Shown here in pieces: positions 1-64,000 of a stretch of 64,000 bases of DNA (the first letter of the stretch is position 1; each line of letters starts with the position of its first letter). Source of the DNA: Rhododendron vialii. Taxonomy: Eukaryota > Streptophyta > Magnoliopsida > Ericales > Ericaceae. The notes below the pieces were generated by a model that saw only the letters and a program-made list of their open reading frames with translations, did no database searches and was not told the origin of the DNA. The translations under genes and the position numbers were made by a program. Where the stretch lies: NCBI RefSeq assembly GCF_030253575.1, contig NC_080557.1, positions 43,476,501-43,540,500 on the forward strand. The letters run 5' to 3'.

Positions 1-912
1 TTCGAACTATAAAGGGCATTTTGAGTAATCGTAGCGGTCTAAAATTATTTTTAATGGGTTCAAATTTGTCACAGTTCATATTAGTTATAAAAATATTTTA
101 TAGTTAAATGGCAAAGATTGAACTTTCTAGAATCCAAACTTCCACAGCAACAAAAGCTATATCCTCCCGTTTTTATTAGAAAAAACAACAACTAGACAGA
201 CAGGTCGCATGTTTGAACGTCATAAAGATCAAACATTCTAAATTTTGGGATTACTAGAGCATGTAGGGTTTGCTTGATCGTTAACTGGAGGGCAAAAATA
301 GTCGAGATGCGCGTGAACGTCCGGTTTATTTGTAAAACTTCAAAAATAATGTACTAAAACTAGACACAGAAAAAGTAGTAAAAGGAAAAGAAGAGCACGC
401 TCACTGTTGCAGGAACGGTTTGGAGGGGGACCTTTTACCACTCGTAGCACCGCAGAACAGAATTGAAGTGGTGAATGGAGGGGTCATCTTCATCAATTTA
501 AAATGTTTTTAAAACAACTAGTAGTGTATGGTGGGTTTCCTACCTGGATATAATTTATTAAAATTTCCTAGTTAAAATATCAATATTGATATTTTATCAC
601 CTATATCTCACTCTTTTCAAATTCTATGCTCCATATATTTAATTAATCATGTCGTATCATATTACAACTCTTGCTTATTTGATTATACTATATATTTGCT
701 TATGGTCAACGTAATTCAATGACCGATTAAGAAATAGCAACCAACGATTATTTGCTTATTTTCATCTAAACCAATTAAACGCAAGCAAGCCAAACAAGTT
801 GTGGGTAAAGCTAGCCAATGCGTTGCTAGCTAGAATTGATCAAAAGGGTATCAAGGCAGCGGTATTTGGGAGCAAATTAGTACTACTTTTTAGATTTATA
901 GATTCTAAATTG

Positions 913-1057
913 TAGATTTTTTTTTACTATTCATTAATTCTAATCTACTTATCCTAAGGGACTTGAGGAGGGAGATGAGTGCTTACGGAAACCTTGTCCA
1001 TATGCATGAGAGTGAGTATAAGGGAGACATCAACTGCACTAGCTCCACTTCACTTGC
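913..1057 (-). mobile_element. tRNA-derived SINE, 145 bp (copy 1)
   Basis: Flanked by perfect 11-bp target-site duplications ATTCTAAATTG (902-912 and 1058-1068). On the minus strand it ends in a poly-A (the T run near 920). It has the same length and organisation as the copy at 2753-2897 but is more diverged, so it is probably older. Confidence 0.8.
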
Positions 1058-1164
1058 ATTCTAAATTGGGGTAGATTACAAAGTTTTGGAATATATAATA
1101 AGAATCTATGTTAAACTGTTTGAATAATATAGTAATATATAATCAGTAGAATAGATTTTGCAGA

Positions 1165-1330
1165 AGGTTGTATCCTAAGGTCTCATGTTCAATTGTTCTT
1201 GTCAACAACTCTAGGGACTACCTCACCCCTACGCATAAACGTGTGAAACAACTGTGGGAGGGGCTATAGGGATTAGTTCGAAGTGTGCGCAAACTCAGGA
1301 CACCTTGCATTAACCAAAAAAAAAAAAAAC
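1165..1330 (+). mobile_element. Degraded SINE, Au-like 3' region
   Basis: It contains a B-box-like CATGTTCAATTG and a 3' segment GATTAGTTCGAAGTGTGCGC ahead of AAACTCAGGACACC and a poly-A run near 1316-1329. The same 3' segment occurs in the SINE at 54714. The 5' limit is unclear. Confidence 0.5.
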
Positions 1331-1707
1331 TAATGAGTATTTTTTTTTGGCCAAACACCCCCTTGTCTGATTTATTTGTCCACTTGCCCATTTCGTTAAA
1401 GGAAACTGTAAAGCAATATACCTATTTTAGAGCTGCAATATGCAGATGAGACAATAAAGTGAATAGATACGATATTTTATTATTTATTATTAGGAGGGAG
1501 GAATCAATCTTTTTCAATTAGATGCTCTCTCTTACCCAACATCAGCCCGGCATATTCCAGATTTATCATTTGAATTGTCTCCAACACTTGAACATTACTA
1601 TGATCCAAATTAAGGGTAGTCACGTGCCAAGGAATCAATCTTTTTCAATTAGATGCTCTCTTTATACTTTTAAGATTAGATTGGTTTGCTTTTTTAAAGT
1701 ATTAAAC

Positions 1708-1708
<1 letters not shown>

Positions 1709-1748
<40 letters not shown>
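1709..1748. repeat. (AG)n microsatellite
   Basis: About 20 uninterrupted AG units. Unlike most GA tracts in the window, no gene is recognised beside it. Confidence 0.97.
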
Positions 1749-1751
<3 letters not shown>

Positions 1752-2752
1752 AAATCCAAAGAGTTGGTTAGAATTGTGAATGTTGCTTTCTCTATTTCCG
1801 TTTGAAAAAAAAAAGAAAATTTGTTGGTTTCTCTTTTAAGATTTTAGTTTACTTCTCGGGTATTATCAACTCCTGCGCTATAGTTGTATGAAACTTAATT
1901 TGCTCTGCTTTAATTGGATCTCCGTGGTCGACGATGAGATTTGTCCTTTGGAGAGTGATCGAGGTATGCGTGAACTGGTCCGGACCACCTGAATGGTTGT
2001 TAGTTGATGAATTTATACTACATATAATATTGAAGAAAAATAATTTTTACACTCTCTTTTAACGATTCACATTAGATATTGGAAAATGATAATGTCAAAA
2101 TTGTTTTTGTTAGTTCCAAAACTCTAGTGCAAAAAAAAGCTTGTACCATTTGCAACGTACAATACTTTTATGCATTAAAGTTTTGGCACCAACAAAAACG
2201 ATTTTAGCATTATCACTGCTTTAGATATTTGGATATTTTGCCTAAAAAAAAATCTATGGAACAAATGACTCGGTGGTCGAGTACCTAGATTTTATAAATT
2301 TTATATTTCCTGTGCAGATGGTGGTTTTGTACATAAAAAGTAGGGAGGGAATTGATGAGAAAAAAGAAAGGAGGAAAAAGCATAAAAGGGTGTTTTGATA
2401 TTTTCTCTCCCAACAAAAAAGAAAGGAGGAAAAAGCATGAAAGGGTGTTTTGGGTGTCGGGGGAGTGTTGTTTAGATTCTCAGCATGCATGTGCTAATCT
2501 GTCGGCTGATGCCATGTCTCGAAGGAAAGGAAACCCTAAAATTACCACCACAATTTCAAAGTGGTTTAATTAGGTTTAAAAAGAAAAATGATTTTCAGAG
2601 TCTTCTTTTAATTACTCACATTCCTTTTTTATTTTTATTTACGTGAATTTTCAATATTGTTCTTGAATGTGTGAAAATATGTATTGAATAAAGGGCAAAC
2701 TAGTAGTGAATTCAGATGGATAAAGACAAAAACGAAGTGTGAAAATCAATTC

Positions 2753-2897
2753 TTTTTTTTTTTTCCGTCATACGTTAATCCTAATCTACTCTATCCTAAG
2801 GGGTTTGGGGGAGGGGGATGGGTGCCTACAGGAATCGAACCCAGCCCATGTGTATGAGAGTATAAGGGAGACACCAACTGTACTCCACTATACTTGC
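2753..2897 (-). mobile_element. tRNA-derived SINE, 145 bp (copy 2)
   Basis: Perfect 11-bp target-site duplications AAAATCAATTC at 2742-2752 and 2898-2908. On the minus strand it has an A-box-like region near its start, the B box GGGTTCGATTCC (near 2840), and a poly-A end. It is inserted inside an AT-rich MITE. Confidence 0.85.
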
Positions 2898-4785
2898 AAA
2901 ATCAATTCCCTTTAAAAATTGGAAAATGATTTTCACACTATTTTTTATATTCACACTCCCTTTTTGTTATCCACACTCCTTTTTTTTTTTTAGTGTTGAA
3001 AGTGTATGTATTTTTTTTTTCTGAAAGACAACAAAGGGAGTGTGGATAACAAAAAGGTAGCCTAAATATCAATTCCCTTATTTTTTTATTGACATAAATT
3101 TAAAATATTGCCCTTGGATGTGCGAAAAAGTGTATTAGAAGAAGGGAAAAATAGTAAATTCAAGTCGATAAAAGACAAAAAAAGAGTATGAATTATTTTA
3201 AAAAAAGGAGTGTGAAAATCACTTCCCTACAAATTATGTATAATTTAAAAACAAAAAAAAAATGTGGACTTGTGGAGGAGTATAATTATAGCTAATGATT
3301 TTTGCACCTCAAAAGTTATCCTTTAATGCTTAAATTTCACACAATACAAACATTAAAAGAAAATTTTTGGAGTATATTTATAAGAAAATGAAGTGCAAAT
3401 ATCGTTTTCTATTAAATTTTTTTTTTTGGAATCTATTTTGGGCCGTGTACAACAGAATAAGTATAAAAAATGAGGGATGTTTATTTATTTTAGCTATTCG
3501 CATGCGGAAAATTTCTCCCCAACGGCATCAACAGAGGCCGGGCAAAATAATTTTGCAATTTAAATTTACAGAAGATGTGTCTCTCGTATGAAAAAAGAAA
3601 CTCTCCATCTATGTCTACTTACACTTCACAAGTAATTATTGTCTTTTATACCTACTGCTTTATCTCTCCTCAAAAGCTTCTTTCTCCTAAAGTAAAATAA
3701 GGTAGTAAATCATAGACTATTTTTGTGCCGAATCTGAAAAAGGTCAAACGTTTGGGCCTTTGGATGTGTGCCTCAGTCGCTAATTTATGGTTGGCTTGAA
3801 ATTAGTTAAGGTACGTGCAAACTAATTCGGACATCAAGTTATAAAAAAAATACTTATTTTAATGAATGACACGTTAAAAAAAAATTCTTGTGCATGTTGT
3901 TTGTTACGTGTTCTTTGACTACTATATATGAGAAAAACTTTTTTACAGTCGTTTTCGTGAAAAACGGTTTATGGAGCCCAGAACACGCATGCCTAAAGTG
4001 AATTGGACGGTCCGAATTTTAATAAATTTTTTTTGAATTTTTCTCTAAAAAAATTTCGTTAAATTTCGGATTGTTGATTGCCGAAATGGACGGCTGTAAT
4101 TTGACGCATCGGCAATTGATTTATTCATGGTTGCGCCCGGGAAAGTGGACTATTCTACCCATTAAACGGTCGTCAGCAAAACAGTGTCGTGTTGAGAAAT
4201 CCATCCTCCCAAGGCTAAAAGTGCGTACCGACCACGAAATTACGCACAAAAGTTGAGGACTTTAAAAATTCCACCGAAAATGACAGAGTCCAATTTCCAG
4301 GCAATTCCTTCCTATTGCTTTTCCCTTTCCATCTTTTTCAATGTTTTAATTATATACTATGAATCTATGATTTTGTACGCAGTTTCTCATTAGTCCACAT
4401 CACCTTTAGTCCAATTTTTCATTTTGTTTTGGGGGAATGCTAAGTACAAAAAAAATTTATCCCGAAAGTACCTTGAAAACAGCAATTAATGGTTGAGAAT
4501 CACTTTGATGATTATGTCACACACATCAAAGTGAATCTCAATCACTAGTTGATCTTTTCGGGGTAGTTTCGGGATAAATTTTCTTTGTCTCTAGCATTTT
4601 TTTTTGTTTTGTGGTTACATGGACAAATTTTGGGTACAACTGACATGGGATCCGTGCAGCACGTCCGAGCTGTTCAGACAATGCAACCAACGGCTCGGAT
4701 TGAAACACTATTTTCCTTTTCTTTTTCCTTTTTTTAAAAAATTCGTTCTGTACCTTTCAACTCTGAGCTGTCAGTTGCATGTTTG

Positions 4786-5154
4786 CAATGGCGGAGCCAG
4801 AATTATGTTAAGGGGGGGCCGACTTAACAGACATATATTTTTGATTGGAACATATAATTATTATATTATAAGGTTTTTGCTTTTCAGTTCATTACATTTG
4901 TACATTGAATTGATTCTTTAAGCTATTTCAATTGTCACGTGCTTATTTTTATTTATGAAGAAATTGAAAAATGAGAATGTAAAATAATCAGTTTTTTATC
5001 AAATCGAAACAAAATTATTAAGATTATAAGTAACTATACACGAATAATTATCAATAATATTTAAAATCAAGTATATATAAAATAAAATTTTAAAGCTTGG
5101 AAGCTCGGGGAACCTGGGCCAAGGCCGGCCGGGCCCCTACATACCTCCGCTCCT
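4786..5154. mobile_element. MULE-type MITE, 369 bp
   Basis: Perfect 9-bp target-site duplications GCATGTTTG at 4777-4785 and 5155-5163 mark a Mutator-type insertion. Imperfect terminal repeats contain GGCGGAGCC at the left and CCTCCGCTCCT at the right. No coding capacity. Confidence 0.7.
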
Positions 5155-6441
5155 GCATGTTTGGACAGCTTGAATGTGGCTGCACGGATACCACGTGGTA
5201 CCTGATTTGCAACCATAAATTTCTCGGTTACATGCCAAAACTTATCAGCCTTCAAAATTAGGTTTAGTAATGAGATTTCAAGTACTCCAATGCATTAAGA
5301 ATTTTGTGGGATAGGGTCCATGGGGATATTTATATGCTACAAATGTAGAGTTGAAATGGCGTGAGTACTTGAGATGCTCTCATTTTTAGCTAAAACACCT
5401 TTTAATGTGATTTTTTTTTTTAAAATCGCTGTCACAATATTCTGAAAAAAGTTTTGTTTGTGAATTATTTGAAAAAAAAAGAGGTTTTATTACCCGTAGT
5501 CAATAGCAATATAGCATCATCATGGGGGAGAGGTAGAGAGCAATAATTGGTGGACTCGGATCTGCATTACGGAGGGAATTACGGGGGGAAATAAGGAGAC
5601 ATTTTGAGACAATATTTGAGATTAACAGACCAACACTCTGCTAATATATACCTACAGCATGACAAAAAAAATAAAGACTGACATTATAGGTAAAAAAGTT
5701 TAAAATCGTGTTTAAATGCTGGGAAGGGGTTGGTGAGGTTTCACACTTTCGATTGGTTGATAGAAATTTAACCCATTTGCAAAAACCCCACAGACTTTAA
5801 TAGTTGGGTGTAAACTTTTCCAATTAGAGAGGCTGGAAGGAGGGAGAAATTTTTAGTGGTCACTAACCTTTAATGCTAAGACCCTTTTCTATGACTATGA
5901 CCATCTGGTACGGTACGACGGTACGCTATTGTCTCACCAACTAATTAATGAAACGTTGGCCTCTTCTCGGACGGATTGCTCCTTTTGCTCTTGAGAGTTA
6001 ATTAGACGTAGGCCCCCCCTCGGACGGATCTCTTCTTTTGCCTACGGTGGTATTATTGGCCGTTGTTTCCGGCTGTTGTTCCCTTCACATGGATGTGTTC
6101 TTATGCGATTTATAATAAGAAGTAAATTTAATAAGGGATTTAAAAAAGAAATTTAATTGGATTCATTCAGGGAAAATAAAAAAGTGAGACAAAAAAACCT
6201 TGAATTTGTGAAGGAAAATCTCTCCCATTGCTTATTCATATGTCGAAGGTTTCATTCAGAATTTAAGATCCTAAGCTCTGAAACAAAAGTGAACGTTGAA
6301 TCAAACACTTAGTTATCCGATTGATTTGAAATTTATTTTACAAGAAAACTCGAAAAAATATACTCTATAAAAAATAATCTAATGATTTGGATCATTTGTG
6401 TGAGATCCTGAAGTGGGCCTCACAATTGGTCGGTATCCCAT

Positions 6442-6637
6442 CGGTCCCCGTAGAAGGTCTCGTCAAGGAAACCCGCCTTAACTTCTACCGGGGATGACGA
6501 GGAAGATATTTGTGTAATTACCACGATTGGTCAATACTTCATTGGTACTTTTCCCGCCGGTCCCCGTAGAAGGTCTCGTCAAGGAAACACCCGCCCCCTA
6601 ACTTCTACCGGCGACGACGAGGAAGGAAGATATTTGT
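6442..6637. repeat. Tandem pair of GC-rich hairpin units
   Basis: Two copies (about 6442-6512 and 6558-6637) of a unit containing GGTCCCCGTAGAAGGTCTCG and ACTTCTACCGG. Each unit can fold, because CCGTAGAAG pairs with CTTCTACCGG. The spacer also carries similar sequence. Confidence 0.75.
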
Positions 6638-7260
6638 CTATCACAGATGATCAGATATTATAGAAGACCTTGAAGAAAATTCAACAAAAGTGACGACTGC
6701 GTTCAACGGTGGCTTTTGGTCTCGAGAATTTACTCCCCTAGTAGAATCGGCCGACATATTTTGACTCTCAACTTGGAATTGACTAAGGCTTTTTTTCAAA
6801 CCGCCCATTCCTGATATTTTGACTCACACCATTCCTGATATTCATCTTCAACATTTTTGACCCCAAAAGTGTTTCCCCCAGAATGCAAAAGTATTCCACT
6901 CCTTCCATGTTCTCTCTTCCAAATTTTATCATGATTTTCTATAACCTCAATGCCAAAGTTTACATATGGGCTCGGCAAATGGAAAAGAAGACAAGGCCTA
7001 AGGTTGGCCCAGTGGATAAAGTTACCTAAGGCCATCCCCTGCCTTTACTCATATTTTTGCTCAAATTTCGATAAAAAAAGTATTCAATAAAAGCTTCGTT
7101 GGAAATGAATTAATCGAGTGAATAAACTCAAATCTATACAAAAATTTGAATAAAAACTTCATTAATTGCAAAGTTATAAGTTGAGAGGCGCAATTTAACC
7201 TTTTAAAATTCAAATAAAGTTTTGAATCTCTTTCATTTGAGTAAAAATTTGACTAAAGCT

Positions 7261-7500
7261 TACTTCCTCCGTCCTAATTTACTTATCTCAGTTCTATTTT
7301 AACTGGATAAAAAAATTAGTTATATCTTTAAATTGATAATGAATTTTATATTAAATATGGATTTTGTTTGATAGATCTCAATTTGTTCTATAATACAATG
7401 TTTTCAAAATCACCTAAAACATTATACATTACAAGATATAATCAATTGAAAAGTGGCACGAACTCCCAAAAGTGGCAATTAAATTGGGACAGAGGTAATA
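7261..7500. mobile_element. Stowaway-type (Tc1/mariner) MITE
   Basis: The left end TACTTCCTCCGTCC and the right end GGGACAGAGGTA form the classic Stowaway CTCCCTCCGTCCC terminal motif with TA targets. About 240 bp, AT-rich and non-coding. Confidence 0.65.
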
Positions 7501-9132
7501 CTTCGGTGTAGGTTTGTGTCAAGGACTGGAATGAGTTTTAAGGAGTCCGTAGTTGGATTCTTGTAAGGTCCATTTTTCGTGGTCTCTCTTATTTGGCAAT
7601 TTCACGACAAAACACATATTGGCGTGTATCCCATATTATCGAGTTGTATCTTTTATTTATTTAAGCTAGAGAATCTGTATTCGATTGGAGTGGAAGGAAT
7701 CTTGTTATGTAATTAAGGGTGAGCATATTAGGCGGACAAATAGGAAAGATTTAATTGCGCGTGAGAAAAGAAACCGCTAGAAATGGAAAGATAGAGGAAG
7801 GCGGATCATTTTGCTGGGTGACTAACAAATTCACGAGATTGACTTTCCAATTGATCGGCACATTTAATGGCAGCCTCTCAATTTACGTTGGAAAAAGATT
7901 GCATGCAGGACTTCATATATAAGGTAAAGGGTTATGCTCCAAAAGGGGTGAAGATATTGAGAAAAAGAAAAACAGTAGGGTTGCCCCTTTTGTTGCATCG
8001 ACAGCCGTGTGAAACAGGAGATGGTGAAGAGTAACCATTGTTGATATAAATTTGAAGTGGTTTGGTGCTTTGAGTCTTGGAGTACAATGAGATCTTCGAT
8101 CATTGATAGACAATGACAACTCTAAGAAGTTTATACATCTTTAATTCAACTATCTGAATCATCTTCCGGTGGATTCTGGAAGTATCTCAGAAGGCTTGAG
8201 CGATTCAAGGCAGCTGCAGTCAAGCATTGGGTGCGGTGAACGAGTGATTCGGCAATCAACCTTGGTCAACCGAGAGTGATTCTAGGTTATAAGTATAGAT
8301 TTGTTTGTAACCGTGCAATGAGTTATAGAGCATGATTTCCTTCCCGTGGTTTTTTCCCGTTTAGGGTTTTCCACGTATATCCTGGCGTTCTTTATTTGTT
8401 TGTTTTCCATTGGTGAGATTGATTTAATTTTCAGTTGGTGGGTTAATTAATTAACGAGATAAAACATAGCAAATCTATATACCTAGGCGATCTAGTATTT
8501 TTCAATTCTGAATTTGAGTATGAATAAAAGTTAAGTGCCATGACTAGTGAGTACTCTGTAGTAAGTGGAAGCGCCGTGACTGGTGTTGCCACACTAGCTC
8601 TCCCAGAGGTTTGGATTGCGCAATCGGATCCATATGGTGACTTGGTTGTAGAGCTGTTCCTCCATCACCAATAAAAAATAAAATAAAAGCTAAGGTAAGG
8701 GCCGGGGATCTTATAAGGAGTCATAACTTGGTTTCATGTTTCAATGCAGTAAAATAAAGCTCTCTCTTCCCCTATTTCCCCATTGCCATTGGCATGGGTA
8801 AACCCGAAAGTTCAATGCCCATGATACAAGCCCAATACAGCAATAGAATTTTGTACAAAGATTCTTTCATTTCCACCACCAATTGCTGTCTATGATAACT
8901 AGTTAATTACAACAATTCTGCTATTCCTATACACACAGCTTATAACTTACCCACAAGGTTATGGCTTTCTTCAGGAGTTGCAAGATCATGACTCGTGACT
9001 CAATTTTCCAGCGATATCCCTATTGTTTAACTAGAATTGTTTCTCAACTCAAGCCAACACTATCTATCTTTGTGCCCGATTTAGTGTTACACGTGATGTC
9101 ATAAATGTCGTTGAAGGTAGGGGAACAAAAGA

Positions 9133-12100
9133 TTACCTTTGACCCCGAATTTGACTTGATCCCCTTCCACTAACCCCTGATATCTGCTTCAGGTTAGTAA
9201 GAGCTTCCTGTGCATGGCTCTTGGTTACTGCATTTCCTTGCTTAAGGGCTTCCACCAAAGCCCTCACCAAGGACTGATTGAGAGAGTGGTGTTGGCTAAC
9301 ACTTTCCACTCTCAAAACCCTCTCCACCATCCAACTAGTCTTCTCTTGAAGCTCCCCGGGTCGAGCTTCTTCAAAAAGCAAGATCACTGCATCCACCACA
9401 CCTAGCTTATCGAGCTCCTCAACTGCTCGTTTGAGCCCATCGTTAAAAGAATCTACTAAAAGTGTAGAAAGTGCTTCCACCGCAGCAATTTGGACATTTG
9501 TGTCCTTGTACAATAGAAGATCAACTAGGGGCTTGACACAATTGCTCTTCAACAAGCAAAACTGGTTGTCATCTTCGCATGGGGAGTTGTGTATTGGGCA
9601 CTTGGAATGTTCCAGAGAGGCCCTACCACACATGAACACCAATGGAGAGCAGAAACCATGGGGAGGTGGTGGGTCAGAGCCCCCAGTGGCAAAAAGGATC
9701 CTTCCAGATTCCGACAAGCATTTCAAACCAAGGGCAGATAGGTACTTCACTCTTGGTTTTGAGCTGAGAACAAGCGGGTCCCGGAAGATGTTCATGAGGT
9801 GATGCTCTTTGATGAGATTAACACTTCGAGGATCCGTACTCCTTGTGAAGTGAAGTAAGAGACCAAGAAGCCCTTCCACCATGCTCAATGAAGGCATGGA
9901 AATTCTACGATCGGATCCTTGACATAGTTCTTTGAGAGTGGTAACGGTCCATTTCAGAAAACTAGGTCCTAGGACTGTCTTCACATCATCTTCTGAGAGG
10001 GGAAGATTTGCGAGTATGCAAGCAGCATCAGGTATCTCGTTATCTGTGGATTGATCGTTCTGTAGTTTCTGTTTAAGTAAAGTAAGCTTGTTAGAAGCTT
10101 TAAGCTCACTGGCTAGGTCTACACCAAACCTTTCAGAGAGGACTCTAGTGAGCTTGAAAGCATAAAGTCTGCATTCAACTTCGGGGTGCTCGAGAAATCC
10201 TATAATTGTTTTGATGCCATCTCCAGATATTACATGACCCGCAACAGATTCTGCCAAGGAAAATACATTTGGACCCAGTGAGAAGTTGAGAACACTGCAA
10301 TCGACATTGAAGAATATAGGTGGTGGATGCATAAAATATGCAAGCAATTTCTAACTATCAACATGACCGGATAGAAGAAACTACCCAGAATGTCTGGCAC
10401 TCTATTCATGTAGCATCACAGAGGATATGTATTGTACATGCATAACATTTTGAGGCCATCATCTACATTTAGTGTGTAACCATTAGATTCGAACTAATTA
10501 CACGACACCCAAGCTATTTGCTATCTGGTGAAATTATGGGCTTTTCTGCATCTTGCATCCTTCTGTTTCGCACTTCTCCATTAGAAATAGATATTCCCAG
10601 ACACCATATATGCCAAGACAGTGTCGTCAAACACAAAACGTTGATGATTGGCAGAACTTAGTTTTTGGAAACAGGATTTTCATGCACCAAGGCTCCAACA
10701 GCATTGCCGTGTTTCTCTTTTCATTACTTCTTTATCCACAAAATTTTATAACCCTGGGGAATGCAGGGGCATGGCCACACCCCACGGTCTGGGGTCAGGA
10801 AATCGTGGGTGAACAACTTTTAGGATTGGCCACAGTTTCAATCATAAAGTTACCTGAAGCCTGGGGAGAGGATGCCATTCCAAATAGAATATGTAAAATA
10901 GTCGCTTGACATTGAGGAGATACCACAGATAAGAGGCCCAAAAAACTTGAGACAATTGTTTCCGACTGTATTGAATTCCCTTTCTTGTCTGCGGATGCTA
11001 ACTCCCAGTGCCCAGGTTTTGAAACTACACTTGCGATTATTGATGCAGCCAATTCTTTCAGCTCTGGTGGTAAATCCTGATTTTCGAACAGAATCTCCGT
11101 AAGAGCTGGAAGCACTGCTGAATCAACAAGGATAGTTGCATTGTCATCCAAGGATGACAAATTATACAAAGCTTGCAAGCTCGCAGATCTTCCTTCTGGC
11201 TTGGATAGCAGCTCAACTAGTATTGTAGCACTTTGGCGAGCAATTAGTTCTTTACTGCTATTTGTCATGGTCATTCTTCCCACCAAAGATGCCATCTCTA
11301 TTTTAATATCATCAGGACCTGTTTCCCAGAGAAATACCAGAACAGTCAATAGATAGTTGTTAAAGCATCCAACTCAATACCAATTGGCAATGAGAGGAGA
11401 GGCCGCCCAGGCTCATATACTAGTCTACGAGGTGATAATTAACCGATGTGGGACAATTTTTGACACTCCCCCGCACGTGCGACCCCTGACTCGCACATGG
11501 AGAGGAACAAAGGATCCAGAACACATGGATCACAGCAAAACAAAGTGCAACTATGGCACAAACAAAGGGGAAAAGCCTCCGAAAACCTAGCTCTGATACC
11601 ATGTTAAAGCATCCAACTCAATACCAATTGGCAATGAGAAGAGAGGCCGCCCACGCTCATATACTAGTTTACGAGATGATAATTAACCGATGTGGGACAA
11701 TTTCCAACGATAGTTTTGAAAAGTTTCCGAAAAATTATCAGCAACAGTAAGTTGGATCTCCCAGGAGCTTTGTTTCTCATTTCTTTTCATTCAATTATAG
11801 ATCTATGTCCTACAGAGAGAAAACACAAATACTTTAATAAGTTCACCATTTTGAATCACCAACAAATTTAACACCTCAAAGTCCAGGCAATGTGTTAATT
11901 GACACTTCATTCTACTAAATTTTTTAGACTCTCTACCAAACAATGCTGAATCTGGAAAAGATTTAGCTTTTCTTTCCTACTGTATGAATTAAGCATGAAT
12001 CAGCTAGCTTGATATGCAGTACCACAACTGCATGCAATGTAAAAGCTGCACTACAAAAACCACTTGAAAGGTCCAGAATTCGAAATGATCATGGAAATTA

Positions 12101-15100
12101 AAGTTGATCCAGATGTCAATCCAATTTCTTTCAACAATAAACTTAAACAGATAATTTGTTTAATAAACGCTCCTTCTCCTCTTTCTTTTAGTTCCTCCTT
12201 TCTTTCTTTCTTTTCTCATTTCTCATTTATTGTTTAGTATGAGTGATAATCTCAAATACCCAAGTTATGCATACCATGAGAAGTAGAAGCAAGTAGAAGC
12301 AGTAAATGGTATAAGCCTTACCTTCACGTAACCGATTAAGTAAAGGCTCAAATCTTCCTGCTGCTGCTAGATGCTGAACATTATCCTCCACCTTTTCCAT
12401 TAGTTTTAAAGCTTCCTCAGCTAAATTAGAAAGAGTGGGATGCTCTAGATTTCCTGCCGTGGTTGACAGCAGAACTAATGCCCCTTTTTCTGAAGCAAGT
12501 TTTGTACAATAAGCTTCATCACTTGAGAATTCAAGCAATAACTTGACAGCAGACTCTCTCTCTTTCTCGGAGCTGCCAATAAGGCTATGTATGGCCAATC
12601 TGGTTATACCCTCCTCAAGCATTATTTTCTGTGAAGAAATACCACAACTTTAGAAGAGTTTCAACAGCATACTTTGAAATACACGCAGACCGTTACAGAT
12701 GATTTTTTTAATGATATTATGGTCAGCAGCCATTTCAACAGCATACTTTGAAATACATGGAGACTACAGATGATTTTCTTAATGATATTGTAGTCAGCAG
12801 CCATATAATAAGAAAGGTACCGATGAGGAAATTTACAAATATTTCTTCTTTAGACAACAATACCAGCTCTCCCACACGAGGGCTCAAGGGACACAGTATT
12901 TCACCATGAGTTGAATTCAGGGACGGTGGGAAGTGCAAGGGTGGGGAGGCCTCCCCCATCCTTGCTAGTATGAAGTACCACTCTATATATGGTATAAAAT
13001 GTACACTAAATCCATAATATATTATATCGGCCCCTCCAAACTTTAAAGTTTAAAATAAAAAGTGGCTAGGTAGTGGAAAAAAATACTCTCGTTTGTGAGT
13101 ACATGTACGTTTAGCCAAGTATGAATAGAAAGTGGTTATATTTTCCTTGTAGAACACTATTCCTTAGATTTCATGCTTGAATTTCAAACTATATGCAAGG
13201 AAAACTTAAAAATTTAACAACCATGTGAAAAGGTGGAAACTAGGTTCTAAATCCTAGCTTCTACATAAATCCTAGCTCCGTCCCTGGTTGAATTCCCAAT
13301 CTGCTTTTGAACCAAAAACCTTGATACAAAACAACCTGAATCTTGTTAATTGGGAATCAAAAATTCTACTGCAGGACAGCACAACTATCGAAGTTATCAT
13401 GAAGCTTCTTACAAGGAATAAGCCACTTTTTAGGTTTTAACTCCTGCTTCAGTAAAGAGTTTGCCAACTTCCTAAATATATAAGCTGTTCGAATTGACAC
13501 CTAAAATGTTGGAAACATCTTACTTATATTTCTCACATGACAGAAATTTTCTATTCTGCACTGTCTCCTCTTTCAAGGCTAATTCTATGGTACATTTAGA
13601 CCTTACCCATAATACTTTGCTCAACAAATCTTCATTTCCTAAAAAGAGTTTCTTCAACGACGAAAGCCAATCTTGAGAATTATATACTCCATACACAACT
13701 TTTTAGTGGGAGTGACACTTGAACTTAGAACACATGTGCAGGCTTTAATGCTTAAAAAGCTTGAGTTCCTAACTCCTATGTAGTTATAAAGGTAAAGAAG
13801 TTCCCAACCAATTACTCATCTAAGTGGGATCATAAGTAGAATTAGTTTGATATCATGCAAACACGGAAACTTACATAATGCAAAAGATTAGCTCAAGTGG
13901 TACGAAGGGCAGAGGTAAATATGCCTGAAAAGCACAAGTCTCTAATAAGATGTATGGCAAAGTGGATATGTCAAAAAGTATTCCAAATCAAAATGAAAGG
14001 CCCGGAGAAAACATAATCAATCACATCCTATGTATGAGGGTGAGACTTGAAAATTTCACCTTACTTTCTTCATCCTTGGACATGCTAAGCAGCACCATGA
14101 GAGCTTTGCTTCTCAAAAGTGATCCTATACTCTTTGAGCTGTCCTTAAGCAAATTAACTACAAGAACAACTACACCAGCATTTCTCACTTTGTATCTGCT
14201 AGACGGGTGCTCTTCTGAAATCCTATAGATGTGATCCAAAACTCGTTCCACACAATTCTCCGAAGGTGACTCCTCACTAAGACACTGCACAGACAACTTA
14301 ATCTGAATCTCAACATTCCTATTGATCCATTCTTCAATGGCTCCAGCCAACCCAATGTTTGCGTTCAGCTCCAAAGACTTCAGGACCTGTCCTGTGACAG
14401 GACACGTTGGGTCACGACCATCCTCTATACACCGCTGAAACCAGTACTCAATGGCAGTCCTTTCGTAATTTTGTGAGGACTCCAAAACCACCGGATGCTT
14501 CATCACCTCCTTAGTCAATGGGCAGAGGAAGTTCTTGAATGGAGAAATTTGAGCATCATCTTCGAAATCTAGATCAAACTTTTGAGTCAAGACATCCGAT
14601 TCAAGTGACCAACTGTTCATAATTTTCTCAAGTGATGTCAAAATTCGCCTCTCTGAAACCGAATTTGAGCGGGCAATATCTTCTTTCAATAGCTTAACCT
14701 GTTCCAACAACTCAGTATGGTTATTGGAGTCAATTCCCAAAGCCCTAGCCAAATCCATGATTATAGCACTCTGTACTGCTTTGGTTGTTGGTCTACCTTG
14801 CCCTTCTTTTTGCAGCATCAATTGCACTCTCTTCTCATTCTCCGTTACCTGCACCATTATAGAGTATCACACAAGCAAAATTGCCTGTGCCTAAAGGCAC
14901 TTCCCAATTATATGACTGCACAACTATACCCTAAAGCACAACTAAACCAGCTCCAAACCTGAATCCCTACCAATATCTGTCTTTTAAAAAATACTTCACC
15001 AAATTCAATTACCGCAATATGAGGTGAAAAATTCGTAACCACCACTTTGACAGTTCAACCATTAATCAAGCCAAAAATTTCACACATTTCATCAAACATC

Positions 15101-15397
15101 TGATGAGAAAATATTAAGCTAGCTTTAGTTTCTTACTTCTTACATTGAACAATAAACAGCACATAAGATCGTTCGGCTACTGGTAGTCGAGCTAGAGCTC
15201 CAGTTTTAAGCTCGTTTATGAGCCCAGCCCGGCTTGTTTGTGGTGACTCGTTTACTAACCAATCCGAACTCAAACACCTCAATAGTAATAAACGTGCCGA
15301 GGTCGAGCTAGGGTATTTTTCGGCCCCGCTCGGCTCGTTTGCAGCCCTAAATTATTGATGAGTAATTGAGACTACATTTACTATCATGAAATCTACT

Positions 15398-15458
<61 letters not shown>

Positions 15459-15890
15459 GCCTACCTTAAACTGGGCTTGCTTCATATCTCTGGATAAATC
15501 AGCAACCTTCTTACGAAGATCAACAACGTCGTGAATTGAAGAGTCCAGCAAAGCCAACCACCCTCCAATTGCTAACGTGCACTCCTGGAGAGACGCGCAC
15601 AGCGAGAGGCAGTTGATGAGGACGAATATCTTGCTCCTGTTACGGTACGCCGACAAGGCCTCGTCGGCCTTCTTCAGCTCTCCGGAAATTCCCTTAACCG
15701 CCGTCTGTACCGGCGGCGAGAGGTTCTCCGGCGCCGGAGGCCTGAGCAGCTGGTTTAACAGCAGGTGGAGTCGCTTGGCGTACGCGGAGAACCGCCTTGG
15801 GTTTTCCCAAGCGTAGGAGTGGTCGGCGGCGGCGCAGATTTCGGATAGGGAGCGGTTGAGTAGGTCCACCGCCGGTGAGATGGACGTCAT
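9133..15890 (-). CDS. PUB44: U-box/armadillo-repeat E3 ubiquitin ligase (PUB42/43/44 group)
   Basis: Five exons read right to left: 15465-15890, 14060-14848, 12322-12628, 10854-11318, 9133-10250. All introns are GT-AG, phases agree, and the total is 1034 aa. The start is the ATG at 15890 (MTSISPAV); the frame stays open upstream but has no ATG there. An N-terminal helical domain (about 1-240) precedes a U-box at about 243-318 with FLCPLTKEVMKHPVVLESSQ and DPTCPVTGQVL. The remainder is armadillo-like helical repeats, for example LYNLSSLDDNATILVDSAV. Family knowledge: U-box proteins bind E2 enzymes, and this clade (SAUL1/PUB44) acts at the plasma membrane in senescence and immunity. The length fits the long PUB42-like form better than the roughly 800-aa PUB43/44, so the number within the clade is uncertain. 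Intron 1 opens with a CT tract, and introns 2 and 3 contain mobile elements. No break is seen. Confidence 0.93.
11358..11709 (-). mobile_element. TRIM (terminal-repeat retrotransposon in miniature), 352 bp
   Basis: It lies in intron 3 of the U-box gene. Two direct 108-bp LTRs (11358-11465 and 11602-11709) flank a 136-bp interior. Read on the minus strand, the interior starts with the initiator-Met-tRNA primer site TGGTATCAGAGC (11590-11601) and ends with a purine-rich tract beside the second LTR. 5-bp target duplications ATAGT flank it. Non-coding, as TRIMs are. The LTRs are about 92% identical by eye, suggesting an insertion a few million years old. It looks structurally whole. Confidence 0.88.
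12659..12803. repeat. Tandem duplication of about 72 bp in intron 2 of the U-box gene
   Basis: Units 12659-12732 and 12733-12803 both start TTTCAACAGCATACTTTGAA and end GTCAGCAGCCA. They begin only about 30 bp from the exon 3 acceptor, so the branch-point region was duplicated. Confidence 0.9.
12919..13286. mobile_element. MULE-type MITE, 368 bp
   Basis: Perfect 9-bp target duplications GTTGAATTC (12910-12918 and 13287-13295). The terminal repeats read AGGGACGG and CCGTCCCTG. It sits in intron 2 of the U-box gene. It is nearly the same length as the element at 4786 and its ends are similar. Confidence 0.85.
15170..15347. mobile_element. Fragment of a hAT-type element
   Basis: The right end GCTCGTTTGCAGCCCTA matches the terminus of the complete element at 47884-48471, and the interior is rich in GAGCTCGAG-like repeats. 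No matching left end or target duplication is visible. It is in intron 1 of the U-box gene. Confidence 0.5.
15401..15455. repeat. (GA)n microsatellite just inside intron 1 of the U-box gene
   Basis: About 27 units. On the transcribed strand it is a CU tract starting 10 nt after the exon 1 5' splice site. Confidence 0.97.
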
Positions 15891-16041
15891 TTCAAGGGAT
15901 TGGAGGGAGGCATGGAGTAAAGGATTTTGCGAGTGAAGTTGACTTGAAGTACCGACACGGAATTGCAATGACGTGTGTGTAAATTACTGCGACTTAGCTA
16001 GGAAGTAGCAGTTTGGAGATATTGAGCTCTTGGCGTTTTCC

Positions 16042-16063
16042 CTCTCTCTCTCTCTCTCTCTCT
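16042..16063. repeat. (CT)n tract in the U-box gene leader or promoter
   Basis: Eleven CT units about 150 bp upstream of the ATG; GA on the coding strand. Confidence 0.9.
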
Positions 16064-16330
16064 AACCAGCCGGGCCACCACCGCGTTGGAGCTTCTGGAG
16101 GAGAAGAAAGGAAAAGTCAAACCTGACCACGCCAAGGGAAGACTTCTTAAATTTTACGAGTAAAAAAAACGCTCCTTATCTTGCCACTTCTTTTTTTTTA
16201 ACGCAACTCCCATGCAAATGTATTTTTGCACAAAAAAACATTTGCAAGTGAGTGATATTAACAAAAAGGGAAATGGCAAAATTATTTCCCTAAAAAAAAA
16301 CCTGTTGTTGGATCAAAATGCTAGCTATGC

Positions 16331-16569
16331 TACTTCCATCGTCTCAAATTGGATGTTAATTTTTTATATTCGTACTAATTTTTAGTAATTCATAATATCT
16401 TTCATTATGGATCTCAAAAAATGTGAAATATGAATTTTGCTTGATAATTCTCGATTAGTTCTATCATACAAAATTTTCAAACTCATGAAAAACGTTATAG
16501 ATTGAAATATAAGCGATAAAAATTGACACGAATTCAAAAATTATTCTCTTTTTGGAGACGGAGGGAGTA
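16331..16569. mobile_element. Stowaway-type MITE
   Basis: TA-flanked ends TACTTCCATCGTCTC and GAGACGGAGGGAGTA are inverted copies of the Stowaway terminus. 239 bp, AT-rich and non-coding. Confidence 0.8.
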
Positions 16570-16579
16570 CGTAGTATTT

Positions 16580-16873
16580 ACACTACATAGGGTCAATCTC
16601 TGGTCCTATAAAAATACAGAGAAATATTTATAAATTTTAAAATATTTTTTAGAGGGCCTTGTAAAAAATCAGTTCGATCCGACATCGGCAAGTATTTTTT
16701 CTGAATTCGTAGGCCTGAAACTGCTTAACTGATCAGTTTCGTCCTAAGAATCCAGAATAAATACTTACCGATAAAGTTAACTTTTTTACAGAGCCCTGGA
16801 AAAATGTTTTAAAATTTATGAATATTTTTCTGTATTTTTGAATGACCCAAGATGAGCCCTACGTAAATGTAAT
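16580..16873. mobile_element. MITE with long imperfect inverted repeats
   Basis: The left arm (AAATACAGAGAAATATTTAT) mirrors the right arm (ATGAATATTTTTCTGTATTT). The centre carries GCAAGTATTTTTTCTGAATT against its inverse near 16750. A related structure lies at about 50268-50575. Confidence 0.55.
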
Positions 16874-16879
16874 GTGAAA

Positions 16880-16983
16880 ATGATGGCCTATGACGTGTTT
16901 TGATAATTAATTTCAGCATTAACAAATGTTCTTAGCTTGTAATTGGTGGGTATTAATTATCAAAACACGTCCTTGGCCGTCAA
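16880..16983. repeat. Hairpin element with 20-bp inverted repeats
   Basis: GACGTGTTTTGATAATTAAT at 16892-16911 is matched by its exact inverse at 16952-16971, with weaker pairing outside. Confidence 0.75.
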
Positions 16984-17094
16984 TTTCCCATGTAATTACA
17001 TAGTGTACGTAGTTGGATACTGTCACAAGAGACATGCGGCCAGTTTATGGGTGTTGATTTCTCTTCAGGAAAAACTAATACTACGCTACTTGAC

Positions 17095-17330
17095 TTGACC
17101 AAATTTTGAGAAGTTTTCTGTTTTGTTTGGTTTGTGATTTGAGTAGTGTTTTTAAAAAATGAGTGGAGAGAGAAATAAGAGTAATAATTGAAGATAGAGG
17201 TAAAAAATAGAAAGAGGGAGAGAGAGAAAGAGATTGAGAAAAGAGAGTAATGAGAGAAAAGTTAGAGTAATGATTGAGTTGATAAATATTTTTTAAATAG
17301 AGTTGTGAAGTGAATAACGTATACATTAAT
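17095..17330. mobile_element. MITE of the GGAGAGAGAAAT/AATGATTGAAG family
   Basis: Shares GAGTGGAGAGAGAAAT, AATAATTGAAGATAG and TGAGTTGA blocks with the element inside the asparagine synthetase pseudogene at 43361-43577, and less fully with 49290-49420. Ends are not exact. Confidence 0.55.
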
Positions 17331-17335
17331 TTAAT

Positions 17336-17611
17336 TACTCCATCCGTCCCCTTATTATAGTTCAGTATTCCATTTCGGATTGTCCCTTAATAAGTATCCA
17401 TTTGGTAAAGTTAGTTAGTAAAAGTTGGAACATTGTTTATTTTATCCTTAAAAGTAGATTCCATTTTGAAAATTTAGTGAGTAAAAAGTGTAATGATGAT
17501 GGGTAAGTAGGAAAAGTGGAGAAAAAAATTGATGTGAAAGATATAATGATGATATTTTTTTAATAAGTTAGAGTTACGAAATAGGACATTTAAAAAGGGA
17601 CGGAAAGAGTA
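17336..17611. mobile_element. Stowaway-type MITE
   Basis: TA-flanked termini TACTCCATCCGTCCCC and GGGACGGAAAGAGTA. 276 bp, AT-rich, directly adjoining the preceding MITE. Confidence 0.8.
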
Positions 17612-17643
17612 TTATTTACATACTAATCTTAAACACATCGAAG

Positions 17644-17752
17644 ACTGCCCTGCCCGAATGATTTACACGAGGACCAATCGAAGTGTCCCTGCCCGAATGA
17701 TTTACACGAGGACCAATCGAAGTGTCTGTCATAGGACCAATCGAAGTGTACG
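17644..17752. repeat. Tandem repeat, unit about 44 bp
   Basis: Two near-identical units contain CCTGCCCGAATGATTTACAC and GAGGACCAATCGAAGTGT. A third partial unit (AGGACCAATCGAAGTGT) follows, and GTCTGTCATAGGA is repeated nearby. Confidence 0.9.
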
Positions 17753-18267
17753 TCTGTCTGTCATAGGAGAGCTGAGAGCATCTTAATCCCGTAATCTTCG
17801 TTAGTCGTCACACATGACCCAGCAACATAATGAGGTCACGTCCTTCTAGAACCATAGGAAGATTTCGATCTGAAAATAGGATAAAACCTGGTCTAGCTGG
17901 CTACGACTGTGGTGGAAGGGGAAAAAAATTACTACTACTACTACTGTGTTTTTAATCTCTTATCAAAGATTTTAATCATGGTATTAATTTCTTGTCGAAG
18001 ATTTATTGGACTCGAACCCGACTCGAAAAGACATGCGGGTCCCACTCTTGTTTTTTCGCTCGAAGTTATCCAAAAACCGTGTTTGCAAAACCTTTTTCCA
18101 ACATTATCATTGAAGCACATTGTTTTCTTTAAGTAGTACATCCTAAAATCCCGTCAATGCAAAAGGAAAATTTGATATGCTTTTTACCGACATGCCAGAT
18201 AAGATGAAGCTCCACCACAGGCAACCAGTCCCCCCAGAATTCCCTCCACAAAACAGACCTGAACAAT

Positions 18268-18364
18268 TCTTCTAGTAAGTTCTAAGTTCTAACTAATACA
18301 GTGTGCGCAACGAGATGAATTCTTCTAGTAAGTTCTAACTAATACAGTGTGCGCAACGAGATCA
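18268..18364. repeat. Tandem duplication of about 50 bp
   Basis: TTCTTCTAGTAAGTTCTAA and TAATACAGTGTGCGCAACGA occur twice in a row. No gene in the repeat. Confidence 0.9.
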
Positions 18365-18487
18365 AGCTCTGCACAAATTCCCAGTTGACCATTTTTGCCA
18401 ACGAAGAAGCTAATTTTCTGTACCTCTATCATTTTTGATTTCTTTTTTGGACATAACAAGCAAAAGTTCAAAGAATAACAAGCAACA

Positions 18488-18758
18488 CGGATTACCACCC
18501 AGGGCGGGGTGGTAGCAAAGATGGCAATGGGTTACTTCCATGTGGTCACAAATTTGAGGCATGTCGATGCCCGTTTGAATTCCATGATCCGTTTATTGCC
18601 TTCTTCCGCGTCGGGTGAGGCAGTGCGAACTTATGGGTTTCAAGTCTCCTTTGGGGGTACCCGCTGAGGGTCTGGAGTCTCTATGGTCACGCCTAGGAGA
18701 GGGTTGCTATGCATGGTTGTTCGCTCCTCCACCATTTTTACTTAACCAAAAAAAAAAA
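18488..18758 (+). mobile_element. Probable SINE
   Basis: About 270 bp, with a B-box-like GTTTGAATTCC near 18575 and a poly-A tail at 18746-18757. AAGCAAC before and AAGCGAC after may be a degenerate target duplication. The structure resembles longer plant SINEs. Confidence 0.5.
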
Positions 18759-18930
18759 GCGACAAAGGAGTATTACCGCTGTGCTTGACTTTGCATAATG
18801 AACACAAGATAGAGAGGCCAAGGAATATTATCAATTTACCACTGTGTTGTTGAATGAATACTCACTGTATTTCATACATAAAATTCAATACAAAATACCA
18901 AGGACTATTAGCAGCCCAATAAGTATATAA

Positions 18931-19054
18931 CCACACACAAACACTTAAACACACTCACTTACAATAGGAATGGGTCCCACACACATTGGACACCTCAAGT
19001 GTGTGTGGGACCCACCCCTATTGTGAGGGAGTGTGTATAAGTGTTTATGTGTGG
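18931..19054. repeat. 124-bp near-palindrome beside the NDA 3' end
   Basis: The left arm contains CCACACACAAACACTTAAAC and ACAATAGGAATGGGTCCCAC. The right arm holds their inverse, ending AAGTGTTTATGTGTGG. A partial third copy (ACCCACCCCTATTGTG) lies at about 19121-19170. Confidence 0.85.
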
Positions 19055-19312
19055 TGATAGCATTGTTGTATGACCTCAATCATGTTCTCACAGATGTAGA
19101 GCAAATATCGCAATCCAGTATGTGAGACCCACCCCTATTGTGCGCGAGTGTATGTGGTGGTAGCATTGTTGTACGATAGCAAATATTGCAATTAGAAGGC
19201 AGGGTAGGCAAATATTGAAATATTCCTCCTTTTTCCCATCATTTCTTTTTCCTTTCTTTGCGGAAGATTTGGGAGATGGGATTGGATCTTGAATGGAAAC
19301 CCCCATTCCAAC

Positions 19313-22300
19313 CTATATCCGGCTTATATCGCGGCCAAAAATGAAAGTCGTAGTCCAGTTGATTGCCACATAGAATCGGTTTCTCCAGCTCAGGACACGC
19401 GTGAGATACGCTGAGCGCCAAATAAACCAACTAACGAATCCTGCCATAGATACCCCTTTGGCCTCCTATATAAAGGGCTCCGTCAGTCAGCCATTCCATC
19501 AGCTAATAGCAAAATAGAAGAGGCTATGATATGTTGAGGAATTTTACCTTGCTCTGCCGCAGGTCCACGAGAGCCTTGAATCGGCCAATGGTTGCCATGC
19601 TACCCAAATGCTTATAGACAAACGGTTTTCCTAAGTCTATATCTTGTGCTGCATATGCATGTCCTCCACTGGCTTTACCCACCCTGTTCAATTCATTTGC
19701 TAGATATTTCCCCTGCCGCTCTGCAACCTGTTTTAAGCGCCCCAAATGGAAAACCAAAAGACCAGAGATAGCTCCAATGAGTGGCCTGAGAATTTCATCT
19801 AAAGCAACCACAAGGAAAAATATTTAAACCTTCCATTGCCAAACTTTGTTACGGTAACTGGATTGTAACGGATTCCTCTCGGTATAGGGACCCGTTGTTA
19901 CAAAGAAAGCATTAAGGAGTTGATTTGATTCATATGGATGATTATTGTCCTTACTACTGTTCTGTTCTGTTTAAAAGTGTGAGATCTGAAAAATAATGGA
20001 GTTTGATTAGTTTTTTTTTTTAATCGGCAATGGAGTTTGATTAGTTGTCAGAACTTGTAAAACAGATACGACTGTTTTCAACAAAACAAGACTATTTGGA
20101 AAGTTCTAAAAAAAGTAACTAAGAAATTACAAGGCATTATCCAAAGAAAGGGATCATCTAATTGGGAGAAACAAACTGAATGCCTCGTATCAGAATGTGA
20201 GATCTGAAATTAGCTGTTTTGGCATCGGGCATCAAGTTGTAAGGATCGGCTCGAAAACTCCAGTGAGATGATCCCCTGATGAGCAACTAATTTGTGATCT
20301 CAAATTTGCTAATCTTCATAAAATCTGCAATCAACTCAACAAGGCCAAGAGATGGGCCAAGTGGCTGAGAATAACGGCTTCCCCATCCCTCACATCAATT
20401 TTAAAAAAGAAAAAACAAGCCCTTTTAACTACTTTACACCTCGACACAAAAATTAGAAAATCTGAGAACTGAATTTCTTCACAACTTACCTGGGCCAAAG
20501 CAGGAAGGACAGGTTTGCCTGTACTTTCAAGGAACCCACTACAGTCACCAATTGAGAATACATCCTGGGCAGATGGGACTCGCAGCCACTCGTCGACGCC
20601 AATCCTGTAAACATGATATTCTCTTATCCTCTTCTAGGGAACACAATCACAAGACCATTCCATGAGCCTAGTATAATGTTTTATAACTATGGCAAAAATG
20701 AAAGGCAGGAGAAGAGGAAAAACTTTTCCCCAATAAACACCCACGGACAATTATTTGAGAAAAAATCAAATGTGCTAGATGCTGAAAGAACTATGTATAG
20801 TGAAAGAAAGAGGACTATGTACACTACGAAAGAAGATCCCAAACTATATGTCAAAGTTTGACAGTTGGATGGGAAAACATACAGCAAATAGAAAAATTCA
20901 GAGTTTACCTTCCTCCTGGAGCTTTTGGAAGTTCTAGATTTTTAATGAAAGGGGAGGGACCAACACCAGTAGACCATACTAACAATCCATACGGAACATC
21001 CGTACCATCGCTGAGAACTATCTTCTGAGGTAGAACATCCTTGACAACCCCACGAACAAGCCGAACTCCTGACTGAGAATGAACGGAGTAAAATGAACCA
21101 ATCAGGATAAAGAACTATAACAACATGCAATAAAAGGACGACATTTATGACTAAGAATTGCTAACTAGATGAATGTTATGTTTCCTACTTGTTTCCATTT
21201 CCATTCTTTCTATCAGAAATCTCTGCATTCCGGTAATATTGTTGAACTCTAATGAGCATGGTGCCTAGGCCAACACAGGCATGAGTGACGCATGCGACAC
21301 TTCCATGTTAGGGCACTGCTTAAATGATAGTTTACTCGTTCTTGTCAAGAATAGCTTCTAAATTTGATCCTATAGTCAATGGAAGCCAAAGACGGAGAAA
21401 AAAAAAATTCTGTCTTCATTGCTCGCAGAATTACGTAGAGACTCACTTTAACCTATATTATTGACATGTTAATGCATTGAAATTTTTGAGAAAATTCTTG
21501 ATTTAAAGATAAATTCCCCAAAATGGTTAGACAATAAAGATAGTCCCCCTCTGAGATATTCCTGGAGGAGCTCGCTTGCCCTACCCGCAAGTTATTGAGC
21601 CCGCCGTTAAGTGCCACGGGGCAATCCTCTTTCGGATACCCACAGTATCTATACACACAACCAAGGTTTCTATGTGATCAAATAGATGAAACATAAAGAT
21701 TGTGTTTTATAGATTCACGGGTACTTTTCTAGTACTATATTAGAGCTAGTCAATCAGGAGGGTGAAGTATTTTGGATTTTGTGGAAAAAAAATTAGAGAC
21801 TCAGGCTAATGTGTACACCCAGATCGCATTGCCCATCATCCACAAATGATATGGATTACAGTATCGAAAGACCAGAAAACAAGATATACCAGCCAAAAAT
21901 TAGGTTTTGAAGCACCATCCATGCAGGAACCGAAAACAGCAGCACAATACATGTATGGCAAAAAAGTACAAACTACTGACCATGAGGAAAAAAAAACCCA
22001 CTTTATTTCATAAACAGGACAACATTTAAGACCAACTGACATAGAATAAGTGAGATTAATGCTGTCCTACAATCTTTCACCGAAAGTTACATGTGTTAGA
22101 CTTATCCATGCTTAGTACAAACTGGTGTTCTCTACAGTCAACACCCTCAAAACAAAAGGTAAAAAAAAAAGATTGTCAACTTTGAAAAGTTAGCTTGCAT
22201 GTTATAATGATACTTTAATACTTGAATGTGAACGCGTTACACGAAATACCCTTAAAAGTAGAAATCTCAAATAGGCAGCAGAAGCAAAAATGGAATGAAG

Positions 22301-24986
22301 AGGGTATGAATAATTGTTTTTGGATTGACAGAATAAAAAGATCCTTTTACATAGTACTCTGAAACGAACATGAACTTCTAACCTCAAGTTTTGTACCCAG
22401 TCAACTATCTCTCACCTTTACTAACTGCTTTGTCGCATATTTCCGGAGGCCGTCATCGAAGGAGGACAATATCTCGTTTGCCTGCAATGAGAGTTTTTTT
22501 AAACTTCATCAATACAGGTATGGAAAATGATAGGAGTGAAGTAATAGCGTCATTGCTATCAGGTTCCAAACACAAGTAAAAGAATTGGGCCAGCAACTCT
22601 AGTGAAGATAGGAAAGTAGTCGGAAATAGTAAAGATGGGGAATTGGGAAATCCACAACTAAATTTGGAGGAGGCGTATTCCCTCACTCACATGGTGGGTT
22701 CCAACAGTGTGAGAGGTAGAGATCTAGAAGCGAAATTTGGCTTTGGACTTAGTCACAAGAAGATCAATCGCAATCAAATCCATCGCAAAACTTTCTAAAA
22801 GCACTAACCTCGATCAATGTAACACGGATATAGTCTTTCACATGAGCATATCTTTGATGTACATCCTTGATGATAAAATCACTAAGTTCACCGCTAAACT
22901 CCACTCCAGTTGGACCGCCACCAACAATGACACAGTGTAGGAGTCGACTTTTTTCTTCCTCAGTTACTCCTGTCTCAATCCACAACAATTAAAGGAACTT
23001 ATCATGAAAGTCTATATTAACACCTAATGACAGTGAATGATATCTTAATACCATACCAGGAACGTCGGACAGCATCAAGTTTAAGAGTAGTTTCCTCCGG
23101 ATTTCCTGAGCATGATAAACTTCTCGAAGGAAGATTGCATGCTCTAGCACACCCTTAATTCCAAAAGTCAATGGCTGTGATCCAGCAGCAATAACTAGCT
23201 TGTCGTACGAAAGTTTGAAATTCCACGGATCCAAGCTATCAGCTCCTTCAGTGACAGTTTGACAATGCACCTAGTGGAGCAAACTCAATTGCTTCATCAC
23301 TATTTTCATAGGCAGAAACCAATTTAATTAAGTGCAGTGCTAGTCCTCTATTAAATACTACCCAGGAAAGGGACAGTGAAAAGAAAAAAAGAGAGGCTGT
23401 GCACATCATAACGGTCATGGATATGGGTGGTAAATCACTTCCCACCATGACCATATTGTGTGTGACCAAAATCTCAGGTATAACGGTCCATAACCGGCGT
23501 TCTGTAATAGTCATTAGGTAACGGTAACAGATTTCAGCAGATTATACTTGGGCCACAAAGTTAAATCTACAACCTCCAATCTCCAAGGTCTAAAACATAC
23601 AGGGTTGGACTTAGATCCATATTTCATTAAACTTACATTATTTTTTCTATTCATTCTTTGATTGAAGAATTAAGATTATGAACAACGTTTACTTAAGGAT
23701 ACATTTGTTGAACAAAAGTTGGAAAGCCACCCTTCCTTCTTGCATTCTGAAATGTGTAACGTTTGGTTGCTGGAACCACTACTCTATTCACATTGCGTCA
23801 TTCAACTGTGTCATCGCTGCCAGTACCACTACAATAAAGGCAACCTTTTTCGGAACCATGACTCAGGGATCAGCTAAACTTCTAGAAACAAACACCAGAG
23901 TAATCAAATAGCCAAAGATTAAGACTTGCTTTAAGAACAAAAGGAAGATGCCATTCCCATCACAATAAAGGCCACGAAACTCAATCTCTTTCACCCTAGC
24001 TTTCCCTTCCATTCAATTCACAAAAGAAATTAAGGAAAGAAAAACGAAAGGTAAAACCAAGTCCTGTGACTTCTTTAAACTTCATCACCATAAAAGTTAC
24101 ACTCAACACAAAAGTGTGAACTTTTTAGACGTATTTGAGCTCTGTTCTTTTTTATTTTATTTGAAAGAAAGGATTCGGCTTCTCTGCAATTGCAATGCAG
24201 AGAAGTCTCTGCAGTCTCATCTCGTCCATTCATCTCAGTAATTCATGGTTCGGGTTTTTAAAAAATCTTTGCGGGAAGAAACTATTATATTCTTCCTACG
24301 AGGAGTCTTTCAACAAGATGTAACTATTGAAAATATTTTTGGACGGCGGTTACACTGCCCTTCGAAGTACAAACACAGATCACGGAGCAGCTATTTCCGG
24401 AAAGAAATATCCAAGATTTAGAATTTCAATTTCCCACATTATCCTAGCAACCAAACATACTCTCAAAAAAAAAAAAAAAAACCATACTCTCAACCGACAA
24501 AAGGGCACAGACATCGCATCAATGAGGGAAAAACTACCGTACCACATGGTCATCGGTATCAAGCCCGGTACAATTAGCGAGGAAGAAGTATGAGCCCGGT
24601 TCTCTCGAAATAGCCGGTTGAATCCTTCCGATCGGCTCGGCGACGGAACGGAACTCCAGGGTGCCCACGCAGGTCGAAGCCAGGAGGGGGGTGAACACCA
24701 TGTGGTTCCTGGGCGACACGCAGACGACGTCGTACAGGCTGGTGTCGATTCCCTTCATGAGGCGGCACCCGGCCCACCCGGACCCGACCACCACCACCCT
24801 GGGCTTCTCGTCGGGCTTCGTCGGGCCCAGCCCGGCGTACCGACCGGGCTCCGACTGCGTGGTGATGAATCGAGTGACCGAGTGTGTTAGGGATGGAGGA
24901 GGCGAGAGGGCGGCTTGGCGTTGGAGAGATGAGTGTCGGGATACGGCGGAGGTGGAGAGTTGGAGGAAGTTTCTGAACCAAGGCAT
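19313..24986 (-). CDS. NDA2: Internal alternative NAD(P)H-ubiquinone oxidoreductase (type II NADH dehydrogenase, NDA type)
   Basis: Eight exons right to left: 24543-24986, 23057-23270, 22809-22969, 22416-22481, 20909-21072, 20490-20604, 19548-19727, 19313-19465, giving 498 aa (Arabidopsis NDA1/2 are about 510). The enzyme passes electrons from matrix NADH to ubiquinone without pumping protons. Visible features are a Ser/Arg-rich mitochondrial presequence (about 1-45), the FAD-binding GSGWAG at 68-73, and the second dinucleotide motif [16 protein letters not shown] with GGGPTG at 236-241. There are also the [15 protein letters not shown] and [13 protein letters not shown] segments and the C-terminal [10 protein letters not shown]. 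No EF-hand is present, which separates it from the external NDB type. The final SRI is a PTS1-like peroxisomal signal, known in Arabidopsis NDA proteins. The exon 1 donor has two readings; GTACGG was chosen over GTGGTA because it preserves the family length (DDHVVHCQ). Confidence 0.94.
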
Positions 24987-26766
24987 GTCTGTGAAAAAAT
25001 GTATATGTAATTATGTATCTCTCTCTCTCTCTCTCTCTCCCTCGCTCTCTAGGAAGAAGACGGGGGGAAGGGATTTCGCAGATCTCTGACTCGGCGGAAA
25101 ACACAGCAGCAACGATGACGAGAGCGGCGGCTCGAGGGGAAAATTATTCAGTGCTACTGGAGCTCCCCACCACCCATTCGTCTTCTCATTGAAGTTTACA
25201 ACAAGTCTACAACTACAAAAGTTTACACATATATATTCACAAGGCATATGGGGCCCACATCGTCATGGATTCGGGATCCCTGCAATGAGGTTGAGCGCTA
25301 TAGGATTGCAGTGAATAATCATAGCCGTACAAAAGGGTTCTCAACGATCTGGATTAATACAAACTCTTATAAGAAAGAGTTGTGTGAAAAAACCTGTTTA
25401 AAATCCGGATCATAAAAGACTTAAATGGACGGCTGAGCTGCTCACTGTAATCCTGTAGTGCTCAGCCTCCAGAATCCCATTTTTGTGAGTGTGCGCCACT
25501 ATTTGTGGTTTTTAGACTTTTTTGTAAGTTTAAACTAGTACGAGAAGGTTATTTCCCGTCTCTTAGAGAAAATATTCCAATGGTCTTTGCAAAATGACTT
25601 CAGTCATTGTCAATTTTTTGGCGATAAACAAGGTCACATGTAATGTTGCAATGCCATTTTTATTTTATTTTTGCAATGCCATTTGGAATAGTTGTTTGGT
25701 TTGATGATATGACAAGAATGACAGAAAGCCCGATTAAAGTTGAAAGAAAATTTTGCATGAACTAGTTCTAAATGAGTCACTAGCATTTGGAGGTTTTGAA
25801 TCTTAGGGTAAAAAAGTTCTTAAGTTTTAGTTGTTGACCACCGGGCCAATCCGTTGGGCTTATTTGAAAGAAACATTATAGCCATCATGCAATTCAACTT
25901 TGATCTGGTCCAACAATGTTATTGAATTGAGCTCTTCTACTGTACAAGTTTGAATTGCTGGGGATAATCTCTATAATTGTAGCTATCAAAAGTATTTTCA
26001 ATGGTTCAAATTTATCGACAATTTCTTACCGGGAAGATTGTTTAACAAACCTAGACCGTTGATCAGCAAAATCAACGATTGAGATGAAAATACTTTCTGT
26101 CATCTAACTTCAAGCTGCCAAAAACAAAAAAAAGGGTCCTAAACTTTAACACGCTCTTGCCTGCATGTGCTATGTGGTGGTACAACCTCTTTTCACAATT
26201 ATGCATTCAGGCTTCAGCTGGATCTTACAATTATTATATGTCCAAAATCGAATAGTCTAAAAAATGACTGTCTTCGAAATTGTGTTTTAAAATTACGTGC
26301 GTAACATTTATTCTGAATTTCCCACGCACGTGTGGAAAACATTGAGACCCACGTGACGGTGATAAAACCAAAGTCTGTGGTACATGACTACCGAATAATT
26401 ACTCTCATGAATGTGGGGACTGGGATATTTTCTTTTTTCCTTTTTGGGGTTTTTCCTCGTTCACAGAAAAACTTTCCGGATTGAGCAAGTCCTTTTCTCT
26501 CAGTTGTAGTCACATTGATCATCCATACCATAGCCATAAAGGTGTACCAAAACATTCTCAAACTTTTTATCCGAGACGAATATGAATGATACTGTAGTAT
26601 CAAGTAATTTAAAGGCGGATCAAAAAAAAAAAAAAAGTAATTTAAAGAAAAACTTTAAAAAGAACACTTTTAATCAAAACCAAAGCACAAATCCACTCTA
26701 TGCAATCCATTACTACATCATTGCACATGCATAATCCACTGTACATAGGACTAATACAGGACCTAA
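24987..26766. other. Intergenic interval upstream of NDA, downstream of the peptide gene
   Basis: Holds the NDA leader with its CT tract and a probable AT-rich MITE at about 25300-25470. No gene signal was seen in the remainder. Confidence 0.5.
25019..25050. repeat. (CT)n tract in the NDA leader
   Basis: Sixteen near-perfect CT units starting 33 bp upstream of the NDA ATG; GA on the coding strand. Confidence 0.95.
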
Positions 26767-27927
26767 TCAAGGATTATCCCGCCTTCTATTACCGCCGTTG
26801 CTCCCACCGCCCACACCTCCGAACTTGGGATCGTGCCCTGTGTTCGCTGACGTTTCATTACCATCGCCGTAGTCATCAATTGAAAGTTGGAGAGACCTTC
26901 CCTCCGTGTTCCTCACCATGGGTATCTCCCGCCCTGCAACCGTCGGCGGATTTACTTAAGGATCAGTAGGCGGATTTACTCAAGGATATCAGTACCAGTG
27001 AGGGGCCACTAACTTTCCCATAATCACATTTTAGTCTAGTAATATTTTTGAATTTAGCCCTCTAATGTTGTAGGTGTACTTCCTCCTAAACTCTTAGCTG
27101 ATCATAATTTTTGCCTTTTTGGCAAAAATTTTGGGGGTTCAAGTGACCACACTTGGCAGAGGGTGGAGCCAGAAACTCGGAAAACCGTCTCCAATGCAAA
27201 ATCTGTCAGAACTGTCCAATTTCATCTTAAGAGTGTCCTCATTTGTCAAAAATTCTGCCTACGCCCCTGTCTGCAACCCCCCACGTATCATTACCCATAA
27301 GTGTTCTTATTTACTTTTCCTTTAAGAAATATACAACCCAGTAATCAGATTACACCTCTCGTGGTAATAATTATATCTACAGGTTCTCTCATACTATAGT
27401 CTATATAACAGTTGATTCTACAAATGAACTGTGTGGTTTATTTATGAAGGCAATGACTCTAATAAATTTTTTTATCAATCTCTTTCTGTTCATTATTCTT
27501 AAAAACATTTTTCAAAACTCAAATCGGACATGGATTCATGATGTGATGTCATGATGGATTAAAATCTCCACCCACGATTCAGTTTCCAATGCCATTCTAG
27601 AGACATTGGATCTACAGATGCACAAGAGGGGAGGGGGGTAGTTTTCAATTTGCTTACGAGATTCATGTGGCCTCTTAAATCTTTACCCAAAGTTGATGAG
27701 TTTTACAGTCGGTGTAGGGCACGCACTACAATGCCATTGATTCAAAAATGGCCGACGCGAAAATACGAACTTATCGGCTTCGAATCGAAAGAAATCTACT
27801 CGTCGACATTAATCTATAGTACCACCGTTGTCGAGAAGCGTACCTGAGAATGAAATGGTGTTTCGGGCGTAGCAAATCACGGCAAAGCTCAACAGTAAGC
27901 ACAACCATAGCCGAAGTCCTACCCCCA

Positions 27928-27928
<1 letters not shown>
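26767..27928 (-). CDS. PSY3: Small secreted peptide precursor, PSY-like (tyrosine-sulfated peptide family)
   Basis: Two exons, 27844-27928 and 26767-26933, separated by a 910-bp intron (CAG/GTACGC donor, TTGCAG acceptor, phase 1), encode 83 aa. Residues 1-22 form a strong signal peptide (MGVGLRLWLCLLLSFAVICY). The mature part has acidic SIDDYGDGNETSAN followed by TGHDP, then a Gly/Asn/Arg-rich tail. PSY peptides carry DY, where the Tyr is sulfated, followed by AN and HDP. All three occur here in order, but DY and AN are seven residues apart rather than four, and the usual Pro between them is absent. NET is a possible N-glycosylation site. Position supports the call: it lies between NDA and PHF5A, where Arabidopsis carries PSY3. 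A GA tract abuts the ATG. The gene model is firm on signal peptide, phase and splice sites; the family call is an inference. Confidence 0.72.

Positions 27929-27958
<30 letters not shown>
27929..27958. repeat. (CT)n tract abutting the peptide-gene ATG
   Basis: CT repeats (one interruption) run right up to the start codon at 27928; GAGAGA on the coding strand. Confidence 0.95.
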
Positions 27959-28362
27959 GGAGTCTGGATTTGTGAGCTCAAAACGGTGCAAGATGTGAGA
28001 GGGTGAAACCGCACGTGAAGGCCATTTGGTCTAATACAGTAATTAATCTAATTTTACGGTCAGATTGTGCACGAATCTGAATCTAAATTGGCGAGAGGGG
28101 CATTGAATAACTTCTCTTGCTGATATGAAACGTGGCAATACATGATTCGATAGCGGAGGTGGACGCAAACGTGGGAGACAAGTTCGTAAGCAGGAACAGC
28201 TTCCCCAGATAGTGAATCTGAGCCATCCATATTAGGTCAACGGGTTGCTGTGGCTTATATAAGCCTTCCTTCACGAATCTCGGGGTGGGTCTCTGTAGAC
28301 CGTAGTCAACAAAAAAACGCAGTGCCTCTCTGGCTTTTGAGATATGATCCGAATAATTTATT

Positions 28363-28739
28363 GGGAAATTTACATAAATGGTTCTCTTAATTTTATTCGA
28401 ATCTCATTTTTATCTTTTAAGTATCGATTACAACTCTTTTGACATTTAAGCTTGATTTTCGTATCAAATTGGTCCAATTGATAACTTATCTCAGTCAAAC
28501 TAGACAGAAAAAATCAGATTAATGGCAGTTTAGACGTTACAGTTCGTACCAAGTTGGTATAATTGATAACGTCTCCCCTCAATCTGATTTTTTTTTGTCA
28601 AGTTTGACTGACAAACGTTATCAATTGGACCAACTTGGTACAAAAACCAAACTTGAAGGTCAAAAAAGTTACAATTGATACTTTGAGCATGAAAATAAGA
28701 CTCGAGTGAAAATAGGAAGACTATTTCTATAAATTTTCC
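28363..28739. mobile_element. MULE-type foldback MITE, 377 bp
   Basis: Perfect 9-bp target duplications TAATTTATT (28354-28362 and 28740-28748). Long inverted arms start GGGAAATTTACATAAATGG and end with the inverse of GGAAAATTTATAG. Interior arms share ATCAATTGGACCAACTTGGT-like sequence. Confidence 0.88.
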
Positions 28740-28776
28740 TAATTTATTCGGTCTGCTGAGAATAATAGGTCAATTA

Positions 28777-29854
28777 TTTTAAGGCTTATTTACTTTTTTG
28801 TTCCCTACAAATATCTCTCGGTTTCAAATCCGTCCTCCTAAAAATTTAGTTTCAATTTTACCCTTTTAGTTTCTAGCTTATCTCAATGTTACCATTTCGT
28901 TAGACACTTGGATGGGAAAATGCCTAAGTGGCAAACGGTTCGATGATGTAGCACCCTCTTAAATTACTCAAAATGATTTGTGTGGAGATATTGGATCACT
29001 TTTTCAGCAATGTCTGCTAGCTAGATTTGGTATTTAATTTTCATAAGATTTGTTCCTCTCTTTGATTTTCGTTCCATGCTTGTGTCATAATTTGTTTTCT
29101 TTGTGTTGCTTTTATTTAGGCCTCGTTCCAAAACATTTTTTTAAAAAATAAGTACTTATTTCACATTTTCAAAGTCAAAAATAAGGTAAATGAAAAATAA
29201 ATTTTCAATTTTTTTTGTATCGTATTAAAGATCTCAATGAGATCTATCAAACAAGATCCGTAGTGATAAGAAAATTATTTGCGTAAGCACATGATTTTTT
29301 AGCTTGAAATTGCCTTCTTAAAAAATAAGTACTTATTTATCGTTCCGGAACGGGGCCTTAGTTGTACTGGAGTATATATGTTGTGATCAATGTTGTGATT
29401 TCTTTTGCATTCCCATATGCTACTGAACTGGTGCTTCTTATTGAGTTTCTAGATAATAAGTCGTTGCCACAATGCCACTTTAGCAATTTTTTAACGACCT
29501 GAGTTCTTATTCTGCTTTTTATGGTGCTGATTTTCCAAAATTCTCCCAATTATGTTTGTTATAGGTCCAAACTATGTACTGAAGAATGATATCTCAGTTA
29601 AGCTAATTTCTGTCCTGTATGTGTTTGTGCTTTGCGTTGGCTCTACTCTCGATTTTGATGTTAAAAATTTATTTCATGTTGCTGTTTTTTTTTTAAAATG
29701 TTGTTTGCCACTTAAGCATTTTCCATCTCAGTTTCTAATGAAAGGGTAACATTGAAATCAGCTAGAAACTATAAAGGTAAAATTGAAAATAAAATTTTTA
29801 GGACAAAATTGAAACTGAAAGATATTTGTAGGGATAAAAAAAGTAGATAAGCCT
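28777..29854. mobile_element. Non-autonomous element with terminal inverted repeats over 100 bp
   Basis: The left end starts AGGCTTATTTAC and contains TCCCTACAAATATCT; the right end holds AGATATTTGTAGGGA and ends GTAGATAAGCCT. Both arms continue inward through CAATTTTACC and its inverse. No clear target duplication or transposase. Confidence 0.7.
29119..29357. mobile_element. PIF/Harbinger-type MITE, 239 bp
   Basis: TTA target duplications (29116-29118 and 29358-29360). The ends GGCCTCGTTCC and GGAACGGGGCC are inverted, with AAAATAAGTACTTATT inside both ends. It is inserted into the larger element at 28777-29854. Confidence 0.85.
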
Positions 29855-30976
29855 AATTTGAAATGAGTTCGGGTATTGATACATATTCACGGATGTTAAT
29901 AGAATTTCACAGATATCAATACATTTTTTTTTTCAAATACCAATGCACGTTTTACCTATTATCTTTTGGCTTTTGGGTGGACGTTAATAGTTTCCTAATT
30001 TATTTTATGGGAGTGGTTTCTATCCTTTCAAAAGAAAAATTAAAGTGGTTTCTAATTTTCTCGGCTGTTCTGCCGGAAACGTTCCCTGTTCGGTTTGAAT
30101 TTTGAGAATAATAAGTGAAGAAAGATAGATATAAAAAATTTATTGTAAACCGTGCCCAAGAGTTTTGAGACCCAAAAACGAACACGGCCTTCGAATCGTT
30201 CCCTTACCTGACCGATTGAAATTATCATTTCCGTTAATATTTTCGTTCCCTTACTTGACCAATTGTAATTATCAATTCCGCTAATGTTGTATATCTCATC
30301 GAACAGGCTTGATTATGGTTCAAAATGATGTTAGGATGCGATCATAGTACAAAAACAAATCAAATTTGTGTCCAAGTCAAAACACATTGAAACAAGCTTC
30401 CACTCAAACATCATGCTTAGCCTACGTCAGTAGAGGGAACGCAATACCGTCCACTATGGGCGCAGAAGCAACGGTTGCAGGTCCTGACATAAGGGTCCGT
30501 TGAGTTTAAGCAATGAGCCAATGAGCAACATTGTGTGTGTGAGAGAGAGGTTGCAAGAAGTGACATTGCATAACCAAATAGAGAACACTCCGGATCCAAC
30601 GATGCCACGAATACGGGTTGATCACATACCTCTTGAATCCAAGACAACAAAACAAAAACAAATACCAGCAATAGCCACCAATGACGATACAAAAAGCAGC
30701 ACAAAAACAAGATTCACTTTGACAATAAACATGGAGATTGACTACTAATAATGATCGCACAAGCCCAAATGCAAATTCAACAACAAGAAGGTTCCCATTC
30801 AGATAAGTAAGAGTTAACTGCACCATCACCATCCACACAATCATTTTTAAGAGAAAAACACCCGAAACTAATGGACCCACGACGACATTCCACCATTCTG
30901 AAATATGGTATCTCCAAGCATATTACTAATACATAATGGTAACTGAAAAGACTAGGAAGACAATCGTGCAATACTA

Positions 30977-31309
30977 TCACCTCTTCTTAAAACCATACTT
31001 TTTACGCTCATAGAACAGGTCCGTCTTGGCACTCCCCAAATTGACAATTTTTGGACAGCCATCTCTATCTTTCTCCTGCTGTGTGCACTCCTTGCAATAA
31101 TAGGCATCAGAGATTCCCACTCCTCCACAGATGACACATCGACCCTGAAAGGATCCGTAGTTGCATTCATCGCAAACTCGCACAAGTGTGCAAGGGCGCA
31201 CATAGGAGTCACAAATTACGCACTTGCCATCATCTTTCTCACATAGTCGTCCAATGGCGATACCTGGCTGCTTCCTGCACATTATTAAATCAGGATGATG
31301 CTTGGCCAT
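30977..31309 (-). CDS. PHF5A: PHF5A / SF3b 14b-like splicing factor (SF3B7 subunit)
   Basis: A single-exon CDS of 110 aa beginning [19 protein letters not shown] and ending [11 protein letters not shown], the full length of this nearly invariant eukaryotic protein. It contains the Cys pairs (CVIC, CDEC, CVIC, CKEC) that form the zinc knot. Family role: a subunit of the SF3b complex of U2 snRNP, acting in the nucleus in branch-point recognition. The 5' leader appears spliced. A leader exon at about 33862-33925 ends AAG/GTCAGC, and the acceptor TTGCAG at 31351-31352 leaves 40 nt of leader before the ATG. The resulting intron of about 2.5 kb begins with a CT microsatellite and holds duplicated repeat DNA. 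The frame is open for four codons upstream, but only with a TTG, so MAKHH is the start. Confidence 0.97.
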
Positions 31310-33375
31310 TCTTCCAGCCAAAAGGTCTTAAGTCCCAAACTTGATGTAACCTGCAACCAATTACATGAGGGTCAGTACCGTGTACGGATAAACTACCAAC
31401 CAACCAGCAATGATTTTCCAGTAAGAAAAGATGACAAATAACTGTGGTCGTTTTACTTAAGTCAATCTGCAGATTTGGTTTGCCTGGACCGTTACTGTCC
31501 CTTAAAGTGACACACATAACAAATCAAGAACTTTTGGCCCAGGGGACTTCAACAGGGTCGATCATTTTCAGCGGCTAAGGGAATGTCAAAAGGAGTTGGT
31601 TAATGGGAGCAGGAGTCAGGAGTTCATAAAGTAGATGTTTAGAAAAAGCAACTCAAACGGGAAAATTAGAACCATAGATAGGATAAGGTGCACGCGCCTA
31701 GCTTGTGCCAACCTACAAGTTGTATGTTAAATACAGGGCTTGTGTTGACGAATGATTAAAAGAAAGAACAAAAGAACAAAGGTTACTTGTACAGTTGCAC
31801 CTGTATCTTCATCACAAAGCCGCAGCCTCACATTCAAATAAATTAGACAGATTGTCTGAAACGATTATTGTGTTTCACAGAAAACATAAAAGAGAAATCT
31901 TCACCAAAATCTTAGTGCCATGCAGAAATAGGCACAATTTTAACTTTGAGAATCCATGCTTAACATGATTGTTGGGCTCCAGACAAGCACAAGTTCAGCA
32001 CCAGCTTCGGAAGCAAAGTACCAGCATGCTCCCAATCGCTGCACCAGTTACACATTTTGACGAATTTTCACATGTTCGGCCGACTTTGTCTTGTTTTGGA
32101 CTTCCTCAAGCTTTGTTTTAAATATTTCCTCGATGGTTTTGGGCTTGGATTGCAGGTGACCCTAATTCGGAACACATTAGTCCAAGGAAACCTCTCTGAG
32201 TGAACTCTTCAGCACCTTGGGTGACCCGTTAGGGATCTTTGGTAAGTTTCATTGTTGGTAGACCTTTTAGGTCAATGTAGAGATCTATGTCGTCTGTTTG
32301 GTTGAAACCTGAAACTAGAACTATGTGCAACTTGTAAGGAGAGTATTTTCTGTAGAGAGGACCCCTTTTCTCAGAGAACTTGCATCAATTAGACAGCTAA
32401 GCCTTTGAAAGAGTTTGCTTTGTCACCATTCTAGCTCTTGGGAGCACTCATCATCTTTGCATTAGTAAAACCCTTGGTTGTAGTGTTGAAACATGATGTA
32501 GTTAAAGGAAGAACCATAAAACTCGTCTTCTCATGTTTATATATGTGATTCGGTATTTCTCTTTTGATTTCAAATATGGTGGAGTTTTCAGGCAGCTCTT
32601 CGCACAACATACCAAAAATACAATTCTTATAGCTATGAAGCACAGGTATGGGTACAAGATACGGCAAAAACCTAAAAAAGTAGGGTACAGGTACGGCTAC
32701 GGTACGAGAAATAAATTTTCTTTTCAAAATAACTATAGCATGCTTTATATGTAACATCTACCAAGTATAGCAAAACGTTAATTTCAAAAACAGAGTGATT
32801 AGAAGAGCAGATTAAGTATTATAGTCAATATAATTGCTGATCTAATCTCACATTTGACAGAAGTCCCGTCACTGGAGGAAAGATTGATCGGAGATTCAAT
32901 CGGCAGAGAAGAGACTGGAAGCAACTTTCGTCTTCCTTCGTAAAGGAAGATGCACGTTCTAAAGTTAAAACCCTAGATCTAAAACATTGTGGTCTTGAGT
33001 TTGTCAATGAGGAATTGCATAACAACTTAACAAGGCCAACAATTTGAGTATTCACCGGGAAACCAAGGTTTTAAAAGCATCAAGAACATGCCTAAACATA
33101 CGCAAATAATTACCCATTCTCATACCCACAATGTACCAGTGTCGCACCCAAAAGGCAAAGAAGTACCCGGTGCGTTTTCGGAGTACCCAGTACGTATTCT
33201 GCCATACCCGTACCGTAAAGATACACAAGACTCACACAGTACCATTTCCGGAGTACCCGTCCTTCATAGAACTAATACCCTTAGTTGTTGTGTTGACATA
33301 TAACCTCATTATAGGCAGAACAATAAATTTCAGCTTCTAAATTTCTAATGTTTGTAATTTGTATTCGTGATTTGG

Positions 33376-33403
<28 letters not shown>
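33376..33403. repeat. (CT)n microsatellite
   Basis: Fourteen CT units inside the PHF5A leader intron. Confidence 0.97.
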
Positions 33404-33408
<5 letters not shown>

Positions 33409-33805
33409 CTAATATTTTTAGATTGTTGTCTTAGTATGCCAGAGTTTTCAGGAGGATCTCCGCACAACAAACCAATACCACGCCTCTATACCATCACCAC
33501 ATTACCTGGTTCAAATTTTAACTCTTACGAAAATCTCTTCTTCACTTCCCATCCCCATTATTCCCAAAAATTCTTCTTCTATGCAAAAACCAAACACCCT
33601 TGAGCCTCGCATATGCCTTTGGTGCGCATAATTATATAGACGAGCAAAATAAGCACATTATCCTTATAACAACATTATCCTCAGCGGTTTCATCACCATA
33701 CTTTGATCTACTCAACAAAAAGTTCGGCTTCACTTAATCAACACTAACAAAAAACAGGAGAATATTAGAAAGGAACAAAACTCTAGAATCCATCACTGTG
33801 CTACG

Positions 33806-33812
<7 letters not shown>

Positions 33813-33856
<44 letters not shown>
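33813..33856. repeat. (AG)n microsatellite at the start of the PHF5A leader intron
   Basis: Twenty-two units; CU on the transcribed strand, beginning 5 nt after the inferred leader 5' splice site at 33861. Confidence 0.96.
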
Positions 33857-33858
<2 letters not shown>

Positions 33859-35214
33859 GACCTTGAAGTTTCTTCAATGCCCTAGCGTGCTCCCAGATTG
33901 CAGCCGTCAGGATTGTGAGTGAGGGAGCACTTTTTATTGGCGAGCGGAGAATAGAATTCTATAGAAGGATCGAGACTCAGGAGGGCTGCGAAAGGCCTTG
34001 GACTCCCGTCTATCTGGGCTTCAAGCTTGGTGGGCCAGATACTCCAGCCCATCTTCCTCCACCGCCTTCAGTGAAGTACTTTCGGAATTCTAACATTGAA
34101 AAGTTATTAAACTGCCTACAACATCAAATTACAGATGTGTATATAGAGGGAGGGAAAGCATAAGAACTTAATTGATGAGAGGATATTACAACCTATCAAT
34201 ATGCGGATATACAAAGAGGCAAGCGGGATTATCTGACCCCACTGGATTGGAATTCTTCACAGAGATGTGCGTATATTTTTAGATGCTTTGGTCTCGTCCA
34301 TATGTCTTGCCCCAAGTAGTATTGGAGAATTACAATCTTGCCTAACTTGTTTCACTTAGCACCTGATTTTTTTACTATTTTTTTTGTCCCATCTACTTTT
34401 TAAAGTAATAATGCATACATCTTTTTTTTATTAATCTTTAATTTGAATAGAAGTTACAAAGATTAAAAGAATCTGGACATGATGGCATCACAAGCACACC
34501 TTCTAATAAATTTCAACTAAGTTGGCATCCATGATTATCAACAATCATATGTCACGAGGACCCAAACGAACAAAACGAGTTAGCAAGAAACCAACCGTAG
34601 TTTTCTGAAGACAGAATTGTTTTTCCTGTGAATATTTGACTCAAGTGCCATAAAATTCTAGGTCCGCCACCTACTATGTGTGCAACTAATACAGCTAAAA
34701 CAATACAAATTGCAAACTAATGAAGACAAATAACACAACCAAATCAAATGAATGATACACATCGAGCGATAAAATTGATCTGGCGATTAGATGTCAGAGA
34801 ACCATATGTAGATTTGCGATGATCAACTGTCCTGGTAGTCTCACTATTAACGAAACTTCCTTACAGAAATTGACTGATACAAACCAAGTGACTAAAGCAC
34901 CACAGGTTGAAAGAACTACATGCACGGTTAGTCTACGTGCATCTCGACAGCCAAGATGGATGAGATTCATAAGAAGGTAGGATTGAGATTGAGATTGGTA
35001 ATGAGATGAGATTGATAACTTACTTGTTTGTTTGGGATGAGATTAGATGATGTGATTATTAATATTATGTTAGTTTCACATATGATAGGATATGATTGGA
35101 TTGAATGAATAGTATACATTTCCATTTTTGCCCTTACGTAAATCAGAACGATAACTACACCCTGCACTATGCATCAAAAGCAAACCGAGAAAACAATAAA
35201 TAACCCAAAGTCTT

Positions 35215-35690
35215 TATAGTAAAAAAATATAGTTAAAAAATTAAATGATCTAATTTTTAATTCGTTTGAATTGATGCGAAGATCTTAGTAATCTAATCAT
35301 ATTATTCTAAATGATCATAATTAAATTTTATTTTTAGGGCTCTCATAATTAAGTTTCTGCCCCACAAGATCCTAAATAGAAAACATAAATTTAATTATAA
35401 GAGCTTTAGAGACAAAATTTAATTATGACCCTATAGAATAGGATGATCGGGAAAATAACATCTTCGCACCGGTTCAAATGGATTGAAAATTGGAGTATTT
35501 AATTTTTAACTATATTTTTTAATATATAACACCGTTTAAAAAAATAAATTGCTCCAATTTTCAATTCGTTTGAACCGATACGAAGATATTATTATTTTGA
35601 TTATATTATTCTAAATTATCATAATTAAATTTTATCGTTAGAGCTCTTATAATTAAATTTTTGCTCCATAAGATCCCTAATAATTCTTCC
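35215..35690. repeat. Foldback repeat units related to the array in the dioxygenase intron
   Basis: Alternating inverted copies of a unit containing TTAATTATGACC, AGAATA(A/G)(T/G)ATGAT, AAGATCTTCGCA-like and GGTTCAAACGGATT-like blocks, with TTTAATTTTTAACTATATTT at the centre. The same unit occurs at 38190-40110. Confidence 0.75.
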
Positions 35691-35889
35691 ACCAAGGTTA
35701 ATTTTGTCTCCTTCCATCATCGGACCATGGACCGGATTATGAATACCATCTTCACGAGGGTATTAGTAATACCCCATAGGTCGGCTTGGACATCCTAATG
35801 ACCTAATAGTCCGGACCCTTTTTTGTTACCAAACAGAGTATTAATACTTCTGTGGGATTAGTACTCCTATCAAATGGGGCCTAAAATCG

Positions 35890-36320
35890 ATAGAGAGAAT
35901 GCAGTGAAAGAATTGTTGCGGAAACAAACGATCGAACCAGAACACAAACACACACAAAACACAGAGACAAAGAGGTTTACGTGGTTCCTTATGAATTAGA
36001 TATGTCCACGGGATGAGGCAGTCGGATTTCTATTATAAAGGAAGAGGAGGAGGATTACAAAATCACTCAAATTCACACTCACTCAAACACTAAGTAGGTT
36101 AGGATCGTGGAGAGAATACAACAAGAAATTATAAGAGACTGGAATATTATTGCAAACACTGACTGGCTTACTTACTTGAACTAGCTTGTTCTGTACAATG
36201 GGATGAACCCTCCTTTTATAGGCGCAAGGAGGATAATACAGACACGATAAGGCACTGCTCCTAGTCTTGGTTCTAGTTTACAAACCTGCAACACACCTAC
36301 GTATTAGGTGCTACATATTA
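35890..36320. mobile_element. Possible LTR-retroelement remnant
   Basis: Contains GAGGTTTACGTGGTTCC and TATGTCCACGGGATG, motifs I associate with LTRs of plant retroelements, plus a CCTTTTATAGGCGC segment. No paired LTR or coding region was found, so the family and limits are uncertain. If real it is an old fragment. Confidence 0.3.
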
Positions 36321-36821
36321 ATTGAAAGTTAGTATTCAGTTACTATTCACACTTAATTGAAAGTTACTATTCACATACAAATGTATACATATGCTCTCTG
36401 ACAGAGCCTCATAGGAGGAGCTCGGCTCCCTCCCCCTCACAGTGCTCTACTCTCTTTACACTGCCTTACTCTTCTCTCTGGTCTTTCACTCAAGAGAGAT
36501 ACTAAAAAAAACCCAATGCAAAGGACTCCAATTTATAGCTAAAACTTGGAGCCCTGTTCATGAGCCACGAGAGGCTTATTTACTGCAATCCCACGCCTGG
36601 GATTTTCCGGATGTAGGCGTGCCTTTTGAAGGCTGCCATGCTAATCCAAAACCTTGACTTCAATCACCCATTCAAAGTGGGGCCAACAAAATCGACAAAG
36701 GTTGCCAATCTTTATCCAATCTTTTGACCAAGGAGAGGATTTGAGCCACATATTCCTACAAGAATAACCACCGGCGGTTGTTGGAAGTGAAATTGCTAGG
36801 ATCCCGTGTACCCTATACAAC

Positions 36822-36841
36822 AGAGAGAGAGAGAGGGGACC

Positions 36842-36874
<33 letters not shown>
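36822..36874. repeat. (GA)n tract in the dioxygenase leader
   Basis: Two GA runs (36822-36836 and 36845-36874) ending 24 bp before the ATG. Confidence 0.95.
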
Positions 36875-36877
<3 letters not shown>

Positions 36878-36897
36878 GACATCATCTCTTCTGCAAA

Positions 36898-39800
36898 ATG
36901 AAAATGAGCCCCAGCATACATACACCCAGCTACTACGACTCCTACCCTCCACTCTTGCGCCCAAATAACAACCCAATCCACGACCTTAACCAAGACCCGA
37001 ATCCTATACCCGACCCGAATCCCGACCCAATACCCGTTATCGACTTCCAAAACATACACAACGACGCCATATCGGAAGCATGCCGGAATTGGGGCGTATT
37101 CCGTTTGGTAAACCACGGGATACCGGACGCACTCCTGAACCAACTCCGCGGCCGAGCCGAAGAGGCGTTCTCTCTCCCCTTCGATTCCAAACACGCCCTT
37201 AAGTCGTGCGCTGCCATGGCCTACTTTTGGGGCACCCCTGCCCTTACGCCTACCGGGGAGACCGTAGAGAGGGGTCCCACCCCCCCGGCGGACGTGAAGT
37301 GGTTCGAAGGGTTCAATGTTCTTTTGAATCAGCAGTCCCAGCAGCTTCAAGTTGAAGATCCTGTGCTTGACAATTTCAGGTAGTAGTAATTTTTTACGTC
37401 TCCTTTTTGGTCGACTTTTTACTGACTAGTTGACTTCGTAGACCTTCCCCCCCCTCCCGGTTTCGTTCTTGTTCATTGGGTTGTTTGAGAGATCCATTTA
37501 TGATCACCGGAGGAGGCAGGCACACGCGATATGAGCAAGTAAAAAATTAATCCGAAAACTTTGATTAAATTCGTGAATAGCAAGGTTATCTTAATTCACC
37601 TCTTCACAAATTTTTGACCACAACTATATATTTCAATCTCCCTCCTCGGTTCTCGATCTCTTCTTTTCTAAAATATGTAACAAAGAAAATTGAAATAAAA
37701 GGAAAATTCGATTCAGAATTTTCGTATGTATTTTACTACGATTTTGATAGGAAAAATATTATTGCAGCTCAACTTGAATTTGAATATGACATTCTACAAC
37801 AATAACTCTGATATTTCGTTTTCATACAAGTTTTTCTTGTTATGTCACATTGACCCCACAATCACAATTACAGTGTTGGTGGCTAATTATTGTTTCAAAT
37901 GGGTGCATGCGTACTTTTTCATTGCATGATTGGAATGTTGACGGATATGGCCTTTCCTAGCTAGGCCTTAGAGCATCTCCAATAGACTCAAATCGATTCT
38001 AAGCAAAATGACTAGAAAAAGTGCAATTTTTTACTTTAGTTAGCACCTAAATATTTGTATTGAGAATAAATTATACACGGAGGGGCCGTGTATGAGGAAG
38101 TGCCCGCCCACCCAATAAAAAAAAGGCAACTCAGTGGGTGAGACAGTGGGCAAAAAGGGACCAATGTTAGGAAATGATTTTTTGAAATCCTGTGAAGCAG
38201 AAATTTGATTATGAGAGTTTTAAAAATAAAATTTAATTATGACCATTTAGAATAATATGATCAGAATAATAAGATCTTCGCAGTGGTTCAAACGAATTAA
38301 AAATTGGAGCACTTAATTTTTTGATTATATTTTTTTAATATATAAACAATTCAAAAATATTAATCGTTTCAATTTTCAATCCGTTTGAACCAGTGCGAAG
38401 ATCTTATTATTCTGATCATATTATTCTCAACAATCATAATTAAAATTTTTCTTTAAGGCTTTCATAATCAAGTTTCAGTTCCATAGATTTATGATCCTTT
38501 AAATTTTGTTCATCATTTTATGACCCTTTAAAATGAAGAACAAATACTTAATTATGAAAGCTCTGGAGACAAAATTTAATTATGACCATTTAAAATGATA
38601 TGATTACAATAATAAGATTACAATAATAAGATTTTCGCACGGGTTCAAACGGATTAAAAATTAGAGCGCTTAATATTTTTGAACCATTTATATATTAAAA
38701 AAATATGGTCAAAAAATTAAGTGCACCAATTTTTAATCTGTTTGAACCAGTGGGAGGATCGTATTATTCTGATCATATAATTCTAAGGGGTCATAATTAA
38801 ATTTTGTCTGTAAAGCTGTCATAATTAAGTATTTGTTCTTTATTTGGAACCCCGTGGAACAGAAACTTGATTATGAGAATCCTAGAGACAAAATTTAATT
38901 ATGTTTGTTCAGAATAATATGATTAGAATAATAAAATCTTCACACTGGTTCAAACAGATTGAAAATTGAAACGCTTAATATTTTTGAACTGTTTATATAT
39001 TAAAAAAATATGATCAAAAAATTAAGTGCTCTAATTTTTAATCCGTTTGAACTAGTGCGGTAGGGGTGGCAAACGGGCGGGTTTGGGTCAAATTGGGTAA
39101 GTTGTTAGTGGGTTGGGTCTTTAATGGGTCATTGACCCATTTAGACCCATTAACTATGAGTCTAATTACTCATACCCAACCCGACCCATTTATTTCAAAG
39201 CAAACCCGACCTGACCATTAACCCAATTACATATATACTAAAAATTATGATCGAAAAATTAGAAAAGTAAAAAAAAATTATGTTCGAAACTCATAAATTT
39301 TTTCAAAAAGACGAGAATAAGTAATTTTTTTTGTCTTATTGATTTTTTTTTTGTCTTTATTCAAAAAATTATAAGTTTCGATCAAATTTTTTTACTTTTT
39401 TGATTCCTCTCATCAAAACAAATTAATAAGTCACAAAAATATGGCACAAAACAAATAAAATGCAAAAAAAAATTGAATAAGGACAAAAAAATAAGTCAAT
39501 TTTTTAATCCAAACCCTTTGCGGGACTACCATGAGAGAAATTTATTCATGGCGGAGCACAATTTCACGGGTCCATTCGCGCAATTAATGGATAAGATGTG
39601 TTTTCAATTTTAACTGGTTAAAATAATTGTTACAGATCACAATTGATTTTTAATTCGGACCATTTAAAATATTTTTGGACGCGTGTGATTTAGCACAAAA
39701 TAATTGAATAAAAGAGGGAGAATGCCATGCTCCTTGGGAGGGGGGGCGAGAGAGAGAGAGAGGGGGCCGTACTCCTCCACTTCCCAATTGCAAAAGAGAC

Positions 39801-41920
39801 CAATTAAGAGATAAAATTTGGTGGGTTACTTTCATTGCCCATTAGATCATTTAAGTTGTCCCAATTAATACCCAATTATGACCCAACTAATAATGGGTTA
39901 GCTGGGTTTGAACTCATTCTTACCCAACTAATACATGGGTTGGGTTGGGTCTATTTTTTAGTTGATGGGTCTGGATTTGTTAATGGGTCTGGGTTCAATT
40001 TGCCACCCCTATAGTGCGAAGATCTTATTATTCTGATTATATTATTTTAAAGGGTCATAATTAAATTTTATTTTTAAAACTCTCATAATTAAATTTCTGC
40101 TCCACAGGAGCCCAAAAAATCATTTTCTAACATTGTCCCATTTTTGCCCACTGTCTCACCCGCTGAGTTGCCTTCATTTTATTGGTTGGGTGGACAGGCA
40201 CTTCCTTATACACGGCACTTCCTTATACCCACCAGCCTAGTTTTTTTAGACTAGTCAAATCCCATTAATATTATTATATTAACGTATATACACAAAAATA
40301 TATTTTCTACACAAAATATATACATAATATGTATTGAAGAAGAACCCAGATCCACAAAAGCTCCATCTCCGGCGCTGTCATCCCCAATCTCTATAGCAAC
40401 CACCGCCATCCACCATACCCACGTCTCTCTCTCTCTCTCTCTCGTACCAGACCTATTCCAACTTTTTTCCCGCCGCCGGCGTCGTTGAGTTGTTTCATCC
40501 GCCGTCGAGTTCGATTCCGGAGTCCGTCGTCGAGTTTGATATTGCCTCCGCCGCCGTCGTGGAGTTCCATTTTCTTGTTGCCGCTGTACCCAAGTTTGAT
40601 TTTTCCGTCGTCGAGATCGATTTAATTATTTGGAGATCTGGAACAAGTCTCCTTTGTACTTCCCTACTTCTTCCTCACGAAAAGCTCTACCAAATCCCGC
40701 AGGTGGCTGGTTGCGGGATGCCATGAATGACTGAATCTGTAACGGGAAACTGCAACGAAAATATAAATAATGTTAGCTAGTGAACAAGTACCTCGCTGGT
40801 ACACGCGAGGAGCTGTAGCAATATTCTAAGAGGCGACCCTTTTGCTTAGGCTGCTGGGACTTGATTTTGTGGTTCAACCTATTCAAAATACCTTAAAAGG
40901 AGGGTTTTGCTTAGTCTATTGGAGATGCTCTTATATGTATACATCGGTCGTTCTAAATTGGAGGGAGTGGTTGGTAGGAGTAGTACAATTTTATCAGTAC
41001 TGTCACACCAAAATGCTTCTTTCTTTTTTTTTTGGCATATCTCATACGAATATAAACTTAATTTCTTATTGGATTGTGATTTTTGCATTCTAAAAATTGA
41101 TGGATGAGCTCCAAAATTGAACTGTGTTGATGAACAAAACGATATCGTTTTGGAGCCCCTTCATCAATTTTTAAAGTGCTAAAATCAATTTCCTTTGTTA
41201 AATGCAATATATTGTTCAAGACTCGTGCTGGATGAGTACGGAAGGCACCAATCGAGACTAGCAACAACGATTTTCAAAGCCATGGCAGAGGACCTCAACC
41301 TGGATCAAAACCTATACGAGTCGTATCTCTCTCCGTCGACTGCATCCATGCGCATCTACCGTTACCTAAAGTGCCCGCTCCCTATGTGGGGCCTCGATGC
41401 CCACACAGACAGCTCAGTACTTACTATACTAACCCATGATGAAGTTGAAGGGTTTCAAGTCTGCAAAGGAGACGATGAATGGATCGATGTCGAACCTATT
41501 CCCAACACGCTAGTTCTTATCCTCGGAGATTTGATCCAGGTTCCTATCCAAACTGAATTTTAAGCAGAGACATCCATTTGCCATTTCAAATGTCAATTTT
41601 GCTACCACATCATTCTGTATGAATTTTATGTTTATGAATAACTTGGGGGTTCTTGTGTATGTTGGATATTGTGGTTGGGTTAGGCAATGAGCGATGACAA
41701 GTACAAGAGCGTGAAGCATAGAGTGAAGGCAAACAAGTACAAGGAGCGACTCTCGGTTGGCTACTTCGTGTTCTCAGCCATAGATGCTGTGATCCAGAGC
41801 TCAAAGTACAAGCCATTTACCTATGCCGATTTCCGTGCAGGAGTCCAACATGACTTGAAGACCATTGGGTACAAAAAAGTTGGGCTGGGCCACTTCAAGC
41901 TTACCCACGCCTCTCCTTAG
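36898..41920 (+). CDS. 2-oxoglutarate/Fe(II)-dependent dioxygenase (gibberellin-oxidase-like)
   Basis: Three exons: 36898-37379, 41221-41539, 41684-41920, total 345 aa, phases 2 and 0. A DPNP-rich N terminus is followed by the DIOX_N start (IPVIDF at 45-50) and ACRNWGVFRLVNHGIP. The catalytic fold shows HTD (H222, D224), the distal H279 in SVKHRVKANK, and the 2OG-binding R289/S291 in ERLSVGYF. All Fe- and cosubstrate-binding residues are present, so it should be an active enzyme. The substrate is not readable. Resemblance is to C20-type GA 2-oxidases and to the uncharacterised At5g58660-like clade, which I recall lies next to PSY1. Two in-frame ATGs (36898, 36904) are candidate starts; the first was used. 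A GA tract lies 24 bp upstream. Intron 1 (3841 bp) is almost wholly transposon nest. Confidence 0.92.
38085..40216. mobile_element. Foldback element built of inverted ~150-bp units
   Basis: The ends GCCGTGTATGAGGAAGTGCC and GGCACTTCCTTATACACGGC are inverted and extend over 200 bp (CCACCCAATAAAA, CTCAG.GGGTGAGACAGTGGGC, AATGTTAGGAAATGATTTTT). The interior alternates forward and reverse units: forward near 38190, 38560 and 38870; reverse near 38345, 38700, 39000 and 40013. No clear target duplication. Confidence 0.8.
39061..40011. mobile_element. Non-autonomous hAT element, 951 bp
   Basis: The ends TAGGGGTGGCAAA and TTTGCCACCCCTA are inverted, with 8-bp target duplications TAGTGCGG (39053-39060) and TAGTGCGA (40012-40019). 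Subterminal regions are packed with TGGGT/ACCCA repeats, as hAT transposase sites usually are. It interrupts the third inverted pair of the foldback element. Confidence 0.88.
40331..40740. other. GC-rich segment inside the Harbinger-type element
   Basis: An unusually GC-rich stretch with repeated CGTCGTCGAG and GCCGCCG motifs and a CT tract (40424-40443). A short open frame exists, but its Pro/Ser/Val composition looks like repeat translation and no product is recognised. Confidence 0.4.
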
Positions 41921-43360
41921 TCGTACCCATTTGAAAAGGTTGTATTTGAAGATGTTTTGTTTGGTGAAATCATTAGTCAGTTTGTGTACACCGTTGGTCA
42001 TCATGCCACAAAGGCAATATCTATTACTACGTCACTAAGGCAAATCAAAGTCGAGTTCCAGCACCCGATACCAGATTCCTGCATCTCAATTCAGCTTCTC
42101 AGAAACTGGGTTTCTGTTTTCAGCACCAAATCCCTTGGATGTTTCTCAGATTGAGAACAAGAGATACTAAGCTAATTCTGGTGCTAAACTGATCATCACT
42201 TCAACTCGTACACCACCTGAATTTCCCTTGTGACTATGATCATTTCCTGGGTTTCCCAGCATTTGCAATGAATTTCGTGGTGTTTACTTGGACTGTTGAA
42301 ATGAAACCAGAATTGTTGGGGGATGCTGTTCTTCTATGAAACCAACATTTTATTACTGCTATTAAGCTTGGAAATTACAACCATTTCCGACAAACAAGTT
42401 TCATAAAACTAACTCAAAAGAAACTCATCATCTTAGAAACTGGGAGGGAACAACTCACCTCCAACTTTAAGTTCTATACGTATTACAAGATATTAGAAGC
42501 CCATTTCAAGGCTGCCTCAGGCAAGATAATTAATGATCAGGTTTTCTATAGCACCACACCAAACATTATTTCAGTTGCACACATTACCAAACTTTTACGC
42601 ACCGTATCTAATTTCTAGCAAACGCTTTTATTTGTATGATGATACACACATGAAAGACACTCGTCGAAATGGGGATATTAGCTTTTGATCACTGTTGGGC
42701 TTGTGAAGCTTTGCGGACGCTTTAATTTACTTTCTTGATTGTTCTTGGAACGTGTGTGTTTGTCGCAACTCCTGGAACACTAATCATCTGGGACAAATTG
42801 TCAATAATCTTTGGTCCCAAATTCCCATTAGTGACGCACGGTAATTTCTGTTCATAAGCTGAAAGATGGACTCCAAGTGCAGCCCTACCGGAAGGATCAA
42901 CATTGTTTGACCGAGAAGAGTCCCACTCGATAGCTTTGGCTGTGCTGCAAGCAATGCTTGCACCGCCTGGAACAGTCAACATAGCCGGATTCTGCCACAA
43001 TATTAATGGGAAAATACACATGATCGGGTTATTTTGTACGACAGTAATGTAGTTAATGAAAAGGGTTTATGGAGATTTAATTTGATTGAATTAATCACCT
43101 GTGGGAAGAGCCTCTCAAAGATCATTCTGTAGTTGAAGGCCTCCTTTGTGGTTGGGGTATTGTGAGGTTAGATATGTGTAGCATGAACCATCATCTTATT
43201 GGTCACCGAAATTGAAATGCAACATTAGTAGCAAACCATTGTTATGGTAACCATTAAAAACGTATCCGTTTAAAACAGGAAGAAAGGTAGCAGATGAGTA
43301 CGTGTTGTTCGGCATGGGCTTTGAGCCCATCAATCCGGCTGTAGCCGACACCATCATTGA

Positions 43361-43577
43361 TGCTGTGTTTGGATGGGTTTTTGAGAATTTTTGAGTTTGG
43401 TTTTTTGGTTAATTAGTGGAGAGAGAAATATGGTAATGATTGGAGATAGGAATAATGAGTGGAGAGAGATAGAGACAGAAATGAGAATAATGATTGAAGA
43501 GAGAAATGATTGAAAGTCGGGGTAATGAGTATTTTTTGAGTTGAGAAAAAATTTTCAAGTTGGGATCCAAGCAAGGC
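43361..43577. mobile_element. MITE inserted in pseudogene exon 11
   Basis: The ends TGCTGTGTTTGGAT and ATCCAAGCAAGGC are inverted. The interior repeats GTGGAGAGAGA and AATGATTGAAGAGAG as in the element at 17095. It splits exon 11 of the asparagine synthetase pseudogene. Target duplication not clear. Confidence 0.75.
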
Positions 43578-45032
43578 ATGAATTGCTCTTTTTGCCTGTA
43601 GAGAATATGCTGCAAGGCATAAAACAAGGACATGTTAGTTTGAGCAAATTCACCAAAGCCCAGACTTTGAATGAAGAAGTGTATTGATTTGTGGTTGTTG
43701 ACCTTTGGTAGATAAGGATTTTCTTCATCGTCAAAGGCCCTCCTCAGAACCCACTTCTGGATTAGCCCTTCTTCTCGCTGAACGTAAAAGATGTTTGAAG
43801 AAAATTAGGGAATCCTCCAAGAAAATTCAGAAGTTTTCTAGATACCAAAAGCACTTGGAACAAAGTTCCTTTACCATCTTCCACTCAGGGTCGATGCTCA
43901 TAGCAACATTGATAAATTCTTTATCCAGGAAGGGAACCCGAGCTTCCAGTCCCCAAGCAGATGTTGCTTTGTTAGCCCTCAAGCAACCATATTGATGGAG
44001 AGCTTTTATCAGTAAACAAGAACCTTCTCACTTTTTCCTTACATATGAGAGGCAGTTTGACGTATATGATTTAAGGGTATTTTGCACCATCTCCTATACC
44101 ATAGATTTTCCACCAAGTCATTTTTGCAAAATTACTCCTGTTAATTGAAATGAAGATTTAATACCTTGCGACAAGTCTCACGGTGGAACTCTTCTTTCTT
44201 GGGTGCCTTGAGGAAGTACAAATACCCACCGAAAACCTCATCAGAGCCATCACCACACAAGATCGTCTTCACTCCCAACGCCTTGATTTTACGTGACATG
44301 AGGAACATAGGGGTGCTTGACCTGATTGTCGTCATGTCATATGTTTCAGTGTGGTAAATGACATCTTCAATGGCATCAATGCCATCCTGCCCACATGCCC
44401 AAAGACAAGTCGATAATTGATAAATTAACTAAGTAGAAGAACCCTAAACACTTCTGGTTGGGAAGGTGAAATTCTTTGTACTGATACCTGAACACTGAAA
44501 TGAAACTCGTGGTGAACAGTACCCAAATAGTCCGCAACTTCTTTTCCAGCCTTCAAATCCGGTGAACCCTTTTCAACAAAAGCAAAGATTGGTAAGAGGA
44601 CTAAAATAACTTGCTGTGATTCAACAATGTAAATACTTTACGTTGACATTCCTCTGAATTTGTATCATTACTGTAGAGTATGTGAGCTCACCTCAAGGCC
44701 AACGCAGAAGGAATGGAGTTGAGTGCCCCATTGCTTTGCACCCTTTGTGCCGGTCAAGTGACGGGCGGCGATGGAAGCCACTAAGGATGAGTCTAGTCCT
44801 CCAGAAAGAAGAACTCCAAAAGGCACATCAGTCATTAGCATCTTAATGACAGCCTGCAAATTTTTTGCAAACAACCCATAAGTAATTTTCTCATGCACTA
44901 CCCACCTCAGAGTATTTCTTCAATAATTTGTAAGTTCTCACATTTTCAAGGGCATCCCTTAATACAATTGGACCATATGGGGTTGATGGAATAGCCTCAG
45001 AAAACCGGGGGGGTTGTACCATCTGCGAAAGG

Positions 45033-45198
45033 CACTTTCTTTGCTAGAGTACAAGTGACCGGGTGGAAACATCTCAAAATGTTCTCTGTTTTTGTTCAGG
45101 ATCGGTTTGGATTGCGTCTGAGCTGAAAGTCTTGAACGATGACTGTAAACATTTTGAGATGTTTCCACCCGGTCACTTGTACTCTAGCAAAGAAAGCG
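45033..45198. repeat. Inverted duplication at the 5' break of the pseudogene
   Basis: Arms 45033-45082 and 45148-45198 are inverted and almost identical (about 50 bp, coding for [10 protein letters not shown]). The loop carries the upstream part of exon 5, including its acceptor, in plus orientation. Confidence 0.93.
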
Positions 45199-45433
45199 CA
45201 CATTCTTGTAGAACTCACGATTACGTGTGTAGACCGTTGGGCTAAAATTTGAATAAACACATCCTTTTTTTTTATCTTTTCATCACGCCTCATTCCTTTC
45301 GCATGTTGGGCTAAAATTGCAGGTGCACCAAGCTTTAGACTTCGTTCCGTTAAGCACTTTTTGTGTTTATTCAAATTTTTTTCATGTTTATTAGTTTTGT
45401 GCCAAATTTTTACAGATTATTGATTCGTCTCAC

Positions 45434-45509
45434 CAAATATTTTGGGAAATAACCACTTTTAAGCAAACAAAAACCCGTTAAAAGTGGTTATTTTCCAAAA
45501 TATTTGGGT
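45434..45509. repeat. Hairpin with 30-bp arms
   Basis: AAATAACCACTTTTAA at the left and TTAAAAGTGGTTATTT at the right, both continuing through CAAATATTTTGG and its inverse, with a loop of about 15 nt. Confidence 0.88.
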
Positions 45510-46500
45510 AAAAGTCGTAATTTTTTACTTTTTTGATTCCTCTTGATGAGATAAATCGAAAACTAAAAAAGTGAAGCGCAAAACTAACAAATGCAAAAAA
45601 AAAAAAAATGAATAATGACAAAAGCAAAAAAAAGTCTTAAAGGTAAAAAAAGTCGTTAGTGAGGGTTTTAGAAGGCCTTAAGACATATTAAGTGATTCTT
45701 ATATGGTTATATCCAGGTTATAAGGTGTTTATTATATTAACTTTTCTTTAATCATTTTAGATGTCCCTTCAATCTTCATATGCTATGCAATCGGCAGCCT
45801 ACCTTCGCACGCCTCCGTGACTCTTTAGGAGGCAACGCATACCTCGATTAAATCTTATGTAATCAAGTTAATGATCAAGAAAGTTCTAATGACTCTGAAA
45901 ACAGATTACGCGAACCGTACAAGATTGATAGTACGCGGACCTTATATGGTTTTATGCAACTCAATTCTCCCACCCTGAATAGACGCCTAGAGTTATGATC
46001 AAAGACCAAAAAAAAAAATTCAAGTTTGTTGTTATTTTTGTGAAGAAAAAAGATGTGTAAACCCCACAGATTAAGAAGTGGGATCATGCAGATATGTGTA
46101 TAAAATTGGAACAATAAATAGATATGTCTCCATCATCGCAGTCTTCAAATTTCAACAAGCGGAATACTCTGTTTCCCAGTTCACAAAATTCAATGGGAAA
46201 TGCATGTGCTCTGTATGCCTCTTGTGAGGAAAGAAACAAATATTCAATAAACATGGCAAAGAAAGGACTTTTGCAAAGCACTATTCGTTTATTTTTCTTA
46301 TTAATCAAATGATCTTCATCCTGATTAGCGTAAATCTTGCCTAGTAACTATTCTTGACATTTTATTTTTTTTTAAAATCAAGTGTCCGACCCTCTTCTTC
46401 TTGACAGAATATACATAGCTTTTGGACTCATTACCACAATAAATAAATAAATAAAAAGAATACGTTGCTACATGATATTGATGTTATAGTGTCCAACTAA

Positions 46501-46980
46501 GGGTATGTTTGGTTCAATGAAATGGAATTGACAATGGAATAGAATTGGGGTTGGAATGGAATTGGAGGAATTGAGATTGGAATATCCTTTCCATTCCCAA
46601 GTTTGGTTGTAGTAAGGAATAGCCATTCTCATCCGCAATAGAATGGTGCGGCAATAGTAGTTTTTGGTGTGGAAATAGTAATTTTTGTAGCAGCAATAGT
46701 AAATTTTGGTATGGCATTAGCAATTTTGAAAGTGAAAATAGTAATTTTCAGTGTGGCAATAGTGAATCTTGGAGTGGCACTAATAATTTTAGTGTGACAA
46801 AGAAATAGAATGACAATTCCTTAGTTTTTTTAGTGGAATGAAAAATTATTTACTAAAGTGAATAGTGATTCCATTTGAAATGATCATTCCATCATTTAAT
46901 GGTGAGCCAAACATATGAATAAGTATTTCATGAAATGACCATTTCATTTCAACATTGATTCCATCGAACCGAACATACCC
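46501..46980. mobile_element. MITE, 480 bp, with GGGTATGTTTGGTTC-type ends
   Basis: The left end GGGTATGTTTGGTTCAATG and the right end CGAACCGAACATACCC are inverted, followed by paired GGAAT/ATTCC-rich arms. The interior (about 46640-46800) is a degenerate repeat of about 30 bp around GCAATAGTAATTTT. No convincing target duplication. Confidence 0.75.
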
Positions 46981-47883
46981 ACAATTGTCCAATTATTAGA
47001 GATGTTAGGAAGAAGGGGCATGAACATTTATTGTTAGTTAAAGGTGCAGCCATAATTGAAGTGGAGAACAGCAAAACTTTATAATATAGCCCCTCAAATA
47101 ATTGAAGCATGACTAGAGGATGATGGAGATGCACAATTGGCCTGTGGCACTAGCTAGTTATTCTAGATAGGAAGCATGGAATTATGTTCTATGACGGTAG
47201 GTGAAGCAAAGCAAGGCACATTTGCTTTCAATATTGAATTGTAGTTTTGTATGGCAAGTATAACTTCATTTGCCATACAACTTTGATGGAAAGCCTATAT
47301 ATGGTAGTATGGTACACAATTCAAAAAAAATTTGTTATCAAAAAAGTGCAAAACTAAAATACCAAAGGAATGTGTAAGTAACCAAATAATGCATAACTAT
47401 TTTTGGGTGTACCGTAAACCCATTTTCGTAATTACTTATTTTTCGTTTTACGAGACAAGTTTTTCTCTCACATTACATCACCGTTAATTCAAAAAAATTA
47501 GTTAGTGGAACACACCCTGATAGTAGTACTATAAAATTGCATAACTGATGAGACAAAAAATATTTTTGCCAGACACCAAAATCACTCGTAGCGGGCACAA
47601 TAAATATGCGTATCATTCTCGAAAACTATTTGTACCATGTCCTTTCAAGATACACCCTTGTCGAAACATATACGAGTACTCAAATTTTGCATAACATACA
47701 CCGATAAAAATATGTAACGTACCTTTCTCCAACTTGGATATGTTCTACCAATGGTTTTTCACGTGCACCTGGAGGCGTACTGCCAAAGAACACCACAAGA
47801 ACTACTGCCCAAACACCAAGTTGGGATAAAGTGGAGTGACCGACCTCATCACTCCACCCACTTAACCCTCTGTCCCTCTTTGG

Positions 47884-48056
47884 TAGGGCCGCAAACCAGT
47901 CGAGTCAAATTTTACCGTGCTCAAGCTTGTTTATTAAGTTTTTAACAAATCCAAACTCGAGTTCAGTGAAAACTTAAAGAGTCAAGCTCGAGCTGAGCGG
48001 GCTTTCACTTGACTCGAGCTCGAGCTTGTTCATGAGCCTTAACGGACTAACGAAAA

Positions 48057-48103
<47 letters not shown>

Positions 48104-48471
48104 CTCATAGGCCACAACCAAAAATATTTTGATTGTGAAGGTCTATATCTTTCATTTTCCTATATATACTCTACAAGAAAATAATCTCAATTTTAAGATA
48201 ATAATATGTAATATGTTTTTGTAAGAATTCTGCGTCAGGGTATCAAAATGCTAATGCTAATTGTAATAATTAACGTAAAAAGTCTACTAAGTCTTGGCTT
48301 GCGAGCCAACTCGAGCTGAGCCTCTACTAGATTGTGTTCGGCTTGATAACGAAACGAGCCTAGAATTTGAGTTTGAGCCTATTTATTTATGTCTCGAGTC
48401 AAGCTCGAACGAGCTTTTACCGAGCCGAGTCTTAAACAGCTCACGAGAGGCTCTGTTCGTTTGCAGCCCTA
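47884..48471. mobile_element. Non-autonomous hAT element, 588 bp
   Basis: Perfect 8-bp target duplications CTCTTTGG (47876-47883 and 48472-48479). Ends TAGGGCCGCAAACC and GTTTGCAGCCCTA. Subterminal GAGCTCGAG-like repeats on both sides. A (TA)n tract occupies the middle. Confidence 0.92.
48060..48101. repeat. (TA)n microsatellite
   Basis: About 21 TA units inside the hAT element. Confidence 0.97.
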
Positions 48472-49594
48472 CTCTTTGGCCCCATGCCTCCTATTGTGAT
48501 GACAGTATGACACTGAAGAACATGCACAAATGTTTTTGATGGTGAGGCTTTTAATGCATGTTTTGTCGATATTCCATTGACTTGATTTTAAATTAAGACG
48601 TCAAGACTTACATAATGACCCGTGTGAATCTACGAATGAGACCGTTATGAGTCCTAATCACATGAGGAATTAATAAACGATGGAGCACGTAAGCGTAATC
48701 CCGTCTTGATCCTGTCGGGAGTTCTAATTAACCTTTTGAGGGAACGAGCAATTTCGCATTGAATGCATATGATGGCAACAAGGGGAGGAACGTGTTCATG
48801 CCTTCATCGATTCTCAAGAGGTAAAGCCAAGCAAAGAGGAATGAGAGACGAGGCCGGTCTTATGAAGTTGATTTTTTCTAATTGCTCCTTAATTCTCACT
48901 TTCCGAAAAAAAAATTATTTAAATTCAGACCGTTTAAAAAAACACAAATGAACAGTTAAAATGATGCATGACAGAAATGCTGTGAACCTCTGCATAGCAG
49001 GCCCCCGAGTTCTAAAATATGAGTGGGCATAAAAAGAGCCCATGAATAGACAAACGCTCAGCATGAGCAGAATCAAGACCCCGTATAAATGAGTGGACAA
49101 AAATCCATTTGTGACATAAGTAGTAAAGGTTTTTTCTTAAATGAATGAAGAAAGAAAGAAAGAAGGCACTCAAATTCACATGCTCAACTGAATTATTGGT
49201 ACGAATCAACCTCATAGAGTCACCGTCACCAATCTTGTAAATATTATCCTCACGTGAACCCATCTTTCACTGACACAGGTACTTGAGATTTCTCCAAACA
49301 TTCGTATTGGATTTTTGGATAATGAGTGGAGAGAGATAAAAAAAAAAAAGAAAATTTATTGAGGATCATGCGCAGAAATAAAGTCCAAAATCCAAATTCT
49401 AAAACAAACAAGGCCGCTTATATGGCCAAACTCAACTATTACCAGGTGAAGTAATAACTCAATGTATTTGTAATAGTTGAAGCATACCTCGACAAATTTT
49501 AGGCAAACCACTATGATTGTTCACTAGTAGGGATTCGGTTAAAATGCACTTTTGCTCCTTATGAATTAGCCCAATGAAACTCGATAGCACTTAA

Positions 49595-49893
49595 CGACTC
49601 GTTTGGTGGGTTGATAAAATTTTGTGAGATAAAGAAAAAGGGTGAACAAAAGGTGAAATATGATATATGGAGGGTTTAATTAAGAAGAGATGATTAGCTA
49701 AGAAATGGTTTGTTTAGTAGATAATATGGGTGGGTATTGGGTAAGAGTGTTTGAATGGTTTTCGAGTACACACAACTACACAAGTAATTCCCCGCACCCG
49801 GATAAATTTACTATGAGGTATGGGGTGGGATAAGCAATTCGGGTGAAAATGGCAAACCATACACTGAATAAAAATCCCCCGACAAACAGGCCG
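49595..49893. mobile_element. Possible MITE
   Basis: GACTCGTTTGGTGGG at the left and GACAAACAGGCC at the right look like imperfect inverted ends around AT-rich DNA. No target duplication confirmed. Confidence 0.35.
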
Positions 49894-50267
49894 TGAAGAC
49901 ACTGAAGAGTTTCAAGCATAAAATCTAGGATGGAACGAATTTTGATTAATTTCAAGTCTTACCACCATGCCGAATTATCGATCCCTTAACATTACGTGCA
50001 ACTTAATTTGGATAATTATATGTGAAACTAACTTGATTTGGTGGTCAAGGTCTAATACTCAGTAGTTTACTTTTTCCTTGTGTTGGGGTTCGAAAACTCT
50101 GAAATTCAGTCAATTATAATGCGCCCAGTTCATATTGGACTTTACGCCACCTTTAATTTGGTCCTCCACTAGTAGACAGTGAGATTAATCTCATAAAATT
50201 AGAGTAAATTGGCTCAAACACTTGACTTTAAATAAAAAGCTTAAATATTGGTATCGATTGAAATGAC

Positions 50268-50575
50268 CAGTTTATAGGGCCTATCTCGAGGTCCTGCATG
50301 AATGATTCGAACCATTCAGTAATTTTAAAATAATTCTTTGAGCAGCCTTACAAAAAAATCAGTCTAATCGGATAACTACAAGTGCTTGATCGAATGTACT
50401 AGTTTTTCATTCAGAATCTAGGATCCTATATTCTAAATGAAAAAATGGTATACTGGATTAAGCCTTTGCAGTTATCCGATTGAGCCGATTTTTCGTATAG
50501 TCACTCAAAAAATATTTAAAAATTATTAACAGCTCAGATCATTCGTGCAAAATCTCTAAACGGGCTCCGCAAACC
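50268..50575. mobile_element. Foldback-type MITE
   Basis: Inverted arms pair AATCGGATAACTACAAGTGC with its near-inverse at about 50465-50485 and AGGGCCTATCTCGAGG with sequence near 50560. It is organised like the element at 16580. Confidence 0.45.
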
Positions 50576-50890
50576 AATCTGTACTCTATCGTTACATTTC
50601 GATCGGTACCTATAGTATTTTCGTTACATCGTTAACTATAGTATGAGAAACATGTATAGACAGTATAGTGGATCTATGGAGTTGATCCAAATAAGCACAC
50701 GTCTATCATTAAAATAAAAATAAAAATTAATTTTGACACTTCAAAAATTACAACATCAGTTGCATAAAAAGAATTTTAAAAAAATCACGGGAGCCTTCCT
50801 CACCTACCTTCACATGCACACAACAACAAAAGACAACAAAACCGAACAAATCCCCACTCCATTACAAGCCGTAATGCACAGCCCCCTACC

Positions 50891-50942
50891 TCTTTCTCTC
50901 TCTCCTTTTCCTCTCTCACTTTTCCCTCTCTCTCTCTCTCTT
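50891..50942. repeat. CT-rich tract in the TBL leader
   Basis: An imperfect CT/CCTTTT run ending in CTCTCTCTCTCTC, 18 bp before the TBL ATG. Confidence 0.93.
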
Positions 50943-50959
50943 CCAAAAGCATCTTAACA

Positions 50960-53513
50960 ATGGCGCTTCTCGGTTTCCCATCCTCCCGCCGCGCCTTTCC
51001 CTACCTCCTAACGATTCTTTTTCTCTCTTGCGGGCAAATCCACAGAGCTTCATCGGTTTTGCTATCCGGCCTGAAGAACCACCACGGTAACCACCACCAA
51101 AGGAAGCCCCTGGTCCACCCCAACCAGACCACCTGTGCTCTGTTCATGGGCACTTGGGTCCGCGATGATTCCTACCCTGTCTACCAATCCTCTGCTTGCC
51201 CAATCGTCGACCCGGAGTTCAACTGCCAAATGTACGGCCGGCCCGACTCCGATTACCTCAAGCTCCGCTGGCAACCCGCCAATTGTGAGCTCCCCAGGTG
51301 AGTAATTTGTAAGTAATTTACATTTATCGAAAGCTCTGTTCCACTCAAGGGAAGTTTTACAGATAAGCTGAGACCAATTTTTGTGGGCTCCCTTTTCTTC
51401 TACACCGTTCCGTAGGCTTGAGTATGGCAACACCATTTTGCATAATATCTAGAGGCTTTGTCGGGCCTTTAACTTTAGAGCTCCGAAATTAGTCGAGATG
51501 AGCGCAAGTTGGCCAGAACATCAGTTATCAGAAAATAGAAGTAGTGAAACAAAAAGCATGCAAGAAAGAAAATCATTTGGAAAAAGTCTGTATAACTAGC
51601 CTGATTATTGCCCTCATTTGTGTTTAGCTATTTTCGTTTCATTGTTCTCTATTGTTGCAAAATATTGTGACAGTAGCATACCCAATCTGTTTGCGTGACA
51701 TATTTGTATCGACTATCGCTTACAATGCTACTCCTCCCGTCCCAAAACTATAATTCACGATGAAAAAAACCTGCAATTCCCGTTACACGAAGTTATTAGC
51801 AATTTCCGTTGCATTATTCTCCATTTTTTGCATTAACACTAATACTTGTGGTACTCAGACATGCTCACTATCGCAACCATAGCGTTTCTCTTTTCGTAAC
51901 ATTTGTCTTTGTGGTTTTAGGTTCGATGGGCTCGAGTTTCTGTCGAAAATGCGAGGGAAAACAGTAATGTTTGTGGGTGACTCTCTGGGGAGGAACCAAT
52001 GGGAGTCGTTGATTTGTATGATCTCGGCTGGTGTGTCTCGATCAGCGACCCAAGTGAGGAGGGGAGATCCTCTCTCCACATTCACGTTCTTGGTAAGCTG
52101 TGTACAATATTAATGAGACAGCTCTTTTATTAATTAATTAATTCTATCTTTAGGGCCCTGATGTGGGTTTTTTACGAGGAGATATCTTTTTACCGGCGGA
52201 GCCGTGAATAATTATTTACGGAGCAAATTGCGATTGGTTGCTGCTGTAAAAAACTTGTTCACGACTAATTAAATATCTCTCCTTTTATGATTTGGGTTTT
52301 GTTATGGTAACATGCAGGACTATGGTGTATCTGTGTCTTTCTACAGAGCTCCGTATCTGGTGGACATTGATTCGGTGCAGGGGAAGAGGGTTTTGAAACT
52401 GGACGATGCGTCTGGAAACGGGAACGCCTGGAGGGATGCGGATGTGCTCTCGTTTAACACCGGTCACTGGTGGAGCCACAAGGGCGGTCTTCAAGGGTTA
52501 GCAATTTTAATCGTGATCATTCCCTTGCTATACTGCATAGATTACTGTTTTTCTCGTGTGTCCGAGTCAGCTTACGAGCACTTCGATAATCTTAGGAGAC
52601 CAAACCAATCTCACCCTCATTTACGGGATTCTCAATTAAAGCCAGAGTAAAAGTTTGTATTAAACTGAACCCAAAGGGGTTGAGATTATTGTTCTTAGTC
52701 AAACGATTAGATTAAAATAACGAAGTGCTACATTAATTTGTGGAATAATTAAATTAAATCTACGACAGGACAACCCAAGAAATAATCTTACACGAAAAAA
52801 ATAAACTAACGAAAGACTACTATATATAGGTGAGTGATAAATACACTTCTTCTTCTTCTTTTAAAAAAAATTGCATGTAATGTAACGAGTTTTATGACCT
52901 TGATGCCATCCGGAGAACACTTTAATAATCTCAACCGTTCACTATAATAAAGTTCACTTTGAAGATGATCATGTTATCGAATATTGGTTTGTCAATTGTA
53001 TTACGAGAGGATCACATTTGTGGGCCGGATGGCATAAAACTCCTATACATTTGTTAAAGTTAAAGTTTATTGAGCTAAACATTTGGGTAAAGCTCAAAAA
53101 GGCATCTTTCGGGGTTTATTCACTTATATTTTTGAAAATATTTGGATAAAAATTATTTATTTATTTTTTTAATTCTTCTTTTCGAGATAAATAAAAAATT
53201 CATAAAAATTAAATGTAAAATTAACAAACGCAAAAAAAAATGAATTAAGAAAAAATCTCAAAAATCTTAGCGGTAGCCTTGGCTCTTTAATTTGAAGGCA
53301 GACATAAAGATGTATGAATTATTGGGAGTGATGAACGTGGATGTGTAGGTGGGATTACATGGAATCGGGAGGGTCATTCTACCAAGATATGGATCGATTG
53401 GTTGCTTTAGAGAGAGGGCTAAGGACGTGGGCCAGATGGGTGGATGCCAATGTTGACTACAGTAGAACCAGGGTCTTCTTCCAATCCATCTCTCCCACTC
53501 ACTACAAGTAAGT

Positions 53514-53554
<41 letters not shown>

Positions 53555-56076
53555 TTATTGGTTGTTGAATGCCAGCTCTCAGGCATTTGCCTTTTCGTTC
53601 ACGAGGAAACTGAAAAGAGTGCCATTCATCAGTGCATTATGATAGCTGTTATCCGATTTCAAGAAAATTGATAGCTGTAATCACTAAGGGCATCTCCAAT
53701 CTAACAATTTCTATTCTTCCATTTGGAGGATTAATTAAAATATAATTTTGTATTAAAAAGTGATTTCGAAGGATTTTATTATTCCTATTAACTTTAATCC
53801 ACACATCTCTATTCCTCCATATTCCTCCGTTCCCTCAACTAGAAACAAAAGAAAACAAGGAGAGATTTGTAGTTGGGGACCAAACTCAGCCTCTCTAATT
53901 CAATATATTTCATGTTTGCCTCTCTTCATCCATAAATTTTTGACCCTCCAAATATGGAGGATCAAAACCAATCCTCAAAAATTGAGAAAAATATGGAGGA
54001 GGAGTTGGATTAATTAATTCCTCCAAGATGGAGGAATGAAGAGAGATTTGGAAATATAAAGTATACATTGGAGACGCTCTAAGGGCCCGTTCCGCTAAGT
54101 ACTTATTTTTCGTTTTACGTGATAAATGATTTTCTTACAATACATTTAAAAAATAAAAGTATTTATTTTTGTTAGGGGAACGGGGCCCAATTATGCATTA
54201 TCAATTTATCATGCATGAGAGTATGTTATTGAAACCTTAATGCCGTTTTAAGCTTTACCTTAATTTCACCATCACTTCAACTTTTCTTGGCCCAAAGGAT
54301 TCAGGCATCAGAAAGTAGTTTTATCCAAATGAGGATTGCCGGTATTCATTGACAAAAACAAAGAGATTACTATCCGGCACTCTCTTTCCGGATAATTATA
54401 CCAAAAATTGAAAATTTTCTTTTTGGGTACTTCGGAATATATACCAAAAACTGTTATCAAAGGAACAAAACAAACATAGGGACAAGGGAGGCATATCTCC
54501 CAGCGAAACTACCGGTTTTTCTGTCTTTATTTACGTGTATTTACAACAGCTCAAAAAAAAAATTCACATTCGTTTTTGCGTAAAATTTTGGTAAAAATAA
54601 GAGTCATGTCATAAATTTATGTGAATAAAAACAAAAAATATGGTGCAATAAAACGTTAGTATTGATTACTTTCATGAGTTTCATCTGCTATATGTCCGAA
54701 ACTGGTGGTGTGTAGTCACAAGGGTTAGTCCGGTTGGTTGGTGAGTTTGCTCTCCATACAATTGATCAATTTTCGATTCTTGAGGTCAGGCCGCAAGAAA
54801 GTAATGTCTTCAGAATTCCCTAGTCAGCTATTCCTGACGTTGATAGCCTGTTTTTGACCGGATCGGAAATAAGATTAGTCAAGGTGCGCGTAAACTGGTC
54901 CGGACATTCCTGAGCGTAAGAGAAAAAAAATTGGTGTGTTAGGTTTGCAAGCTTTTCCAACCTTGTGAATATTTTAAAAACGTGGAGCAGTGTTGCCTAG
55001 TATGTGAAGGAACATGTGGCCATGGTGTTCACGTTATTTTCAGACACCAGTTTCGTCGGTGGAACCAAACATGTGCACTGCATTAATGCGACAAAAAAAG
55101 TTACTCCTGCGTTGGTAATGCAACCACAGGAAGAATGAGTAAAGTTCTCCAATCATCCAACATTAATGTGTGATCAAGCTTGAGCCTCACTTGTAGGATT
55201 GATAAACGAGCCGATCAGCTAGTTATTTAAAGCTTGATTTGTTGTATAACATGTTTAGGTTTGATTTGTTTATGAGGTGAGCTGATTTCAAACGATCTTC
55301 AAATTTGAGCAGTTCATGAACCGATCTCGAGTAGCTTGAACTCGAGCAGTTTGATTTCTTTATCAGCCCTACTCACCGGTAGCCCAATCCCTGCTCCGTC
55401 TCCTCCCCCAGTCATGATATTAGGCCCTTCTGAATTGCACGTTGAGCAACGGTGGAGTATCAGGACATGTAGTAAAGTTCGTAAATTCGCAGTGTTAACG
55501 GTATTGATGGTATAAAACTGTACATAGCGAAAAATTGGTTGCGCCCGCGAATTTTGTCAAAATCGAATAGGATGTATGAGTCGAGAGGCATGTGATTTTT
55601 CTTGATGTTTTTCTGTTTGCTTTTTTCTTTTGTTGTTTTTCCCTTGCTTTTGGTTTATTTTCCGTTAGCCACCAAAAACACATACTCGCAAGAGTCACTT
55701 TTGGCCTCAAATTCAGCATAATACCAACCATTTCCCTGATCTCAATCGCAGCCCGGGTGACTGGAATTCTGGGGCAGCGACGAAGAGCTGCTACGGCGAG
55801 ACCGTGCCGACAAGCGGCACAACCTACCCGGGGATATACCCTAATCAAATGCAGGTGGTTCAGGAGGTGATAAATGAAATGAACACCCCTACGTTCCTGC
55901 TCGATATAACAACACTGTCGGCAATGCGGAAAGACGCTCATCCCTCCATCTACAGCGGCGACCTGAGCCCCGAACAAAGGGCTAACCCTGACCACTCCGC
56001 TGACTGCAGCCATTGGTGCCTCCCTGGCTTGCCTGATACTTGGAACCAATTGTTCTACACTGCTTTGTTCTTCTAA
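50960..56076 (+). CDS. TBL45: Trichome birefringence-like protein (PMR5/TBL44-45 type, putative wall polysaccharide O-acetyltransferase)
   Basis: Five exons: 50960-51297, 51921-52092, 52318-52496, 53349-53507, 55752-56076, all phases consistent, 390 aa. An N-terminal signal peptide or anchor (about 1-31) leads to the TBL domain: [20 protein letters not shown] with conserved Cys, the catalytic GDS (G132-D133-S134 in [13 protein letters not shown]), [10 protein letters not shown], and the C-terminal D..H pair in [15 protein letters not shown] (D367, H370). Family knowledge: Golgi proteins that acetylate xylan, pectin or mannan; PMR5 affects pectin and powdery mildew susceptibility. All catalytic residues are present. 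Introns carry MITEs and a SINE, and intron 4 begins with CT/CA microsatellites. It is flanked by the two asparagine synthetase copies and reads opposite to them. The clade assignment rests on resemblance and on the TBL45 neighbourhood in Arabidopsis. Confidence 0.93.
52887..53042. mobile_element. MITE in TBL intron 3
   Basis: The left end GAGTTTTATGACCTTGATGC and the right end GGCATAAAACTC pair, including the shared GATGCCATCCGG and its inverse CCGGATGGCAT. About 156 bp. Confidence 0.65.
53514..53553. repeat. (CT)n/(CA)n compound microsatellite at the start of TBL intron 4
   Basis: Twelve CT then eight CA units, beginning 6 nt after the 5' splice site at 53508. Confidence 0.97.
53688..54079. 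mobile_element. PIF/Harbinger-type MITE, 392 bp
   Basis: TAA target duplications (53685-53687 and 54080-54082). Ends GGGCATCTCCAAT and ATTGGAGACGCTC. The interior pairs ATTCCTCCATATT with ATATGGAGGA repeats. In TBL intron 4. Confidence 0.85.
54083..54188. mobile_element. MITE, 106 bp, GGGCCCGTTCC ends
   Basis: Inverted ends GGGCCCGTTCC and GGAACGGGGCCC abut the target site of the preceding MITE. It shares TAAGTACTTATTTTT-type arms with the element at 29119. Confidence 0.75.
54714..54931 (+). mobile_element. Au-like SINE, 218 bp
   Basis: 8-bp target duplications TGGTGTGT (54706-54713 and 54932-54939). The 5' region has the tRNA-like GTCCGGTTGGTTGGTGAG. The 3' part reads GATTAGTCAAGGTGCGCG then CTGGTCCGGAC and ends in poly-A, a signature I recall for the plant Au SINE family. 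In TBL intron 4. Confidence 0.78.
55194..55371. mobile_element. Small hAT-type MITE, 178 bp
   Basis: Ends TAGGATTGATAAACGAG and TTTCTTTATCAGCCCTA. Imperfect 8-bp flanks CTCACTTG and CTCACCGG. The internal GAGCTCGAG-like motifs match the element at 47884. Confidence 0.6.
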
Positions 56077-57546
56077 AGTTTTCTGCTTTGTTCTTCTCAA
56101 GTTTTACTAGTATGGATTTGGGTTTAGACTTTCTGTAGGTTATTTGGTATACACCTAGAAATTGGGGCAAATTGAACCTTATAGATGTCTCTCTCTCTTG
56201 TAAAATAAATAGTGCATTTGGGAATTGGGGGGCTTGTGCTGTTCCTTTCAGAAATAAGGCTGCTTATTTCCATGTTGACTAGTTGAAGTTTGAACAGAAT
56301 CACTTAATTCATTACCACTGATGAATCAACATTTCTTTGTCCCTTTTCTCTCTTTATGTGATTTGTATGACTCGGTTTTCCAATGATGTCTTGTATCCAA
56401 AGACCAACCAATGCAATTGAGAAACATGTCACCGGACTAGGCAAGTCAACGCCCGGCATGTGCTTGTCACCCGGGCTTAGGAGACATGGCCCCGACATGT
56501 GCTTGTAACCGCTTGGCTCTGGCACATCGCGCTTGACGCCGCATACATCTTGGAAAGAAAGCTTCTGAATGTCTGAAAGTTCAAGAAATCTCCTTTCGCA
56601 ACCGAAATGATTTATTTAAGCTCTATTATCCTAACCCCAAGCGTTGGGTCTAAAGATGGTTGCTTGGAAGGGAAAGAACAGGATTCAGTTGGACTGGCCA
56701 ACTGGAGGTCCGCATTTTATTTTTTGCTTGAAAGGAAAATTGCCTAAAATATCTAGGTTGAACCACCTAATCATCCTCATACATTTTAGGGGAAATTAAA
56801 CTAGGCCTAGAGGATTGACAACTCCATTGGAACTTGGATTTGCTGCGTTTTTGCTGGAAGTTTGGCGTATTTGTTTGCTTCACGATAGACGTGCTTAAGC
56901 ATTTATCTGGCCAAGCCTTTCCATTAGGAACCTACATTCACTGATTAGGCCAAAAAAAAAAGGCAATTTTGGTCATTGCTTATCATCAGAAGAACAGCAG
57001 CTTCGGCATTAGTTTCAATCTCTCGTCATTGAAGTTCAAATTAACCGCTAATTCTGCTTCTAAACTGGCTGTTACTACCATATACTGCTGGTATTTGCCT
57101 CGTGACGGATCATTTCCTGTCTTTTTCCAGCAAGTGGGATGAATTTCGTCTAGTTTTCTTCGACTATTAAAACATAACTGTACCGGAAACTGGTAACACA
57201 ATGAAACCAACATGTTATTATTGCTATTAAGATTGGCAAATAACTTCCATTTCAAACGAACAAATTTTGTAATTAACTGAAACAAAAGTCATCGTACTAG
57301 CAAAGGAGGTCACAGCTCGACCTCCAACTTGAAGTTTTACACGTATTACTTCAACGACACATTACACGGCTCAGAACTTGACCTCATACAATGTAACGAT
57401 CAGGTTGTCTGTTGCAACACCAAACATTATTTTAGTTCCACACATTAACTAACAAACTTTCACACATCGGGATATCTAAAAGTCCCGTGAGAGCTTTAAT
57501 TTCTACGATCAAACACTCATGAAAGACACTCCTTGAAACAGGGGTA
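56077..57546. other. Convergent intergenic interval between TBL and asparagine synthetase
   Basis: 3' flanks of two converging genes, with AAATAAAT-type poly-A signals near 56205. 56430-56520 has a GC-rich imperfect direct repeat (CATGTGCTTGTCACC / CATGTGCTTGTAACC). From about 57128 the sequence is homologous to the pseudogene 3' flank at 42258-42721. No gene seen. Confidence 0.6.
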
Positions 57547-60500
57547 TTAGCTTTTGATCACAACTCCTGGAACACTAATCATCCGGGGCAAGTTGTCAAT
57601 AATCTTTGGTCCCAAATTCCCATTGGCGACTGACGATAATTTATGTTCATAAGCTGAAAGATGAACTCCGAGTGCAGCCCTACCAGAAGGATCAAGATTG
57701 TTTGACCAAGAAGCATCCCACTCAATAGCCTTGGCTGTGCTACAAGCAACGCTTGCACCGCCTGGAACAGTCAACCTAGCCGGATTCTGCAAAAATATTA
57801 CCAGCAAAGCACACATGTCGGGTTACTATTCATGACATTAATGTGAAGGGTATATGGAAGATTTAATTTAATTTTGGATTAATCACCTGTGGAAAGAACC
57901 TCTCAAAGATCATTCGGTAGTAGTAGGCTTCCTTTGTGGTTGGGGTATTGTGGGGATAGATATGTGTAGCATTAAGCATCATTTTATTGGTCACCTGAAA
58001 GTGAAATAGCATAAGAAACACGCAAATATAACCGTATCGATTACAATATATCCATTAAAAACAGGAAGAAAGGTAGGAGAGGACTACGTGTTTATCAGCA
58101 TGGGCTTTGAGACCATCAATCCAGCTGTAGCCGACACCATCGCTGAATTGCTCTTTCTGCCTATAAAGAATATGCTGTGCAGGGCATCAAACAGGACATG
58201 TTAATCTAAGCACATTCACCAAAGCAAGAGTTTAAATGAAGAAGTGTTTTGATTTGGGATTGTTGACCTTTGGCAAATAGGGGTGTTCTTCATCATCAAA
58301 GGCCCTCCTCAGAACCCACTTCTCGATTCGCCCTTCTTCTCGGTTAATCTGATACATGGTTGATGAAAGTTAGTGAATCCTACGAATAAAGTACATAAGT
58401 TTTTTACATACCAAACTACTTGGATCAAACCGGTCTTTACCATCTTCCACTCAGGGTCGATGCTCATTGCAACATTGATAAATTCTTTATCCAGGAAGGG
58501 GACCCGAGCTTCTAGTCCCCAAGCAGATGTTGCTTTGTTAGCCCTCAAGCAATCATATTGATGGAGAGCTTTTATCTGCAAACAAAAAACCAGAACAAGA
58601 ACCAACTCACTTTTGCGATACATATGAAAGGTAGTTGACGTGTAGGATTGAAGGGTATTTTGCACCCCCTACTATATCATAAGATTATAGCCACATAGGA
58701 ACTGTTACAACAAGATTAGCCCACAAAGTCCCTTTTTCCAAAATAGTCCTGTAATTGAAACAAAGATTTAATACCTTGCGACAAGTCTCACGGTGGAATT
58801 CTTCTTTGTTGGGTGCCTTGTGGAAGTATAAATACCCACCGAAAACCTCATCAGAGCCTTCACCGGACAAGACCATCTTCACCCCCAACGACTTAATTTT
58901 ACGGGACATGAGGAACATAGGAGTGCTTGCCCTTATTGTCGTCACATCATATGTTTCAATATGGTAAATGACATCTTCAATGGCATCAATGCCATCCTGC
59001 CCACATTTTTTTCATCTTATAAATAACTAAGAAGAAGAACACAAAACACTTGAGGTTGGGAAGGTGAAATTCTTTGTATTGATACCTGTACAGTGAAAGT
59101 AAACTCGTGGTGAACAGTACCCAAATAGTCAGCAACTTCTTTTCCGGCCTTCAAATCTGGTGAACCCTTTTCAACAAAAGCAAAGATCGGTATAAGATCT
59201 CGTATTCCTCTCTTTTTGTCTTCCCCAGAAAATACTCCAAATTTGTATCAAAAGATTGTGAGCTCACCTCGAGGCCAACACAGAAGGAATGCAGTTGAGA
59301 GCCCCATTGCTTTGCAGCCTTTGTGTCGGCCAAGTGACGGGCAGTGATGGAAGCCACCAAGGATGAGTCTAGTCCTCCAGAAAGAAGAACTCCAAAAGGC
59401 ACATCAGTCATCAGCCTCTTAACAACAGCCTGCAATTTGGAACCAACCCATAGGTAATTTTGTTGAATACTTCCATCTTAAGAGTAATTCTTAAATCATT
59501 TGTAAGTTCTCACATTTTCAAAGGCACGCCTTAATACAAGTGGATCATATGGGGTTGATGGAATAGCCTCAGAAAACCAGAGAGGATTGTACCATCTACG
59601 AAGGCCGCCTTGTTTGCTGGAGTACAAGTGACCGGGCGGAAAAGTCTCAAAATGTTCACAGTCGTCGTTCAAGGCTTTCAGCTCAGACGCAATCCAAACC
59701 GATCCTTTACAAAAATAGAATCACAGTACCTTTTGAAATCAGAACTTGAATTGGAATGAACAAGAAGATTCAACTAGTTACTAGGTCCAGGTATGATTTT
59801 TATATCATTACCATCTTGTCCCCATCCGATGTAGAGGGACGTGATCCCTATGGCATCTCGGGCAGCAATGAAGCTGTTGTCACGGGTGTCCAGTAACACA
59901 AAAGAAAACATCCCATCCAACATGTCCACAAACTCTTCTCCATACTCTTCATACTAATGAACAAGAGTAAATACATATTCAATCACTAGAGAAACAAATC
60001 AAAAACTTTTTTGGGAGAGACGAAATGTTTCGATGTCTTTTGATGTAGTTCTTGAATTTCAAAAGTAGGTATTTTTGTTCAAAAATATGCTAAAGAGAGT
60101 ACCCACCAAATGAGCGATAACCTCACAATCACTGCCAGTGCGGAACTTGTGATTAGGTAAGCGCTTACGCAGTTCCTCATGGTTGTAAATCTCTCCATTC
60201 ACCTGGTTTCCACAATAACAACCTCTGTCACTTCAAAAATTGGACTTAAACTTCGTACTTTCACAGAAAAACAAACGCATATACATGTGTTATGCCCCCT
60301 ACGTTCAATTAACTATTTCAAACTTGTCAATACGAACGGGCCTTTGGATTGTGGTTCCTCAACCAATCTCATCACACCAAAAGTGATGAGATTTGGTGAG
60401 GAACAAAATGGATAGGTAAAGATTCATTTTTTCTTCAATTACTAATCCTTTCTCACCATTTTCATCTCTTTCAGTTATCCAAATAAGTAGACTTTTTTTT

Positions 60501-61945
60501 ATCACTCTTCTCACCATCCAAAGGGACGATTAATTAATTTCCGTTTGACAAAAAAAAAAAAAGGGACGATTAATTCTATGACTTGAAAGTAACGCACCGT
60601 TACTACGATTGTCTTATCTTCGTTGAAGAGAGGTTGATCACCGGAAGCAGGATCAACAATTGCCAACCGTTGATGCGACAAGTAGTAGTCACTGTGATGA
60701 TATATCCCACTCCAGTCCGGACCACGATGTTTCAACCTATAAATACCAAACAATTTCAATTTGCAAGTTTTTGGCAACCGTAATTCATATACCCAAATGC
60801 CAAATATTGCTTTATTAGTCGTCTAACCCTTCGAGTCTACGTTAAATTTAAACAGATACACCAAAGAAGGAGCTCCACATGGGACAAATTATTCAATTCA
60901 GGGCCGATTTGGCAAATTAGCCAAATGAACTTGTTGTTTTGTCTTTATTCAATTTTTTTGCAATTCAATATAATCCATACTACTAGTAGAAAAGAGGGTC
61001 CACTGAGTTAATAGTAGTACAGTAATAAATTTGAAGTCAAAAGTGGTGGATCCGATTATTTAAGGTAATCTTTCATGAGTCATGAGATAAAGACAGTTGC
61101 TGCAAACTGCAAAGGCGTCAATCAAGCCATGTCCCACATCCCCAGATTCCATGATCAAGCTGATTAGCTGATGATCACTATTTCCTGATGGATAACATAG
61201 GCAGCAAACCAACTTTATGATCACCATTTAATCAAATAAGTACTTGGGTTATGCTTAGAAGTCAGCAATCAAACAGAAGAAATGTTAATCTCCTTTTACG
61301 AGATAGTAACAGCTCGTTTGAATGGTTTGAATGGTGAGAAATGACGAAATAATAAATGAGAGTCATTTTCTCACCAAATCTGATCATTTTTTGTGAGATT
61401 GAGTCAGAAATGAGAAGGGCCAATCAAAAAATTTCTTTTTTGTTCTTTTCCCTCCATTTCTCAAAAGAGAGAACAGCAGGAACTAATTGCGATCATTCAA
61501 AAATATTTCGGACGGTCTGGATATCGATGGAACTTTTCCTGAATATCAATAAAACTTCCCCGGAAAAGTTTCATTGATATCCAGATCATCCAAAATATTT
61601 TTGAACGGTTGAGATAGACTCCATAAACAACGGAGCTGTTAACAAGATTTTCTCCTTACAAAAATGCTCAATCCAAATGAGTGATGAGACAAAAAACTAT
61701 AATTCTTTCCTTTCTTTTATCATGAAACCCCTCCATCTGTAGGGACCGTAAAACAACTGATCACTGGTGGTAACGACTAAAGGACCCGCAAGAAAACGAA
61801 TCCCTTGTGCTAAAAACAATTACGGATAAGATAAAAAAGAGGGGAAATTAGTGAAGGGAAATTGCCTGCGGGAGAGCTCGAGGACGCGAACCCTTTTGGC
61901 CTGGGAGTCATCAGAGCAACCCAAAACTGCTAGTATCCCACACAT
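57547..61945 (-). CDS. ASN1: Asparagine synthetase (glutamine-hydrolysing), intact
   Basis: Thirteen exons right to left: 61866-61945, 60598-60736, 60107-60202, 59812-59953, 59514-59704, 59268-59429, 59086-59166, 58775-58996, 58441-58575, 58268-58348, 58088-58174, 57887-57994, 57547-57786. Together they give 587 aa, the normal plant length. The enzyme converts aspartate, glutamine and ATP to asparagine in the cytosol. It starts [10 protein letters not shown], so Cys2 becomes the N-terminal glutaminase nucleophile. [11 protein letters not shown] and [12 protein letters not shown] follow, then the ATP pyrophosphatase loop SGGLDSS at 233-239 and [17 protein letters not shown]. Every junction is GT-AG except intron 1, whose donor is CAG/GCAATT (GC-AG). 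A CT/GA tract sits in the leader about 140 bp upstream, and a TATA-like TATTAATA lies at about 62193-62202 on the coding strand. No lesions seen. Confidence 0.97.
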
Positions 61946-62085
61946 GGCTACACAAAATGCTAATCCTTTCTAATTGGGAATTGTGCAAATTTTAGCAAGA
62001 TAATGAATATATGTATCGAGAGGAGAATGAAAAGCCGCGAGCTTGGAACAGAGAGGATTACGGGAAGTGGATAAAGAGAGGATTT

Positions 62086-62112
<27 letters not shown>
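62086..62112. repeat. (GA)n tract in the asparagine synthetase leader
   Basis: About 13 GA units, CT on the coding strand, about 140 bp upstream of the ATG. Confidence 0.93.
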
Positions 62113-62117
<5 letters not shown>

Positions 62118-63044
62118 GGGGATGGGTATTTTGTCCGACGGTTTGGAATGATAGTAGCAGAGGCGGTGGATATTACAGCTTGAAGAGCCATCGTATTAAT
62201 AGGCATTTGCGTGGGCCAGAGTCACCCGGCAATGTTTCGCCCGCCGCATATAGAACGAGATTTGATACGAGTGTAATCCGTCCCGAAACCGTTTGTTAGG
62301 TGGGACTAATAAAAAAGTAATATATCTATATGTATGTTATGTCGTATAATATATTTTTAATATGTAACATAAGTTTATTGATGAATAGTATCTGGATTAA
62401 TAGTATTTATGTCTTTTATAATAATGTGGATTTCACGGTTTCTACAACTTTGTAGTATCTCAGATATGTTTAATCTAGTCCGTAAATATTTTAACCAAGC
62501 TAAAGTCTCGATCATCATCGATATATAGTCTAACTCAGTGCTCGCATCCAATATGGGGTAAAAGAAGAAGAAGTGATAACAGTATTATTATGCAGATGTA
62601 ATATCTTACCAAGTGTATTAATATTTTGAATACGATTACTGATATATTTTGCATATATAGCCGGAACTGAATAATTGGATGAGAGAGATACAAATTATTT
62701 CAACCAATTACTGTAGTTAATGTGTGATGAAGTTAGCTCTGAGCATCTTCGACCCAAGTCTTCAAATTGAATATTCAAAATACTATTTTTCTATTTTTTA
62801 TTCAAAAAGAAAGTATCAAGAATGTAACTATTCACACCAACTCTCTTCGTTGGTAACCCTACTTTTTTAAATCTCATTCGTTTCGCTTTAGAACTAAATT
62901 TTTCTGCATAATTTAAACTTGTAGTTCTGAAATTATTAGCAAAATATATCAATGAGTGGTCTTGTTTTTAAAGATTTCATGAATAATCTCTCCTTTGATC
63001 ATATCCCTCTCTTTATCCCATCTTTATTATGAGCTGCCTTGTTC

Positions 63045-63225
63045 ACGGAGGCTCCGTAAACAGAGCCTCCACGCCGCCTCATCTCACCGTTCGTCTCGTC
63101 AATAGACGGTCCAGATTTTAAAGAAACTATTCGCAAGAAAAATTTCTTTAAAATTTGGACCGTCCAATACACGTTTGAACGGTTGAGATTTATCCGCTCC
63201 GCAAACACGGAGTCTCCGTGAATTA
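63045..63225. mobile_element. Inverted-repeat MITE, about 180 bp
   Basis: Ends TTCACGGAGGCTCCG and CGGAGTCTCCGTGAA. Inner arms pair GACGGTCCAGATTTTAAAGA with its near-inverse and CTCACCGTTCG with CGAACGGTTGAG-like sequence. No target duplication determined. Confidence 0.8.
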
Positions 63226-64000
63226 GAGTTTCTCCTTTATTATATCTCATTCTTTCTTCTACGTAAAATTTTAACCTCACCAAACCAGCCGTTAGTGCTA
63301 AAGCCTCAAACTAGAACAAATCTATATGTCACGGTGATATCAAGGCAGTAAATACGTAATTCATGATGTCAGGGCAGGTAAAAAATTCGAATTGGAATTA
63401 AGTGCAACTGTATGAATGAAAAACCTCAGTGCAATTGTATCAAGTCCATTTATCGTCCAAATGAAGACTGAAGAGAGAGAAAGAGAGAGTATCTACTGAG
63501 TGATCATAACTAATGTCGAAGACAGTATGGCCTAGTTTTCCTTTTGTTTTTTCTTATTCAAATTTTCGTTCGCATTTGTTAGTTCATGAATACCTTTTTC
63601 AGTTTATATTGATTTTATGAAAAATGAATTACGATAATATTGTACTGTAAGTTAGTAACATTTTAATAGGTAGAAAAGAAAATAAAGAATGTGCTTCAGT
63701 TTACGGAAGATTCTTCATATTTCGAAGGAAGAAAATGAAGTATGGTTGGAGGTCAACAGTTCTTCCGGGTGAAGAAATAAGGACAAAAATGAAGTAATGG
63801 TTGGAGATGCTCTCGCACAAGCTATGATAAAAAAGACTTAAATGAAATGGAATATATCATGACAATCTCACCCACTCATTAATTTTTGATGGTGTAGCCT
63901 CATACAAAAGGACAAAAAATAGGAGCATTGACCTTATATATATATGTTGATTATATCTCTCCTTCTCTAAAAAGAAGTGAAATAATATTCCCTCCGTCCC

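Follow-up and report, generated by a model that had tools for sequence, protein, structure and literature searches.

The two-exon gene and its precursor

On the minus strand of the window (the whole stretch of Rhododendron DNA that was analysed, 64,000 nucleotides) lies a candidate two-exon gene, which runs from an ATG at 27928 to a stop codon ending at 26767 and encodes a precursor of 83 residues by translation of the joined exons. The parts of the gene and of its product are as follows.

27844..27928, minus strand: coding sequence of exon 1, made up of 28 codons and 1 nt, with the ATG at 27928 and the donor CAG/GTACGC at 27843
26934..27843, minus strand: intron of 910 nt, GT..AG, phase 1, by splice consensus
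26767..26933, minus strand: coding sequence of exon 2, made up of 2 nt, 54 codons and the stop, with the acceptor TTGCAG/GG
27866..27928, minus strand: probable signal peptide MGVGLRLWLCLLLSFAVICYA, 11-residue Kyte-Doolittle mean up to 2.97
26887..26898, minus strand: RSLQ in the translation, a fit to SBT6.1 sites of the type RXLX (PMC7913133)
26827..26874, minus strand: variant core DYGDGNETSANTGHDP, 16 residues (canonical 13), from translation and motif scan
26851..26859, minus strand: N-glycosylation sequon NET within the core, from sequence only
26770..26826, minus strand: Gly-rich, basic C-terminal tail KFGGVGGGSNGGNRRRDNP, from translation

The TTGCAG acceptor ends at 26934 and the stop codon of exon 2 occupies 26769-26767. 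The phase fits across the junction (1 nt + 2 nt), and the joined frame is open and gives the full precursor MGVGLRLWLCLLLSFAVICYARNTISFSGREIPMVRNTEGRSLQLSIDDYGDGNETSANTGHDPKFGGVGGGSNGGNRRRDNP. Without splicing, the exon-1 frame runs into a stop after 39 codons, and the CAG/GTACGC donor comes before that stop; the frame contains eight GT dinucleotides, only one of which, at 27843, is preceded by CAG. The GC content is 49% and 55% in the exons and 39% in the intron. A gene hidden in two short exons had been proposed in the sequence-only reading, and the open joined frame, the splice sites and the phase confirm this proposal, including the lengths of 28 and 54 codons and the coordinates. The candidate is very probably a real gene.

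The precursor consists, in order, of a hydrophobic signal-like start, RSLQ, DDYGDGNETSANTGHDP and the Gly-rich basic tail. The signal-like N-terminal start, called by Kyte-Doolittle hydrophobicity as the single measure, and the short precursor are traits of the PSY family; the length of 83 residues lies inside the range of 71-104 residues given for the nine AtPSY precursors (PMC11534595). Cleavage of the signal peptide would fall after CYA. Upstream sites of the form RXLX or RXXL for SBT6.1 have been reported in PSY1-5 (PMC7913133), and RSLQ provides a subtilase site of this kind upstream of the core, such a short motif being easily matched by chance. The start of the core with DY fits the proposal for SBT3.8 in the same paper.

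Gene order and the PSY3/PSY4 locus

The candidate sits between two other genes, and all three lie on the minus strand.

30977..31312, minus strand: coding exon of a PHF5A/SF3b14b gene, Pfam PF03660 (PHF5), E 3.1e-49
24537..24986, minus strand: first coding exon of an NAD(P)H dehydrogenase gene, Pfam PF07992 (Pyr_redox_2), E 9.2e-7, with later exons to at least about 20520

The Pyr_redox_2 gene that starts at 24986 we take, from its sequence, to be an alternative NAD(P)H dehydrogenase of the internal (NDA) type. By convention, Arabidopsis locus numbers increase along the chromosome. In Arabidopsis, NDA1 is At1g07180 and NDA2 is At2g29990 (PMC3716789), PSY4 is At1g07175 and PSY3 is At2g29995 (PMC7913133, PMC11534595), and PHF5A/SF3b14b is represented by At1g07170 (SF3b14b-a) and At2g30000 (SF3b14b-b), both of which are marked "1-2a" (PMC545797), a mark taken to mean a chromosome 1-2 duplication. 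Since the numbers rise along the chromosome, both Arabidopsis blocks read PHF5A - PSY - NDA, an order that comes from locus numbers and not from a map. The presence of the same trio at the candidate locus is strong evidence for orthology with PSY3/PSY4, and the position of the gene is the strongest new evidence. It is very probable that the candidate and AtPSY3/PSY4 are orthologues, and the PSY3 type suggested earlier from sequence thereby gains independent support from the gene order PHF5A - PSY3/4 - NDA.

Upstream of its core the candidate reads MVRNTEGRSL. Taken in the sense direction, the qPCR primers of Tost et al. (PMC7913133) translate, in one of three frames each, to MVRGRS for AtPSY4 and RSLMVS for AtPSY3; these frames were chosen for this reading. 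At2g29995 (PSY3), then an "unknown protein", appears in tables of Arabidopsis genes that change under iron deficiency and under combined iron and sulfur deficiency (PMC2676303 and PMC4700279), and this listing may offer a lead to when the candidate gene is used.

The genome searched comprises 532,647,506 bases in 13 contigs. PHF5A is present in three copies, the further two lying at C1:40864919-40865251 (100% protein identity, 111 residues) and C13:7393785-7394093 (95%). The second C1 copy is 2.6 Mb off in the opposite orientation, and its DNA matches window positions 30605-32037 at 88-90%. The NDA exon has four further genome matches, the best on C2 at 68% identity. The C1 PHF5A copy, the C13 PHF5A copy and the C2 NDA-exon match each lie in about 19.5 kb of sequence that holds no PSY motif, so no second PSY3-type gene was found next to them, although a much-diverged one could be missed; the other three of the four NDA-exon matches have no PSY match in about 1.5 kb on each side. 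As no PSY motif occurs within about 10 kb of the C1 PHF5A copy, the duplication seems to have proceeded without the PSY gene. Near the C1, C13 and C2 places, the motif scan returned three GRSL matches and a single match that contains a stop and is not a PSY. With the two exon products as queries, tblastn yielded weak matches, the best of which (E 0.015) is a Gly-rich stretch with neither DY nor HDP.

A core with seven residues between DY and AN

The five conserved PSY residues D, Y, N, H and P, which are retained in order in 31/32 sequences of Tost et al. (PMC7913133), are all present in order in DYGDGNETSANTGHDP. The gap between DY and AN is GDGNETS, seven residues, and the AN..HDP spacing is normal. 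The corresponding gap from DY to [AP][ND] is four residues in 9/9 Arabidopsis cores, with sequences as given in PMC11534595. With its gap of seven the candidate departs from the strict motif DYXXXX[AP]NXXHXP of Tost et al. (PMC7913133), so the product is not filed here as a motif-defined PSY; the gene is filed as an orthologue at the PSY3/PSY4 locus with a variant core. The gap of the candidate is also devoid of Pro. In the same Arabidopsis set, the third gap position is occupied by a residue other than Pro in three of the nine AtPSYs (AtPSY5, 6 and 8), and AtPSY5 is the single member with no Pro in the whole gap.

A relationship to PSY had been proposed earlier from the order of DY, AN and HDP, and it stands, with the five conserved residues kept and with a motif that did not arise in any of 150 simulated windows. 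The gap of seven instead of four, absent from all nine Arabidopsis cores, and the NET sequon, as read in the sequence, were likewise described correctly. The lack of a central Pro is real and is less distinctive than was assumed, because 3/9 AtPSYs lack the third-position Pro, although only 1/9 lacks any Pro in the gap. That the gene may stand for a variant PSY3 subtype, perhaps processed or recognised differently, is a conjecture of the earlier reading. The simulated windows, 64 kb each and amounting to 9.6 Mb with both strands read, were generated by a first-order Markov model with the dinucleotide make-up of the window and were scanned without stops for the loose motif DYX3-9[AP]NXXH[DN]P, which occurred 0 times. 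A near-identical pattern occurs once in the real window, at the candidate gene. The motif is not expected by chance, and to it are added the signal-like start, the splice sites with their phase, and the gene order. Judged by eye, an origin of the insertion by slip duplication does not convince. The core also contains a GT..AG stretch of 15 nt; as a mini-intron it would be much too small, and splicing it out would leave the motif unrestored, so this reading was rejected on inspection by eye.

AtPSY3 (At2g29995) and AtPSY4 (At1g07175) share with the candidate the small secreted precursor type and the order DY, AN, H-D/N-P. Their cores, DYSDPTANGRHDP and DYGEPSANAKHNP, have a four-residue gap with Pro, in contrast to the candidate with seven residues, no Pro and a NET sequon. 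AtPSY1 (DYGDPSANPKHDPGVPPS, PMC11534595) has the DYGD start, SAN and HDP as in the candidate, whereas its gap is GDPS rather than GDGNETS and its C-terminal prolines (VPPS) have no counterpart in the candidate tail. RGF/GLV/CLEL peptides have the N-terminal DY in common with the candidate; unlike it, RGF1-4 are without AN..HDP and end in HN or NN.

A parallel to the insertion comes from root-knot nematodes. MigPSY3 has two extra residues between DY and NXXHXP, with the domain given as DYX5-7NXXHXP, and its authors are aware of no plant PSY with an insertion (PMC10629525). The insertion lies in the same DY-NXXHXP interval as in the candidate, with two additional residues there and three here, and the form DYX8NXXHDP of the candidate falls outside even the wider motif of that paper. 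MigPSY3 is moreover a nematode product of 50-51 residues whose mature form carries the motif at its beginning or close to it. No description of a plant PSY with an insertion of this kind came up among the best-ranked papers of a literature search that took in few subscription papers and no alignments from figures or supplements. The Rhododendron gene is a candidate plant case of an insertion in the MigPSY3 interval, with three extra residues.

Proposed mode of action and alternative readings

We consider the locus to be the Rhododendron orthologue of Arabidopsis PSY3/PSY4, a gene for a tyrosine-sulfated peptide hormone with an in-frame expansion of three residues between DY and AN, and assign this reading a probability of roughly 0.78. 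In the known PSY pathway the peptide is secreted, cleaved and sulfated on Tyr, and it binds PSYR receptors; these promote stress responses in the absence of ligand and permit growth in its presence (PMC7913133 and PMC10519359). By analogy, the precursor would be secreted and cut by subtilases at RSLQ and before DY. The Tyr of its DDY site, a putative sulfation site with acidic neighbours, would be sulfated by TPST. The released peptide, beginning DYGDGNETSANTGHDP, would then bind PSYR-type receptor kinases, by which the stress programme would be turned off and growth permitted. Most likely the insertion loops out as a spacer between two receptor contacts, the sulfo-Tyr and the NXXHDP anchors, and lowers or retunes the binding to PSYR rather than abolishing it. 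Some of the molecules may carry an N-glycan at the NET sequon. MigPSY3 with its two additional residues still promotes root growth in tpst-1, the truncated form doing so less than the longer one (PMC10629525), which suggests by analogy that insertions can be tolerated. Against the orthologue reading weigh the departures from both the strict core motif and the wider nematode one, the upstream ATGs described below, the absence of any Pfam match, the three introns of most wheat and tobacco PSY genes, and an Arabidopsis gene order that rests on locus numbers.

A further step, which we put forward tentatively and hold to be rather doubtful, is that the gene represents a plant PSY3 lineage with a functional, possibly N-glycosylated extended core (DYX7AN) that is read differently by PSY receptors, a counterpart to the insertion in the nematode mimic. 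Were this true, sulfo-Tyr and NXXHDP would act as separable anchors with a variable spacer between them. A longer spacer in a naturally occurring plant PSY would provide a direct test of how the receptors measure the distance from sulfated Tyr to NXXHDP, a question raised and left open by the MigPSY3 work (PMC10629525). Published PSY searches, such as the one by Tost et al. and that in wheat, rely on a fixed DYX4[AP]NXXHXP and therefore miss an orthologue such as the candidate; a search by gene neighbourhood would recover PSY orthologues that the fixed motif misses.

It is unlikely, though of the alternatives this one survives best, that the PSY3/PSY4 orthologue is losing function, its change of spacing having broken the fit to the receptor in a frame that has yet to decay. 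The departure from the strict core motif speaks for it, as does the region upstream of the start codon, in which one putative promoter element was recognised.

28255..28261, minus strand: TATATAA box, a consensus match only, some 330 nt before the ATG

It is the only TATA match (28261) in 522 nt upstream. Between this match and the start codon (27929-28261, minus strand) there are five upstream ATGs, with frames of 56, 47, 27, 6 and 15 codons, some of them nested. With a spliced leader or a later transcript start these ATGs need not matter, but otherwise they would impede translation; introns in the leader or another start site are possible. We also note a GA repeat directly before the ATG of the PSY-like gene.

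The loss of function is favoured, too, by the finding of no close second copy in the genome from which constraint could be read. At E<=0.001 the sole match of exon 2 in its own genome is its own place, and a canonicalised exon-2 query returned no paralogue at E<=10. Against a loss of function, the change is in frame, and the reading frame, both splice sites, the signal-like start and the elements RSLQ, DDY and HDP are intact.

The AtPSY1 and AtPSY5 peptides found no match and no other PSY in the genome; run without a positive control, this search speaks neither for nor against further PSY genes. The 54-aa exon-2 frame gave 69 pattern matches in viral_contigs and 593 in genome_contigs, 0 confirmed in either; both are non-plant collections, and the result carries no information on conservation. 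A Pfam search of the candidate returned 0 families up to E 10. The one match among PDB sequences, to a VHHL6 chain (E 0.063), was rejected as chance.

Slightly less probable than a loss of function is a diverged ligand, in which the insertion and an N-glycan would alter the choice of receptor or give a weak or antagonistic PSYR ligand. It concerns the same gene as the preferred orthologue reading and overlaps with it. The insertion falls in the interval where MigPSY3 has two additional residues, the short form of MigPSY3 is less active, and the NET sequon starts within the gap after Tyr.

On a par with this in likelihood, and compatible with the PSY3/PSY4 orthologue, is a gene model that differs around an identical core, with exon 2 starting at 26954 or with extra introns leading to another precursor. 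Upstream of the core, after the preceding in-frame stop, there are six AG acceptors, and two of them, with exon starts at 26933 and 26954, are in phase with the 27843 donor. Use of the 26954 acceptor, which keeps the frame open, would lengthen the precursor by seven residues; the core is unchanged with either acceptor. By consensus, the TTGCAG before 26933 is the better acceptor, which argues against this model. A short direct repeat, AGTAAATCCGCC, seen by eye twice on the minus strand 24 bases apart, occupies 26945-26980 just before the exon-2 acceptor and takes in the alternative in-phase acceptor. Most wheat and tobacco PSY genes are reported to have three introns (8/9 in tobacco), in contrast to the one coding intron modelled here; some wheat PSY genes have two exons.

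That chance open frames, and no gene, account for the locus is highly improbable, short as the exons are (28 and 54 codons), given a motif absent from all simulated windows, a conserved three-gene order and splice sites in phase.

Elsewhere in the window, positions 35209-35645 match, in either orientation and with about 71-72% identity, a 600-base part of a further stretch (L015, 3089-3682); they may be a transposable element of the inverted-repeat kind. On the minus strand, 9133-14857 contains exons whose Pfam matches are to the U-box and to Armadillo repeats, and which probably belong to one ordinary plant U-box E3 ligase gene. On the plus strand, 36787-37383 is an exon of a 2-oxoglutarate-dependent dioxygenase-like gene (PF14226).
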